Shown here: piece after piece, positions 1 through 64,000 of the stretch
How positions within the stretch are numbered: the stretch's first letter is position 1
How the letters are laid out: each line of letters starts with the position of its first letter
Assembly: GCF_016411825.1 (NCBI RefSeq)
Contig: NZ_JAEKMH010000001.1
Span: 1,302,001-1,366,000 of the forward strand
Length of the DNA stretch: 64,000 nt
Direction of reading: 5' to 3'
DNA from: Devosia sediminis
GTDB lineage: Bacteria > Pseudomonadota > Alphaproteobacteria > Rhizobiales > Devosiaceae
Notes under the pieces: generated by a model
Databases searched by the model: none
The model's input: only the letters and a program-made list of their open reading frames with translations
Told to the model about the DNA's origin: nothing
Made by a program: the position numbers and the translations under genes

Positions 1-1100
1 AGGGCGAACTGCTCTATCGCGGCTACCCGATCGAGCAACTGGCCGAAAAGTCCAACTATCTCGAAGTCTGCTACCTGCTGCTCTATGGCGAGCTGCCGAC
101 CAAGACCCAGTTTGTCGAGTTCGAAAAGCTGGTGACGCGCCACACCATGGTGCATGAGCAGATGCACTACTTCTATCGTGGCTTCCGCCGCGACGCGCAT
201 CCGATGGCCATCATGACCGGCGTGGTCGGCGCCATGGCTGCCTTCTACCACGACTCGACCGATATCAACGATCCGCGCCAGCGCGAGATCGCCTCGATCC
301 GCATGATCGCCAAGATCCCGACCCTGGCGGCGATGGCCTACAAGTATTCGGTGGGCCAGCCCTTCGTCTATCCGCGCAACGATCTCGATTACGCGGCGAA
401 CTTCCTCCATATGTGCTTCTCGGTTCCGGCCGAGGAATACAAGGTGGACCCGCGCATCGCCCGCGCCATGGACCTGATCTTCACACTCCATGCCGACCAC
501 GAGCAGAACGCCTCGACCTCGACCGTTCGCCTTTCCGGCTCGTCCGATGCCAATCCCTTCGCCTGTATCGCGGCCGGCGTGGCCTGCCTCTGGGGCCCGG
601 CCCATGGCGGCGCTAACGAAGCCTGCCTCAACATGCTGCGCGAGATCGGCACGGTTGACCGCATTCCCGAGTTCATCGCCCGCGCCAAGGACAAGAACGA
701 TCCGTTCCGCCTGATGGGTTTTGGGCACCGCGTCTACAAGAACTTCGATCCGCGCGCCAAGGTCATGCAGGCCACGGCCAAGGAAGTGCTGGAGATCCTC
801 GGCGTCGGCAACAATCCGACCCTGCAGGTCGCCCAGGAACTCGAACGCATCGCGCTTGAGGACCAGTACTTCATCGACCGCAAGCTCTATCCGAACGTGG
901 ACTTCTATTCGGGCGTGATCCTTGACGCGATCGGCTTCCCGACCTCGATGTTCACCGTGCTCTTCGCGGTGGCCCGCACCGTCGGCTGGATCAGCCAGTG
1001 GAAGGAAATGATCGGCGATCCGCAGAAGAAGATCGGCCGTCCGCGCCAGCTCTATAACGGCGCCACCGCCCGCGACTATTCGGCGATCAGCAGCCGCTGA
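1..1100 (+). CDS. gltA: Citrate synthase, 5'-truncated by window edge
   Basis: Condenses oxaloacetate and acetyl-CoA to citrate at the entry to the TCA cycle, in the cytoplasm. The frame is open from base 3, so 365 residues are visible and roughly 65 N-terminal residues lie outside the window (family about 430). The catalytic histidine region [10 protein letters not shown], the signature [15 protein letters not shown] and the catalytic aspartate region PNVDFYSG are all present, and the C-terminus is intact. The gene converges on lpxB, and the two 3' ends overlap by 25 bases. The first ATG in the window (132) is internal and is not the start. The call is firm; only the N-terminus is unseen. 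Confidence 0.97.
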
Positions 1101-2224
1101 TTTTTCCACAGGGACAGGACCTGCTCCGCCGGGTCCTGTCGCTCAAAAGGCGGCAGGCCCGTCTCCATCACCGCGACAAGCTCGTCAAAGGCCACCATCT
1201 GGTCCTGGCGGGCTTTTTTGTTGCCGATGACCTCTGCGATGACGGGGCCGACATTGGCGGCCAGCAACGGCGCTGCGACGATTTCGGGCACTACGGAGCG
1301 CCCGAGGATGATGTTGGGCAGCGACACCGACGGACGGCCGAGCCGGTCGAAGATCCGCGATTGGTGGCGGTCCAGCGCATAGATCACCACCATCGGCAGC
1401 CGGGCGAGCGCCAGTTCGAGGGTGACGGTGCCGGACACGCAGAGCGCTGATATCGCCGAAGCGTAGAGGTCGCGCCGATCCGTCCTGTTGTCGACGATGC
1501 GCACAGGCACACCCCAGGTCCTGGTTTCGGCCTCGAGGCGCGGGCGCAGCCGCTTGAGGGTGGGGATGACCAGTTCGCTAACTTCGGCGCGCGCCGCCAA
1601 CTCTGGCGCAAGGGTGGCCAGCACAGGCAGATGCCGACGCAACTCCCCTGCCCGGCTGCCCGGCAGCAGGACCAGCGGGCCACGATCCACGGCCTCACGT
1701 GCGGGGAGCGCCTCGGCCAGTGCGGGATGGCCGACATAGCGCGTCGGTGGTCCGTCGAGTCGCTCCATGACGTCGGGCTCGAACGGCAGCACGGCAAGGA
1801 CGGCATCGAAGAGCGGCTTCAGCCGCGCCGCTCGCTCCGGATGGCGGGCCCAGACGGAGGGCGCCACATAGAGGATGAGACGCCCGGCAAAGCCGCGCTT
1901 GCGCAGACGCGCGGCCAGAAGGCGCGAAAAATCCTGCGCATCGACGAGCACCACGACATCGGGATTGGTGGCAAGGATGGCGCGCGCCGTCTGTTCGAGG
2001 CGCCAGAGGATTTTCGGCAGGTTGAACAGGACATCGGTGATGCCCATCACCGCCAGGTCGGACATGGGATAGAGGGATTCTAGCCCCTGGGCCGCCAGTT
2101 CGTCGCCGCCGACGCCGGTGAGATCCAGGGATACACGCTGACGCAACCGGGCAACGAGATCGGCCGCGATGCGGTCACCCGACGGCTCGCCGGCCAGGAT
2201 GAAAAGGCGCAGCGTGTCGTTCAT
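1076..2224 (-). CDS. lpxB: Lipid-A-disaccharide synthase LpxB
   Basis: Glycosyltransferase (GT19) joining UDP-2,3-diacylglucosamine and lipid X into the lipid A disaccharide at the inner face of the inner membrane. It is 382 residues, normal for the family. The N-terminal AGEPSGD motif and the central [10 protein letters not shown] motif are visible. ATG at 2224 is preferred over an in-frame TTG one codon upstream, because GGAG lies seven bases before it. It is the last gene of the bamA-lpxD-fabZ-lpxA-lpxB run and follows lpxA by only 17 bases. The lpxI gene that usually separates lpxA and lpxB in this group is not there. Confidence 0.96.
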
Positions 2225-2241
2225 CAAGGGACTCCAGGAGG

Positions 2242-3051
2242 CTATTCGGTCTCGTGGCCGTTCCGCGGCAGGAGGATCGGGCGATCCTGCGCCTCCGAGA
2301 TAAAGCGCACGACTTCCTGGACCAGCACGTCGTCGCGGAACAATTCCGCAGCATCTTCAACACGTTCGCGCAGGGTGCCTTCGCTGGCGAAGATCTGCCG
2401 ATAGGCCGCCCGAAGACGATGAATGGCCTCGCGATCAAACTTGCGGCGCTTTAGCCCCACCAGATTCAATCCCGTCAACGTCGCCCGATTCCCCACCGCC
2501 ATGCCAAATGGGATGACATCGCCATCTACCATGGACTGGGCGCCGATGAACGCATGGGCACCAATGCGGGTGAACTGGTGGATGACGCAGGTGCCGCCGA
2601 AAATGACGTTGTCGCCGACCTGCACATGGCCGGCAATGCCGACATAGTTGGCCATGATGACATTGTTGCCGACGATGGCGTCATGGGCCACATGCGCATT
2701 GGCCATGATCAGGCAATTGTCGCCGATCTGGGTCAGCATCCCGCCGTTTTCGGTTCCGGGATTGATGGTGACCGATTCGCGGATCGTGCAGTTTTCACCG
2801 ATGACGAGGCGCGAGTCCTCACCGTGAAACTTGAGGTCCTGAGGCTGGTGCCCGACCGAGGCGAAGGGGAAGATGCGAGTGCCAGCGCCGATCGTGGTGT
2901 TGCCCTCGACCACGGCATGGGACACCAGTTCGACATTGTCGCCCAGCGTGACGTTGGCCCCGACTATGCTGTATGGGCCGATCCGTACGCCCTCACCCAG
3001 CCTCGCCCCGTCGGCGATAATCGCCGTCGGGTGAATCACGGGAGCGCTCAC
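2242..3051 (-). CDS. lpxA: UDP-N-acetylglucosamine acyltransferase LpxA
   Basis: First enzyme of lipid A synthesis, moving a 3-hydroxyacyl chain from ACP to UDP-GlcNAc. The 269-residue protein has the left-handed beta-helix hexapeptide repeats over roughly residues 5-190 (isoleucine/valine-led six-residue units such as ADGARLGEGVRIGPYS), the catalytic-histidine segment AHVAHDAIVGN, and an alpha-helical C-terminal third with LVGLKRRKFD. The length is normal. Its ATG overlaps the fabZ stop by four bases, so translation is probably coupled. The order lpxD-fabZ-lpxA is conserved in most Gram-negative bacteria. Confidence 0.97.
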   Translation of the reverse strand: MSAPVIHPTAIIADGARLGEGVRIGPYSIVGANVTLGDNVELVSHAVVEGNTTIGAGTRIFPFASVGHQPQDLKFHGEDSRLVIGENCTIRESVTINPGTENGGMLTQIGDNCLIMANAHVAHDAIVGNNVIMANYVGIAGHVQVGDNVIFGGTCVIHQFTRIGAHAFIGAQSMVDGDVIPFGMAVGNRATLTGLNLVGLKRRKFDREAIHRLRAAYRQIFASEGTLRERVEDAAELFRDDVLVQEVVRFISEAQDRPILLPRNGHETE

Positions 3052-3521
3052 TCGGGAGCACCAACAATCATCGCCGTAATCTCGGCCTCAGCGATGACAG
3101 CGCCATTGACCTTGGCCTCGGCCTTGTAGCGGCCGACATTGCGGCGGCGGTGCATCTTGGCGATGTGGAACTCGATCGTGTCGCCCGGCCCCGCCGGCTT
3201 GCGGAACTTGGCAGCGTCGACGCCGAGCATCAGCACGATCTTCTTCCCGCCGGCATTGCCATCATGCTTGATGACGATGGCGCCAGCCGTCTGGGCCATG
3301 CCTTCAATGATGAGCACACCCGGGAAAATGGGGTTGCCGGGGAAATGGCCGGTGAAGATGGGCTCGTTATAGGTGACGTTCTTGATACCGATTGCGGATT
3401 CGTCGCCATTGATGTCGACGATGCGATCGATCATCAGGAAGGGGTAGCGGTGTGGCAGTGCTTCCAGAATTTCCGCAATGCTCATGGCATCGAGCTCGGT
3501 CACGGCGGTGGTATCACTCAT
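3048..3521 (-). CDS. fabZ: 3-hydroxyacyl-ACP dehydratase FabZ
   Basis: Hot-dog-fold dehydratase of type II fatty-acid synthesis, converting 3-hydroxyacyl-ACP to trans-2-enoyl-ACP. It competes with LpxA and LpxD for the same 3-hydroxyacyl-ACP pool, which explains its place between them. The protein is 157 residues, with LPHRYPFLMIDRI near residue 18 and the active-site motif GHFPGNPIFPGVLIIEG carrying the catalytic His and Glu. Four-base ATGA overlaps join it to lpxD upstream and lpxA downstream, so the three are translated as one unit. Function is not in doubt. Confidence 0.97.
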   Translation of the reverse strand: MSDTTAVTELDAMSIAEILEALPHRYPFLMIDRIVDINGDESAIGIKNVTYNEPIFTGHFPGNPIFPGVLIIEGMAQTAGAIVIKHDGNAGGKKIVLMLGVDAAKFRKPAGPGDTIEFHIAKMHRRRNVGRYKAEAKVNGAVIAEAEITAMIVGAPE

Positions 3522-4546
3522 CCCCGCTTCTCCCCCTTGGACAGTTTCCGCATAGTGGCGAGTTCACGCCAGAAATCTCTTATATCCTGCGCCGGAGCAC
3601 CGGCAAGTTTGGACCCTTCAGGCCAATCCTTGGTCACCGCTGCGCGGCCATGGATCACCGAGCCGCTGCCAATGCTGAGGTGTCCGGACGTACCCACGCC
3701 GCCGCCCATCAGTACGCCATCACCCACAATGGTCGAGCCGGACAGGCCGCTCATGGCCGCAATCAGGCAATAGCGGCCGATGCGGCAGTTGTGGCCGATC
3801 TGGACCAGGTTATCCACCTTGGTGCCCTCGCCGATCACCGTATCGCCCAAGGCACCGCGATCCACGGTACTGTTGGCGCCGATCTCGACCTTGTCCTGGA
3901 TGATGACCCGCCCCAATTGGGGGATCTTGCGGTTGGACCGGCCGAAATCGAGCCAGCCGAATCCCTCGGTGCCGATGCGAACGCCGGAATGGATCACCAC
4001 GTCGTTGCCCAGATGCGCGCAGTCGATGGTGGTATTGGCAGCGATGACGCAATTGCGGCCAATGGTGACGCCGGCGCCGATGACGGTATTGGCGCCGATC
4101 ACCGTGCCGCGGCCGATTTCGACCCCCGCGCCAACCACCACATTGGTGCCCAGGGTGACGTCGCGCTCGAAGATCGGCGCACCAAGGTCTTCGCGACCGG
4201 ACGCGATGACCGAACGCGTGCTCGACGGATAGAGCGTATCGAGGATTTCAGCGAAGAGATTGTGCGGCCGCTCAAGCGTAATGGCGATGCAACCGGGCGG
4301 GACCGCATCGCGCAGCGCCGGCGCCACAAGCACCGCGCCAGCCTTGGTGCGACGCAGGTCCTCGATATAGCCTGGCTGTGCGGCGAGCACGAGATCGCCC
4401 GGTTCGGCCAGATCGAGTTCGGCCACGCCCGAGATTTCGTAGTCACTGCCGGCAAGGCCATCGGCCAGCTCGGCGCGACCCAGACGGGCCAGAAGCGCGC
4501 CCAATGTCATGGGGCCGGCGAAACGGTGAAAACGGGTGTCGACCAT
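3518..4546 (-). CDS. lpxD: UDP-3-O-acylglucosamine N-acyltransferase LpxD
   Basis: Third enzyme of lipid A synthesis, adding the N-linked 3-hydroxyacyl chain to the 2-amino group. The 342-residue protein has an N-terminal uridine-binding domain (about 1-100), a hexapeptide-repeat beta helix (about 100-290, with units such as VEIGRGTVIGANTVIGAG) and a short C-terminal helix. The catalytic-histidine region appears as LVQIGHNCRIG. It begins 72 bases after the bamA stop, but a strong Rho-independent terminator lies in that gap, so lpxD needs read-through or a promoter of its own. Confidence 0.96.
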   Translation of the reverse strand: MVDTRFHRFAGPMTLGALLARLGRAELADGLAGSDYEISGVAELDLAEPGDLVLAAQPGYIEDLRRTKAGAVLVAPALRDAVPPGCIAITLERPHNLFAEILDTLYPSSTRSVIASGREDLGAPIFERDVTLGTNVVVGAGVEIGRGTVIGANTVIGAGVTIGRNCVIAANTTIDCAHLGNDVVIHSGVRIGTEGFGWLDFGRSNRKIPQLGRVIIQDKVEIGANSTVDRGALGDTVIGEGTKVDNLVQIGHNCRIGRYCLIAAMSGLSGSTIVGDGVLMGGGVGTSGHLSIGSGSVIHGRAAVTKDWPEGSKLAGAPAQDIRDFWRELATMRKLSKGEKRG

Positions 4547-4557
4547 TACATCACTTG

Positions 4558-4594
4558 AAAAAAACAGAGCCGCGGCGCTACCGCACCGCGGCTC
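4558..4594 (-). terminator. Rho-independent terminator after bamA
   Basis: On the minus strand a perfect 9-bp stem (GAGCCGCGG pairing with CCGCGGCTC, 10-base loop) is followed by TG and seven T residues. It lies wholly between the bamA stop and the lpxD start. It would end or attenuate transcripts coming from rseP-bamA before the lpx genes. Confidence 0.85.
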
Positions 4595-4618
4595 AAGAGC
4601 TTTGTCACGCCGATCCGA

Positions 4619-6733
4619 CTAGAGCAAGGTCTGGATGGTGAACTGGAAGACCTGCGTCCGGTCGTCGGTCGACTGGTTCAGCACATGGGCAACGTCGCCA
4701 CGCAGCGGGCCGAACGGCGAGTCCCAGATGAGCGAAGCACCGATCGAGGTGCGCCACGGCTGGTCGTTGCTGCCCGCAACGGCACCGGCACCACCCAGGA
4801 TGTTGCTGGCATCGCCGATCCAGGCCGCGTCAGCCCAAACCGCACCGCTCAGACCGTAGTTCTCGGGCAGGCCGGGGATCGGGAACTCGATCTCGCCGGA
4901 GAGACCGGCATACATCGTGGTGCCCAGATATTCACCGCTCGCCAGGCGCGGACCGAAACCGCGACCAGCAAAGCCGCGGATCAACTGCGAACCGGGAGTG
5001 AAGGCTTCGATCGAATGGACGTTGTTGCCATCGAGGCTGTTGATGACACCCGCCTGGCCACGAACGCTGGCGACGATGCCGCTGTCCGGAACGACCGGCA
5101 CGAAGTAGCGGGCACGCGCTTCCGAGCGCAGCAGGTTGTGATCCCAGCCGATATACTGCTGGGTGAAGGTCGCGTAGAGGCCTTCCGTCGGGTTCTTGGT
5201 GTCATCAAGGCTGTTCCAGGTCAGCGTATAGCCGACGAATGCCTTGTTGAATTCCTGACCGTTGGTAACCAGAGCAGATTTGGGCGCATCATCGTCCTCG
5301 ACGACCTTGCGCTCATATCCGCCAAAGAACTGCGCATTGAGCGCGCTGGTCAGCGGCACACCGAGGCGCAACTGGCCACCCGTGGTCTGGGTACCGTAGA
5401 AGCTGGTGGCGTTCTCGTCGCTGATGCGATGGTACGCATCGACACCGGCCGACACCTTGAGACCCATGAAGCGCGGCTCGGTGAACGAGAAGTCAAAGGT
5501 ACGACCGGCCTGCGAGGCGCCGATGGAGGCACGCAGGAACTGGCCGCGACCAAGGAAATTACGCTCGGTCAGCGAGAGTTCGCCCAGGATACCATCGGTG
5601 GTCGAATAGCCGGCGGTGACGCCGTATTCACCCGTCGAGGTTTCCTCGACATTGATGTTGAGCACGATCTTGTCGGGCGCCGAACCCGGACCGGTCGTCA
5701 CTTCGACCTTGGAGAAATAGCCCAGGGCGTCGATGGCGGTACGGCCACGCACGACCATGGAGCGGTTGAACGGGTCGCCTTCGGCGAAAGCCAGCTCGCG
5801 ACGGATGACGAAGTCGCGGGTCTTGACGTTGCCGGTGATGTTGATGCGCTCGACATAGACGCGGGCGCCTTCGTCGACGAGGTAGGTCACGTTGAAGGTA
5901 TTGGTCGCGACGTCGCGATCGAGACGAGCACGCACGTCGGCGAAGGAATAGCCCTGAGCAGTCGCCTCGTAGGCCATGTCCTCGATCGACTTCTGCAGGT
6001 CGAGAGCGGAATAGGTTGCGCCCTGCCCGGTGCGGACCGTGCCGCGCAGCACGTCGGTGTTGAGGCCATCGATGCTGGTCTCGATACCGACGGCGCCGAA
6101 CTCGTAGGGCTGGCCTTCATTGACGGTGACGTTGATGAAGTAGGTATTGCGCGCCGCGTCGTACTCGGCGACCGAGTTGACCTGGGCGTCGGGGAAACCG
6201 CGATTGGCGTAGTAGAGACGGATGCGCTCGCGATCCACCGCCATCTTCTGCTCATCATAGGTGTCGTCCTTGAGCAGCCAGCTCAGAACGCCCGATTCCT
6301 TGGTGAGCATCGTGCCCTTGAGATTGTTGGCACTGATGGAATTGTTGCCGGTGAAGTTGATCGCAGCGATGCCCGCGCGCTCACCTTCATTGACAACAAA
6401 GACAACGCGGACGCGACCGTCGGCGGTCGCCTCGGTCCGTGCCGTCACCGAAATGGAATTGAAGCCCTCACGGGCATAAGCCTGGCGAATGCTCTCGATA
6501 TCGGCATTCAGACGCTGCTGGGTGAAGACGCCAGAGCTGGAAATGTCGACCATGGCCAGGAGCTGGTTGTCGGGGAAGCGGCGATTGCCTTCGAACAGAA
6601 CCGAAGCAACCAACTGTTCCTGGGCCTGAGCAGACACGACGCCAAGGACGGGCAGGCCCGCCACCATCGGGGCAGCCCCGATGAGGGCGATCGCGGAAAC
6701 CGCGCCACGCAGCAGCTTGGTGGTGTGATTCAT
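4619..6733 (-). CDS. bamA: Outer-membrane protein assembly factor BamA
   Basis: Omp85-family core of the BAM complex, which folds beta-barrel proteins into the outer membrane. The 704-residue protein has a Sec signal peptide (positively charged start, hydrophobic core, cleavage after SAQA near residue 40), a POTRA region to about residue 390, and a C-terminal 16-strand barrel with the conserved RGFAGRGFGPR-type loop (RGF motif) and GASLIWDSPFGPLRGD near the end. The frame is open another 47 codons upstream, but that extension is not signal-like. ATG at 6733, with AGAAGG ten bases before it, gives the expected signal peptide. It follows rseP with a 183-base gap. Confidence 0.95.
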   Translation of the reverse strand: MNHTTKLLRGAVSAIALIGAAPMVAGLPVLGVVSAQAQEQLVASVLFEGNRRFPDNQLLAMVDISSSGVFTQQRLNADIESIRQAYAREGFNSISVTARTEATADGRVRVVFVVNEGERAGIAAINFTGNNSISANNLKGTMLTKESGVLSWLLKDDTYDEQKMAVDRERIRLYYANRGFPDAQVNSVAEYDAARNTYFINVTVNEGQPYEFGAVGIETSIDGLNTDVLRGTVRTGQGATYSALDLQKSIEDMAYEATAQGYSFADVRARLDRDVATNTFNVTYLVDEGARVYVERINITGNVKTRDFVIRRELAFAEGDPFNRSMVVRGRTAIDALGYFSKVEVTTGPGSAPDKIVLNINVEETSTGEYGVTAGYSTTDGILGELSLTERNFLGRGQFLRASIGASQAGRTFDFSFTEPRFMGLKVSAGVDAYHRISDENATSFYGTQTTGGQLRLGVPLTSALNAQFFGGYERKVVEDDDAPKSALVTNGQEFNKAFVGYTLTWNSLDDTKNPTEGLYATFTQQYIGWDHNLLRSEARARYFVPVVPDSGIVASVRGQAGVINSLDGNNVHSIEAFTPGSQLIRGFAGRGFGPRLASGEYLGTTMYAGLSGEIEFPIPGLPENYGLSGAVWADAAWIGDASNILGGAGAVAGSNDQPWRTSIGASLIWDSPFGPLRGDVAHVLNQSTDDRTQVFQFTIQTLL

Positions 6734-6916
6734 ATTGTTATTGCCTTCTGCGACCGGCCCGGAGAATCGCCATGCACAGCGCTCCCCCAAGCTAACTCCA
6801 TGGGACTGTTTTACTGTTTTTTTAACCAGGAACAAGGCGTGAGTGATCACGCGGTTAGTAATTCCTTGGTGCACGTGTATTCGTGCAACACCTTGCGAAC
6901 CAAGGTTAACAAGGGG

Positions 6917-8317
6917 TTAGCGCAGGATTCCGAAATAGTCGAACACCGTGTCGTTGAACAGGGTGAAGACCATCAGGGCCAATACAAGCGCGAATCCAAA
7001 CCTGAATCCGATCTCCTGCACTCTGATGCTTAGCGGCCGTCCGCGGACGGCTTCGACCAGATAGTACAGCAGATGTCCGCCGTCCAGCATCGGAACCGGC
7101 AGAAGGTTGAAAATTCCAATGTTGAGAGACAGTAGCGCCATCAGGTTGATGAGTGCCACGATACCCAGGGTCGCCACCTCGCCCGACACCTTGGCGACCT
7201 TGACGGGACCGCCGAGCTGCTCGACATCGCCCCGGCCGACAAAGAAGTCGCCCAGGAAGGCCGCCGTCCGCTGGATGATGAAACGGATTTCCTCGACGGT
7301 CATGCCGATGGCTTCGATCGGGCCGGGCCGATAGCGCGTAGGTTCTGGCAGGATCGGGGCGGCAGACGTCACGCCGATTCCCACTACGGTTTCGCCATCG
7401 ACTTCGAACGCCCTCGGCGCGAGATCCACCGTGCGGCTCTCGCCATTGCGCGCGACCTCGACGGAGACCGAATCTCCGGCCCGGTCCGCCACAGCCTGCT
7501 GGAACTCCGTGAAATACTGGATGGGCCGGCCATCGACGGCGGTGAACACGTCACCAGCCTCGATGCCAGCCGCCTCGGCCGCGGAACCCGGCACTACCGA
7601 GCCCACCTCCGGCAACAGCACATAGGGCGCGATGCCGATGTCGCCAATGCGCGAGTCGTTTCCGAAGCGATCCGTTGCCTGCAGGGCATCGGGAACGAGA
7701 ACGATGTCCTGCGTCTGACCATCGCGCTCGATGGTCATGGTCACCGCCCGTTCGGGGCTGGTGGCAACCATGCGCATGACATCCTCAAAGCCATGGACCG
7801 CGTAGCCGTCCACCGACAGCACCGTGTCTCCGGCCTCGAGTCCGGCCTCCTGGGCGACCGAATTGGCGGCCACATAGGCGATGTCGGGGGGCGTGATGAC
7901 CCGCCCGTAGCACATCAGCAGCACGTAGAGGATGACGAAGGTCAGCAAGACATTGGCCAGCGGTCCGGCCGCTACGATGGCGATGCGCTGCCAGACGTTC
8001 TTGTTGACGAAAAGGCGCGGCGCCAGGGCCGGATCCACATTGGCCACTGCGTCCGGGTCGGGCACGCTGGCCGGGTTCATGTCGCCCACGAAGCGGACAT
8101 AGCCGCCCAGGGGAATGGCGGAAATGCGCCAGCGCGTGCCGTGCCTGTCATTCCAGCCGATCAATTCCCGGCCAAAGCCCACCGAGAAGGTCTGGATGGC
8201 GACACCATTCCAACGGGCGACCAGATAGTGGCCCATTTCGTGGACGAACACGATGACCGTGAGCACCGCAAGAAACGGGACCAGGTAGGACAGAAGCCAA
8301 TACGCGAAATCAAACAT
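6917..8317 (-). CDS. rseP: Site-2 intramembrane zinc protease RseP/MmpA
   Basis: Cuts membrane-anchored anti-sigma factors and signal-peptide remnants inside the inner membrane. The 466-residue protein has the zinc motif HEMGH at residues 26-30 in the first membrane segment, two tandem PDZ domains (about 125-200 and 205-280), and the second active-site motif NLLPVPMLDGGHLL in a C-terminal membrane segment. This order is standard for the family. It starts 39 bases after the cdsA stop. In many alphaproteobacteria dxr lies in that gap; here there is no room for it. Confidence 0.96.
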   Translation of the reverse strand: MFDFAYWLLSYLVPFLAVLTVIVFVHEMGHYLVARWNGVAIQTFSVGFGRELIGWNDRHGTRWRISAIPLGGYVRFVGDMNPASVPDPDAVANVDPALAPRLFVNKNVWQRIAIVAAGPLANVLLTFVILYVLLMCYGRVITPPDIAYVAANSVAQEAGLEAGDTVLSVDGYAVHGFEDVMRMVATSPERAVTMTIERDGQTQDIVLVPDALQATDRFGNDSRIGDIGIAPYVLLPEVGSVVPGSAAEAAGIEAGDVFTAVDGRPIQYFTEFQQAVADRAGDSVSVEVARNGESRTVDLAPRAFEVDGETVVGIGVTSAAPILPEPTRYRPGPIEAIGMTVEEIRFIIQRTAAFLGDFFVGRGDVEQLGGPVKVAKVSGEVATLGIVALINLMALLSLNIGIFNLLPVPMLDGGHLLYYLVEAVRGRPLSIRVQEIGFRFGFALVLALMVFTLFNDTVFDYFGILR

Positions 8318-8356
8318 GCCGTATCCAAACTCCGCGCGGCCGGCGTCGCCGATGCG

Positions 8357-9217
8357 CTACCAGTGGAGCAAACCCTCGGCAACAGAGCCGAATCCGGCAT
8401 GCGCCACGCCTATGATAACCACCAGGAACACGCCGAATGTGAGGCTGTCGAGCCGGTCCATCAGGCCGCCATGACCCGGAATGATGTCGCCGCTGTCCTT
8501 GATCCGGAAGTGGCGCTTGATGGCACTTTCGGCCAGATCGCCGGTCTGTCCCAGTATGCTGATTGACGCAGAGAGGATGAGGCCGATCCAGAGGGGCGAA
8601 GCACTGATCCAGGACCAGACCAGTGTCCCCGCAATGGTGCCGAGCGCGAGCCCACCCAGAGCGCCGGACCAGGTCTTGGAGGGCGAGATGTCCGGGGCAA
8701 GCTTTTCCCCGCCGATCTGCCGGCCGGTGAAGAAGGCCGCAGAATCGGTCATCCACACCACGGTGCCAAGATAGACCCCGGCCCAGATGCCGGCCGTGCC
8801 GGTGCCGCGCATGAGCAGGATGGAGATGATCAGGGCGCCGAAGAGGACGAGGCCAGCAATGCGCCAGAGACGATCCTCGCGCTCCATGAACAGGGCGGCG
8901 ATGCAGGCGAGCGCGATGGTCGCCACAGCCGCGAGCAGCCCGAAGGCGAGGTAGACGAGGCCCGAAATGCCGACAAGACCGATAAGCACCCAGCCCATGG
9001 GGGTGAGCGGCGCGCGCGACACCATGGTCTCCCATTCGCGGTAAGCGCCGCCATAGACGGCCCCGACCACGGCGGCGAAGAGGTAGCTTCCCACATAGAG
9101 GGCGGTCGCAGTCAGAATGATCAGAACGATGGCGGAGGCAAACCGCGGCCCCACATCGGCCCATGAGCGCCGCGGATTGGTTGCCGGATCTGGCTGGGGC
9201 CCGCCTTTGTCGCTCAA
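8357..9217 (-). CDS. cdsA: Phosphatidate cytidylyltransferase CdsA
   Basis: Makes CDP-diacylglycerol from CTP and phosphatidic acid, the branch point for all phospholipids, in the inner membrane. It is 286 residues with about seven hydrophobic segments and a cytoplasmic N-terminus. The CDP-synthase signature is present near the C-terminus: SAIKRHFRIKDSGDIIPGHG followed by GLMDRLDS. Its ATG overlaps the uppS stop by four bases (ATGA), so the two are translationally coupled. Confidence 0.96.
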   Translation of the reverse strand: MSDKGGPQPDPATNPRRSWADVGPRFASAIVLIILTATALYVGSYLFAAVVGAVYGGAYREWETMVSRAPLTPMGWVLIGLVGISGLVYLAFGLLAAVATIALACIAALFMEREDRLWRIAGLVLFGALIISILLMRGTGTAGIWAGVYLGTVVWMTDSAAFFTGRQIGGEKLAPDISPSKTWSGALGGLALGTIAGTLVWSWISASPLWIGLILSASISILGQTGDLAESAIKRHFRIKDSGDIIPGHGGLMDRLDSLTFGVFLVVIIGVAHAGFGSVAEGLLHW

Positions 9218-9975
9218 CTCGCTGCCGTCCCGATGCCGCCAAACCGCCTGTCCCGGCGCGAATAGGTTTCAAGCACGCGCACAAAACTGGCTTCGTTGAA
9301 ATCGGGCCAATGCTCATCCACGAAGATGAACTCGGCATAGGCCGCCTGCCAGAGCAGGAAGTTGGAGAGCCGCTGCTCCCCGCTGGTGCGGATGATGATG
9401 TCCGGATCCGGGAGGCCGGCGGTATAGAGCGCGTCGCCGATGCGCTGCTCGTCGATCGCCTCGGGGTCGAGCCGGCCGGCTGCCACTTCGCGCGCCAGGT
9501 GGCGCGCCGCAGCGACGATTTCGGCCTTGCTGCCGTAGTTGAACGCCACCACCAGGGTAAGCCCGGTATTGGCTGAGGTCTTGGCCTCGACATCCTCGAT
9601 CAGGCGCACCAGCGAGGGATCGAGTCCCTGTCGGGCGCCGATGATGCGGACCTTGACATTGTTACGGATCAGACGCTGCAGGTCCGATGCAACGAAACGC
9701 CGCAACAAATTGAATATAAACGAGACTTCGTCCTGCGGACGAGACCAGTTCTCGGACGAGAAACTGAACACCGTCAGGTAGTCGACACCGTAATTGATGC
9801 AGTGCTCGACGATGCCGCGCAGAGCCTTGACGCCTTCGACATGGCCTTCGGTGCGGCGCTTGCCGCGCTTTTGCGCCCAGCGGCCATTGCCGTCCATGAT
9901 GACGCCGAGATGGCGCGGGATCTTCAATCCCACGCCCGGTACAAAATCAACACTGGCGGCGGGTTCCCCTGCCAT
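9214..9975 (-). CDS. uppS: Undecaprenyl diphosphate synthase
   Basis: cis-Prenyltransferase making the C55 lipid carrier for peptidoglycan and LPS. The 253-residue protein has the diphosphate-binding motif MDGNGRWAQKRGKRR near residue 27, the RTSGEQRLSNFLLWQ motif near 200 and the VDEHWPDF end motif, all in the expected order. It lies between frr and cdsA in the classic frr-uppS-cdsA arrangement and overlaps cdsA by four bases. A proline/alanine-rich tail of about 20 residues precedes the conserved core, which is ordinary variation. Confidence 0.96.
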   Translation of the reverse strand: MAGEPAASVDFVPGVGLKIPRHLGVIMDGNGRWAQKRGKRRTEGHVEGVKALRGIVEHCINYGVDYLTVFSFSSENWSRPQDEVSFIFNLLRRFVASDLQRLIRNNVKVRIIGARQGLDPSLVRLIEDVEAKTSANTGLTLVVAFNYGSKAEIVAAARHLAREVAAGRLDPEAIDEQRIGDALYTAGLPDPDIIIRTSGEQRLSNFLLWQAAYAEFIFVDEHWPDFNEASFVRVLETYSRRDRRFGGIGTAAS

Positions 9976-10009
9976 CGACGCCCTCCCGGCGCGAGATCAG
10001 CGGGTCCGG

Positions 10010-10570
10010 TCAGACCTGCATGATCTCCTGTTCCTTCTGCGCCACGATCGCATCGATCTCGGTCACTGCGTCGTCGGTGGCCTTCTGCACGAGTTCGGAC
10101 TGCTTCTTGGCATCGTCCTGGCTCATGTCGCCGTCCTTCTCCGCCTTTTTCAAGGCATCCATGCCGTCGCGACGCACGTGGCGGACAGCGACGCGGGCCT
10201 GTTCGGCATAGGTATGGGCAACCTTGGCGAGCTCCTTGCGGCGCTGCTCGTTGAGTTCGGGAAGCGGAACGCGGATGACCTGGCCTTCACCCATGGGATT
10301 GAGGCCCAGGCCGCTGTCACGAATGGCTTTTTCGACGGCATTGGCCATGCCGCGGTCCCAGACCTGTACCGAAAGCATACGAGGCTCGGGGACGGTCACC
10401 GTCGCCACCTGGTTGAGCGGCATGCGCGAGCCATAGGCATCGACGGTCACCGGCTCAAGCAGGCTGGCGCTTGCGCGTCCGGTGCGCAGGCCACCCAGTT
10501 CATCCTTGAGAGACCCAATCGTCTTCTGCATCCGGGTCTTGATGTCTTTGAGATCGTAGCTTGCGGCCAT
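10010..10570 (-). CDS. frr: Ribosome recycling factor
   Basis: Splits post-termination ribosomes together with EF-G. It is 186 residues, exactly the family size, with the tRNA-mimicking three-helix bundle ends visible: [18 protein letters not shown] near residue 30 and [15 protein letters not shown] near 110. The frame is open ten codons further upstream, but ATG at 10570 has GGAAGG eight bases before it and gives the normal start. It follows pyrH by 97 bases in the usual pyrH-frr order. Confidence 0.96.
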
Positions 10571-10667
10571 TGTCGTATCCTTCCAGTCCATGTCCGGCAC
10601 GGGTCACCCCGATCCGGCTTCAATCTGCTGCCTGGCGCTCGGAGCGCCCTGCCCCTCAGCGGTCGCT

Positions 10668-11387
10668 TTAGCGCGGATTGCCCACCCAGGTCGAGCGTCC
10701 ACGGCCTTCGAGCAGGCCATTGAGCCCGGCCTTGTCGTCCAATGCATATACGATTATCGGCATGGCGCTGTCGCGGGCAAGGGCGAAAGCCGCGGTATCC
10801 ATGACCTTCAAATTCTGGCTGATGACATCGTCATAGCTGATCTGGTCGTAGCGGGTGGCAGTGGGATCCTTCATCGGATCGGCCGAATAGACGCCGTCGA
10901 CTTTGGTGCCCTTGAGGACGACATCGCATTCGAGCTCGATGGCGCGCAGTGTCGCCGCGGTGTCGGTGGTGAAAAACGGGTTGCCGGTTCCGCCGCCGAG
11001 GACGACGACAAACCCTTCTTCGAGCGCCAGCTTGGCGTCGCGAGCGGTGAAGGTATCGGCGACCGAAGGCATGGTCGCGGCGCTGAAGGGCTTGGACTTG
11101 ACCCCCTGCCGGGTGATGGCATTGCTGAGCGCCAGGGCGTTGATCATGGTGCCGAGCATGCCCATGAGGTCGGCGGTGACACGGTCGGTGCCGTCGGCAG
11201 CGCCGGCCATGCCGCGGAAGATGTTGCCGCCGCCCACGACGATGGCCACCTGGACGCCGGACCGCGCGACATCGGCGATCTGGCCGGCAACGCGCTGCAG
11301 ATAAGGGGGCTCGATACCGAACGAATTATCCCCTGCCAGCGCTTCACCCGAAACCTTGAGCAGAATGCGCTTGTAGGCAGACGACAT
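10668..11387 (-). CDS. pyrH: UMP kinase
   Basis: Hexameric bacterial UMP kinase (amino-acid-kinase fold) making UDP for RNA, sugar nucleotides and pyrimidine feedback. The 239-residue protein shows the N-terminal KVSGEAL phosphate-binding motif, VVGGGNIFRG near 55 and the GGTGNPFFTTDTAA motif near 140. Length and order are standard. It stands in the tsf-pyrH-frr series but is cut off from tsf by a strong hairpin, so it probably has its own promoter in the 195-base gap (not located). Confidence 0.97.
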   Translation of the reverse strand: MSSAYKRILLKVSGEALAGDNSFGIEPPYLQRVAGQIADVARSGVQVAIVVGGGNIFRGMAGAADGTDRVTADLMGMLGTMINALALSNAITRQGVKSKPFSAATMPSVADTFTARDAKLALEEGFVVVLGGGTGNPFFTTDTAATLRAIELECDVVLKGTKVDGVYSADPMKDPTATRYDQISYDDVISQNLKVMDTAAFALARDSAMPIIVYALDDKAGLNGLLEGRGRSTWVGNPR

Positions 11388-11544
11388 CGACCAGACCCCT
11401 TTGTCGGTAAAATGCGGGCCACCGATTCCGGCGGACCGGGGCGACCCTAGGCCAAAACGCTCCGCAAATGAAGCGGCGGCCCTCTATGTGATCTTTAAGA
11501 AAATTCAGGCTCGATCCAGATGACGGAGTGTTCCGGAGAGCAGA

Positions 11545-11568
11545 GGACGGGCCCGGAAAGGCCCGTCC
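11545..11568 (-). terminator. Hairpin terminator after tsf
   Basis: A perfect 9-bp stem, GGACGGGCC and GGCCCGTCC, with a six-base loop sits 15 bases past the tsf stop. The following minus-strand bases (TCTGCTCT) are only moderately T-rich, so it may be a weak or Rho-assisted terminator of the rpsB-tsf operon. Confidence 0.7.
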
Positions 11569-11582
11569 GATAGTATTGGCGC

Positions 11583-12509
11583 TTACTTCACGCCAGCCGT
11601 TGCGGCCACTTCGGCGGCGAAGTCGCTCTCGACCTTCTCGATACCTTCGCCCAGGGCAAAGCGCACGAACTTGGTCAGCTTGATCGGAGCGCCGGCATCC
11701 TTCTCGGCGTTCTTGATCGCGTCAGCGACCTTGGTCTCGCCGTCGATGACGAAGACCTGGCTGAGCAGAGTGACTTCCTCGAAGTACTTGCGCATGCGGC
11801 CTTCGACCATCTTTTCGGCGATCTCGGCGGACTTGCCGCTTTCCTTGACCTGCTCGAGAATGATGGCGCGTTCGCGGGCAACCACTTCCTGGTCCAGCTC
11901 GTCGGGCGCGATGGCCTGCGGCTGGGCAGCGGCGATGTGCATCGCGAGTTGCTTGCCGAGGGCGCTGAGGGCGGCCTTGTCGCCGGTCGATTCGAGCGCG
12001 ACCAGAATGCCGATCTTGCCCATGCCGGACTTGACCGCATTGTGGATGTAGCTTTCCACGACGCCGTCGCTGACCGAGACGGTCTGCGTGCGACGCAGGT
12101 TCATGTTCTCGCCGATCTTGGCGATAGCTTCGGTCAGTTCGGCCGAAACCGAGTGACCAGTGCCGGGGAACGGCATTTCGCCGAGCTTGACGACATCGCC
12201 ATCGGCGTCGAGGGCCAGCTTGGCAACGGCGCCGACGATGTTCTGGAACTGCTCGTTGCGGGCAACGAAGTCGGTTTCAGAGTTCACTTCGACGACGGCG
12301 GCCTTGGTGCCGGCAGTGGCGACGCCAACCAGACCTTCGGCGGCAACGCGGTCGGCCTTCTTGGCGGCCTTGGCAAGGCCACGGGTGCGCAGCCAGTCGA
12401 CCGCAGCTTCCATGTCGCCATTGGTTTCAGCCAGAGCCTTCTTGCAGTCCATCATCCCGACGCCAGTCGAGTCGCGGAGCTGCTTGACCATTGCAGCAGT
12501 GATTTCCAT
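11583..12509 (-). CDS. tsf: Elongation factor Ts
   Basis: Guanine-nucleotide exchange factor for EF-Tu. The 308-residue protein begins with the UBA-like N-terminal domain and has the signature [16 protein letters not shown] at about residue 11 and [15 protein letters not shown] near 75, which contacts EF-Tu. Length is normal for alphaproteobacteria. It is the second gene of the rpsB-tsf operon; a 12-bp hairpin sits between the two genes and may set their ratio. Confidence 0.97.
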
Positions 12510-12576
12510 GGGTTCACCTCTTGGCGGCCCCTCGCGGGGCGGCTTATTCGATTGGGAATTGCCCGGAATCGGGCGG

Positions 12577-12606
12577 GGCGTGCCTTGCCATCAAGCAAGG
12601 CACGCC
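12577..12606 (-). promoter_or_regulatory. rpsB-tsf intercistronic hairpin
   Basis: Perfect 12-bp inverted repeat, GGCGTGCCTTGC and GCAAGGCACGCC, with a six-base loop, placed about ten bases after the rpsB stop and about 70 bases before the tsf start. No T-run follows, so it is unlikely to be a full terminator. By analogy with the attenuator between these genes in other bacteria, it may protect rpsB mRNA or trim the amount of tsf message. Confidence 0.65.
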
Positions 12607-12616
12607 TGCACGACGA

Positions 12617-13387
12617 TCAGTTGACGGCAGTCTCGTCAGCCGGCAGGTCTTCCGCCGGAGCTTCGGTGGAGGAGCCGAGATCGGCGCCCAGACCCGAAGC
12701 CGAACGGCCAATGCCGTCGATGGCAGCGCGCGAAACCAGCGAGACATAGAGCTCGAGGGCGCGGCTGGCGTCGTCATTGCCGGGAATGGCGTAGTCGACG
12801 ATATCGGGATCGCAGTTGGTATCAACAATGGCGACGACCGGGATGCCCAGGCGACGGGCTTCCTTGATGGCGTTCTCTTCCTTGTTGGTGTCGATCACGA
12901 ACAGGAGGTTGGGCAGGTTGCCCATGTCCTTGATGCCGCCGAGGTCGCGCTCGAGACGCTCCTGTTCGCGCGACATCATCAGGCGTTCCTTCTTGGTGCG
13001 CAGGGCCAGGTCGGCCTCGCTCATCGACTCGAGCTCGCGCAGGCGGGCGATCGAGTTCGAGATGGTCTGCCAGTTGGTGAGGGTGCCACCGAGCCAACGC
13101 GAGTTGACATAGTACTGGGCCGACTGCTTGGCGGCTTCGGCAACGAGCGGGGCAGCCTGGCGCTTGGTGCCCACGAAGAGCACGCGGCCGCCATCGGCCA
13201 CGGTGTCGCTGACGAGCTGCAGGGCGCGGCTGAGGGCCGGCACGGTCTGGCTCAGGTCGAGAATGTGGATGTCGTTGCGAACGCCGAAAATGTAGCGTTC
13301 CATTTTCGGGTTCCAGCGGTGCTTCTGGTGGCCGAAGTGAACGCCAGCTTCCAGAAGCTGACGCATGGAGAATTCAGGCAGTGCCAT
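12617..13387 (-). CDS. rpsB: 30S ribosomal protein S2
   Basis: Structural protein of the small ribosomal subunit. The 256-residue protein has the S2 start [20 protein letters not shown], the [13 protein letters not shown] segment near 65 and the [20 protein letters not shown] motif near 170. The last 35 residues are acidic and low-complexity, as is usual in this group. AAGGAG lies nine bases before the ATG. Upstream is a 338-base gap to dnaE. Confidence 0.98.
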
Positions 13388-13725
13388 GATGGGCTGCTCC
13401 TTTTACCGGTTATACCTCCACGAAGACTTGCAGCGGTTACCCGCCACCGGATGGATTTCCCCGAGGGAAAGCCGGCTTCGTGTGTGAGATCACGCCCGGC
13501 ACGGTGCCGGAACGCGTGGCTGCTATAGGGGAAGCGTGCCGGATTGGCAAGACATCTGCGCAATGACGGCGTTGCGCGGCATTTTCACGATCATTTCAAT
13601 GAACCGTTTGGCCGGCAATGGTATTGTTCATTATGGACCCGCGCCGAGACGCGGGGACGAAGGGTGAAAGCCCCCATGCGGGAGAGAGGGTCCAAAAACC
13701 TTCCTCTCCCGCGTCTGTTTCCGCA
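13388..13725. other. rpsB-dnaE intergenic region
   Basis: A 338-base gap between two minus-strand genes. The rpsB-proximal half (13388-13540) should hold the rpsB promoter and leader, but I cannot fix -10/-35 boxes confidently. The dnaE-proximal half carries two palindromes described separately. I see no credible gene; the open frames here lack a Shine-Dalgarno sequence and run into dnaE antisense. Confidence 0.6.
13638..13712. repeat. Paired palindromic intergenic element
   Basis: Two inverted repeats: CCCGCG-N6-CGCGGG (13638-13655) and GCGGGAGAG with CTCTCCCGC around a 17-base loop (13678-13712). The composition resembles the GC-rich palindromic repeats at 21.35, 26.4 and 29.1 kb. It lies just past the dnaE stop and could fold as a dnaE 3' hairpin, though without a T-run. 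Confidence 0.5.
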
Positions 13726-17181
<3,456 letters not shown>

Positions 17182-17254
17182 GTGCATCTCCTCGTCCATC
17201 CTTGGTTCACCCGGTGCGTCGGGTCAAACCACACTGCGGTCAATCCACAGGCGA

Positions 17255-17353
17255 TCAGGCGAACTTGGTGATGATGTCCATCCAGGTCAGCGAGCCGATG
17301 GTGAAGGCGCCGAGGGTAACGAAAGCGGCGAGGTCTTTGACGAAGTTGAGCAT
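17255..17353 (-). CDS. 32-residue hydrophobic peptide under an SOS-type promoter
   Basis: A short frame (ATG 17353, TGA 17255-17257) encodes MLNFVKDLAAFVTLGAFTIG followed by SLTW and a DIITKFA end. One hydrophobic helix of about 20 residues makes it a likely single-pass inner-membrane peptide. GGGAG lies six bases before the ATG. Upstream is a promoter with a LexA-type operator between its -35 and -10 boxes. It ends about 74 bases before the dnaE start and could be cotranscribed with it. Size, membrane nature and SOS control resemble known SOS-induced membrane peptides: SidA of Caulobacter (a division inhibitor) and TisB of E. coli (a toxin). That is an analogy; I see no sequence match. Function unknown. 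Confidence 0.65.
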   Translation of the reverse strand: MLNFVKDLAAFVTLGAFTIGSLTWMDIITKFA

Positions 17354-17382
17354 CTGGGTCTCCCGTGTTTCTGTGTTTGTTC

Positions 17383-17411
17383 TTATACGTTCGGTTTTTG
17401 TTCTCGTCCAC
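17383..17411 (-). promoter_or_regulatory. Promoter of the 32-codon gene
   Basis: On the minus strand a -35-like GTGGAC (17406-17411) and a -10-like GTATAA (17383-17388) are separated by exactly 17 bases. The start codon lies 29 bases past the -10 box. The whole LexA-type operator lies in the spacer. Confidence 0.6.
17389..17403 (-). promoter_or_regulatory. LexA-type (SOS) operator
   Basis: GTTC at 17389-17392 and GTTC at 17400-17403, separated by seven bases, match the alphaproteobacterial LexA operator GTTC-N7-GTTC exactly. On the coding strand it reads GAAC-N7-GAAC, and a third GAAC follows six bases later (17379-17382). It occupies the promoter spacer, the expected place for repression. 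Confidence 0.75.
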
Positions 17412-17447
17412 ATGGGAACAGTGGTGAAACCGGGGACACGGGTTAAC

Positions 17448-17467
17448 TGGTTAGGAATTGGTTAGGA
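17448..17467. repeat. Short direct repeat at island edge
   Basis: TGGTTAGGA occurs at 17448-17456 and again at 17459-17467 (11-base period), preceded by GGTTAA at 17441. It lies between the SOS promoter and the first island ORF. It could be part of a junction or a regulatory site; nothing shows which. Confidence 0.4.
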
Positions 17468-17476
17468 GAGGTTCCG

Positions 17477-18718
17477 ATGGCGTTAAGATTCGGGACGTGC
17501 AAAAGCGCCGGCGGCCGATGCGGATCCCGGTTGGCGTGGACGTGTCCCGAGACGCGTGCGTCTCAGTATGGTGAGGGAAATAGAGACGTCGCCGCCTCGG
17601 GACACCGGTTTTTCGAACCGAAACAACCCCCATTGATCGCTCGTCGCCGGGGAATAGAAGTTTCTGTAATGCGCAGGTTCAGATGGCACTGGGTGGGGAT
17701 ATACGGGATCAGGTGGGATTCAGCGGGATTGGCCGGTTGTAGGGGAAATGCCGGCCCCTATACCGCCATCACGTTCGGCCCGGTTACGACGCTCCCTGCC
17801 GGAGGGGCAGCGGCGGCCGGCGTAGTGCCTATTGGGCCCGGGGCGGTGCGCATTGATTTTTCCATTCCAAAGGGCGTCGATGGCGCCGGCACTGGGGATG
17901 TTGTCGGTCCGGCTTCGTCGATCGACGGACAGATGGCAGTGGCGGACGGCACGACTGGCAAGCTGCTCAAGTTTGTGGCGCCGGCTGCCGCGCGGGCCGC
18001 GATCGGCGCCGACCTCCTGGGCGGTGTACGCAACCTCCTGATCAATGCCCGCGGGACCATCAATCAGCGGCAATATGCGAGCGGCGCCGCCACGGTCGGT
18101 GCGAACCGATATACCTTGGACCGCTGGCGGGTCGTCACCAGCGGGCAGAGCCTGTCATGGACCGAGAGCGAAAATGTTCGCACCATGACCGCGCCTGCCG
18201 GCGGCCTGGAACAGGTGGTCGAGGGAACCGCCACCCTGACAGGCGACCATGTTCTTACCTGGGACGGCACTGCCACCGCCACGGTCAACGGCACGCCCCG
18301 CGCCAAGGGTGAGGTGTTTGCCCTGACGGGTGGGGCCAATGTCACCGTCCGCTTCATAGGTGGCACCGTCTCTCGGCCGCAACTGGAACGGGGCAAGTCG
18401 GCCACGGCCTTTGCCATTCGCCTTCCAGGGGACGAGCTTTCGCTGTGTCAGCGGTATTTCGAAACCAGCGATGACGGCGACTTCATCTTCAGCTCAGATG
18501 TGAACGCCGGGGGCACCTACTACAATTTCTCCACCTTCAAGGTCACGAAGCGCATCGTTCCATCCGTGGTTCTCACCAATGTGGGGGCCAGCTGGTTCGC
18601 CGCCACCACGGGGGTCGTTGCCGCCTGGCGTTCCGGCTTTCGAGAAGCAAGGGCGGCAACCATTTCAGCCTCCGGTGGATACTTCGAAAGCTATTGGGCT
18701 GCGGATGCTGAGCTTTAG
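17477..18718 (+). CDS. Phage tail-fibre-like protein, probably a remnant
   Basis: From about residue 92 (17750) the 413-residue frame looks like the C-terminal part of a phage tail-fibre or receptor-binding protein. It has GPYTAITFGPVTT and SIPKGVDGAGTGDVVGPA collagen-like/linker text, the characteristic RNLLINARGTINQRQYASG near 185 with GANRYTLDRWRV, and QLERGKSATAFAIRLPGDE then LCQRYFE near the end. The first ~90 residues are Arg/Trp/Cys-rich and do not resemble tail proteins, although ATG 17477 has a good AGGAGAGG five bases upstream. The likely reading is a 5'-truncated tail gene joined to unrelated DNA. No other structural phage gene is beside it. Confidence 0.7.
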   Translation: MALRFGTCKSAGGRCGSRLAWTCPETRASQYGEGNRDVAASGHRFFEPKQPPLIARRRGIEVSVMRRFRWHWVGIYGIRWDSAGLAGCRGNAGPYTAITFGPVTTLPAGGAAAAGVVPIGPGAVRIDFSIPKGVDGAGTGDVVGPASSIDGQMAVADGTTGKLLKFVAPAAARAAIGADLLGGVRNLLINARGTINQRQYASGAATVGANRYTLDRWRVVTSGQSLSWTESENVRTMTAPAGGLEQVVEGTATLTGDHVLTWDGTATATVNGTPRAKGEVFALTGGANVTVRFIGGTVSRPQLERGKSATAFAIRLPGDELSLCQRYFETSDDGDFIFSSDVNAGGTYYNFSTFKVTKRIVPSVVLTNVGASWFAATTGVVAAWRSGFREARAATISASGGYFESYWAADAEL

Positions 18719-18778
18719 TTGAAGGGGTGGCTCACATCGGAGCCATCGCACTGGCCGGACCGAGCCGTGGATAAGTTT

Positions 18779-18824
18779 GCCCGTCGCGATCGGCGACGGG
18801 CGGCCGAGGTGTGGAAGCACCTCG
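18779..18824. other. Two hairpins after the tail-fibre fragment
   Basis: GCCCGTCGC and GCGACGGGC form a perfect 9-bp stem with a five-base loop (18779-18801), followed by GAGGTG-N6-CACCTC (18807-18824). Neither has a T-run. They fill the gap between the tail fragment and the methylase and may mark transcript ends or a recombination junction. Confidence 0.45.
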
Positions 18825-18933
18825 ACTGGGGCAATGGATTGGCGTCCGACCCCAAGAGCGCAACGAGACACTCTCTGCCCGCCACCCTCCGGAGAGGGCA
18901 AGGCCGGTTGAACCATGTCGAGACCAAGGAACC

Positions 18934-19734
18934 ATGTCTGATTTCGCTCAAATGCGAACCGTCGAGCCCACCAGAACGCCGGCCGGCTATATCGGCGGCA
19001 AGCGCAACCTGGCCAAGCGCATCACTGCCCTCATCGAGACCATCCCCCACCGCACCTATGCCGAGGTGTTTGTCGGTATGGGTGGCATCTTCCTCAAACG
19101 CCGCCTGGCGCCGCCTGCCGAGGTCATCAACGACTATTCTGGCGACGTGGCGAACCTCTTCCGCATCCTGCAGCGGCACTACCCGCAGTTCATGGAGACG
19201 CTCAAATTCCAGCTCTCCGGACGCCGGGAGTTCGAGCGGCTCAAGGCCAGCGATCCGGCGACGCTGACCGACTTGGAGCGCGCTGGCCGCTTCCTCTACC
19301 TGCAGCGTCTGGCATTCGGCGGCAAGGTCGCCGGCCGCAATTTCGGGGTCGATGCGTCTGCCACGGCCGGGTTCAACATCCTGACCCTGGCGCCGCAGCT
19401 CGACGCCATTCATGAGCGCCTTGCCGGCGTCACCATCGAGCAACTGCGCTGGCAGGACTTCCTGACCCGCTACGACCGCGAAGGGACGCTCTTCTACCTC
19501 GATCCGCCCTACTGGGGCAGCGAGGACGACTATGGGAAGGCCATGTTCGGCCGAGAGGAGTTTGAGGAGATGGCGGCCCGTTTAAGAGGGCTAAAAGGCC
19601 GCTTCATCATGTCGATCAATGACGTGCCGCAGATCCGCTCGATCTTCGCCGGCTTCGCCCAGGTCGAGGCCGCTACCACATACTCCGTACAGGGCGGCGG
19701 CGCCGCAGCTCGCGAGCTGGTGATCACCGGATGA
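18934..19734 (+). CDS. D12-class (Dam-like) DNA adenine N6-methyltransferase
   Basis: Transfers a methyl group from AdoMet to adenine N6 in DNA. From ATG 18934 (AAGGA three bases upstream) the protein is 266 residues. The AdoMet motif AGYIGGKRNLAKR is at residue 16, as in Dam/M.DpnII-type enzymes, EVFVGMGGIFLKR follows near 50, and the catalytic DPPYWG begins at residue 190. A longer in-frame ATG at 18811 gives an unrelated basic extension and is not used. No restriction endonuclease gene is adjacent, so this is an orphan methylase, commonly phage-borne. The target site cannot be read from sequence. The 3' end overlaps a convergent small gene by 11 bases. Confidence 0.85.
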   Translation: MSDFAQMRTVEPTRTPAGYIGGKRNLAKRITALIETIPHRTYAEVFVGMGGIFLKRRLAPPAEVINDYSGDVANLFRILQRHYPQFMETLKFQLSGRREFERLKASDPATLTDLERAGRFLYLQRLAFGGKVAGRNFGVDASATAGFNILTLAPQLDAIHERLAGVTIEQLRWQDFLTRYDREGTLFYLDPPYWGSEDDYGKAMFGREEFEEMAARLRGLKGRFIMSINDVPQIRSIFAGFAQVEAATTYSVQGGGAAARELVITG

Positions 19735-19969
19735 CGAGGCGTCCAGGCTCACTATTCGTGTGCCGGCCGGGCCCACTAGCGGGGCTCTCTACGATCGCCA
19801 CGGAAGCGGCAGGGCTTTTGCACCTGCTGCACCGGAGGCGACTCAGAACGTCCTCAAGTGTCACCTCCCAGCCCCGTTGGGCTGCCAGTAGTCGAAAGGG
19901 CAGGATGGTATTGGCGCCGGCGCTGCATGGGCAACTGACCTCCAGCCACCAACCAGTAAGTTCGGCCAT
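19724..19969 (-). CDS. Small four-cysteine (zinc-ribbon-like) protein
   Basis: An 81-residue protein starting MAELTGWWLEVSCPC. It has a CPC pair near residue 13 and RCSRC near residue 52, separated by RLLAAQRGWEVTLEDVLSRL, a layout suggesting a treble-clef or zinc-ribbon fold. ATG 19969 with AAGG five bases upstream is preferred. The frame is open 30 codons further up to 20059, but that extension is proline-rich with no ribosome site. I have the impression of similar small proteins in Hyphomicrobiales genomes and their phages, but cannot name a family. It is convergent with the methylase and divergent from the next gene. Function unknown. Confidence 0.6.
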   Translation of the reverse strand: MAELTGWWLEVSCPCSAGANTILPFRLLAAQRGWEVTLEDVLSRLRCSRCKSPAASVAIVESPASGPGRHTNSEPGRLVIR

Positions 19970-20134
19970 GGTCGCCTTAAGGGGCGGCTCGACAGGAAGC
20001 GGCGGCGGGTAGGCCGGAATCTCTGGGAACGGGTGAAGGGACTTCTGGCGACTTTGCATAGGCCGTGCATATCATGGTCGGGTGGAAATGGGGCAACAAG
20101 TCCGCCAAGAACTTGAGGCCCGACGGAGGGACAC

Positions 20135-21109
20135 ATGGACGGCCGGCTTAATCAAAATGGCATCCCGCATGCCTTTGATCTGAACGCTGAGTTTGTGATC
20201 AATATCGCCGACTATGACGGGCGATTGCGAATTGGCGAGGGCCCGTTCTACTTCGAAATGGTGTGGGAGGCCTTGGGCCCCGATCGCGTCCGAGCGTACA
20301 ACTCAGGGGAAAACGTGGTCGGCGTTGCTGTGATCAGGAACCCGCCTAACCCTTCTGACCTAACCACTGACTTGTTACGGGGGCTCAACTACACCTCCCG
20401 CCTGCGTAATGTCACAGCTGGGGAATGGGCAGTGTTCATGAACGCGGATGGGAATTTCTTGATCGCCCGAGTCCTGCAGCTGCAGGATGTAAATGAGGAC
20501 CAACGGATCCTGAACATCGAATGCCGTGTGCATAGCGTGGGAGCCTCTGGTCATGAAATACGGCCATCGTCGGCGCCGGGGGTGGATGCGATAACCTCGG
20601 CAACTGAAGGGGTTCTCGCACCATCCGGGGGTGGAGATTTGGACAATCAGGCAGATGTTGCGTACGACCTCTACGGCCAAGTAGCGGTTGCTGCTGCAGT
20701 GGCCGAAGTGGGACTGATTGAGGCATTCCAAGCCTTCGATAGCTCGCCCAAGACACTGGAGCACGGCGGAATGGGCCACAACATGCCGCCGCCGGACATC
20801 CTCGTCGATGAACAGAGCCGTAGCGACGCATTGCAGGCTCTCCGGTCGCTTCAAGACTTACAGGATACGCGTGACGGCACAGCCTTTGCCAAAGTGGTTG
20901 AGGCCGGTCAGCTACTGCTTAAGGCTGCACAGGCTCTATGGTCTTGGATTGAGCCACGCTTCGGCAAATTTGCCGATAGTTTCGCTGACACTCTGGGTAA
21001 GACAGCGGCATCCAAGACTTGGCTCCTCAGCGTTATGATGGTTGCAACCGGTCAATTGACGAAGGTGGTTGAGTTGGTCGGACAGCTGTTGCCCACTTGG
21101 CCCATCTAG
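20135..21109 (+). CDS. Uncharacterised three-part protein with GHNMPP linker
   Basis: A 324-residue protein with GGAGGG four bases before the ATG. Part one (about 35-140) is a compact beta-rich domain with FEMVWEALG, YNSGENVVGVAVI and LNYTSRLRNVTAGEWAVFMN; I recall this pattern from other uncharacterised proteins but cannot name a family. Part two is a low-complexity linker containing EHGGMGHNMPPPDI (209-222), a motif I recognise from hypothetical proteins of Hyphomicrobiales and their phages. Part three (230-324) is helical, with KTWLLSVMMVATGQL and a hydrophobic end, perhaps a membrane or pore-forming segment. No catalytic motif is visible. Local composition looks less GC-rich than neighbouring housekeeping genes. 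A sensor-plus-membrane-effector or a phage lysis role is possible; neither is shown. Confidence 0.75.
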   Translation: MDGRLNQNGIPHAFDLNAEFVINIADYDGRLRIGEGPFYFEMVWEALGPDRVRAYNSGENVVGVAVIRNPPNPSDLTTDLLRGLNYTSRLRNVTAGEWAVFMNADGNFLIARVLQLQDVNEDQRILNIECRVHSVGASGHEIRPSSAPGVDAITSATEGVLAPSGGGDLDNQADVAYDLYGQVAVAAAVAEVGLIEAFQAFDSSPKTLEHGGMGHNMPPPDILVDEQSRSDALQALRSLQDLQDTRDGTAFAKVVEAGQLLLKAAQALWSWIEPRFGKFADSFADTLGKTAASKTWLLSVMMVATGQLTKVVELVGQLLPTWPI

Positions 21110-21148
21110 CGCCGCTTCAAGGTAAGGCTGAGGCGCCTTCAGCCCACG

Positions 21149-21238
21149 TCATTCTGCTGCCAAATGAACTTGCGCGTGATGCCATTCGATTTTGCGCGCT
21201 ACAGTTTCACGAGCGCGCGGATGGAGCGACCCAACCAT
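21149..21238 (-). CDS. Possible 29-residue peptide
   Basis: A minus-strand frame MVGSLHPRARETVARKIEWH continues for nine residues to TGA. GGGGAGG lies eight bases before the ATG, the only real support. It is basic and possibly helical. It sits between the island protein and the palindromic repeat and matches nothing I know. It could well be chance. Confidence 0.25.
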   Translation of the reverse strand: MVGSLHPRARETVARKIEWHHAQVHLAAE

Positions 21239-21348
21239 GCCCGGTTCCTCCCCGCAACTGTTCGCTGCAGTCCGTCCGGTGCGGAAAGGATGCAGGGAGT
21301 ATGCGGGAAGATTTGAGGGCGGGGATAAGATTTTTGGAAGACGGGCCT

Positions 21349-21490
21349 TCCTCTCCGTCTGCGGGAGAGGAGGGCTGCCGAAAGGCAGAGAGAAGGGCGC
21401 GGCTCCCACTGACTTAACGGGGTCGGTGTCTGTTGCACCCCCCTCCACCGCCTAAGGCGGTCCCCCTCCCCCGTGAACGGGGGAGGAAGA
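21349..21490. repeat. Palindromic intergenic repeat cluster
   Basis: Several GC-rich inverted repeats in a row: CTTCCTCTCC against GGAGAGGAGG; CTGCC-GAAA-GGCAG with a GNRA loop; ACCGCC-N3-GGCGGT; and CCTCCCCCG-TGAA-CGGGGGAGG (9-bp stem). The CCCCTCC..GGCGGT..CCCCCTCCCCC style is typical of intergenic repeats scattered in Hyphomicrobiales genomes. It closes the island on the lolD side and sits just past the lolD stop, so it may also serve as a 3' stabiliser. Confidence 0.65.
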
Positions 21491-21504
21491 CACCGAGTTC
21501 TTCT

Positions 21505-22191
21505 TTACAGCGTATGCGGAACCACCAGCCCGCCCTTGAGCGTGACGATGCGGTCGGCACGGCGGGCGAGGTCGTGGTTGTGGGTGGCGATCAGAGCGGC
21601 AGCGCCTTCGTTCTTGATCAGGTCCTTGAGGGCCTCAAAGACGAGGTCGCTGGTTTCCGGATCGAGATTGCCGGTGGGTTCGTCGGCGAGGATGACGCGC
21701 GGGTGATTGGCGGCCGCGCGGGCAATGGCGATGCGCTGCTGTTCGCCGCCCGAGAGTTCAGCCGGACGGTGGCTGGCGCGGGGGGCGACGCCGAGAAGAT
21801 CGAGAAGTTCCATGCCCCGGGCTTCGGCGGCCTTCTGGTCCTTGCCGGCGATGAGCTGGGGCATGACCACGTTTTCAAGCGCCGTGAATTCAGGCAGCAG
21901 GTGGTGGAACTGGTAAACATAGCCAACGGTCGAGCGGCGGAGCTGGGTGCGAGCCCGGTCGCCGAGCTTGCTGGTCGGCTGGCCGACGATCTCGATTTCC
22001 CCGCCCTGCGGCGATTCGAGGAGACCGCAGAGATGCAGCAGCGTCGACTTGCCGGCGCCCGAGGGCGCAACGAGGGCCACCAGCTCGCCGCTCTCGACAG
22101 TGAGGTCGGCGGCTTCGAGCACGCGGACTTGGCGTTCGCCCTCGCCATAGTGGCGGTGGACGCCCGACAGTTTCAGATGCGGCTTACTCAT
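21505..22191 (-). CDS. lolD: Lipoprotein-releasing ABC transporter ATPase LolD
   Basis: ATPase of the LolCDE complex that extracts lipoproteins from the inner membrane for delivery to LolA. The 228-residue protein has Walker [12 protein letters not shown] near 43, the signature [14 protein letters not shown] near 145 and Walker [12 protein letters not shown] near 168. MacB/LolD-type subunits share this length. It overlaps lolC by eight bases, leaving little doubt about the partner. In related genomes dnaE normally follows at once; here about 4 kb of island separates them. Confidence 0.95.
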
Positions 22192-23557
22192 AACGCAGCG
22201 CCTCCACCGGGTCGTACTGGGCGGCGCGCCAGGCCGGATAGAGCGTGGCGAGGAAGCTCAGCCCCAGGGCCATGGTGACGACCACGGTGACTTCCACCGG
22301 ATCGGTGCGGCTGGGGAGCGAGGACAGGAAGAAGACTTCTGGCGGGAACAGGGTGATGCCCAGGAGATTGGAAATAGAGGAGCGCAGGAATTCGGCATTG
22401 GCGGCGACGATGAGGCCGATGACCGTACCCGCCAGCGTGCCGACCACGCCGATCGTGGTGCCGGTGATGGAAAAAACCCGCATGATCGATCCGCGCGTGG
22501 CGCCCATGGTGCGCAACACGGCGATGTCGGCGCTCTTGTCCTTCACCAGCATGATGAGGCTGGAAATGATGTTGAAGGCGGCCACGAGAATGATCATCGA
22601 GAGGATGGTGAACATCACCACGCGCTCCACCTGGAGGGCGGAGAAGAAGGTCTCGTTGCGCTGCTGCCAATCGGTCAGGACCATGGGCCGGAGGTCGGTC
22701 TGGTCGAGCAGGTTGCGGCGGACCTGGGCGACCTGATCGGGGTCCTCGATGAAGATCTCGACAGCGGAGGCGCGTGGGATGCGCTCATAGGCGGCGTCGA
22801 TTTCTTCGTCACTGGCGAGCGGGTCGAGCGGGCCCATGCCGGGCTTCAGGACCTCGTCGACCATGCGAAAATAATCCTGCGCCGGTTCGAGCGGCATATA
22901 CATGAAGTAGCTGTCGAACTCGACCATGCCCAGATTGTAGATGACGTTGACCGGGTAGGACCGGATCTGCGGCGTCGAGCCAAAGGGCGTCATGGCGCCC
23001 TCGGGATTGATGATCTGCACCTCGTCGCCAATGCCGACGCCAAGCGTCTGCGCCAGGCGATAGCCGATGGCGACGCCGCGACTGTCGTCCCACTGGTCGA
23101 AACCGCCCTGCTCCGCAGCATTATAGAGGAGATCGAGCTTCTTGAGATTCTCTTCATCCATGCCGCGCACGGTGACGCCGGCGGATGAGCCGACGCCGGA
23201 GGCCAGGACCTGGCCCTCGACGAAGGAGACGGCAAAGGTGACGCCGTCGACCTGTTCGAGCGCCTTTACCGTTTCCTCGTAGTCGGTGAACTGGCTCTCG
23301 ATGGGATAGCCGGTGAAATGGCCGTTGAGGCCGAGAATCTTGTCGAGCAACTCGCCGCGGAAGCCGTTCATGACGGACATGACGACGATCAGCGTCGCCA
23401 CGCCGATGGCCACGCCGACCATGGTGAGGCTGGCAATGACGGATATGAAGGCTTCCTTGCGGCGGGCGCGCAGGTAGCGCCCGGCAATCATCCACTCAAA
23501 CCGGGAGAAGGGACGGGTTGCCCTGCCTCCCGGAGCTGCGCGCGCGCTGTCGGTCAA
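22184..23557 (-). CDS. lolC: Lipoprotein-releasing permease LolC/LolE
   Basis: Integral membrane half of the LolCDE lipoprotein exporter. The 457-residue protein has one N-terminal membrane segment after the [20 protein letters not shown] lead, a large periplasmic domain (about 60-300) and three C-terminal membrane segments with the FtsX-like [20 protein letters not shown] motif near 345. Only one permease gene is present, as in most alphaproteobacteria, so it probably acts as a homodimer. It overlaps proS upstream by four bases and lolD downstream by eight, forming the unit proS-lolC-lolD. Confidence 0.95.
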
Positions 23558-24903
23558 ATGTCGGTCATCCGCTGGGGTTCGATCAGGCCTGTGAGGCGTG
23601 CGACGGCCTCGGTGAGCGGCAGAGTTTCGCGCTCGCCGGTCTTGCGATGTTTGATCTCGACTTCGCCCGATTTAAGGCCGCGCGGCCCGAGGATGACCTG
23701 ATAGGGAATACCAACGAGGTCGGCGGTGGCGAACTTGGAGCCGGCCGGCTGGTCGCGATCATCATAGAGCATGTCGAGGCCGGCTGCGACGAGCTCGGCA
23801 TAGAGCTTGTCGCAGGCGGCATCGGTTTCGGCGTCGCCGGCCTTGAGATTGATCAGCACGGCCTCGAAGGGCGCGACCGAGACCGGCCAGACAATGCCGT
23901 TCTCGTCATGGCTGGCTTCGATGATGGCAGGGACGACGCGCGTCGGGCCGATGCCGTAGGAGCCCATGTGCACGGCAATGTTCTTGCCATCGGGACCGGT
24001 CACGTTTGCCTTCATCGGATCGGAATACTTGGTGCCGAAGTAGAAGATGTGGCCGACCTCGATGCCGCGGGCCATGAGCTGCTTTTCGGCAGGCACTTCG
24101 GCGCGGAAGGTGGCCTCGTCGGTCATTTCGTCGGTGGCGGCAAAGAGCGAGGTCCAATCCTTGAAGATCGGCTCGAGGTCGCCGCGGAAATCGGTATCGA
24201 TGGGCGGAATGGGCTTATCCAGCAGGTCCTTGTCGAGGAAGACCCCGCTCTCGCCTGTATCGGCCAGGACGTGGAACTCGTAGGAGAGGTTGCCGCCGAT
24301 GGGGCCGGTATCGGCGCGCATGGGAATGCCGACCAGGCCCATGCGCCGGAAGGTGCGAAGGTAGGCCACGAACATGCGCTGGAAGGCCGCGACGGCGGCG
24401 GGCTCGTCGAGGTCGAAGCTGTAGGCGTCCTTCATCAGGAATTCGCGGCTGCGCATGGTGCCGAAGCGGGGGCGGACTTCGTCGCGGAACTTCCACTGGA
24501 TGTGGTAGAGATTGAGCGGCAGGTCCTTGTAGGATTTCACATAGGTCCGGAAGATGTCGGTGATCATCTCCTCATTGGTCGGACCATAGAGGAACTCGCG
24601 CTCGTGCCGATCCTCGACGCGCAGCATTTCCTTGCCATAGGCATCGTAGCGGCCCGACTCGCGCCAGAGATCGGCGGACTGGATGGTGGGCATGAGCAGT
24701 TGAATCGCGCCGGAGCGGTTCTGCTCCTCCTCGATGATCTTCTGCACCTTCATCAGCACCTTGTAGCCGAGGGGCAGCCAGGAATAGAGCCCGGAAGCCT
24801 GCTGGCGGATCATGCCGGCGCGCAGCATCAGGCGGTGGGAGACGATCTCGGCTTCCTTGGGAACGTCGCGGAGCACCGGCAGGAAATAGCGGGAAAGGCG
24901 CAT
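23554..24903 (-). CDS. proS: Prolyl-tRNA synthetase
   Basis: Class II synthetase charging tRNA-Pro. From ATG 24903 the protein is 449 residues, the short alphaproteobacterial type without the large editing insertion. Motif 2 text such as [20 protein letters not shown] near 150 and motif 3-type [13 protein letters not shown] are visible, with a C-terminal anticodon-binding domain. A further 26 codons are open upstream, but [20 protein letters not shown] is the conserved start and GGAG lies five bases before it. First gene of proS-lolC-lolD and divergent from a probable small RNA. Confidence 0.96.
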
Positions 24904-25005
24904 GATAACTCCGAAGAAAGCGGCTTCGACTCGTGGGTTTCGTTGATGCCCACTCAAAGCGCAAGCGTCCATTCGATGCAAGCATGCAAGCTATGCAGAA
25001 TCTGC

Positions 25006-25034
25006 TTGGCAGACCGATTTTCTGTTGTTAGGGT
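25006..25034 (+). promoter_or_regulatory. Promoter of the probable small RNA
   Basis: TTGGCA (25006-25011) and TAGGGT (25029-25034) are 17 bases apart, a reasonable housekeeping promoter. Transcription would start near 25041, with no open frame before the terminator. Confidence 0.5.
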
Positions 25035-25040
25035 CCGGCC

Positions 25041-25181
25041 CAATAAAACAAAGGCGGCCCAAACCGCCGGACGTCGACAACGTCAAGGGAGGAGCGTTGG
25101 CAGCCGCTTCAGTAGCGCGCCTAAGACCAACGTATTGTCGAACAAACTCATTCAAGCGGGGCCTTCGTGCCCCGCTTTTTT
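25041..25181 (+). ncRNA. Probable structured small RNA
   Basis: About 140 bases between proS and the YjbR gene. Four local hairpins follow one another: GGCGG-N6-CCGCC (25053-25068), GACGT-N5-ACGTC (25070-25084), a longer arm CGTTGG..CCAACG (25095-25132) enclosing CGCT-N5-AGCG, and the terminator stem AAGCGGGG-N8-CCCCGCTT (25154-25177) with a T-tract. A purine-rich GGGAGGAG is exposed between arms two and three. There is a plausible promoter upstream and no ORF of note inside. The structure is unlike tRNA, tmRNA or RNase P RNA. It may belong to one of the alphaproteobacterial sRNA families, but I cannot assign it. Confidence 0.6.
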
Positions 25182-25184
25182 ATT
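25154..25184 (+). terminator. Rho-independent terminator
   Basis: 8-bp stem AAGCGGGG/CCCCGCTT (25154-25161 and 25170-25177) with an eight-base loop, followed by TTTTTATTTT. It reads on the plus strand, where no protein gene lies upstream (proS runs the other way), so it must end a separate plus-strand transcript. Confidence 0.9.
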
Positions 25185-25199
25185 TTGGATCAAGGCTCT

Positions 25200-25523
25200 A
25201 TGGCTGACACCGAAACCTTCAAGCGAATTGCGATCGCCCTGCCCGAGGTGACGTCCGCACCGCATTTCGATCGCCTGGCCTTCAAGGTAAAACGCATCTT
25301 CGCGACGCTGGCCGCGGACGGGAAGACAGCAAACCTCAAGTTCACGCCGGAGGAACAAGAGTTCAAGTGCATGGTGGCGCCGGAGGTGTTTCAGGCGATC
25401 GACAATGGCTGGGGGCGGCAGGGCTGGACGACCATCGACATTGCCGCTGCCAGTGACGCGGACATCGAGGCGGCGCTGGCCATGGCGCATGCGCATGCCA
25501 TCGGACCCGCGCCCAAGCGCTGA
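25200..25523 (+). CDS. YjbR/MmcQ-family DNA-binding-fold protein
   Basis: A 107-residue protein of the YjbR (MmcQ) fold, small cyclic proteins related in shape to CyaY and T4 MotA. Family marks are ALPEVTSAPHFDRLAFKV near residue 10, the LAADGKTANLKF strand near 38 and a GWGRQGWTTIDI segment near 73. ATG 25200 with AAGG four bases upstream is used instead of an earlier GTG-type start inside the terminator. Stands alone on the plus strand after the sRNA terminator. Biological role not established for the family. Confidence 0.75.
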   Translation: MADTETFKRIAIALPEVTSAPHFDRLAFKVKRIFATLAADGKTANLKFTPEEQEFKCMVAPEVFQAIDNGWGRQGWTTIDIAAASDADIEAALAMAHAHAIGPAPKR

Positions 25524-25536
25524 GGCGGAAAGGCCC

Positions 25537-26001
25537 TCAGCCGCAGGCGTCGAGCATGCCGCCGAAGGAATCGGCAAAGGCGCCGCCTTCAAAGTAATAG
25601 GCCTGGCCTTCGACAATGACCTCGACCTGACCGGACGCCGCATAGAGAGCCTGAGCGACTTCGACGGTCGGCGCTGTGTCGCTGCTGGCACTCGCCATCA
25701 GGAAGCCGCCATTGTCACCGAGCAGGACCGGGACGGGAAAGGTGACGCCTGATGCGGTGATCGTGACTTCCGAACCGGATTGCACAACGCCAGGGGCACT
25801 GGTGATCAACTGGATATGGAAAGTGCCCGATCCCATGAGGCAGCCGAGAATGAAGCTGGTATCGCCCATTTCATCAAAGGCTGTAACGGCGTTCAGGACC
25901 TGGCCATTGCCATAGTCGTTGAGCACATGATCCCAGGCCAGAACCGTACCCGGCATGGCGATGGCAAGTATTGCGGTTGACAAGACAGCGCTGAATTTCA
26001 T
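25537..26001 (-). CDS. Secreted hypothetical protein
   Basis: A 154-residue protein with a clear Sec signal peptide (MKFSAVLSTAILAIAMPG with cleavage near VLA-W). The mature part has a glycine-rich beta character and only two cysteines (near ILGCLMG and at DACG), probably one disulfide. ATG 26001 is chosen because GGAGG lies five bases upstream; eight more codons are open above it. The overall look resembles small periplasmic proteins common in Hyphomicrobiales, but I recognise no named family. Convergent with the YjbR gene. Confidence 0.7.
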   Translation of the reverse strand: MKFSAVLSTAILAIAMPGTVLAWDHVLNDYGNGQVLNAVTAFDEMGDTSFILGCLMGSGTFHIQLITSAPGVVQSGSEVTITASGVTFPVPVLLGDNGGFLMASASSDTAPTVEVAQALYAASGQVEVIVEGQAYYFEGGAFADSFGGMLDACG

Positions 26002-26060
26002 GCAGACCTCCACTGACATAGTCATGGCACGAAGCCGGTCAGTTGGCAGCCCCCGTTATT

Positions 26061-26312
26061 TCAGCGGTTCCAGTAAGCCTGGATCAGTGGATTGCTGATG
26101 CCCCAGAGCAAGAGCGCTGTCAGCCCGGCCGCGAGCACGGTGGTGATCAGGGCCTTGGTGATGAGGCGGGGCTTGATGGGCGCGCCGGGATCGGAACCAG
26201 CGACGATGTCGGCGCCGACCTCATGGTGGCTGTGGCTGCCAATGGGCAGCACGGCCACAAAGGTGAGCCACCAGACGACGAAATAGACAGCGAGGAGGGA
26301 TCCGACTTGCAT
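26061..26312 (-). CDS. DUF1467 family small membrane protein
   Basis: An 83-residue inner-membrane protein with two hydrophobic helices: SLLAVYFVVWWLTFVAVLPI near the start and TTVLAAGLTALLLWG near the end. The loop between them holds GSHSHHEVGADIVAGSDPGAP, a conserved stretch in the DUF1467 family. Proteins of this family usually sit between rnj and proS in Hyphomicrobiales, as here. The role is unknown; the two His in the loop might bind a metal. Confidence 0.8.
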   Translation of the reverse strand: MQVGSLLAVYFVVWWLTFVAVLPIGSHSHHEVGADIVAGSDPGAPIKPRLITKALITTVLAAGLTALLLWGISNPLIQAYWNR

Positions 26313-26355
26313 GGACGAGGCCTTTCACAGGCTTTTCCTATAGCCCACCGGGTCA

Positions 26356-26526
26356 TTCCCGCGAAAGCGGGAACCTCCGTTTCCTATTGCCGCACCGGCC
26401 GGGCCAGGCCGGCACCGACAGCCCCACCCTTGATCCCTCCCCACAAGGGGGAGGGAGACGATGAACACTTGCGGTCGTCCTGCGCCTCCCTCCCCCTTCT
26501 TCAGGGGGAGGCTGGGTGGGGGGCCC
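26356..26526. repeat. Palindromic intergenic repeat cluster
   Basis: TTCCCGC-GAAA-GCGGGAA (26356-26373) within GTCATTCCCGCGAAAGCGGG, then CCCTCCCC-ACAA-GGGGGAGGG (about 26435-26456) and CTCCCCCT-N5-AGGGGGAG (about 26490-26512). A copy related to the first palindrome lies at 29125. The cluster fills the gap between rnj and the DUF1467 gene, where related genomes often carry a methylmalonyl-CoA epimerase gene. Confidence 0.65.
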
Positions 26527-26528
26527 AA

Positions 26529-28202
26529 TCAGACCCGATGCACGAAGATCGAGACGTTGGGCTTGCGGCCCCAGAAGGCGTTGACTTCGTTGCGGATGGC
26601 CTTGAACAGGGCCGAGTTCAGCACTTCGGTGTCGCTGCGGCGCTTGGCCGGCATCGACTTGATGACGCCGGCAATGGTGTCCTCGATGAGGTCGGTCACC
26701 GACTCCTCGTCGGTCTCGGGCAGCCCTTCGATCATCATGTCGGGGCCGGACACGACCTGGCCGCCGCCATTGACGCAGAGACTGACGACGATCATGCCGC
26801 CGAAGGACAGGCGCCGCCGGCCCTTTACGCCGCTTTCCTCGGGCGTGCAGAGCACGAGGCCGTCGAGATAGAGTTCGCCGGTCCGCACCTCGGCCGGATA
26901 GGCCATGGGTTCGGGGAAGAGCCGCACCATGTCACCATTGCGCGCTTCGCAGACATTGGGAATGCCTTCTTCGCGGCCGAGCTTGGCATGGGCCAGCAGA
27001 TGCATGGATTCGCCATGGACCGGCACGAGAACCTGCGGCTTGACCCAGGAATAGAGCTTGCGCAGTTCGCCGCGGCGCGGGTGGCCGGTGACGTGCACCA
27101 AGGCGTCGCCGGCGGTGATCACCTCTATGCCCTTGTCGATTAACAGGTTCTGGATGTCGATGACTTCGCGCTCATTGCCGGGAATGGCCCAGGACGAGAA
27201 GATCATGCGGTCGCCGGCATTGAGATCGATCACCGGATGGTCGCCGCGCGCGATACGGGCAATGGCGGCGCGAGCTTCGCCCTGGCTGCCGGTACAGATC
27301 AGCACGCACTTGTCGCGGGCAATGGTCTTGTAGGCGTCCTGGTCATGGAGGGTCGGTAGGCCTTCGAGCATGCCCAGTTCGCGGGCAATGCCCATGATGC
27401 GATGGAGCGAGCGGCCCGAGAGCACGACCTGGCGGCCGGCCTGGTGGGCGGCACGCACGATAGACACGACGCGCCCGACATTGGAGGCAAACGTGGTGAC
27501 GGCGACGCGGTGTGGCGCGTCGGCGATGAGTTCGGCCAGGTTGCGGCCGATCTCTTCCTCGGAGGGGCTTTCGCCTTCCTTCATGGCATTGGTCGAGTCG
27601 CAGATCAGCGCCAGCGGCAGGTCGCTCTCGGTGCCGATGCGCTCCATGCGCGCAAAATCGGTCGGCGCACCCATGGTCGGCGTCGGGTCGAGCTTCCAGT
27701 CGCCGGTATGAAGGGCGCGGCCGACCGGGGTGGTGATCAGCAGGGCGTTCGATTCCGGGATGGAGTGGGCGACATTGATCGCCTCGATGGTGAAGGGCCC
27801 GACCGTAAAGGGCTTGCCCGGCTGCATGATGGTGACGTCGACATTTTCGACGATGCCGTCCCCTGCCCGCTTGGCCGCCAGCATGGCGGCGGTAAAGGGC
27901 GTGGCATAGACCGGACGATCGAAAACCGGCCAGAGATCGAGCACGGCGCCGTAATGGTCTTCGTGGCTGTGAGTGAGGATCAGCGCCAGAACGTCGTCGG
28001 CGTTTTCCTCGAGAAATTCGGGATTGGCCATGATCAGCTCGATCCCCGGCAGATCGGGGCCGCCGAAGCTGACGCCGCAATCGATCACGATCCACTTGCG
28101 GCGGTTGGCCGGGCCGAAGCCGTAGGCGCCCATATTCATGCCGATCTCGCCGACGCCGCCAAGCGGCACAAAGACGAGTTCATCCCTTTGGTTCTTAGCC
28201 AT
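26529..28202 (-). CDS. rnj: Ribonuclease J
   Basis: Metallo-beta-lactamase/beta-CASP nuclease with 5'-3' exo- and endonuclease activity, used for rRNA 5' maturation and mRNA decay. The 557-residue protein has the zinc motif THSHEDHYGAV near 77, the beta-CASP insert (about 210-350, with CTGSQGEARAAIARIARGDH) and the late VPVHGESMHLLAHAKL motif near 385. Length is standard. It follows birA by 74 bases and is probably read from the nuo-birA side or from its own promoter. Confidence 0.95.
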   Translation of the reverse strand: MAKNQRDELVFVPLGGVGEIGMNMGAYGFGPANRRKWIVIDCGVSFGGPDLPGIELIMANPEFLEENADDVLALILTHSHEDHYGAVLDLWPVFDRPVYATPFTAAMLAAKRAGDGIVENVDVTIMQPGKPFTVGPFTIEAINVAHSIPESNALLITTPVGRALHTGDWKLDPTPTMGAPTDFARMERIGTESDLPLALICDSTNAMKEGESPSEEEIGRNLAELIADAPHRVAVTTFASNVGRVVSIVRAAHQAGRQVVLSGRSLHRIMGIARELGMLEGLPTLHDQDAYKTIARDKCVLICTGSQGEARAAIARIARGDHPVIDLNAGDRMIFSSWAIPGNEREVIDIQNLLIDKGIEVITAGDALVHVTGHPRRGELRKLYSWVKPQVLVPVHGESMHLLAHAKLGREEGIPNVCEARNGDMVRLFPEPMAYPAEVRTGELYLDGLVLCTPEESGVKGRRRLSFGGMIVVSLCVNGGGQVVSGPDMMIEGLPETDEESVTDLIEDTIAGVIKSMPAKRRSDTEVLNSALFKAIRNEVNAFWGRKPNVSIFVHRV

Positions 28203-28276
28203 GGGGCTTTCTATTCCTTATGTCCGGGCGGACGCCGGGCGAACTCATGGTCGCCGGTCACCCTGCCCTGTTGTGG

Positions 28277-29107
28277 TCAGCTTCGGGCGCTGGCCGTTGC
28301 CCCAAAATGTACATCGCCCGCCGTGATAGCGACGCGGTGATCGTCATCGGTCCGGATGATCAGCCGTCCGGCGTCGTCGATCGTTTCAAAAATGCCCCGC
28401 AGGATTTCGCCATTCTGGTTGACCGCGACGGGAGCGCCTATTCCGGCTGCGGAAGCGCGCCAGCGCTGCAACACGGCGCCGATGCCGCGGCCGTCATTCC
28501 ACAAACCGAAAGCGTCTACCCAAGCGTCGCTCAGGACCTCGAACAGGTCAGCGGCGCTGCGGTTAGCGCCCAACTGAGCCAGACTTGTGGCGGGATAAGC
28601 CAAATCAGCGGGCGCCGCAACTATGTTTACGCCAATGCCGATGGCGACGGCATGGCGTCCATCGTCCCGCCGCGTTGCCTCGAGGCCGATGCCGACAAGC
28701 TTGGCGCCATCGGCGAGGACATCGTTGGGCCATTTCAGCGCCACGCGGCTGGTACCATCCAGCCCATCCGCAGCGTCGAGGCCGACCTTGACAGTGCCGG
28801 CGGGCAGTATCGAATGCAAGGCCGTGCCGATGGCCACGCCGGCGACGAAGCCCAGGGTTGCGACAACGGCCGGATCGGCATCGGGTACGATCAGCAGCGT
28901 GGCGGCCAGATTGCCCGGCGTATGCTGCCACACCCTGCCCCGGCGGCCGCGACCGGCGGTCTGGTCAGTCGCCACGAACCAGATGCCACCCGGATCGCCC
29001 GCCGCTCCTGCGGCGATGGCTTCGGTCGTGGTCGAACCGACCGTGTCGTAAGCCCGCAGCCGATAGCCGGCGGACTTGGCTTTTGCGCCCAGGACGAAGT
29101 CAGTCAC
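28277..29107 (-). CDS. birA: Biotin--[acetyl-CoA-carboxylase] ligase
   Basis: Attaches biotin to carrier proteins such as AccB via biotinyl-AMP. The 276-residue protein starts straight into the catalytic domain; TDQTAGRGRRGRVWQ near 50 is the biotinyl-AMP loop and ALKWPNDVLADGAKLVGI near 123 the conserved KWPND lysine motif, with a small SH3-like C-terminal domain. It lacks the N-terminal winged helix of E. coli BirA, so it is a ligase only and not a repressor. It sits directly after nuoN, the usual place in this group. Confidence 0.93.
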   Translation of the reverse strand: MTDFVLGAKAKSAGYRLRAYDTVGSTTTEAIAAGAAGDPGGIWFVATDQTAGRGRRGRVWQHTPGNLAATLLIVPDADPAVVATLGFVAGVAIGTALHSILPAGTVKVGLDAADGLDGTSRVALKWPNDVLADGAKLVGIGLEATRRDDGRHAVAIGIGVNIVAAPADLAYPATSLAQLGANRSAADLFEVLSDAWVDAFGLWNDGRGIGAVLQRWRASAAGIGAPVAVNQNGEILRGIFETIDDAGRLIIRTDDDHRVAITAGDVHFGATASARS

Positions 29108-29124
29108 GGCGGTCCAGTCCCGGA

Positions 29125-29151
29125 GTCATCCCACGAAAGCGCGGGAATGAC
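29125..29151. repeat. Single palindromic repeat unit
   Basis: GTCAT (29125-29129) and ATGAC (29147-29151) flank an imperfect inner stem, reading GTCATCCCACGAAAGCGCGG. It resembles the unit at 26353-26373 and lies in the nuoN-birA gap. Confidence 0.55.
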
Positions 29152-29177
29152 CCAGTTGGGAGGATCAATCCCCGCAC

Positions 29178-30623
29178 CTAGAACAGGCTTCCAGCGGCGA
29201 TGTGGGCCCACTGGGCCAGCGGGTTGCCAACGGTGAAGTAGTAGGTGACGACGAGGAAGCCAGAGGCCGCCATGATGATGTTGAGCTCACCCGGAACGGC
29301 AGCGAACTGCTTTACCGGGGCATCGAAGAACATCACCTTGACCACGCGCAGGTAGTAGAAGGCGCTGACCGCGGACGCCAGAACGCCGATCACCGACAGC
29401 ACGTAGAGATTGGCCTCGATGGCTGCGAGGAAGACGTGCCACTTGGCAAAGAACCCGGCGAGCGGCGGCAGGCCGATCAGCGAGAACATCAGGATGGCCA
29501 TGACGGCCGCCACGAAAGGCCGGCTCTGCGCCGCGCCGGCGAGCTCGTCGATGGTTTCGACATAGCCGGTTTCGGTGCGGAAGGAGAGCAGGCAGGCAAA
29601 GAGACCAACGGTCATGGCCACATAGATGGCCATGTAGATGGCGACGCCTTCGACGCCCACCTGGGTGCCCGACGACAGGCCGACCAGGGCAAAGCCCACG
29701 TGACCAATCGAGGAATAGGCGATCAGGCGCTTCAGCGACTGCTGGCCGATGGCGGCGAAGGCCGCCAGCACCATGGAGGCGATGGAGAGGAAGATGACGA
29801 TCTGCTGCCAATCGCTGGTGATGGGCGCGAAGGTATCCATCACAAGGCGGATCATCAGCGTCATCGCCGCGACCTTGGGAGCCATGGCGAAGAAGGCGGT
29901 AACCGGGGTCGGCGCGCCTTCATAGACGTCGGGCGTCCACATGTGGAACGGCACGGCGGAGATCTTGAAGGCGACACCGGCAAGGAGGAACACCACGCCG
30001 AAGATGAGACCGATGGAGCGGCCTTCATTGGCGATGGCGACAACGATCTCGCCGAGGTTGGTGTGACCCGTGAAGCCGTAGATCAGCGAGGCGCCGTAAA
30101 GCAGCAGGCCCGAGGACAACGCGCCAAGCACGAAGTATTTCAGACCGGCTTCCGAGGCCCGCCCGTCATCGCGCTTGATGGCGGCCATGACATAGAGCGA
30201 GAGCGACTGCAGTTCGAGGCCGACATAGAGGCTCATCAGGTCATTGGCCGAGACCATGACCATCATGCCCAGTGTCGCAAGCAGCGCCAGGATCGAATAT
30301 TCGAACTTGTGGAGGCCATTCTCCTCGGCATTGGAAATGCTGAGGATGAGCGCGAGGCCCGCACCGCCGAGGACCAGCACCTTCATGAAGCGGCCAAAGC
30401 TGTCGGCAATGAAGAGACCATTGAAGATCACGCCATCGGCCGGCTGCAGCAGCACGATGAGGCCCGTCGCCACCAGCAGGCCGACGGACAGCCAGGTGAT
30501 GAGCAGCGAGCGCTCCTTGTTGAGCACGACGCCGAGCAGCAGCAGGACGAGGACGCCCAGCGCCATCAGGATTTCCGGATAGGCGGGAGCCAGGCTCGCG
30601 AAATCGGTAACGTCAGAGTTCAC
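29178..30623 (-). CDS. nuoN: NADH-quinone oxidoreductase subunit N
   Basis: Antiporter-like membrane subunit of complex I. It is about 481 residues with some 14 membrane helices. The conserved proton-channel lysine segment is visible as FKISAVPFHMWTPDVYEGAP near 220, with RLIAYSSIGHVGFALVG near 305. The start at 30623 is GTG; no ATG fits as well before the first helix. It is the last gene of the nuo operon, ten bases after nuoM. Confidence 0.96.
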   Translation of the reverse strand: MNSDVTDFASLAPAYPEILMALGVLVLLLLGVVLNKERSLLITWLSVGLLVATGLIVLLQPADGVIFNGLFIADSFGRFMKVLVLGGAGLALILSISNAEENGLHKFEYSILALLATLGMMVMVSANDLMSLYVGLELQSLSLYVMAAIKRDDGRASEAGLKYFVLGALSSGLLLYGASLIYGFTGHTNLGEIVVAIANEGRSIGLIFGVVFLLAGVAFKISAVPFHMWTPDVYEGAPTPVTAFFAMAPKVAAMTLMIRLVMDTFAPITSDWQQIVIFLSIASMVLAAFAAIGQQSLKRLIAYSSIGHVGFALVGLSSGTQVGVEGVAIYMAIYVAMTVGLFACLLSFRTETGYVETIDELAGAAQSRPFVAAVMAILMFSLIGLPPLAGFFAKWHVFLAAIEANLYVLSVIGVLASAVSAFYYLRVVKVMFFDAPVKQFAAVPGELNIIMAASGFLVVTYYFTVGNPLAQWAHIAAGSLF

Positions 30624-30632
30624 GTCAGTCTC

Positions 30633-32219
30633 CTAGTGCGCAGCAGGCTCGGCCGCATGTTCTTCGGCGGCCGGCTGTTCCGCGCCTTCGGCAGGCGCGA
30701 CATATTCGAGGGGGGCGCGTTCGTCGGCCAGGTCAACGGCCGGGTTGCGGCCGGTGCTTTCCGAGTAATGGGCGACCAGATTGTCCACGGCGGCGGCCGT
30801 CGTGTCGAGGATCGGCGCGGGATAGAAGCCGAAAACCACGGTCAGCACGATGAGCGGATAGAGAACCACCTTCTCGCGCAGGTTGAGGTCAAGAATGCCC
30901 TTGAGGCTCTCCTTGGTCAGCGCCCCGAAAATGGTGCGGCGATAGAGCCAGAGCGCATAGCAGGCCGAGAAGATCACGCCGAAGGCAGCACCGAAGGCCA
31001 CCCAGGTATTGACCTGGAATACGCCCATCATGGTGAGGAATTCGCCCACGAAGCCCGAGGTGCCCGGAAGGCCGACATTGGCCATGGTGAAGACCATGAA
31101 GGCAAAGGCGTATTGCGGCATGCGCTCGACGAGGCCGCCATAGGCGGAAATCTCGCGGGTATGCATGCGGTCATAGATGACGCCGACGCAGAGGAAGAGC
31201 GCGCCCGAAACGATGCCGTGCGAGATCATCTGGAACATCGCGCCCTGGATGCCCAGAGCATTGCCCGCGAAGATGCCCATGGTCACGAAACCCATATGGG
31301 CGACGGACGAATAGGCGATCAGCTTCTTGATGTCGGTCTGCACCAGGGCGACCAGCGAGGTCAGGATGATGGCGGCGACCGAAAGCAGGAATACGAAGTT
31401 GGCAAACTGTGCCGAGGCGTCGGGGAACATGGGCAGCGAGAAGCGCAGGAAGCCGTAGCCGCCAAGCTTCAAGAGGATAGCGGCCAGGATCACCGAACCG
31501 GCGGTCGGAGCCTGCACGTGCGCTTCGGGCAGCCAGCGGTGGAACGGCCACATGGGCATCTTGACCGCGAGCGAGGCGAAGAAGGCGAGCCACAGCCAGG
31601 TCTGCATGCCAACCGGGAAATCGTGGCCGAGCAGGCGCACGATGTCGGTGGTGCCGGCATCCCAGTACATGGCCATCATGGCCAGCAGCATCAGCACCGA
31701 GCCGATGAAGGTATAGAAGAAAAACTTGTACGCCGCCTGGATGCGGGCAGAGCCGCCCCAGATGCCGATGATCAGGAACATCGGCAGCAGCGTGCCTTCG
31801 AAGAAGACGTAGAACATGGCCAGATCGAGCGTGGTGAAAACGCCGATCATCAGCGTTTCGAGCACCAGGAAGACGATCATGTATTCCTTGAGGCGGGAGT
31901 CGACTTCCCAGCTCGAGACCACCACGGCCGGCATCAGCAGCGCCGTGAGGACAACGAACAGCACCGAAATGCCGTCGACGCCGACGCGGTAGCCGATCGA
32001 GTCGCCGATCCAGGGCAGGTCCACGACGAACTGGAACCCGGCCGAGGACGGGTCGAAGGCCTGCCAGAGCGCCAGCGAGAGGCTGAAGACCACGATGGTG
32101 ACGATCAGCGAGATCCAGCGGATCGCGTTCAGCGCCGTCTTGGGCGTCAGCAGCAGGATGGCGGCGCCGAGCACCGGCAGCCAGGTCAGAAGCGTGAGGA
32201 TGGAGTTCTCGAAGGTCAT
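30633..32219 (-). CDS. nuoM: NADH-quinone oxidoreductase subunit M
   Basis: Proton-pumping antiporter-like subunit of complex I. The 528-residue protein shows [20 protein letters not shown] near 230 (channel lysine and the His/Pro-rich helix break) and [18 protein letters not shown] near 305. The C-terminal tail of about 40 residues is acidic and alanine/glutamate-rich ([13 protein letters not shown] end), an extension beyond the membrane core seen in several alphaproteobacteria. Its ATG shares one base with the nuoL stop. Confidence 0.96.
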
Positions 32220-34357
32220 CAGATCAGTCCCCCGGCCGCGATGGCCCAGGTCAGCAGCGCCGCGATGCCGATGAGCATGGCGAAGGCATAGTGGTAGAGA
32301 TAGCCGGACTGGAGCTTGACGACCCAGCTGGTGACGTTCTGGACGCGACGGCCGAGGCCCTCGGTGATCTTGCCATCCACCAGCCAGTCATCGAAGCCCT
32401 TCCAGATCGCATTGCCGATCCAGAGCGCCGGGCGCACGAAGATGCGGTCATAGAGCTGGTCGAAGTACCACTTGTTGAGCAGGAACTGGTAGAGGCCCGG
32501 ATTGGTGGCGGCGATGCGGCCCGGCACTTCGGGGCGCCGGATATACATGTACCAGGCGGTCACGAAGCCGATGATCATGGCGATCGTGGCGCTCCACTTC
32601 ACCCAGGTCGGCACGTGGTGCGCGTCCTCGATGATCTGGTGGTCGACATAGATCGAGCCGGCGAAGAAGTGCTCGATGTGCTCCACGTCGTGGAAGAACA
32701 TGCCGTAGAAAACCACGCCGGCCAGGACGGCGCCGACGGCCAGCACATAGAGCGGCACCAGCATGACATTGGGCGACTCGTGCGCATTGTCATAGGCCGA
32801 GCCGTGGTGGTGATCGTGGCCGTGATCGTCGTGGGCATGAGCGGCATGCGCATGATCGGGAGCATTGCTGTCGTCGATCGGCTCTTCATGGGTCTCGTGC
32901 GCAGTGTGCGTCGGATCCGGATGCGGGCCTTCGCCATGGTGCTGCGCGTCGCGCGGCGAGCCATGGAAGGTCAGGTGCACCAGGCGCCAGGAGTAGAAGC
33001 TGGTGAACAGAGCCGCCACCACCAGCATCCAGAAGGCGAAGGAGCCGACATTGCCACCGAAGGCGTAGGCACTTTCGATGATGGCATCCTTGGAGAAGAA
33101 GCCGGCGAAGCCGAAATTGGTGCCCGGAATGCCGACGCCGGTGAGCGCCAGGGTACCGATCATCATCATCGCATAGGTGATGGGGATCTTCCTGGCGAGG
33201 CCACCCATGTTCCGCATGTCCTGCTCGTGGTGCATCGCATGGATGACCGAGCCGGCGCCGAGGAACAGAAGGGCCTTGAAGAAGGCGTGGGTGAAGAGGT
33301 GAAAGACACCGGCCGAATAGGCCCCGACGCCGAGCGCCACGAACATGTAGCCGAGCTGCGAACAGGTCGAGTAGGCGATGACGCGCTTGATATCGTTCTG
33401 GACGAGACCCACCGTCGCCGCGAAGAAGGCGGTGATGGCGCCGATGACGATGACGACGGTCAACGCGACGGGTGAGGTTTCAAACAGCGGCGACAGGCGG
33501 GCGACCATGAAGACGCCGGCGGTGACCATGGTCGCAGCGTGGATCAGCGCCGACACCGGGGTCGGGCCTTCCATGGCGTCCGGAAGCCAGGTGTGCAGCA
33601 GGAACTGCGCCGACTTGCCCATGGCACCCATGAAGAGCAGCAGGCAGACCACCGTCATGGCGTCGAGCTGCCAGGCGAGGAACTGGATGACCGGCAGGCC
33701 GGTGGTGGCGAATTCGTCGGCGGCATGGAAGGCGCCGTCGAAGTCGATGTGACCGAGCACGAAGAAAGCGCCGAAGATGCCCAGGGCAAAGCCGAAGTCA
33801 CCGACACGGTTGACCACGAAGGCCTTCATGGCCGCGGCATTGGCGGAAGGCTTGGTGTACCAGAAGCCGATCAGCAGGTAGGAGGCCAGACCCACGCCTT
33901 CCCAGCCGAAGAACATCTGCAGGAAGTTGTCGGCCGTCACCAGCATGAGCATGGCGAAGGTGAAGAGCGAGAGATAGGCGAAGAAGCGCGAGCGATGCGG
34001 ATCTTCGTGCATGTAGCCGATGGAATAGACGTGCACGAGAGCCGAGACGGTGTTGACCACGACCAGCATGATGGCGGTCAGCGTGTCGACGCGCAGGATC
34101 CAGCGCAGGTCCAGGTCGCCGACCTGAATCCAGCGCATCACCTCGACCTTGATGACGGCGGCATGACCGTCGCCCGTGGCGCCGACAAGGCCATCACCGA
34201 AGGCGACGGGAATGAACACGACCCAGCTCAGCACCGCCGCGATCAGCAGCAGGCCGGTGGTGATGAACTCGGATGGCCGGTGGCCGATGGAGCGGCCCAG
34301 AAGGCCGGCAACCAGCGCCCCGATGAGGGGCAGGAAAACAATCGCCTGAATGATCAT
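32219..34357 (-). CDS. nuoL: NADH-quinone oxidoreductase subunit L
   Basis: Largest antiporter-like subunit of complex I, with the lateral helix. The 712-residue protein is longer than the E. coli form (613), mainly because of a soluble insert of about 60 residues (near 470-530) very rich in His, Asp and Glu ([18 protein letters not shown]). The conserved core shows [20 protein letters not shown] near 230 and [18 protein letters not shown] near 320. It stands between nuoK and nuoM, overlapping nuoM by one base. The insert may bind metal ions, but similar His-rich loops occur in other alphaproteobacterial NuoL, so it may be only a flexible loop. Confidence 0.96.
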
Positions 34358-34368
34358 AGCGGGTGCTC

Positions 34369-34683
34369 TTAGCCCTTCATCATATTGACGTCTTCAACCG
34401 CGATGGAGCCGCGGTTGCGGTAGAAGATAACGAGGATGGCGAGGCCGATGGCGGCCTCGGCGGCAGCCACGGTGAGGATCATCAGGGCGAAGACCTGGCC
34501 CTGCAAATCAGCCAAGTGGGCGCTGAAGGCCACAAGGTTGAGGTTCACCGCCAGGAGGATGAGTTCCACCGACATCAGGATGACGATGATGTTCTTGCGG
34601 TTGATGAAGATACCGAACACGCCCAGCGTGAAGAGGATTGCCGCTACGGTCAGGTAATGACCGAGCCCGATTTCCAGACCCAT
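34369..34683 (-). CDS. nuoK: NADH-quinone oxidoreductase subunit K
   Basis: Small three-helix membrane subunit of complex I (MrpC-like). The 104-residue protein has the two conserved membrane glutamates, in [16 protein letters not shown] near 38 and [13 protein letters not shown] near 72, which are needed for proton transfer. Size is standard. It follows nuoJ by nine bases. Confidence 0.96.
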
Positions 34684-34692
34684 GAGAACCCC

Positions 34693-35301
34693 CTATAGCC
34701 CCTGACCGCTTTTGACTTTGACATTGCGCACCGTTTCGCTGGGCTTGCGCGCCAACTGCGATGCGGTGCTCTGCCGCTTGATGCCCGGACGATGACGCAG
34801 CGTCAGCACGATGGCGCCGATCATGGCGACCAGCAGTACGGCAGCGGCGCCCTGGAACAGGAAGACGTAGCGCGTGTAGAGCACCTGGCCGAGCGCCCGC
34901 GTGTTGTCGACGGTTGCGTCGATCGGCAGGCCGCCAGCGCCGACCACATCGGGCGCGATGACGAAGCTGCCTGCCACCAGCAGCAGCTCGAGGAAGAGGA
35001 TGCCCCCCACAAGCATGCCGACCGGCGCATAGGCGAGCAGGCCCGACTTGAGCTCGGCGAAATCGACGTCGAGCATCATCACGACGAAGAGGAACAGCAC
35101 GGCCACGGCGCCCACATAGACCACGATCAGCAGCAGCGCGAGGAACTCGGCTCCGGCCAGCATGAAGAGGCCGGCGGCGTTGACGAAGGTCAGGATGAGG
35201 AACAGCACGGCGTGCACGGGATTGCGCGCCGAGATGACCATGAAGGCCGCGGCCACGGTGATGGCTGCGAAGACGTAGAAGAAGAACAGCGGAAGGGTCA
35301 T
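34693..35301 (-). CDS. nuoJ: NADH-quinone oxidoreductase subunit J
   Basis: Five-helix membrane subunit of complex I. The 202-residue protein shows the conserved third helix YVGAVAVLFLFVVMMLDVDF near 60 with the pi-bulge glycine region. The C-terminal 40 residues after LRHRPGIKRQ are a basic cytoplasmic tail. Length is typical. Lies between nuoI and nuoK with 12- and nine-base gaps. Confidence 0.96.
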   Translation of the reverse strand: MTLPLFFFYVFAAITVAAAFMVISARNPVHAVLFLILTFVNAAGLFMLAGAEFLALLLIVVYVGAVAVLFLFVVMMLDVDFAELKSGLLAYAPVGMLVGGILFLELLLVAGSFVIAPDVVGAGGLPIDATVDNTRALGQVLYTRYVFLFQGAAAVLLVAMIGAIVLTLRHRPGIKRQSTASQLARKPSETVRNVKVKSGQGL

Positions 35302-35313
35302 GCTCTTCCCTCG

Positions 35314-35802
35314 TTAGCGATAGGGCGCGTCGGCAGCCAGGTTGGCAGCGATTTCACGCTCCCACCGGTCGCCGTTGCTGAGGAGCTTCTCTTTCGAGAA
35401 ATAGAGCTCTTCACGCGTTTCGGTTGCGAATTCGAAGTTCGGGCCTTCGACGATGGCGTCCACCGGGCAGGCTTCCTGGCAGAAGCCGCAATAGATGCAC
35501 TTCACCATGTCGATGTCGTAGCGCACGGTGCGGCGGGTGCCGTCGTTCTGGCGCGGACCGGCCTCGATGGTGATGGCCTGGGCCGGGCAGATGGCTTCGC
35601 ACAGCTTGCAGGCGATGCAGCGCTCTTCCCCATTGGGGTAGCGGCGCAGCGCGTGCTCACCACGGAAGCGCGGCGACACCGGGCCCTTTTCGAAGGGGTA
35701 GTTGATGGTCGGCTTGGCGCCGAAGAAATAGCGCATGGCCAGGAAGAAGGCCGATACGAATTCCCGCAGCAGCAGCGTGTTGACGATCTGTCCGACGCGC
35801 AT
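35314..35802 (-). CDS. nuoI: NADH-quinone oxidoreductase subunit I
   Basis: Carries the two [4Fe-4S] clusters N6a and N6b that link the hydrophilic arm to the membrane arm. The 162-residue protein has both ferredoxin motifs, [12 protein letters not shown] near 62 and [12 protein letters not shown] near 102, and an N-terminal amphipathic anchor. The frame is open a further 92 codons upstream, but that is nuoH read out of frame; ATG 35802 shares a base with the nuoH stop (TGATG), the expected coupling. Confidence 0.97.
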
Positions 35803-36899
35803 CAGGCAACTCCTCCGTGCCAGCCCCAGCCCGTGAGCTGAAGGACGAAAGCGACGATCACGACCATGATCAGCGAGAGCGGCAGGAACAGCTTCCAGCC
35901 GATCCGCATGAGCTGGTCGTAGCGATAGCGGGGCACGATGGCCTTTGCCATGGCGAACATGAAGAAGACGAGGGTTACCTTGATGAAGAACCAGATCAGC
36001 CCCGGGATCCAGGTGAAGGGGGGCAGATCGATGGGCGAGGCCCAGCCGCCCAGGAACAGGACGGTGGTCATGGCGCACATGAGCAGGATCGAGATGTACT
36101 CACCCAGCATGAACAGCAGGTAAGGCGTGGACGAGTATTCGGTCATGAAGCCGGCGACCAGCTCGGACTCGCCTTCCACCATGTCGAAGGGCGGGCGATT
36201 GGTCTCGGCCAGGGCCGAGATGTAGAACACCACGAACATCGGGAAGAGCGGCAGCCAGAACCAGTTGAGGAAGCTGAGCCACGGCACGCCCAGGCTATGG
36301 GCGAGGCCCATTTCGGTCTGGGCGATGACGATGTCATTGAGGTTGAGCGAGCCGACGCAGAGCAGGACGGTGATGATGACGAGGCCGATGGAGACTTCGT
36401 AGGACACCATCTGCGCGGCGGAACGGAGGGCGCCGAGGAAGGGGTACTTCGAGTTGGATGCCCAGCCGCCGATGATGACGCCATAGACGCCCAGCGACGA
36501 AATGCCCAGCAGGTAGAGAATGCCGATATTGATGTTGGCCATGGCCCAGCCATTGTCCACCGGCACGACGGCCCAGCCGGCAAGCGCCAGCGTGGCCGTG
36601 ATCAGCGGGGCCAGGAGGAACATGACCTTGTCGGCGCCGGCAGGGATGACGGCTTCCTTGACGGCGAACTTGATGAGGTCGGCGAAGGACTGCAGAAGAC
36701 CGAAGGGACCGACGACGTTGGGACCGCGGCGCATCTGCACGGCAGCCCACACCTTGCGGTCACCCAGGAGGATGAAGGCGGTGAAGATCAGGAGGCCGAC
36801 GAGCAGCGCCAGGGCCTTGTAGACAAAGCCGATCTGAGTGCCCCAGCCGAGGACCGGGATACCCAGGAGGTAGTCGAGGGCGGAGAGAAAAAAGTCCAT
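35802..36899 (-). CDS. nuoH: NADH-quinone oxidoreductase subunit H
   Basis: Membrane subunit forming the quinone chamber. The 365-residue protein has eight or nine helices and the conserved loop [19 protein letters not shown] near 52, plus the acidic-loop motif [20 protein letters not shown] near 232 that links quinone binding to proton transfer. Standard size; nuoG ends nine bases upstream. Confidence 0.97.
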
Positions 36900-36908
36900 T
36901 ATGCTCCC

Positions 36909-39011
36909 CTACTCCGCGGCCTGCCGCAGACCTGCGGCCATCTGGGCGCATTCGGCCATGGTGGCCGAGGCGCGGGCGATCGGATTGCTGAGATAGAAGT
37001 CGGTCACCAGCGAAGCGTAGGGAGCCGACTTGGTCTTGATGGCGGCCTTGGCGAGCTTGGCGACATCGGCCACCGAACCGGGGGCGATCTCGTCGATGCG
37101 GGCCAGATGCGGGAATTCCGCATAGAGCGCGGCGCGCAACTGGGCCAGAGAATTATAAGGCAGAGCCTGGCCGATGGCGCCAGAGAGAGCGCGGATGATG
37201 GCCCAGTCTTCCTTGGCGTCGCCAGGCGGGAACACGGCACGGGCGGTGACCTGCACGCGGCCCTCGGTGTTCACATAGGTGCCCGACTTTTCGGTGTAGG
37301 TCGCGGCCGGCAGAATGACGTCGGCGCGGTGAGCACCCTTGTCGCCATGCGAGCCGATATAGACCACGAAAGCCTTGCCCATGGCGGACATGTCGTATTC
37401 GTCGGCGCCGAGCAGGAACAGCACGTCGAGCTCGCCCTTGCCGGCCAGAGCGATCTGGTCGGCCGAGCAAACGCCGCCGTCATGCGGCACGAAACCAATA
37501 TCGAGACCGCCAACGCGGCTGGCTGCATTATGCAGCAGCGCGAAGCCGTTCCAGCCGGCATCGACATTGGCGCCGGTGGCCAGCTTGGCCGCGAGTGTGA
37601 TGGTGTCGCGGCCGGCCTGCTTGCCGAGGCTGGCATGGGAAACCGCACCCTCGCCCATGATGATCAGCGGACGCTTGGCGTTCTTGAGCGTCTCGGCAAA
37701 GGCACCCTTGCCGGCGGCCAGATCGGCCAGCGTCTCGAAGCCCGAACCCAGATATTCGTGGGCATAGGTCAGGTCGGCCTGCTCGCCGATGACTGCGATG
37801 GGCAGGTTGGTGGCGCGCCAGGTCTTGCGGATGCGGGCGTTGACCAGCGACGCTTCCTTGCGCGGATTGGTGCCGATGATGAGGATGGCGTCGGCCTGTT
37901 CGATCCCCGCAATGGTGGGATTAAAGATGTAAGCCGAGCGCGGCATGGACGGATCGATGCCCGACATGGCGGGACGCACGTCGGTCATGCCCGAACCAAC
38001 AGAGGCGAGCAGGCCCTTGAGGGCATACATTTCCTCGACAGCGGCGAGGTCACCGGCAATGGCCCCGACCTTGTTGCCGGCCTTCTTGATGCGGCTGGCA
38101 ACGGCGGAAAGCGCTTCTTCCCAGCTCGCGGGCTGTAGCTTGCCGGCCTTGCGCACATAAGGGCGATCGAGGCGCTGGCTCTTCAGACCATCCCAGATGA
38201 AGCGGGTCTTGTCCGAAATCCACTCTTCGTTGATGGCCTCGTTGATGCGCGGCAGGACGCGCATGACTTCGCGGCCGCGGCTGTCGACGCGGATGGCCGA
38301 GCCGACGGCGTCCATGACGTCGATGCTCTCGGTCTTGTTGAGTTCCCACGGACGAGCGTGGAATTCATAGGGTTTCGAGGTCAGGGCACCGACCGGGCAG
38401 AGGTCGATGACATTGCCCTGCAACTCGCTGGTCAGCGCGCGTTCGAGATAGGGGGTGATCTCGGCATCTTCGCCGCGACCCAATAGGCCCAGCTCGGAAA
38501 TGCCGGCGACTTCGGTGGTGAAGCGGACGCAACGGGTGCAGTGAATGCACCGGTTCATCGAGGTCTTGATCAGCGGGCCCATATACTTGTCTTCGACGGC
38601 GCGCTTGTTCTCGAAGAAGCGCGAGCCGGAGACGCCATAGGCCATGGCCTGGTCCTGCAGGTCGCATTCGCCGCCCTGATCGCAGATCGGGCAATCGAGC
38701 GGATGGTTGATCAGCAGGAATTCCATCACGCCTTCGCGGGCCTTCTTGACCATGGGCGTGTTGGTGAACATTTCAGGCGGCTCGCCGTTGGGGCCAGGAC
38801 GCAGGTCCTTGACCGACATGGCGCAGCTTGCCTGCGGCTTCGGGGGGCCACCCTTCACTTCGACCAGGCACATGCGGCAATTGCCGGCGACCGACAGGCG
38901 CTCGTGGTAGCAGAAGCGCGGGATTTCCGCGCCGGCTGCTTCGGCGGCCTGCATGAGGGTGTAGTGATCGGGGACTTCGACGAGGGTGCCGTCGACTTTG
39001 ATGTTGGCCAT
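36909..39011 (-). CDS. nuoG: NADH-quinone oxidoreductase subunit G
   Basis: Largest hydrophilic subunit of complex I. From ATG 39011 it is 700 residues. The N-terminal domain has the [2Fe-2S] motif (CYHERLSVAGNCRMC), the His-ligated cluster region around CPICDQGGECDLQD, and the [4Fe-4S] motif MNRCIHCTRCVRF; the rest is a molybdopterin-oxidoreductase-like fold without the cofactor. The frame extends 91 codons further up, but that is nuoF antiphase reading and is rejected. nuoF ends six bases upstream. Confidence 0.97.
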   Translation of the reverse strand: MANIKVDGTLVEVPDHYTLMQAAEAAGAEIPRFCYHERLSVAGNCRMCLVEVKGGPPKPQASCAMSVKDLRPGPNGEPPEMFTNTPMVKKAREGVMEFLLINHPLDCPICDQGGECDLQDQAMAYGVSGSRFFENKRAVEDKYMGPLIKTSMNRCIHCTRCVRFTTEVAGISELGLLGRGEDAEITPYLERALTSELQGNVIDLCPVGALTSKPYEFHARPWELNKTESIDVMDAVGSAIRVDSRGREVMRVLPRINEAINEEWISDKTRFIWDGLKSQRLDRPYVRKAGKLQPASWEEALSAVASRIKKAGNKVGAIAGDLAAVEEMYALKGLLASVGSGMTDVRPAMSGIDPSMPRSAYIFNPTIAGIEQADAILIIGTNPRKEASLVNARIRKTWRATNLPIAVIGEQADLTYAHEYLGSGFETLADLAAGKGAFAETLKNAKRPLIIMGEGAVSHASLGKQAGRDTITLAAKLATGANVDAGWNGFALLHNAASRVGGLDIGFVPHDGGVCSADQIALAGKGELDVLFLLGADEYDMSAMGKAFVVYIGSHGDKGAHRADVILPAATYTEKSGTYVNTEGRVQVTARAVFPPGDAKEDWAIIRALSGAIGQALPYNSLAQLRAALYAEFPHLARIDEIAPGSVADVAKLAKAAIKTKSAPYASLVTDFYLSNPIARASATMAECAQMAAGLRQAAE

Positions 39012-39016
39012 CAAAC

Positions 39017-40324
39017 TTACTCCGCAGCGATCGACGGAACGGCGCCGTCGCTGGTGGATGAATAGGTGTATTGCTCGATCCGCGCCTCGATGGTGGGGCG
39101 GAAATTGCGGATCAGGCCCTGGATCGGCCAGGCGGCCGCGTCGCCGAGGGCGCAGATGGTGTGGCCTTCGATCTGCTTGGTCACTTCGAACAGCATGTCG
39201 ATTTCGCGCTTCTGGGCGCGGCCCTGCACCATGCGTTCCATGACGCGCATCATCCAGCCGGTGCCTTCGCGGCACGGCGTGCACTGGCCGCAGCTCTCGT
39301 GCTTGAAGAAGGCCGAGATCCGCCAGATGGCCTTGATGATGTCGGTGGACTTGTCCATGACGATCATGCCGCCGGTGCCGAAGCTCGACTTCTTCTCGCG
39401 CATGCCGTCAAAGTCCATGATGGCATCCATCATGTCCTCGCCCTTGACGACCGGGCAGGAGGCGCCGCCGGGAATGACGGCGAGAAGGTTGTCCCAGCCG
39501 CCGCGGATGCCGCCGCAATGCTTTTCGATGATGTCCTTGAAGCTCTCGCCCAGGGCTTCCTCGAAGGTGGCCGGCTTGTTCACATGGCCCGAGACCATGA
39601 ACAGCTTGGTGCCGACATTGTTGGGGCGGCCGATGGAGGAGAACCAGGCGCCGGAGCGGCGCAGGATTTCCGGCACAACGGCGATGGATTCGACGTTGTT
39701 GACCGTGGTCGGGTTGCCATAGACGCCCATGCCGGCAGGGAATGGCGGCTTGAGGCGCGGCTGGCCCTTCTTGCCTTCCAGCGATTCCATCAGCGCGGTT
39801 TCTTCGCCGCAGATGTAGGCGCCGGCGCCGTGGTGGACGATGATATCAAGGTCCCAGCCGTGGATGTTGTCCTTGCCGATCAGCTTGGCGTCGTAGGCCT
39901 CCTGGACGGCTTCCTCGAGGCGCTGACGTTCACGGATGAACTCGCCGCGCACATAGATGAAGGCCAGGTGCGCATCCATGGCACGGCAGGCGAGGAGGCA
40001 GCCTTCGATCAGGTGATGCGGATCGTGGCGCAGGATCTCGCGATCCTTGCATGTGCCGGGCTCGGATTCGTCGGCATTGACGAGCAGGTAGTGCGGACGA
40101 CCATCGCTCTGCTTGGGCATGAACGACCACTTGAGGCCCGTCGGGAAACCGGCGCCGCCGCGGCCGCGCAGGCCCGATGACTTCACTTCATTGGTGATCC
40201 AGTCGCGTCCCTGGTCGATGAACTCCTTGGTCCCGACCCAGCCACCGCGCTCGCGCGCGCCCTCCAGCCGCCAATCATGGTGACCATAGAGATTGGTGAA
40301 AATGCGATCCTTGTCAGCGAGCAT
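39017..40324 (-). CDS. nuoF: NADH-quinone oxidoreductase subunit F
   Basis: NADH-binding, FMN-containing subunit. The 435-residue protein has [20 protein letters not shown] near 55 (FMN/NADH), the glycine-rich [19 protein letters not shown] near 165 and the N3 cluster motif [15 protein letters not shown] near 340. All are intact. It starts just after a small membrane-protein gene that separates it from nuoE. Confidence 0.97.
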
Positions 40325-40326
40325 GA

Positions 40327-40530
40327 TCAGCTATTCCGCTTCCACAAAAAGACAAACCAGGCAGCAACGCCAATTGCTGCCCCGACCGCCGACGCCACAA
40401 GGCTCGGCAGCGTAAATCCGAAGACCATTTCAGCGCCGGTCACGACAAAGGTCGCCAGCACCACATAGACCACGCCAATGGCGTAGTCCTTGATGGTCAG
40501 CGTCCCGAAGTCGATGCGGCGAGTGGCCAT
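40327..40530 (-). CDS. Small membrane protein inside the nuo operon
   Basis: A 67-residue protein placed exactly between nuoE (its start abuts the nuoE stop) and nuoF (two-base gap). It has a short polar start ([17 protein letters not shown]), two hydrophobic helices ([20 protein letters not shown] and [18 protein letters not shown]) and a basic end (KRNS), suggesting a hairpin in the inner membrane. Such an extra gene at this site may be shared with other Hyphomicrobiales, though I recognise no named family. Position and spacing leave little doubt that it is transcribed and translated with complex I. It could be an accessory or assembly subunit; that is inference. Confidence 0.85.
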
Positions 40531-41862
40531 TTAGCGCGGATCCTTCCCGAATACCCGGCGGTATTCCTCGACACCGCCGCGCGCCAGAGCCTCGGCCTGC
40601 CCTACCCAATTGTCGCGCTGCACGCGGCCGCGGAAATTGAGCGCCTCGTCGATGCGCGCCATATCTGCCGGAGCAAGCCGGGCGACCTGGTCGTACCTCG
40701 TAACACCGAGTTCGTTGAGCTTGCGCTCGATCACCGGACCCACACCCGAAATGAGCTTGAGGTCGTCCGCTGCGCCTTCAGGACGCTCGAACAGCGGCTG
40801 CAATGCGCCGCCCTTTTCGCGGGTCGGCACGACTTCGTTGGGATTGGCAGCCGGAGCCTTGATGGCAGGTTTGGTCTTCTTGACCGCGGCCGAGGCATTG
40901 TCATCAGCCGGCGATGTAGCCTTGGCTTTACCCACGGCCTTGCCGCCATCAACCTTGCCGGCCTCCGACTCAGCGCCGGAAGCACCTTCCCGCATGGCGT
41001 CGTTGGGCTTGCCGTTGGCCTTGGCCGCGGTGTCGGCAGCGGCGCGCTCGCCTTCGGCCTTGGCCTGGCTGACCTTGGCAGATTTGGGCGTACCCTTGAT
41101 GGCCGGGGCGTTTTCCTCGGTGACATCCTTGGGACGTGCTGCGGTGGTCGGCGTGGCCGGAGCGGCCGGGGTTGCGGCAGGCGCCGGTGCGGCGGCGGGG
41201 GCCGGCGCTTCGGGAGCCGGCGGGGGCACGAACTTTTCGCGCGTCGCGGTCGGCGTTTCGAGCAGCGTGGTGCGACCACCAAATGCCGCCGACGTCTGGC
41301 GATCGATCTGCGGGCCGGGCTTAATCGTGTCACCCTTGCCCGCGGCAAAGGCATCGACGATCTCTTCCAGACGACCGGGCGTCAGGTCCTCGTAGGCGTC
41401 GTGATAGATCATGACCATGGGCGCGTTGACACAGGCGCCAAGGCACTCGACCTCTTCCCAGCTCATCGTACCATCGGCGTTAAGATGGTGTGGCTCGGGG
41501 TGGATCTTGGACTTGCAGACCTCGATCAGGTCCCCTGCCCCGCGCAGCATGCAGGGCGTGGTGCCGCAGACCTGGATATGCGCGTTCCTGCCCACTGGGG
41601 CGAGCTGGAACTGAGTGTAAAAGGTCGCGACTTCGAGGACACGGATATAGGCCATATCCAGCATCTCGGCGACCTTTTCGATGGTCGCGCGGGTGACCCA
41701 GCCATCCTGATCCTGCGCACGCATGAGCAGAGGAATAACGGCAGACTGCTGACGGCCAACGGGGTAAAGCGCGATGCGCTTTTCGGCCCAGGCCTGGTTT
41801 TCAGCATTGAACGCAAAACTCGCCGGCTGCACCGACTCGTCTGCAAGGCGTCGCGTAGACAT
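40531..41862 (-). CDS. nuoE: NADH-quinone oxidoreductase subunit E with long C-terminal extension
   Basis: Thioredoxin-like subunit carrying the N1a [2Fe-2S] cluster. The N-terminal ~180 residues are the standard NuoE, with ligands in CGTTPCMLRGA near 97 and ECLGACVNAPMV near 138. The protein continues to 443 residues, more than twice the E. coli length. An Ala/Pro/Lys-rich, low-complexity linker (about 185-365) leads to a final domain of about 78 residues beginning DDLKLISGVGPVIERKLNEL, which looks like a helix-hairpin-helix-type fold. The extension is in one continuous frame, so it is a real fusion. NuoD overlaps its start by one base. Confidence 0.94.
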   Translation of the reverse strand: MSTRRLADESVQPASFAFNAENQAWAEKRIALYPVGRQQSAVIPLLMRAQDQDGWVTRATIEKVAEMLDMAYIRVLEVATFYTQFQLAPVGRNAHIQVCGTTPCMLRGAGDLIEVCKSKIHPEPHHLNADGTMSWEEVECLGACVNAPMVMIYHDAYEDLTPGRLEEIVDAFAAGKGDTIKPGPQIDRQTSAAFGGRTTLLETPTATREKFVPPPAPEAPAPAAAPAPAATPAAPATPTTAARPKDVTEENAPAIKGTPKSAKVSQAKAEGERAAADTAAKANGKPNDAMREGASGAESEAGKVDGGKAVGKAKATSPADDNASAAVKKTKPAIKAPAANPNEVVPTREKGGALQPLFERPEGAADDLKLISGVGPVIERKLNELGVTRYDQVARLAPADMARIDEALNFRGRVQRDNWVGQAEALARGGVEEYRRVFGKDPR

Positions 41863-43052
41863 CAGCGATCCACCTCTCCGAACACAATATCAATCGAACC
41901 CAGGATCGCCGTCACGTCGGCCAGCATGTGCTTGCGGCAGAGGTAGTCCATGGCGCTCAGATGGGCGAAGCCCGGCGCACGGATATGGCAGCGATAGGGC
42001 TTGTTGGTGCCGTCGGACACCAGATAGACGCCAAACTCGCCCTTGGGCGCTTCGACGGCGGCGTAGATCTCGCCGGCGGGAACCTTGTAGCCCTCGGTAT
42101 AGAGCTTGAAGTGGTGGATGAGCGCCTCCATGGACTGCTTCATCTCGCCACGCTTGGGCGGTACCACCTTGCCGTCGGTCGAGGCCACGGGCCCCTTGCC
42201 GTCGGGGGCATTCAGCTTCTGGACGCACTGGCGCATGATCTCGTTGGCCTGGCGCATTTCTTCCATGCGGATCAGGTAACGATCATAGCAGTCGCCATTG
42301 GAGCCGACCGGAACGTCGAATTCCATTTCGGCGTAGGCGTCATAAGGCTGCGCCTTGCGCAGGTCCCAGGCAGCACCGGAAGCGCGCACCATGACGCCCG
42401 AGAAACCACGGCCCCAGGCTTCCTCGAGCGGAACGACGCCGATATCGACATTGCGCTGCTTGAAGATGCGGTTGGCAGTCAGCAGCGTGTCGATGTCCTT
42501 GAGCGCCTTGGGGAACTCGTCGCAGAACACGCCGATATCGTCGATCAGGGCCTGGGGCAGATCCTGGTGGACGCCACCGGGACGGAAATAGGCGGCGTGC
42601 ATGCGGGCGCCCGAGGCGCGCTCATAGAACACCATGAGCTTTTCGCGCTGCTCGAAACCCCAGAGCGGCGGGGTCAGCGCGCCGATGTCCATGGCCTGGG
42701 TGGTCACGTTCATCAGGTGGGCGAGCAGGCGGCCGATCTCGGCATACAGCACGCGAATGAGCTGGCCACGGCGCGGCACCTCGATGTCGAGCATGCGCTC
42801 GACGGCCAGGGCAAAGGCATGCTCCTGGTTCATCGGCGCCACGTAATCGAGGCGATCGAAATAGGGCACGGCCTGCAGGTAGGTCTTGTACTCGATCAGC
42901 TTTTCGGTGCCGCGATGCAGGAGACCGACATGCGGATCGACACGCTCAACGACCTCGCCATCGAGCTCGAGGATCATGCGCAGCACGCCGTGCGCCGAGG
43001 GGTGCACGGGACCGAAGTTCAGGGTGAAATTGCGAACGTCGACTTCGGACAT
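41862..43052 (-). CDS. nuoD: NADH-quinone oxidoreductase subunit D
   Basis: 49-kDa-type subunit forming the quinone site with NuoB. From ATG 43052 it is 396 residues. It begins with [17 protein letters not shown], the quinone-site His loop, and ends with the conserved DIVFGEVDR terminus. The frame is open 17 codons further up inside nuoC; ATG 43052 sharing a base with the nuoC stop (TGATG) is the standard coupled start. Confidence 0.97.
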
Positions 43053-43684
43053 CAGTTCTTCGCCTTCTCGTCGCCGGGCAGCACGTAATCGGTACCTTCC
43101 CAAGGCGACAGATAATCGAACGAGCGGAATTCCTGGGCCAGGGTCACCGGCTCGTAGACCACGCGCTTGCGCTCTTCGTCGTAGCGAACCTCGACAAAGC
43201 CGGTCAGCGGGAAGTCCTTGCGCAGCGGATGGCCATCAAAACCGTAATCGGTGAGGATGCGGCGCAGATCGGGGTGGCCGGAGAACAGCACGCCGTAAAG
43301 ATCGTAGGTCTCGCGCTCGAACCAGTTGGCGCCGGAATAGACGCCGCAGATCGACGGGACCGGCGTCGCGTCGTCGGCCTCGAGCTTGACGCGGATGCGC
43401 TGGTTCAGGTGCGGGCTGAGGAAATGGTAGACCACGTCGAAGCGGAATTCGCGAGCCGGATAGTCAGCACCGCACACGTCGACGAAGCTGATGAACCGGC
43501 ACTTCGGATCATCACGCAGGAAAGTCGCCACATTGACGATCGAATCGCGGGCCACGGTGACGGTGAGGTCGTCATAGGCCACGTCGAAACCCAGCACGGC
43601 ATCGCCCAGGGACGCGGCGACATGCTCGCCAAGTGTCACCAGCGGGTCGATTGCAATCGGCTCGACAACAACAGTTTCGTCCAT
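43052..43684 (-). CDS. nuoC: NADH-quinone oxidoreductase subunit C
   Basis: 30-kDa-type hydrophilic subunit. The 210-residue protein shows the signature [20 protein letters not shown] near 125 and [19 protein letters not shown] near 145. It is separate from NuoD, as in most alphaproteobacteria and unlike the E. coli fusion. It lies nine bases after nuoB. Confidence 0.97.
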
Positions 43685-43693
43685 GCCCCTGCC

Positions 43694-44275
43694 CTATCGT
43701 TCGATCGTGCCGTCGCGGCGAATCTTCTTCTGGAGAAGGAGAATGCCGTAAAGAAGCGCTTCGGCGGTGGGGGGGCAGCCGGGCACATAGACGTCCACCG
43801 GAAGCACCCGGTCGCAACCGCGCACAACGGAATAGGAATAGTGATAGTAGCCGCCGCCATTAGCGCAACTGCCCATGGAGATGACGTAGCGCGGCTCGGG
43901 CATCTGGTCGTAGACCTTACGCAGAGCCGGGGCCATCTTGTTGGTCAGCGTGCCGGCGACGATCAGCACGTCGGACTGGCGCGGCGAGGCGCGCGGCGCA
44001 GTGCCGAAGCGCTCGATGTCGTAGCGCGGCATGGACATCTGCATCATTTCCACGGCGCAGCAGGCCAGGCCGGTCTGCATCCACATCAGCGAGCCGGTAC
44101 GGGCCCAGGTGATGAGCTGCGACACGGTGGTGACAAGGAAACCCTTGTCGGCCAACTCGTTGTTTACGCCGGCGAAAAACGGATCATCAGCGCCAAATGG
44201 CTTGCCGGTTGCCGGATCGATCGCGCCGGTGGGACGCGGGGTAACCAGTGTCGAACTGGACGGGCTCAATCCCAT
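43694..44275 (-). CDS. nuoB: NADH-quinone oxidoreductase subunit B
   Basis: Carries cluster N2, which reduces quinone. The 193-residue protein has the tandem cysteines of [19 protein letters not shown] near 70, [14 protein letters not shown] near 135 and [16 protein letters not shown] near 163, the complete N2 ligand set. The N-terminal ~30 residues are a Pro/Thr-rich extension. It overlaps nuoA by ten bases. Confidence 0.97.
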
Positions 44276-44631
44276 TCCAGAGCTCCCTTACGCCATTCAT
44301 AGATAAAGCCGATGGTGAGCACGCCCAGGAAGATCATCATGGACCAGAAGCCGAACCAGCCCACGTCCCGGAAGGCCACAGCCCAGGGGAAGAGGAAAGC
44401 CACTTCGAGGTCGAAAATGATGAAGAGAATTGCCACCAGATAGAAGCGGACATCCACCTTCATGCGCGCGTCGCTGAAGGCGTCGAAGCCCGCTTCGAAC
44501 GCGGATACCTTTTCCGGATCCGGACGCTTCACGGCGACCAGGAAGGGAGCCACCAGAAGCGCGCCGCCGATCAGAGCAGCCAAGGCGATGAAGATGACAA
44601 TGGGCAGGTAATTGCTGAGCAATTCAGTCAT
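44266..44631 (-). CDS. nuoA: NADH-quinone oxidoreductase subunit A
   Basis: Three-helix membrane subunit at the arm junction of complex I. The 121-residue protein has the conserved [20 protein letters not shown] loop near 41 and [20 protein letters not shown] near 70. It is the first gene of nuoABCDE-x-FGHIJKLMN. The operon promoter should lie in the 437-base gap upstream, but I could not place it. Confidence 0.97.
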
Positions 44632-45038
44632 GCGGCAGCCTGTAGTTCAAACCGGCCAGGGCGGCCGAGAAGCACATGGACCGCGATGCAATTGGGGCAG
44701 CCGGGCCGATGCGCCAGTGATGCGGAACGGCTTAGACCTTCCCCCCAAACGTTTCAAGGGAAAGAAAATATGAGCAAAATAATCATGTAACCGGCCGCCC
44801 GGAATTGCTTCGAAGCGGCTCGCAAAGGGGCAAATCGCGCAACAGATTTGCGAAAACAAGCGGTCACGCAGCAAGCGGCCGGAATGGATGCGCAGGTGCT
44901 AGACCGATAGTTAGCAGGATGAGGCAGCCATCCGCGAATCTCTCAAGGGCCGCATGGCGACCATCCCGGGCGGCCACAAAACCAAAACGGCGAACCGATG
45001 GAATCGGTCCGCCGAGATGGGTTGCAAGATTGAAGGTA
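44632..45038. other. nuoA upstream region
   Basis: About 400 bases between nuoA and the terminator of the next gene. It should carry the nuo promoter and leader. There is an AT-richer patch around 44760-44790, but no -35/-10 pair I would defend. No gene seen: frames present are short and lack ribosome sites. Confidence 0.5.
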
Positions 45039-45058
45039 CCGGGGCGAATCCGCCCCGG
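45039..45058 (-). terminator. Hairpin after the first outer-membrane barrel gene
   Basis: Perfect 8-bp stem CCGGGGCG-N4-CGCCCCGG ten bases past the stop at 45069, followed on the minus strand by TACCTTCAATC. The T content is low, so efficiency is uncertain. Confidence 0.65.
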
Positions 45059-45068
45059 CACGCCAAAC

Positions 45069-45650
45069 TTAGAAGTGGTAGAACACGCCAACGGTGGCCT
45101 TGGCCGACTCGAAGAAGGCGTCGCCAGCGGTGTGCGAGAAATCGCCCTGGCCGACAACTTCACCGCGAACGGTGACGACGTCGTTGACGGCGAATTCAAC
45201 ACCACCACCGAGCTGGTACACAGCTTCAGAGGTTGCGTTGTGACGGGTGCTGTAGCCAACGCCACCGAGGGCATAGACCAGAGCGTTGTCGGTCACGACG
45301 GCACCAACGCGCAGGTTCGCGAAGAACTCGCTGGAGCTGGTGGCGTTGTGGTTCCAGTTGTAGTCAGCGGTGACTTCAACGCCGAGCAGAACCGGGTCGA
45401 CGGGGATGAAGTTCACGCCGACGGCGGCACCGATGACGCCATAGGTCGCCGAAGTGGTCGAACCGGCATAGACGTTGGAGCCAACGAACTGGCCGCCGAC
45501 GCGAGCACCGACATAGAGACCTTCCCAGTCGAAGCCGGCCGGGGTGTAGATCGGTTCCGGGGTAACCGGAATGATGAGGTCAGCAGCCTGAGCGCCACCA
45601 ACCATGAGAGCCGCGGCGGAAACGCCAATGGCCAGAGAACGTACAAACAT
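45069..45650 (-). CDS. Small outer-membrane beta-barrel protein
   Basis: A 193-residue protein with a Sec signal peptide (MFVRSLAIGVSAAALMVGG, cleavage after AQA). The mature part has alternating hydrophobic strands and starts FDWEGLYVGARVGGQF, like the Omp25/Omp31-type porins and surface antigens of Hyphomicrobiales. It ends in the outer-membrane aromatic signature VGVFYHF, which BamA recognises. Eight strands would fit the length. ATG 45650 is chosen (GGGAG eight bases upstream); five more codons are open above it. Related in layout to the next gene. Exact role unknown. Confidence 0.8.
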   Translation of the reverse strand: MFVRSLAIGVSAAALMVGGAQAADLIIPVTPEPIYTPAGFDWEGLYVGARVGGQFVGSNVYAGSTTSATYGVIGAAVGVNFIPVDPVLLGVEVTADYNWNHNATSSSEFFANLRVGAVVTDNALVYALGGVGYSTRHNATSEAVYQLGGGVEFAVNDVVTVRGEVVGQGDFSHTAGDAFFESAKATVGVFYHF

Positions 45651-45950
45651 GTCTTGCACTCCCATAGAGTTAACCGTAGTCGACCGATAGATGCCTCACA
45701 GGCGTGCGGCTGACAAGGGTATCAACGCCCAAATCTGGCAGTGCGGATAAGATTCCATGACCATTTGCGGGCAGGTGTTGCAGGAACACCATGGAATTGG
45801 TTCAATTTGATACAAATACCATCAGTCGGCCGCGATCCCTGACCGCACGATGGCGAGATTGTGGCAAATTCCTAACGAAATCTTGCAGTTTATATCGAGA
45901 AGTCGCGGCAATCCGTGCTGCTCCGCGGGACGCGTGCCGAATCGGAACGA
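45651..45950. other. Region between the two barrel genes
   Basis: A 300-base gap with a relatively AT-rich stretch (45790-45910). It presumably holds the promoter for the gene ending at 45069, but no convincing -10/-35 pair is visible. No gene or repeat seen. Confidence 0.5.
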
Positions 45951-46502
45951 CTAGAAGTGGAAGCTGGCACCAAGCGAGAACTGGTCAGTGGCCTCGGTGC
46001 CCTGGACAGGAAAGCTGTGCAGGTATTGGGCCCGGACCGAGACGGAATCGGTCAATCCCAATTCGACCCCACCGCCTACTAGAACGTCCTGTTCTTCCGG
46101 CGCGCCCAAATTCACACCATAGCCGGCGGCGCCGTAGGTCATGACGTTGTCAGCGACAACCAGCCCGGCGCGCCCGAGCACCTGCCCCTCTACCGTCCCG
46201 GACGCTACCTCGGTCTCGGGAATTCCGGTCAGCGCCACTTCGGCGCCAAGGAGATAAAAGTCGAACTGCGTATTGACGCCCGCATGAATTCCCACGCCAG
46301 CCTGAAGGTCCCCCTCACCAGCGTGTACGCCGCTCCCATGCACGCCGGCATAGAAGCCGTTCCAGTCGAAGCCGGACGAACGGGCAACGGGGAGCGCTGC
46401 ATCGGTAGAGGTGGTTATGGTGATCGGGTCGGCAGCCAGGGCCAAGCCGGGAAGTGCCGTACTCATCAAGGTCGCAAGGGCGATAGTCGAAGCAATACGC
46501 AT
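45951..46502 (-). CDS. Small outer-membrane beta-barrel protein, paralogue
   Basis: A 183-residue protein with a signal peptide (MRIASTIALATLMSTALPG, cleavage after LALAA-D) and a mature start SSGFDWNGFYAGVHGSG that parallels FDWEGLYVGARVGG of its neighbour. It ends FSLGASFHF, again with terminal aromatic Phe. ATG 46502 has GGGAAGG five bases upstream; 12 further codons open above it are not used. The two neighbours look like diverged copies of one small barrel family inserted between tRNA-Asp and nuoA. Confidence 0.78.
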   Translation of the reverse strand: MRIASTIALATLMSTALPGLALAADPITITTSTDAALPVARSSGFDWNGFYAGVHGSGVHAGEGDLQAGVGIHAGVNTQFDFYLLGAEVALTGIPETEVASGTVEGQVLGRAGLVVADNVMTYGAAGYGVNLGAPEEQDVLVGGGVELGLTDSVSVRAQYLHSFPVQGTEATDQFSLGASFHF

Positions 46503-46614
46503 CGCAGCCTTCCCTGTTCGAGCCGAGTCGTCATTCAACGCGGATCATGGGGGCCCGGTTCCGGAAGAGGGCTGGCGGCGGGCCCCTCAAGTCACTGTGA
46601 CCGCAGAAATAAGG

Positions 46615-47349
46615 TCATGACACCGGCAGCATTCCGACAAGCGCCGGCTCCGCCCGGAAGCTTTCGGGAAAGAGGGCCTCGAGCGCGGCGATCTTGGGCA
46701 GATCGTGCACCACAATATAGGGCCAGTCGGGGTTCAGCGTCAGAAAGTCCTGGTGATACTGCTCGGCGGGGTAAAATGCGTCGAACGGCTCAATCGTCGT
46801 GACAATGGGGCCTTCGAACAGATTGGCGGCATCGAGCTGAGCGATGTAGGCGCGGACCACCTCCTCTTCCTCGGCGGTGCGCACGAAGATGGTGGAGCGA
46901 TACTGTGTGCCGCGATCCGGGCCCTGGAAATTGAGCTGCGTCGGGTTGTGGGCGACGGAGAAGAAGATGTGCAGCAGGTCCCCGTAACTGACCTGTGACG
47001 GATCGTAGGTGATCTCGACGGTTTCGGCGTGGCCGGTATCGCCGCGGGTGGTCAGATCGTAGGTCGCGGTTTCGGCCGCACCGCCGGAATAGCCGGAGAC
47101 GGCATTGCTGACACCCTTCACCCGCTGGAAAACACCCTGGACACCCCAGAAGCAGCCGCCTGCAAAGGTCGCCGTCGCGGTCGTGCCAGTTGCCTCGAGA
47201 TCGAGCGCCGGTGACGGAATTTCGACAGGCGCTTCCTGGGCACGCACAGGACGCGCAAAAGGAAGGGCCAGGACCGGCAAGGCGGCGAGGCCGAGCAGGA
47301 TGGTGCGGCGGCGTGGCTGGGTGAGGCTGATGGGTGAGCGGGCGGGCAT
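46615..47349 (-). CDS. msrA: Exported peptide methionine sulfoxide reductase A
   Basis: Reduces methionine-S-sulfoxide. The 244-residue protein has the catalytic GGCFWGVQGVF motif near 65, SGYSGGAAETATYDL near 90 and the PAEQYHQDFL substrate motif near 195. The first ~38 residues are an export signal with a PRRRTILLG twin-arginine-like stretch, a hydrophobic core and ARPVRAQ cleavage, so this copy probably acts in the periplasm, perhaps via Tat. I see no cysteine other than the catalytic one in the mature domain, so recycling would need an external thiol. GAGG lies eight bases before the ATG. Confidence 0.9.
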   Translation of the reverse strand: MPARSPISLTQPRRRTILLGLAALPVLALPFARPVRAQEAPVEIPSPALDLEATGTTATATFAGGCFWGVQGVFQRVKGVSNAVSGYSGGAAETATYDLTTRGDTGHAETVEITYDPSQVSYGDLLHIFFSVAHNPTQLNFQGPDRGTQYRSTIFVRTAEEEEVVRAYIAQLDAANLFEGPIVTTIEPFDAFYPAEQYHQDFLTLNPDWPYIVVHDLPKIAALEALFPESFRAEPALVGMLPVS

Positions 47350-47487
47350 GGCGGGGACCTCGTGCTGATCTATTGATAGCAGATACGGTCAGACAGGGGC
47401 CAAAGTTACAGGCGGGCCATATGATTTGCGAGGGGCGCCGAAGGCTGCGCTACCCTTTGAACAACCATTGATTTCAATGAGAAAGGG

Positions 47488-47564
<77 letters not shown>

Positions 47565-47798
47565 AGCGCTTGCGAACAAGTCGTTCGCGCAACGTGGCGT
47601 CCATGTACTGGCCCCCATATGTGAAGTCAAGCGCCGCTGCGGAATTCTGCCGGAGATTTTTGGAAATCGGCCACGCCGCCTGTGGAAAACTTTTTTATCT
47701 CAAGGCTTAGGGGCAATAAGCTCATGTGACCGATCAACGACCGATCGCACAGGATAGGATCTGAAATGAACGAAAGCCGCGCAGGATCGCGGTGGGAA

Positions 47799-47874
47799 TG
47801 GTGGGCGATGACGGACTCGAACCGCCGACATCCTCGGTGTAAACGAGGCGCTCTACCAACTGAGCTAATCGCCC
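47799..47874 (-). tRNA. tRNA-Val (TAC)
   Basis: 76 bases on the minus strand beginning GGGCGATTAGCTCAGTTGG and ending in ACCA. Acceptor GGGCGAT pairs perfectly with ATCGCCC, the anticodon loop TTTACAC gives TAC, and the T arm has GGTTCGAGTCC. CCA is encoded. The order hup, tRNA-Val, tRNA-Asp, then nuo is usual for this group. Confidence 0.97.
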
Positions 47875-47957
47875 GAATAGGGTCCAGGACCCCTCAAGTG
47901 AACGGCGCCCTGATTAGGGTGCCCTTCCCCGCCCGTCAACTGACTTTTGCGGATATG

Positions 47958-47989
47958 AAAACGGCCCCGGCGCAAACCGCACGGGGCCG
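47958..47989 (-). terminator. Rho-independent terminator of hup
   Basis: Minus-strand 8-bp stem CGGCCCCG/CGGGGCCG (47962-47969, 47982-47989) with a 12-base loop, followed by TTTTC. Located 28 bases past the hup stop. Confidence 0.85.
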
Positions 47990-48016
47990 ATTGCCGATTA
48001 AGGCAAGGCGGCGATC

Positions 48017-48289
48017 TTAGTTGATCGCATCCTTGAGGCCCTTGCCGGGCTTGAACTTGGCCTGGTTCGAAGCAGGAATCTGAATCTCGGCGCCGGTGGC
48101 AGGGTTGCGACCGGTGGAAGCCTTGCGCTGGGACACGGCGAAAGTGCCGAAGCCGACCAGACGGACTTCTTCGCCACCCTTGAGAGCAGCAGTAATGGCC
48201 TCGAACACTGCGTCAACCGCTTCGGCGGCCTGTGCCTTGGTGATCGTAGCCTTGTCGGCAACGACGCCAACCAGATCGTTTTTGTTCAT
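48017..48289 (-). CDS. hup: DNA-binding protein HU
   Basis: Nucleoid protein that bends DNA as a dimer. The 90-residue protein shows AVDAVFEAITAALKGGEEVR, LVGFGTFAVSQRKASTGRNP and the DNA-arm ATGAEIQIPASNQAKFKPGK, the complete HU/IHF signature; the start MNKNDLVGVVADKA is typical of HU rather than IHF. In many relatives lon precedes hup; here an MFS exporter does. It has its own terminator. Confidence 0.96.
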   Translation of the reverse strand: MNKNDLVGVVADKATITKAQAAEAVDAVFEAITAALKGGEEVRLVGFGTFAVSQRKASTGRNPATGAEIQIPASNQAKFKPGKGLKDAIN

Positions 48290-48490
48290 AGCGTTTCCTC
48301 ACAGTGAATGCCCGCCGTCTCTGGCGAACGAAAACGCCGACAACCTTTTGCGATTCTGCGCGGAGCGCAAGGAAATCCGGGGGTTTTCGGCTGCCCGACG
48401 GTGCAAAGCTGTTAATGGACCGGAAAAATGGACCCTGCAACCCCGGATAAGCGGAAAAGCCGGGATTGCGGCGGATTGTCCCCGGTTTGC

Positions 48491-49687
48491 CTATGCGGCC
48501 TCGGGCGGAAGGCCGGCGGGGCGGCGCAGACCGGCCATGAGCGGCAGGGCCAGCAGATAGATGCCGATGGCCACCAGCCAGATGGCGCCGGGCCAGCTCG
48601 GTCGCAGTCCATGGTAGACGAAGCTGAAAAAGAGCGGTCCGAACACGGAGGCCAGGCTGACCAGGCTCGCCAGCACGCCCTGGAGCTGGCCCTGCCTGTT
48701 GGCATCGACCTGCCGCGTGGTGAGGGACTGCAGGGCGGGCATGCCGATGCCCCCAAGGGCGAAGATCGGCGCCATGGCAAAGAGCACCCAGCCCTGGGTG
48801 GCGAAGACCAGGGTGAGCATGGCCCCGGTCTCGAACGCCATGCCCACGATCAGCGCCCAGCGCTCGCCGAGCCGGGCCACGGCGGGCCCGGTGAGAAAGG
48901 CCTGGGCCAGGGCGTGGAAGACGCCGAAAGCGCCCAATGAGAGGCCGATGGTCATGCCGTTGAAGGCGAAAACGTCCTCGCTGTAGATGGCCCAGGTGGT
49001 GCCATAGACGGTGCCGACCAGGTTCATGATGAAATAGATGCCCATCAAGGGGATCAACGCCTTGAAGGTCAGCGCCCAGGCCAGCGGCTTGAATGGGTTG
49101 AGCGTATCCCAAGTAAAGCGCGCATCCCGCTGGCCCGGACGCGATTCGGGCAGGACGAACAGGGCCAGGGCGAAATTGACGCCATTGAGCAGCGCCGCGA
49201 CCAGAAATGGCGAGCGCAGCCAGATGTCTCCGAGAATGCCGCCGATCACCGGGCCGATGATGAAGCCGATGCCGAACATTGCATGGAAGAGCCCAAAGCG
49301 CTTGGCGCGCTCGTCTTCGGTGGAAATGTCGGTGATATAAGCGGTGGCCACGGCCATGTTGGCGCTGGTGACCCCGGCAATGGCGCGGCCGATCACCAGC
49401 AGCCAGAGTTCGGGCGCAAAGGCCATGACGAGATAGTCGATGGCCGCGCCGGCGAGCGAAACCAGGAGCACCGGGCGGCGGCCGAAGCGGTCGCTGAGCA
49501 CGCCCAGGATGGGCGAAAACAGGAACTGACAGGCCGAGTAGAGCGCCAGCATCACGCCCAGAATGGTGGCAATGTCGGACGTATGCCCGACTTCGCGCAG
49601 CAGGGCTGGCAGGATCGGGAAGATCAAGCCGATGCCAATGGCATCGAGCATGACTGCGGCGAGAATGACGACAAGGGCCTTGTTCAT
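48491..49687 (-). CDS. MFS drug exporter of the TetA type
   Basis: Twelve-helix proton antiporter, 398 residues from ATG 49687 (GGAG seven bases upstream). Motif A appears as GVLSDRFGRRPVLL near 72, as in tetracycline and multidrug exporters of the DHA1 family, and the second-half equivalent is weak. It resembles chromosomal TetA-like proteins, so resistance should not be assumed. A longer frame up to 49783 gives an Arg/Cys-rich extension and is not used. It is transcribed toward hup with a 201-base gap. Confidence 0.85.
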   Translation of the reverse strand: MNKALVVILAAVMLDAIGIGLIFPILPALLREVGHTSDIATILGVMLALYSACQFLFSPILGVLSDRFGRRPVLLVSLAGAAIDYLVMAFAPELWLLVIGRAIAGVTSANMAVATAYITDISTEDERAKRFGLFHAMFGIGFIIGPVIGGILGDIWLRSPFLVAALLNGVNFALALFVLPESRPGQRDARFTWDTLNPFKPLAWALTFKALIPLMGIYFIMNLVGTVYGTTWAIYSEDVFAFNGMTIGLSLGAFGVFHALAQAFLTGPAVARLGERWALIVGMAFETGAMLTLVFATQGWVLFAMAPIFALGGIGMPALQSLTTRQVDANRQGQLQGVLASLVSLASVFGPLFFSFVYHGLRPSWPGAIWLVAIGIYLLALPLMAGLRRPAGLPPEAA

Positions 49688-49826
49688 GGGTCCGCTCCAG
49701 GAAGCCGCGCCGCGCCGGACGAGGCGACAGCATGGCTGCGCCCGGACCCTCGGTGACCGGTGATGTAGGATCGGGCACACCATCCGGCAAGCACCCGCCT
49801 GTCACCCCTGCTGGAAAATTTGACTG

Positions 49827-51332
49827 TCAGCGGCTGTCAGCAGCAGCACCGTATGCCCGGTAGTAGTCGCGGAGCACTGCGGGCAGCAGGGCGGGGATAT
49901 CCTCGCTCAGCATGCCCGGGCCGCCGAAGCGGTTGGCAGCCTCGCCATGCAGCCAGACCGCGGCGCAGGCTGCTTCGAAGCCGGGCATGCCCTGAGCGAG
50001 GAGCCCGGCCACCATGCCGGCCAGCACATCCCCTGCCCCGGCCGTGCCCAGCCAGGTGGGCGCATTGTCATTGATGGCGGCGCGCCCGTCGGGTGCGGCA
50101 ATGACGGTATCGCGCCCCTTGAGAATCACCACCGTGCCGGACAGCGCCGCAGCGAGGCGCGCGCGTTCGAGCTTGCTGCCGCCGATATCCGGGAAAAGCC
50201 GGCCAAACTCACCTTCGTGCGGGGTCAGGACGACGGGCGCGCCGCGCGCGGCGATATCGGACCAGAGCCGCTCGGCATTGCCGGAAAAGCTGGTAAGGGC
50301 ATCGGCATCGAGGACGAGCGCTGCCGCGGATGCGACTAGCGCGGCAACGCGCGATCGCGTCTGAGCGCCGATACCGGCAGCCGGACCGATGACGACAGCC
50401 TTGATCCGCGTGTCGCCCAGAATCGCCGCCAGTTCGGACGGCTTTTCGGCCTCCTTGAGCATGATGGCGGTGACGTGGGCCGCGTGAACTTTCAACGCCT
50501 CGGCCGAACCGAGCAGGGTCACGAGCCCTGCCCCGCTGCGAAAGGCGCCGAGCGCAGACAGACGGGCCGCGCCGGCTTGTAGTGGACCGCCCGAGATCAC
50601 GGCGACATGGCCACGATCGAACTTGTGACGGTCGCCTTCATGATCGGGCAGGCTCCAGAGCCCGGGATGATTGCGCCATGTGCGCACGGCCAGCGCTTCG
50701 AGCACCATGTCGGGAATGCCGATCTGGGCAAGATGGAGATGCCCACACTGGGCCTTGCCTTGGTCGAGGATATGGCCGGGCTTGAGGCGGAAGAAAGTGA
50801 CGGTTTCGGTCGCCCGGATAGCAACCCCGCGCAGCGCGCCCGTGGCGGCGTCGAGGCCGCTCGGCACGTCCACGCTGATGACCGGGACCGGCAGGGCGTT
50901 CACCGTGGCAACCAGGCCCGCCACGTCGCCGGAGAGATCGCGGGCCAGGCCCGACCCGAACATGGCGTCGACGATGAGGCTGACGATGCTCAGATCGGGT
51001 AGGCCCGGACCTTCGACCTCCCCCTGCCAGCGGTCCGCCATGGCGGCGGCATCACCCGCAAGGGTCTCGCGCGGCACGGACAGCCAGACGCGGACCGGCC
51101 AGCCGGCCTCCTGCAGCAGGCGGGCAACCACGAATCCATCGCCGCCATTATTGCCCGGACCGCAGAGAACCAGGACCGGGTCCATTTGGTAACCGGCCAG
51201 TATCCGCTCAGCCACGGCGGCGCCCGCAGCCTCCATCAGCGCCAGCGAGGGCGTGCCGAGGGCGATGGCCAGGCGATCCGCCTCGGCCATTTCGGAGGGA
51301 TTGAGAAGGGCAAGTTGCGACGTCAATTGCAT
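49827..51332 (-). CDS. nnrD: Bifunctional NAD(P)H-hydrate epimerase/dehydratase
   Basis: Repairs hydrated NADH and NADPH. The 501-residue protein has both halves: an N-terminal YjeF-N epimerase (about 1-210, with [18 protein letters not shown] near 57 and [13 protein letters not shown] near 148) and a C-terminal ribokinase-like dehydratase (about 220-490, with [14 protein letters not shown] and the [20 protein letters not shown] nucleotide loop near 430). Full length for the fused form. In relatives this gene often lies beside glnB-glnA; here PilZ and RibD-like genes stand between. Confidence 0.93.
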
Positions 51333-51485
51333 GATAGTTCGACCAAAATGACCGATTGCGAAAATTGCGATGATTCAGATTAGCAGCAAATTTACGGCGG
51401 ACGGTTCAGGTGGCCGCACTGGGAGAACTCCTTAAGGACTACGCGGTAGGGTTTTCACCGGTAATGGCAAATGGGAGGGGAGCCC

Positions 51486-52133
51486 ATGTCGTTGACCGCC
51501 GCTTTTGACGACGAAAGTCTGCGCGCACCTTTCGCTATAGAAGATGTCCGTTTCATCGGCGCACTGGCAGGACGCTACGCCCTGCCCGATCGCCGCCGCA
51601 CGCCGGACGACAAGATTCCAGTTTACGCCTGCCGCCTGTGCTCGATTTCGACCCGCATGCTGGTCACGGTCGGGCCGGTCGTCGGCAAGGAAGGCGAGAC
51701 GGTCTCGGCCCATTTCAACGAATTCGGCATCCTGCGCGGACGGATAACGCGCCGCCTGGCATCCGGTTTCGTGACCAATCTCGACCTGGGAGACAGCGAG
51801 CGGGAAAAACTGGGCGCCAAGATCGACTGGCACAAGAAGCATGTGCACGCGCAGGTGCCGGACAAACGCGAGCATCGGCGCATCCTGCCGCGCGATCCGC
51901 GCAGCCTGATCGTGCTGGCCGATGGCCGCAAGGTACCCTGCTTCATCATCGACGTGTCCCGCTCGGGAGCGGCGGTGTCGGCGCATTTCTGGCCGGAACT
52001 GGGCATGCCCATGGCGCTGGGCCGAGTCGTCGGGCGCGTCGTGCGGCATCTCGAGGTCGGCTTTGCGCTGCAATTCATCCAGCCCCAGGAATTCGAGGAT
52101 CTGGAATACCTGGTGAAGCCACCGGCCGAGTGA
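51486..52133 (+). CDS. PilZ-domain c-di-GMP-binding protein
   Basis: A 215-residue cytoplasmic protein from ATG 51486, with GGAGGGGAG immediately upstream. The second half is a PilZ domain with the two c-di-GMP contacts: the RxxxR motif in DKREHRRILPRD near 120 and DVSRSGAAVS near 155. The first half (about 15-100) looks like another beta barrel without those residues (YACRLCSISTRMLVTVGP). No output domain or membrane segment, so it probably acts by binding a partner. It is followed after about 170 bases by a paralogue. Confidence 0.82.
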   Translation: MSLTAAFDDESLRAPFAIEDVRFIGALAGRYALPDRRRTPDDKIPVYACRLCSISTRMLVTVGPVVGKEGETVSAHFNEFGILRGRITRRLASGFVTNLDLGDSEREKLGAKIDWHKKHVHAQVPDKREHRRILPRDPRSLIVLADGRKVPCFIIDVSRSGAAVSAHFWPELGMPMALGRVVGRVVRHLEVGFALQFIQPQEFEDLEYLVKPPAE

Positions 52134-52301
52134 GCTGACCCGCCCCCTGTTTCAACGCCATCCGATGCCGTCGGGTGGCGTTTTCGTTTACGCGGCAGAG
52201 GGCGGCACAAACCGGCGGAAAGATAAAATGCAAATCCCCGGTGCAAGGACGCGTTGACGTGGCTCAGCCATGCTCAACCGATCACCTGGGGGAGGTCTTC
52301 T

Positions 52302-52955
52302 GTGTCCGAAGGTCTGGAACGTCCTACAATCGCCTTGCACGGCATTGCTTCCGTGGCGGGCCGCTACGTCATCGGCGATCAAGCCATGCATCCCGGCATC
52401 AATCTCTTCGCATGCCGGTTGCGCATGATCGGCAGCGACAACCTTCGGGTCACCGCTCCGGTCATTCCGCAAATGGGTGAAATCGTTTCGGCGAGCTTCA
52501 CCTCGTTCGGGACACTCACCGGAACGGTGACGCGCCAATATGACGACGGCTTCGAGATGGGATTTGTGCAGAGCGATGCCGAGCGCGACGCCCTCAACGC
52601 ACGGATCACCAGTTTCAGCGAGAAACTTTGGACCACGACCAGCGACCGGCGCAGCGCCGAGCGGGTGATGCCCAGCAATCCGCGCACGGTGATCGCGCGG
52701 CCCGATAACTGGTCGCAGCCCTGTCTCATTGTCGATTATTCCATCTCGGGCGCCGCCGTGTCTGCGGCCTTCCAGCCGGCGGTGGGCGAAATCGTCACCG
52801 TCGGACGGGTGACCGGCGAAGTCGTGCGCCTCTTCGACTTCGGCTTCGGTGTGCGCTTTTTCGAACCGCAGAGCGCCGATCATCTCGAATCCCTGCTCGA
52901 AGCGCCCGACGAATGGCGCGACGTAATGCGGCGGACTTTCCGCGCCGCCCAATAG
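52302..52955 (+). CDS. PilZ-domain c-di-GMP-binding protein, paralogue
   Basis: A 217-residue protein with the same two-barrel plan as its neighbour: a first barrel (AGRYVIGDQAMHPGINLFAC) and a PilZ barrel with RxxxR in SDRRSAERVMPSN near 128 and DYSISGAAVSAAF near 156. GTG 52302 is the likely start because GGGGGAGG lies six bases before it; the frame is open 16 codons further up to a weaker start. The pair is clearly a tandem duplication that has diverged. Confidence 0.82.
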   Translation: MSEGLERPTIALHGIASVAGRYVIGDQAMHPGINLFACRLRMIGSDNLRVTAPVIPQMGEIVSASFTSFGTLTGTVTRQYDDGFEMGFVQSDAERDALNARITSFSEKLWTTTSDRRSAERVMPSNPRTVIARPDNWSQPCLIVDYSISGAAVSAAFQPAVGEIVTVGRVTGEVVRLFDFGFGVRFFEPQSADHLESLLEAPDEWRDVMRRTFRAAQ

Positions 52956-53040
52956 CGCCGGCCGAAAATGTCGATCGGGCCATGCGAACCTCGTCGCACT
53001 GATGACGCCTTGAGGCGTTGTACAGACGAGGAGACCTCTG

Positions 53041-53623
53041 ATGGCCAAGACCGTACTCTACATGTCCATGTCGCTGGACGGCTATATCGACGGCGCGCGC
53101 GAGAGCATCGACCGCCTGCATAGCTGGTTCTTTCCCGATGGCGCCGACCTCGATCTCGACGAGACGCCAGACCGCCTTGGCGGCGTCAACGGCCAGGTGT
53201 TCCGCGAATTAATGGACACTGGCGCCGTGGTCGCTGGCCGCGGCACGTTCGAGCCCGCCAAGGGCTGGGGCGGCGACCACCACAATGGGGTACCCCATCT
53301 ATATCCTCAGCCGGCACGCAGCGCCGGGCTGGGCGGCCGACTGGCCCCTCGTCCGCTATGTGGATGATATCGGCCGGGCCATGAGCGCGGCCAAGGAGCG
53401 AGCGGGGAGCCGCGACGTTCTGGCCCATGGCGCCGGCATTGCGCGGCTCGCCCTTGCCGCGGGCGTTCTGGACGAGATCGAAATCCACCTCGTACCAGTG
53501 CTGCTCGGTGAAGGCAGGTTGCTGTTCGACCATCTCGGGCTGGGTCCGCAGGAGCTGGAGCGCGTCAGGGTGCTCGAGGGCGAGAACGGCATTACCCATC
53601 TCCGCTTCCGCGTTTGCCGCTAG
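53041..53623 (+). pseudogene. RibD/DHFR-like reductase with one frameshift
   Basis: Reads as one protein of about 190 residues of the RibD C-terminal/dihydrofolate-reductase-like fold if one base is removed. Frame one carries MAKTVLYMSMSLDGYIDGA, GGVNGQVFRELMDTGAVVAG and GRGTFEPAKGWGGDHHNGVP; the match then moves to another frame at about 53293 (IYILSRHAAPGW, HLVPVLLGEGRLLFD). The break coincides with CCCC at 53293-53296, where CCC would restore the frame. A good GAGGAG precedes the ATG. Either a recent pseudogene or a homopolymer sequencing error. Confidence 0.8.
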
Positions 53624-53631
53624 ACAAGAAA

Positions 53632-53655
53632 AAAGGGGCCCCGGAGGGCCCCTTT
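53632..53655. terminator. Bidirectional terminator
   Basis: 10-bp stem AAAGGGGCCC/GGGCCCCTTT with a four-base loop. It has A-rich sequence on one side and T-rich sequence on the other, so it can end both the frameshifted gene (plus) and glnA (minus). Confidence 0.85.
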
Positions 53656-53674
53656 CCTATTCGTCCGGATCCGC

Positions 53675-55084
53675 TTAGGCGGAGTAGTACATTTCGTACT
53701 CGACCGGGTGCGGGGTGTGCTCGAACTTGATGACTTCGCCCATCTTGAGTTCGATGTAGCTGTCGATGAAGTCGTCGTCCATGACGCCGCCAACCTTGAG
53801 GAACTCGCGGTCGGCCGAGAGGTTTTCCAGGGCTTCGCGGAGCGAACCGGACACGGTCGGGATCTCCTTGAGCTCTTCCTTCGGCAGTTCGTAGAGATCC
53901 TTGTCCATCGGATCGCCCGGGTGGATCTTGTTCTTGATACCGTCGAGGCCGGCCATCAGCAGCGCGGTGTAGGCGAGGTACGGGTTCGCCAGCGGATCGG
54001 GAAAGCGGACTTCGACGCGCTTGGCCTTCGGCGACTGGCCGAAGGGGATACGGCAGGAAGCCGAACGGTTACGGGCCGAATAGGCCAGGAGAACCGGAGC
54101 TTCGAAGCCGGGCACCAGACGCTTGTAGGAGTTGGTGGTCGGGTTGGTGAAGGCGTTGATGGCCTTGGCATGCTTGATGACGCCGCCGATGTAGTAGAGG
54201 CATTCCATCGACAGGCCGGCATACTGGTCACCGGCGAAGAGCGGCTTGCCGTCCTTCCAGATCGACATGTGGCAGTGCATGCCCGAGCCGTTGTCGCCGT
54301 AAACCGGCTTCGGCATGAAGGTCGCGGTCTTGCCATAGGCATTGGCGACCTGCTGGACGGCGTACTTGTAGATGAGCACGTCGTCGGCCGAGGCGATCAT
54401 CTGCTTGTACTTGAGGCCGAGCTCATGCTGGGCGGACGCCACTTCGTGGTGGTGCTTCTCGATGATGACGCCCATCTGGCCCATGGCCTCGAGCATTTCA
54501 CCGCGCATGTCCTGGGCGCTGTCCAGCGGCGGAACCGGGAAATAGCCCTTCTTGAGGCCGATATGGTGGCCGTTGTTGCCGCCTTCATAGTCGGAATTGT
54601 TGTTGGTCGGCAGTTCGTGCGCGTCGACCGAGAAACCGACATTGTAGGTGGTGTTGGAATACTTCACGTCGTCGAAGATGAAGAATTCGGGCTCGGGGCC
54701 GAACACGACGGTGTCACCAACGCCCGACGACTTGACCAGGCCTTCGGCCTTCTTGGCGATGGAGCGCGGGTCGCGGTTGTAGGGCTGATAGGTGTTGGGC
54801 TCGAGGATGTCGCAGTTGATGGCGAGGGTCGAGGCAGCGAAGAACGGGTCGATATAGGCCGAGTTCGGATCGGGCATCAGCACCATGTCCGACTCATTGA
54901 TGGCCTTCCAGCCGGCGATCGAGGAACCGTCGAACATGACGCCGTCCTCGAACAGGTCGGCGTCGACGACCGACGCGTCCATGGTGACATGCTGCAGCTT
55001 GCCGCGCAGATCGGTGAAACGCACGTCGAGATACTTGATGTTCTCTTCCTTCATGCGCTTGATGATGTCGGCTCCGGTCGTCAT
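53675..55084 (-). CDS. glnA: Glutamine synthetase type I
   Basis: Makes glutamine from glutamate and ammonia. The 469-residue protein is the GSI-beta type: [16 protein letters not shown] near 50, the ATP-binding [18 protein letters not shown] near 263 and the adenylylation tyrosine region [11 protein letters not shown] near 395. Full length, dodecameric family. It follows glnB by 67 bases, and both lie behind a sigma-54 promoter, so nitrogen control through PII and adenylylation is expected. Confidence 0.97.
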
Positions 55085-55151
55085 AGGTCTTCCCCTGTCT
55101 TAGACGGAATGCTTGTTAGTGGTTGGTGGCAGTCGGCGATGGACCTGCGCC

Positions 55152-55490
<339 letters not shown>

Positions 55491-55535
55491 TCACGCCTCC
55501 AATGGCCGTCTTCGGCAGTTACCGGTCCCTTCGTA

Positions 55536-55551
55536 TGCATGGCGTGTGCCA
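55536..55551 (-). promoter_or_regulatory. Sigma-54 promoter of glnB-glnA
   Basis: On the minus strand TGGCAC-N5-ATGCA, very close to the sigma-54 consensus TGGCAC-N5-TTGCA, with the essential GG and GC correctly spaced. The -12 element is about 46 bases before the glnB ATG. NtrC activation is expected from known rhizobial glnBA regulation; I found no clear NtrC site. Confidence 0.75.
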
Positions 55552-55667
55552 GCCATGCCAAACACCGAAAAGCCGTGTTAGGACAGACGTTTGAGAGATG
55601 AAGCGGCATGGGCGGAAACCTACCCATCACCGCCTAATGCCTAACTTGTGGGCAGATTGAGCGTTTC

Positions 55668-56066
55668 GTGAGCAATATCGACATGGCGGAAAGGCCAAGA
55701 GTGCAGCAGATGACCAAAATGACGCCATTGGAGTGCGTGACGGTGCAGTTCGAGGCCTATAACAGGCGGGACCTCGAGACGTTTCTGTCGGTTTTCGCCG
55801 ATGGGGTGCAGACCTACCGGCTGCCCGACATGACGCTGATGCTCGATGGCAAGGCGGCCTTTGGTGACTTCTATGCGGCCAACCGCTTCGTCCACGAAGG
55901 GCTGAGGGCGGAGCTCGTGAACCGGATCGTCACCGGCAACACTGTGATCGACCACGAGCTGATCCACGGGCTCGGGCCGGAGCCGATGGAAGCGACGGTG
56001 ATGTTCCATGTCGCGGATGGGCTGATCCAGACGGTCTTCTCCATTCCCGCCAAAACGCCAAGCTAG
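55668..56066 (+). CDS. NTF2-like (SnoaL-type) protein
   Basis: About 132 residues from GTG 55668, or 127 from ATG 55683; neither has a strong ribosome site, so the start is unsure. The core VTVQFEAYNRRDLETFLSVF, ADGVQTYRLPDMTLMLDGKA and the late MFHVADGLIQTVFSI strand are typical of the NTF2-like cone fold (ketosteroid-isomerase/SnoaL group). The substrate cannot be told; many such proteins are uncharacterised. It is divergent from glnB and stands just before tRNA-Leu. Confidence 0.7.
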   Translation: MSNIDMAERPRVQQMTKMTPLECVTVQFEAYNRRDLETFLSVFADGVQTYRLPDMTLMLDGKAAFGDFYAANRFVHEGLRAELVNRIVTGNTVIDHELIHGLGPEPMEATVMFHVADGLIQTVFSIPAKTPS

Positions 56067-56127
56067 GCTTTGACTGGCTTACACTCTTCATATAGATGCA
56101 TCGCCAACCCGGCCGACGGGGACCCTT

Positions 56128-56212
56128 GCGGGTGTGGCGGAATTGGTAGACGCACTGGATTTAGGTTCCAGCGCCGCAAGGCGTGGAGGTTCGAGTCCTC
56201 TCACCCGCACCA
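56128..56212 (+). tRNA. tRNA-Leu (TAG)
   Basis: 85 bases beginning GCGGGTGTGGCGGAATTGG, with a long variable arm and an encoded CCA. Acceptor GCGGGTG pairs with CACCCGC, and the anticodon loop TTTAGGT gives TAG (reads CUA). The long variable arm confirms a class II tRNA. Confidence 0.97.
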
Positions 56213-56257
56213 TAGCGGCCTCGGCCGAACGAGATTGAACAAGACGGGATCAACCCC

Positions 56258-57637
56258 ATGCAGGTAACCGAAACCCTCAACGACGGCCTCAAGCGCAAGC
56301 TCAGCGTCACCATTCCGGCCGCGGACCTCAATACGCGCCTCGACGCCAAGCTCGAAGAGCTCAAGGGCCAGGCCAATATCAAGGGCTTCCGCCCCGGCAA
56401 GGTGCCGACCGCCCACCTCAAGAAGGTCTATGGCCGCTCGGCCATGTCGGAAGTCATGACCGACGCGATCAACGCGACCGTCTCGGACACGCTGGACGAG
56501 CGCAAGGAACGCGCCGCCGCCCAGCCCAAGGTCGACCTGCCACAGGACCAGGGCGTCATCAATGACGTGCTCGACGGCAAGGCCGATCTCGCATTCGAAG
56601 TTGAATACGAAATCCTGCCGCCCGTTACCCTGATGGACATCAAGGGCGTCAAGCTCAACAAGCCGGTCATCGAAGTTTCGGAAGCGGAAGTCGACACCGA
56701 GGTCAACCGCGTGTTCGCCCAGAACCGCGGCTACACCAACAAGGGTGACGACGCCGTTGTGGAAACCGGTGACTACCTGGGTCTCAGCTTTGTCGGCAAG
56801 ATCGACGGCAAGGAATTCGATGGCGGCTCGTCCGACCATGCGCACCTGACCGTCGGCTCGGGCGAATTCATCCCCGGCTTCGAAGAGCAGCTCGTGGGCG
56901 CCAAGAAGGGCGAGACCCGCGAAGTGAAGGTGACCTTCCCCAAGGATTACCAGAACGCCGAGCTGGCCGGTAAGGACGCCGTGTTCGACGTCACCATCCT
57001 GCATGTCGACGGCCCCAATGCCGGCGAGCTGGACGACGATTTCGCCAAGCGCCTCGGCCTCGAAGACGTCGCCGCGCTGCGCAAGGCGATCCGCGAGCAG
57101 ATGGAAAACGCCCTCGCCTCGATGGGCCGCCAGCACATGAAGCGCCAGGTGCTCGACGCCCTCGACGATGGCCACAAGTTCGACGTCCCGGCCCAGTTGG
57201 TCGAGGCCGAGTTCAACACCATCTGGCAGCGCGTCGTCCATGAGATCGAGCATCACGGCCGCTCCTTCGAAGACGAAGGCACGACCGAAGAAGCCGCCAA
57301 GGAACAGTACCAGCGGATCGCCGAGCGCCGCGTGCGCCTGGGCCTCGTGGTCGCCGAAATCGGCAACCAGAACGAAGTGCAGGTGACCGACGACGAGCAC
57401 CAGCAGGCGCTGATCGCCGAAGTCCGCCGTTTCCCGGGCCAGGAACAGCAGGTCTACGACTACTACCGCAAGAACCCGCAGGCGCTGGCCAGCCTCCGCG
57501 CCCCGATCTTCGAGAACAAGGTCGTCGACCACATCATCTCGCTGGGCGACGTCACCGACCAGAAGATGAGCCGCGACGAGCTCGCCAAGCTGATCCAGGC
57601 CGACGAAGACGAAGTTCCGGAGGAGCACCACCACTAA
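56258..57637 (+). CDS. tig: Trigger factor
   Basis: Ribosome-bound chaperone and prolyl isomerase. The 459-residue protein has the ribosome-binding GFRPGKVPTAHLKKVYG motif near 45, the FKBP domain (about 160-245, VETGDYLGLSFVGKIDGKEF) and the helical C-terminal domain. It ends EEHHH. In many relatives clpP-clpX-lon follow; here a PRC-barrel protein does, after a strong terminator. tRNA-Leu lies 45 bases upstream. Confidence 0.97.
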   Translation: MQVTETLNDGLKRKLSVTIPAADLNTRLDAKLEELKGQANIKGFRPGKVPTAHLKKVYGRSAMSEVMTDAINATVSDTLDERKERAAAQPKVDLPQDQGVINDVLDGKADLAFEVEYEILPPVTLMDIKGVKLNKPVIEVSEAEVDTEVNRVFAQNRGYTNKGDDAVVETGDYLGLSFVGKIDGKEFDGGSSDHAHLTVGSGEFIPGFEEQLVGAKKGETREVKVTFPKDYQNAELAGKDAVFDVTILHVDGPNAGELDDDFAKRLGLEDVAALRKAIREQMENALASMGRQHMKRQVLDALDDGHKFDVPAQLVEAEFNTIWQRVVHEIEHHGRSFEDEGTTEEAAKEQYQRIAERRVRLGLVVAEIGNQNEVQVTDDEHQQALIAEVRRFPGQEQQVYDYYRKNPQALASLRAPIFENKVVDHIISLGDVTDQKMSRDELAKLIQADEDEVPEEHHH

Positions 57638-57658
57638 GGTGGAGCGCCTGACCGTTTG

Positions 57659-57684
57659 AAAAGGCCGCCTTCGGGCGGCCTTTT
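57659..57684 (+). terminator. Rho-independent terminator of tig
   Basis: 11-bp stem AAAAGGCCGCC/GGCGGCCTTTT around a TTCG loop, then TGTTTT. A textbook terminator 22 bases past the tig stop. Confidence 0.95.
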
Positions 57685-57777
57685 TGTTTTCGCCGATCGA
57701 TGTGATCGCCCCACCGGGCGGCGCATTGAACCAATTGCGGGCGCCGCGCTTTTCCCCTGCAGTGAAGGAGAATTGCG

Positions 57778-58344
57778 ATGACCCACTACACTTCGGACGC
57801 ACCTTTCCAGCCCAAGGGTGACCACAACCGCCGCCTGTCGCTCGGCATCGACCCCGACGTGTTCGCGGCCGAGGCCGGCATCACCACGGAAGAACTGCGG
57901 GACTATGAGCGCACCAGCCCCGACCACGACTATGACCCGGGTGTTGCCCTCAAGGTGACAATGGCCCTCGATCGGCTGGAGCAGAGCCTTCCGAACCTGC
58001 AGAACGGACGCGGTGAAACGGCGCGGCAGACCAACCCCACGCTTGACCATGACCAGCACGAACCGCTGACCGAGGCCGAGCTTGTGCCGGGCGTGCTGGA
58101 AGGCGCCACCATCTATGGCGCCGACAACCAGGAGATCGGCAAGGTTTCGCACCTGCATGGTGCCGGCCCGGCCGCACAGGTGATCGTGGATGTCGGCGGC
58201 TTCCTCGGCATTGGCGCCAAGCCTGTTGCAGTGGGCATGGCCAGCCTCGACTTCATGCGCGACGAGGCGGGCCGCGTGCATGCGGTGACGCTGTGGACAA
58301 AGCGCGACCTGGAACAGATGCCCGAACACCATCACCACCACTAA
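57778..58344 (+). CDS. PRC-barrel domain protein with HTH-like N-terminus
   Basis: A 188-residue soluble protein. The N-terminal ~75 residues (GIDPDVFAAEAGITTEELRD) look like a small helical, HTH-like segment; the C-terminal ~85 (EGATIYGADNQEIGKVSHLH, VGGFLGIGAKPVAVGMASLD) form a PRC-barrel. It ends in five histidines (MPEHHHHH), a natural His tail echoing the EEHHH end of Tig. GAAGGAG lies eight bases upstream of the ATG. The role is unknown; PRC barrels often bind RNA or act as photosystem/stress proteins. Confidence 0.75.
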   Translation: MTHYTSDAPFQPKGDHNRRLSLGIDPDVFAAEAGITTEELRDYERTSPDHDYDPGVALKVTMALDRLEQSLPNLQNGRGETARQTNPTLDHDQHEPLTEAELVPGVLEGATIYGADNQEIGKVSHLHGAGPAAQVIVDVGGFLGIGAKPVAVGMASLDFMRDEAGRVHAVTLWTKRDLEQMPEHHHHH

Positions 58345-58380
58345 GCGATCAGCAAGGACCTGATCGGAAACGATATTGTT

Positions 58381-58407
58381 CCGCGCCGACGTGTCCTGCC
58401 GGCGCGG
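58381..58407. other. Hairpin after the PRC-barrel gene
   Basis: CCGCGCCG/CGGCGCGG, a perfect 8-bp stem with an 11-base loop, 36 bases after the stop; no T-run follows. Possible weak terminator. Confidence 0.45.
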
Positions 58408-58470
58408 ATTAAGGTTTACTTATTGCCTGCCAAATAGATTTCGCGCGTAACACGCGGTTCGGGCATCGGC

Positions 58471-59628
58471 ATGTCGGCTCAGTTCTACCTTTCCCTGCTG
58501 AACCCGATCCTCGCGCTGTCTTTCTCGATTCTGGTTGCCCTGCTCTGGCGTCGCTGGCCGAACCACGTCTACTTCTTCCCGCTCAGCGTCGCGTTCCTTT
58601 ATCTCGGGCTCGGCTTCATCACCCAGGAATGGCCGCTGTTCTCGAGCCCCGGCGCGGTCAACTATGCCGGCAATGCGCTGTTCTATGGCGCTGTGCTTCT
58701 CGCCTGCGTCAGCGCGATCGTGCGGGTGCGGGCCAAGATGCCTGTGATCCCGTTTGCCCTGGTTACGGTAGCAGCATTTACCGGATTCTTCTATTTTGCC
58801 TTGGTGACGCCCTCGACCATGGGGCGCATTGTGGTCTTGAGCGGTGGTTTTGCGATCACCGCCGGTATCACCCTGGTGCAACTCGCCCGCGCCGGATTGC
58901 GCACCCTGGCAGACAGGCTGTTCATGTCCGCCGTGGGCCTAGGCACGCTGCTCGCCGTGGGCAGGCCATTGCTGATTCTCTCTGGCGGGCTCTCGCTCAA
59001 TGCCGATGGTGGGGTGACGCAATCGTCCTATTGGGGATCCATAGCCGGGCTGACGCCGCTGCTGGCGATCTTCATCGTGGCGATTTTCGTGTTTTCGCTG
59101 GTGCTCGACATCGTCACGCAATTGCGCAGCGAGGCCGACCACGACCTCCTGACCGGGCTGTTCAATCGCCGTGGTTTCGAGGCGGCCGTCGCGGACGCGA
59201 TGGATAGCCAGGATACGATACCGGCCCTGCTGGTCGCCGACATCGACGATTTCAAGCAGGTCAATGACCGCTTCGGCCACGCGGTGGGCGACCGGGTCAT
59301 CGCCACCGTGGGCAGGGTCCTGGCCCGTTCTGGCGAAGCGGACTGTTCGGGCCGGATCGGCGGCGAGGAATTCGCGCTGTTCTATCGCAACGCGACCCCG
59401 GCGCGCCTCAAGGTCATTTCCCGGACCATCGCCGCGGAACTCGGGGAACAGGGCGTCGAGGGCCTGCCGGCAGGTTATCCGCTGACGCTCAGCATCGGCC
59501 TTCATGCGCGGCAAGGCGGCGAAACGCTCGAGGATATGCAGGTGCTGGCCGACAGGGCCCTTTATCGCGCCAAGGCGGCCGGCAAGAACCGGGCAGAGGC
59601 GTCCCCTGCCCGGCTGAAGCTGGCCTAG
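58471..59628 (+). CDS. Membrane GGDEF diguanylate cyclase
   Basis: A 385-residue inner-membrane protein. About seven hydrophobic helices fill residues 5-215, followed by a GGDEF domain with DHDLLTGLFNRRGFEAAVAD near 222 and the active-site GRIGGEEFALF (GGEEF at 297-301), a working variant of GGDEF. The inhibitory RxxD site is absent (GEAD in its place), so product feedback at that site is unlikely. It may supply c-di-GMP to the PilZ pair 6 kb upstream. The 3' end shares a CTAG with the opposing ABC-F gene, so both stops overlap. Only a weak ribosome site precedes the ATG. Confidence 0.87.
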   Translation: MSAQFYLSLLNPILALSFSILVALLWRRWPNHVYFFPLSVAFLYLGLGFITQEWPLFSSPGAVNYAGNALFYGAVLLACVSAIVRVRAKMPVIPFALVTVAAFTGFFYFALVTPSTMGRIVVLSGGFAITAGITLVQLARAGLRTLADRLFMSAVGLGTLLAVGRPLLILSGGLSLNADGGVTQSSYWGSIAGLTPLLAIFIVAIFVFSLVLDIVTQLRSEADHDLLTGLFNRRGFEAAVADAMDSQDTIPALLVADIDDFKQVNDRFGHAVGDRVIATVGRVLARSGEADCSGRIGGEEFALFYRNATPARLKVISRTIAAELGEQGVEGLPAGYPLTLSIGLHARQGGETLEDMQVLADRALYRAKAAGKNRAEASPARLKLA

Positions 59629-61145
59629 CGATCCAGGGCCGCCTGCGCCTCGAGAAAGTCCTCGGGACTATCCACCTCCACCAGCTTTCTCCGTTCGATC
59701 AGCAGAAAACGCGTGCCGATGGCGCGCAGGAAGGCTCGATCGTGGGTGACGAGAATGGTTGTCGCCCCCTGCTCCCGGATGTCGTCCTCGAGCTGCTCCT
59801 GGCCCGGAATATCGAGGTGATTGGTGGGCTCGTCGAGGAGATAGAAGTTGGGCTTTTCGAGCCGCAGCGCCAAAAGGGCGAGGCGCGCCCGCTGGCCGAG
59901 CGACATGGTGCGGATCGGTCTCGATTGCCGGTCCGGCGGAAAACCGGCACCGGCGAGCAGAGCGATGGTGCGCCTGTCTCCCTCGTCGAACCGGTGCAAC
60001 AGGTAATCGAGCGGTGACGGATCGAGCGGCAGCCATGCCAGTGCCTGGTCGAGATAACCCGGCGCCAGTTGCGGGCTGATGCGCATACCCGACGGTACCG
60101 AGCCGGCGAGCGCCTCGGTGACGACGCGCATAAACTGGGATTTGCCGGTGCCATTGCGCCCCAACAGCACGATGCGATCGCCCTGGAAGATGTGGAGCTT
60201 GTCCACGGTGAAGAGCGGACGGCCATCGGGCGTCGCCACCGGCACGTTTTCGAAGGCCATCATGACCCTCGCCTCGGCGCCTGAATTGCCCAGCTTGACG
60301 AGGCCGGTGCGGTCACGATGGACCTCCTGCACCTGGGTCTCGATCTTTTCGGCGCGGTCGCGCAACTGCTTGGATTTGACGACCAGCAGGTCGGAGCCGG
60401 AATTGATGCCGACATTGGTGAGCTTAGCCGCCTGCTTGCGAAGCTGGGTGGCGTATTTGAGGTCTTTTTCGCGCTGGGCCTCGGCCGCAGCGTCGATCTG
60501 GTCGAGTTCGGCGCGGGCGGCCGAATAGGCCAGCGGCAGATAGACCTGCTCGCTGGGCCGCAGGAACAGCGTGCGGTTGGTGACAGCGTCGAGAAAGGCA
60601 CGGTCGTGGCTGGCGATGACCACCGGCAGGTTGCGGGCGGCATAGCCGAGCCACTCCTCGAGCATCAGGATGCGCCCGAGATCGAGGTGGTTGGTCGGCT
60701 CGTCCATCAGCAGGGCATCGGGCTGGGTCACCCAGGCCCGCGCCAGCAAAGCCATGCGCTGCCAGCCGCCACTAAGCTCGGCCAGAGGTTTGTCGCGGAA
60801 TTCGGCGGGAATGGCCATTTCGTCCAGCACGACGTCAACCCGCCAGCCTTCGTTATCGAGGGTCGCCGCATCGAGGGCAGAGGCGACGAAGGCGGCGAGG
60901 GTCAGCGTCAGGGCGCTTTCCGGAACTTCCTGCGGAACATAGCCGACCGTGAGGCCACGCGAGCGCGTGATCTCGCCGTCGCTGAGTTCGGCCTGGCCCG
61001 CCATGGCCCGCAGCAGCGTGGTCTTGCCGCGGCCATTTGGCGCCACGAGGCCGACGCGGTCGCCGTCGGCTATGACAAGATTGAGATTGGAGAAGAGAAG
61101 GTCGCCTGCGCGGTGGCCGGCTTGTTGGAGGCTGATCGTGCCCAT
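59625..61145 (-). CDS. ABC-F family ATPase
   Basis: A 506-residue soluble protein with two ABC cassettes and no membrane segment. Cassette one: Walker A APNGRGKTTLLR near 35, signature LSGGWQRMALLARAWV near 124, Walker B ALLMDEPTNHLDL near 147. Cassette two: GRNGTGKSQFMR near 330, signature MSLGQRARLALLAL near 418 and YLLDEPTNHLDI near 440. ABC-F proteins act on ribosomes (translation factors or ribosome-protection resistance); which one is not clear. The start ATG follows a 12-codon mini-ORF ending TAA-ATG, and a separate leader ORF with hairpins lies further up. Confidence 0.9.
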   Translation of the reverse strand: MGTISLQQAGHRAGDLLFSNLNLVIADGDRVGLVAPNGRGKTTLLRAMAGQAELSDGEITRSRGLTVGYVPQEVPESALTLTLAAFVASALDAATLDNEGWRVDVVLDEMAIPAEFRDKPLAELSGGWQRMALLARAWVTQPDALLMDEPTNHLDLGRILMLEEWLGYAARNLPVVIASHDRAFLDAVTNRTLFLRPSEQVYLPLAYSAARAELDQIDAAAEAQREKDLKYATQLRKQAAKLTNVGINSGSDLLVVKSKQLRDRAEKIETQVQEVHRDRTGLVKLGNSGAEARVMMAFENVPVATPDGRPLFTVDKLHIFQGDRIVLLGRNGTGKSQFMRVVTEALAGSVPSGMRISPQLAPGYLDQALAWLPLDPSPLDYLLHRFDEGDRRTIALLAGAGFPPDRQSRPIRTMSLGQRARLALLALRLEKPNFYLLDEPTNHLDIPGQEQLEDDIREQGATTILVTHDRAFLRAIGTRFLLIERRKLVEVDSPEDFLEAQAALDR

Positions 61146-61163
61146 TTATTCGCTCACTGGATC

Positions 61164-61217
61164 GGCGCCGTCATAGGGCGCCATTGCCGTCAGTTCAGCG
61201 TCCTGGCAGTGGCCAGG
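61164..61217 (-). promoter_or_regulatory. Hairpin pair in the ABC-F leader
   Basis: CCTGGC-N4-GCCAGG (61202-61217) and GGCGCC-N7-GGCGCC (61164-61182). The second ends about 18 bases before the ABC-F ATG and could hide its ribosome site. A 12-codon mini-ORF starting at 61184 ends in TAA directly joined to the ABC-F ATG, so coupling is possible. Confidence 0.5.
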
Positions 61218-61275
61218 CCGCCATGAAGGGCAACCAGGGATCGGGAACGGATAGGTTACGTCCGGACCAGGCTGG

Positions 61276-61344
61276 TCAGCCCTGCAGCTCAAGCCGCAGG
61301 GCCTGGACGGGTCCACGGGAACGATGCGTCTGAAAAACAGTCAT
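61276..61344 (-). CDS. 22-residue leader peptide of the ABC-F gene
   Basis: ORF starting MTVFQTHRSRGPVQ and ending in an ALRLELQG stretch. GGGGAGG lies five bases before the ATG, one of the better ribosome sites in the window, and a -10/-35 pair sits upstream. It ends 130 bases before the ABC-F gene, with two hairpins between. Leader peptides with alternative hairpins regulate several ABC-F resistance genes by ribosome stalling; that reading here is inference. Confidence 0.5.
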   Translation of the reverse strand: MTVFQTHRSRGPVQALRLELQG

Positions 61345-61388
61345 GCAGCCCTCCCCTTCAGGTGTGGACCAATTGGCGAATGCGCAAA

Positions 61389-61417
61389 TACCTAACCGCG
61401 CCGCCGGAGCAACGCAA
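61389..61417 (-). promoter_or_regulatory. Promoter of the ABC-F leader
   Basis: Minus-strand TTGCGT (61412-61417) and TAGGTA (61389-61394) with a 17-base spacer. Transcription would start about 35-40 bases before the leader ATG. Confidence 0.5.
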
Positions 61418-61747
61418 GTCAGGTCAGACGAGATAGAAGAGAATAGTGGCGCCAAACACGGCGCCGGCACGAGAAACACGAAAACTGGCCAGCCGGTACG
61501 CAGTACTCAAAAATCCGGCTATCGGCCAATATCCGAGCGCCGAGCCGACCTTGACCGATTGATACGCAATACCCGGTTGTTCGGCTCGCATACGGCAACT
61601 CCAGACAAAAACCGTATGTCCACTTGTCTATCAGGACGCGCTTAAGAAAGTGCTCCCAAGACGGAAACGAGGGGTAAACCGGCCGGCCTATCTTGGGACG
61701 AATTTTTCCCAATACGGATCGCCGGCAGGCATCCGGGAGCATGCAAG

Positions 61748-61762
61748 GTTCATCTCCCGTTC
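61748..61762 (+). promoter_or_regulatory. LexA-type operator upstream of parE
   Basis: GTTC (61748-61751), seven bases, GTTC (61759-61762): an exact GTTC-N7-GTTC. A TTGACT -35-like box begins four bases later (61766-61771). parE has, as I recall, been listed in alphaproteobacterial LexA regulons, which supports function. The operator is about 127 bases before the ATG. Confidence 0.65.
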
Positions 61763-61888
61763 CGCTTGACTGCCATATGGCTGCCTTGCTTGTGGGAATT
61801 GGTCGGGCGGCCGAAATCTAGGGAAATGCCTGCTATATGCTAGGTATCGGACCAGCCCGATTCGGGCCGAACCTTTGTTGGAAAGTGC

Positions 61889-63904
61889 ATGTCAGATCTG
61901 TTCGGAAGCGCCGCACCCTCTCCAGAACCGAAAAAGGAAACTGCGCCGGCCAAGCCATCCGCGCGGTCCGCTCCGGTAACCTCCGAGGCTTATGGCGCGT
62001 CAGATATCGAGATCCTGGAAGGGCTTGAGCCGGTCCGGCGACGGCCGGGCATGTATATCGGCGGCACCGACATCAATGCCTATCACCACCTCTTCGCCGA
62101 GGTGATCGACAATTCCATGGACGAGGCCATTGCCGGCCACGCCACGCGCATCGAGGTGCATCTGGGAGCCGACGGATACATTACCGTTACCGATAACGGT
62201 CGCGGCATTCCGGTCGAAAAGCATCCGAAATTCCCAAATCGCTCGACCCTCGAGATCGTCCATACGGTGCTTCACGCCGGTGGCAAGTTCGACAGCAAAG
62301 CCTATGAGACCTCTGGCGGCCTGCATGGCGTCGGCGTCTCGGTGGTGAATGCGCTTTCCGACGACATGGTCGTGGAGGTGGCGCGGGACCAGCAGCTTTA
62401 TCGCATCCAGTTCTCGCGCGGTCTCGTGGTGGAGGACGTGGTCAATGTCGGGCGCGTGCAGAACCGCCGCGGCACCACGACGCGCTTCCACCCCGACCCG
62501 CAGATTTTCGGGCCCACGGCACATTTCTCGGCCGGCCGTATCTTCCGCATGACCCGCGCCAAGGCCTACCTCTTCGGTGGCGTCGAACTGCGCTGGAGCT
62601 GCGACGAGAGCCTGGCCAACGAGGAAGTACCCGCCAAGGCGGTGTTCCACTATCCCGATGGCCTCAAGGACTACATGACGGCCCGCATCGAGGGCGAGAC
62701 GCGCATCACCGACGAAATCTTCTCAGGGCGGAGCGGCAAGCCTGGCAGCCATGGCGCGGTGGAATGGGCGATTGCCTGGACTATCGGCGATGGCGGCACG
62801 CAATCCTATTGCAATACCGTGCCGACGCCCGATGGCGGGACGCATGAAGCGGGCCTCCGCATGGCGCTGCTGCGCGGGCTCAAGAACTATGCCGAGCTGA
62901 CCAAGAACAAGGGCGCCGCCAACCTCACCGCCGAGGACGTGCTCACCTCCTGCGCGGCCATGCTGTCGGTGTTCGTGCGCGAACCGGAATTCGTCGGCCA
63001 GACCAAGGACAAGCTGGCTTCGGGCGAAGCCACCCGCATCGTCGATACGGCGCTGCGTGACGCCTTCGACCACTGGCTGGCAGCCTCGCCGCAGCAGGCT
63101 GGGAAGCTCCTCGACTGGGCCATCGACCGGGCCGAGGAGCGCCTTCGCCGCCGCAAGGAAAAGGAAATCGACCGCGCGAGCGCGACGCGGAAACTGCGGC
63201 TGCCCGGCAAGCTGGCCGACTGTACGCAGAATGCCGCGCAGGGCGCCGAACTTTTCATCGTCGAGGGCGACTCGGCCGGCGGGTCGGCCAAGCAGGCCCG
63301 CAATCGCGCCAACCAGGCGGTGCTGCCGCTGCGCGGCAAGATCCTCAACGTGGCCGGCGCCAGCCGCGACAAGCTGGCCGCCAACCAGCTCATCGCCGAC
63401 CTGATCCAGGCGCTGGGCTGCGGCACGCGCGATCGCTACGTGGAAGACGACCTGCGCTACGACAAGATCATCATCATGACCGACGCCGACGTGGACGGCG
63501 CCCATATCGCGTCGCTGCTGATCACCTTCTTCTTCCAGGAAATGCCGCGGCTGATCGAGAACGGGCACCTTTATCTCGCTCTGCCCCCGCTCTATCGCAT
63601 CAGCCAGGGCGGCAAGACGCTTTACGCGCGCGACGACGCGCACAAAAACGAGCTCATGCAGACCGAGTTCACCGGCAAGGGCAAGGTCGACATCACCCGC
63701 TTCAAGGGTCTGGGCGAAATGCCGTTCGCGCATCTGCGCGAGACCACGATGTCGCCCAAGACCCGCACGCTACTGCAGGTCAAGGTGCTCGACGATCGCG
63801 ACGTCACCCGCAGCACGGTCGACCGGCTCATGGGCAACAAACCGGAAGCGCGCTTCGAATTCATCCAGGAAAACGCCGCGTTCGTGACGGATCTGGATAT
63901 TTGA
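61889..63904 (+). CDS. parE: DNA topoisomerase IV subunit B
   Basis: ATPase subunit of topoisomerase IV, which unlinks sister chromosomes. The 671-residue protein has the GHKL ATPase (EVIDNSMDEAIAGHA near 75, GGLHGVGVSVVNALS near 140), transducer, and TOPRIM domain (VEGDSAGGSAKQARNR near 455 and MTDADVDGAHIASL near 530). Length and the absence of the GyrB insert favour ParE over GyrB. GGAAAG precedes the ATG 61889. A LexA-type operator lies upstream. The gene ends 96 bases before the window edge. Confidence 0.94.
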   Translation: MSDLFGSAAPSPEPKKETAPAKPSARSAPVTSEAYGASDIEILEGLEPVRRRPGMYIGGTDINAYHHLFAEVIDNSMDEAIAGHATRIEVHLGADGYITVTDNGRGIPVEKHPKFPNRSTLEIVHTVLHAGGKFDSKAYETSGGLHGVGVSVVNALSDDMVVEVARDQQLYRIQFSRGLVVEDVVNVGRVQNRRGTTTRFHPDPQIFGPTAHFSAGRIFRMTRAKAYLFGGVELRWSCDESLANEEVPAKAVFHYPDGLKDYMTARIEGETRITDEIFSGRSGKPGSHGAVEWAIAWTIGDGGTQSYCNTVPTPDGGTHEAGLRMALLRGLKNYAELTKNKGAANLTAEDVLTSCAAMLSVFVREPEFVGQTKDKLASGEATRIVDTALRDAFDHWLAASPQQAGKLLDWAIDRAEERLRRRKEKEIDRASATRKLRLPGKLADCTQNAAQGAELFIVEGDSAGGSAKQARNRANQAVLPLRGKILNVAGASRDKLAANQLIADLIQALGCGTRDRYVEDDLRYDKIIIMTDADVDGAHIASLLITFFFQEMPRLIENGHLYLALPPLYRISQGGKTLYARDDAHKNELMQTEFTGKGKVDITRFKGLGEMPFAHLRETTMSPKTRTLLQVKVLDDRDVTRSTVDRLMGNKPEARFEFIQENAAFVTDLDI

Positions 63905-64000
63905 GCGGCGGAGCAGCGGGGACTTATCCCTGCCCACAAATCCTCTGCGATATTCCTCCCATCAGCCGGGTGGAGATGGGGTTGCAACGATCAACCGTCC

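Follow-up and report, generated by a model that had tools for sequence, protein, structure and literature searches.

A conserved small-peptide gene before dnaE in Devosia sediminis and its homology with the peptide gene of the Caulobacter sidA locus

SOS-induced membrane peptides and the Devosia locus

The closest described relative of the locus considered here is SidA of Caulobacter crescentus (CCNA_02004), an SOS-induced, FtsW-binding division inhibitor of 29 amino acids. Other SOS-induced small membrane proteins include DivS, TisB and DinQ, and those of Escherichia coli, TisB and DinQ, are small hydrophobic peptides that act, for example, on the proton-motive force. YneA, SosA and ChiZ are likewise SOS-induced small membrane proteins. 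By description all six resemble the present, probably SOS-induced peptide, but they come from other bacterial groups or have other targets. In PMC4211646, SidA is described as stopping septation via FtsW/FtsI/FtsN, and the division inhibitors that various bacteria use in the SOS response as largely unrelated from one group to the next. Later models, not high-confidence by their authors' own account (PMC13396833), place SidA on helix 7 of FtsW. A further likeness is offered by sORF25 of the alphaproteobacterium Sinorhizobium meliloti, a short ORF in the 5'-UTR before dnaE1 that is reported among novel sORFs found by Ribo-seq (PMC10117765).

The DNA analysed, hereafter the window, is a 64,000-nucleotide stretch of the Devosia sediminis genome. 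Directly before dnaE it carries a 32-codon ORF (17353..17255) encoding the 32-residue peptide MLNFVKDLAAFVTLGAFTIGSLTWMDIITKFA, with the following features around it:

13726..17199, minus strand: dnaE (DNA polymerase III alpha), 55 nt downstream of the peptide ORF
17255..17353, stop included, minus strand: 32-codon ORF for a SidA-type membrane peptide (translation, family matches, pN/pS)
17359..17364, minus strand: Shine-Dalgarno sequence GGGAGA, with the ATG 5 nt further on, read from the sequence
17379..17382, minus strand: third GAAC half-site (GAAC-N6-GAAC), overlapping the end of the -10 and present in the family consensus
17382..17387, minus strand: -10 element TATAAG, 5/6 match; the operator-anchored consensus of 67 family loci has TAtAAG
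17389..17403, minus strand: LexA-type operator GAAC-N7-GAAC, GAACAAAAACCGAAC, inside the promoter spacer; the same motif precedes the organism's own lexA
17405..17410, minus strand: -35-like element TGGACG, 4/6 match; the family consensus has CTgGAC
21505..22191, minus strand: LolD-like ABC ATPase (Pfam ABC_tran), adjoined by a MacB_PCD/FtsX permease gene

The -35 and -10 elements are separated by 17 nt, a spacer that encloses the exact operator. A sequence-only reading of this DNA had proposed the ORF, its Shine-Dalgarno sequence, the promoter with its 17-nt spacer and the exact operator, and all of these were seen on the minus strand. It had also compared the gene with sidA, and the comparison holds in that the gene encodes a small membrane peptide, has a LexA-type operator that is conserved and lies close upstream of the replicative dnaE. 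Like SidA, the product is a small hydrophobic peptide with a LexA-type site upstream of its gene and dnaE directly after it, and the two share the N-terminal pattern M-x4-[KR][DE]-x2-A-x6-F. Unlike SidA, the window peptide has 32 rather than 29 residues and a C-terminal half of the W-x-D type, and the upstream neighbour in family loci is a lolD-like gene, as opposed to a nucleoside hydrolase gene in Caulobacter vibrioides.

The hydropathy of the window peptide is moderate (best 17-residue Kyte-Doolittle mean 1.56), and no family was matched in NCBIfam or Pfam (E 0.001) or in PHROG (0.01). An alternative in-frame ATG lies 20 codons further 5' and would give a 52-aa ORF; this start is itself upstream of the -35 and is therefore not usable from this promoter. 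A generic sigma-70 scan, which requires T as the last base of the -10, returned no promoter at the peptide site. The operator by itself was rejected as evidence, its frequency in the 64-kb window being that of chance: exact GAAC-N7-GAAC occurs twice as against 1.69 expected, and at least two copies were present in 50 of 100 shuffles. It rises above chance because it is conserved together with the ORF.

The downstream gene scored 1432 bits against the dnaE model NF004226 (cutoff 1002) and is followed by rpsB and then tsf; the error-prone dnaE2 was rejected as its identity, the corresponding model giving 620, under its cutoff of 939. A weak terminator-like hairpin (17250-17234) lies between the peptide ORF and dnaE.

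Conservation in the family and homology with Caulobacter

A protein search matched the peptide once in its own genome. Of the 136 family genomes 112 had a match, as did 74 of the 75 in the genus, the organism's own genome counted; a later profile search added seven family genomes missed before (G113, G120-G123, G128 and G130). Seventy family loci were extracted (the 30 best and 40 others chosen out of the 112 matches), and the peptide was found again in 69 of them, L041 being the exception. In 67 of these 69, dnaE lies downstream on the same strand; of the other two, one has no dnaE within the extracted stretch and one sits at a contig edge. The exact operator occurs within 90 nt in 55 of the 69 loci and is missing in its exact form from 14. 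Conservation in relatives, the check that the sequence-only reading had named for its own proposal, thus came out in its favour for both the ORF (112/136) and the operator (55/69).

Selection has acted on the peptide itself. Across 630 pairs from 36 genus loci, pN/pS was 0.26 in the peptide frame, whereas the two shifted frames gave 1.04 and 3.49. Variation in those 36 loci was greatest at third codon positions. The 32-codon ORF is a real gene. The distance from its stop to the dnaE start ranges from about 37 to 473 nt across family loci.

The family promoter consensus, drawn from 67 loci, reads CTgGACaaGAACAAAaa..GAACaTAtAAGAACa and comprises the -35, the operator, the -10 and the third GAAC; it was anchored on the operator, so that its GAAC letters are partly built in. 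In eight loci (L045, L050, L059, L060, L066, L088, L089 and L092) a second full GAAC-N7-GAAC occurs 21-27 nt past the first. Taken with the third half-site, these second operators suggest a tandem or cooperative mode of LexA binding.

The usual upstream neighbour of the peptide gene is the lolD-like gene. Both were found in 33 of 66 family loci, and there the lolD-like gene precedes the peptide by 97-1376 nt. The LolD-like name given to 21505..22191 is inferred from its FtsX/MacB-type permease neighbour. In the window this neighbour has been displaced by an insert on the opposite strand (17477-21109) that separates it from the SOS-type peptide gene. In the insert, a 413-aa ORF matches tail-fibre-like phage families, a D12-class adenine methyltransferase has a match of phage type, and for a 324-aa ORF no match was found; the insert is perhaps a phage remnant. 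An insert of such size is absent from the 33 family loci where the lolD-like gene was found, and one of these, L009, matches the 413-aa ORF weakly.

Comparison with Caulobacter was made at the sidA locus itself. The DnaE query came from G746, which belongs, like G561, to Caulobacteraceae, a family that taxonomy labels put in the window's class, and its best named match was a Caulobacter record at 95% identity; the best 80 of 191 relatives with a Caulobacter-like DnaE in named genomes were then used. A hydrophobic ORF of 26-36 aa, mostly 29 aa, lies directly before dnaE in 79 of these 80 Caulobacteraceae loci, and the sole locus without it offers just 65 nt of upstream sequence. Among the 79, the operator is exact in 57, has one mismatch in 21 and is neither in one. 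In Caulobacter vibrioides DSM 9893 (L280), the order is inosine-uridine (IU) nucleoside hydrolase gene, 29-aa ORF (L280 1358-1447) and dnaE. According to the respective papers, sidA is CCNA_02004 (PMC10769358), the nucleoside hydrolase gene is CCNA_02005 (PMC3667746), dnaE is CC1926 in an older tag system (PMC1839093), and SidA has 29 residues (PMC4211646). The 29-aa ORF of C. vibrioides fits sidA because locus-tag order and length agree, and it was identified by these two properties alone.

Profile alignment established that the two peptides are related. With hhalign, residues 1-17 of the window's family, counted from the start methionine, aligned with the Caulobacteraceae profile at a score of 22.2, whereas 60 column-permuted controls gave a mean of 8.6 and a maximum of 13.2, and the reversed control gave 8.1. 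The Caulobacteraceae set comprised 58 distinct peptides from 79 of the 80 loci, selected by a filter for FV-containing sequences; dropping this filter leaves the count of loci at 79. In a comparison with 1860 shuffled decoys, an HMM built from the window's order only scored all 58 above the decoys' 99% level, with a median of 20.7 bits against a decoy maximum of 12.4. The pattern [KR][DE]-x2-A-x6-F occurs in 140 of 173 distinct peptides, as against 0.18 in shuffles; by group it is found in 66 of 68 from the family, 57 of 58 from Caulobacteraceae and 17 of 47 from the order outside the family. These 47 peptides had been picked without sequence selection, and a different residue frequently takes the place of the K/R among them. 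The homology with the Caulobacter peptide is confined to the N-terminal 17 residues, and the C-terminal halves differ, with W-x-D in the window's family and FVWMM in Caulobacter; this divergence could be an adaptation to each group's partner. SidA had served as an analogy only in the sequence-only reading, and the data now give a homologue in the same chromosomal place.

Occurrence in the rest of the order and class

Wider occurrence was surveyed with a rule that makes no use of peptide sequence: an exact operator upstream of dnaE, a start codon within 20-110 nt, a Shine-Dalgarno match, an ORF of 24-45 aa and a hydropathy over 1.6. As the operator, the Shine-Dalgarno sequence and the hydropathy are all required, the resulting counts are lower bounds, and the window peptide's own value falls below the hydropathy threshold. 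The order survey started from 110 genomes; removing the organism's own, four from its family and three (G174, G213 and G268) already included as other loci leaves 102. At least 48 of these 102 carry such a locus, and 55 have the operator; dinucleotide shuffles gave a mean of 0.0 (2.2 with the operator), and the opposite strand gave none. The operator lies a median of 48 nt from the start codon in the order loci, where 38 of the 48 ORFs are 29-36 codons long. For the class outside the order, dnaE matches were read from 109 of 146 genomes (30 loci less the window's own, plus 80 further loci), and one proved to belong to the same order, leaving 108; at least 14 of them carry such a locus and 23 have the operator, with shuffles at 0.0 and 2.2. 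The strict rule found no such locus in 54 of the 102 order genomes and 94 of the 108 class genomes. A candidate is nevertheless visible in L107 and L152, which fall outside it, and in L376 the locus is shortened by a contig end, so that the scanned stretch is possibly misplaced.

The hhalign score of the window's family against the rest of the order was 36.9 (controls at most 12.1), and with the order HMM nine of the 14 class peptides found by operator exceeded the 99% decoy level while five fell below. As a check relying on sequence only, profile A1 was run genome-wide against 397 members of the order, and 27 weak matches outside the family were considered, from 24 genomes in which dnaE had also been located. 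Fifteen of the 27 are on the dnaE strand and no more than 1 kb upstream of that gene, a placement expected at about 1e-4 per match; two more are within 3 kb (1.7 and 2.6 kb upstream), and ten are elsewhere. The peptide had been thought possibly lineage-specific. Loci obeying the strict rule occur across order and class (48/102 and 14/108), and the peptide is therefore not lineage-specific; it also shares homology with the peptide of the Caulobacter sidA locus. Another family of genomes, f52, also has the peptide locus; its assignment to Caulobacteraceae was rejected from taxonomy labels. In L452-L455, from order genomes of only 1.3-1.4 Mb, the operator and a short hydrophobic ORF are still found upstream of dnaE.

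Proposed function and competing readings

It is likely that the peptide gene is the window organism's sidA, that is, that it encodes a LexA-repressed, damage-induced division inhibitor acting on FtsW/FtsI/FtsN; LexA repression, damage induction and inhibition of division are each probable on the strength of sequence comparison, and the divisome role is assigned because of the homology with SidA. The organism's own LexA scores over its family cutoff, and its gene, located some 30 kb away from the peptide ORF, is preceded by the GAAC-N7-GAAC site GAACATAACTGGAAC. An FtsW-type protein is encoded in the genome (E 1.1e-88), yet it falls under the model's own cutoff. In an undamaged cell, LexA would occupy the operator between the -35 and the -10 and block the promoter. 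DNA damage would activate RecA and lead to LexA self-cleavage, and the freed promoter would then direct production of a 32-residue peptide predicted to span the inner membrane once. The peptide would keep the late divisome inactive, as SidA does in Caulobacter, and septation would be delayed until repair was complete. Since dnaE starts only 55 nt on, the same transcript may include it and could also raise the replicase, a cotranscription against which the weak hairpin in the gap counts.

That same proximity to dnaE, together with the hairpin, lends itself to another explanation, in which the ORF is an upstream ORF or leader whose translation regulates dnaE and whose peptide is inert; the Ribo-seq authors (PMC10117765) likewise suggest that sORF25 could be a uORF. 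We regard this as quite unlikely. The peptide is under selection at the amino-acid level, the ORF has a LexA-type promoter of its own, and the gap to dnaE is so variable that it leaves no fixed coupling to the dnaE start; the two weak profile matches at 1.7 and 2.6 kb point the same way, although they are possibly not true copies. Nor is it easy to see ORF and operator both as products of chance, a hardly credible outcome: the operator alone does occur at chance frequency in the window, but the two are conserved together in relatives, with synteny and with shuffle controls that stay near zero.

An unlikely but somewhat more serious contender retains the SidA family and the SOS response and gives the peptide a membrane target outside the divisome, such as the proton-motive force, in the manner of TisB and DinQ. 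E. coli does have small hydrophobic SOS peptides that act so, and the C-terminal half is unlike that of Caulobacter; against this, the gene is both homologous to and syntenic with sidA, and FtsW is where SidA acts. A TisB-like toxin, which had also been entertained for this peptide, is not supported. Division inhibition by a SidA homologue accordingly remains the preferred reading.

Among the papers listed by a literature search, there was no report of SidA homologues outside Caulobacter, though the original SidA paper may say more. Through the locus-anchored family described here, the SidA of Caulobacter is connected with the order of the window, and a large bacterial group thereby gains a testable candidate division checkpoint. 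It is conceivable, and we lean slightly towards the idea, that SidA, rather than being peculiar to Caulobacter, represents an SOS checkpoint of long standing in the Alphaproteobacteria. A rapidly evolving peptide gene would be kept in a LexA-controlled sidA-dnaE unit, and translated sORF25-like ORFs in 5'-UTRs would be unrecognised members of this checkpoint family; sORF25 itself may thus belong to the SidA type. If this is true, one damage-induced transcript would both arrest septation and supply the replicase.

Apart from the operator of the peptide gene, the window has a single exact GTTC-N7-GTTC (GTTCATCTCCCGTTC, 61748-61762). It precedes parE (61889-63904) by about 127 nt; this gene encodes topoisomerase IV subunit B and may, judging from the motif, be a second LexA target.
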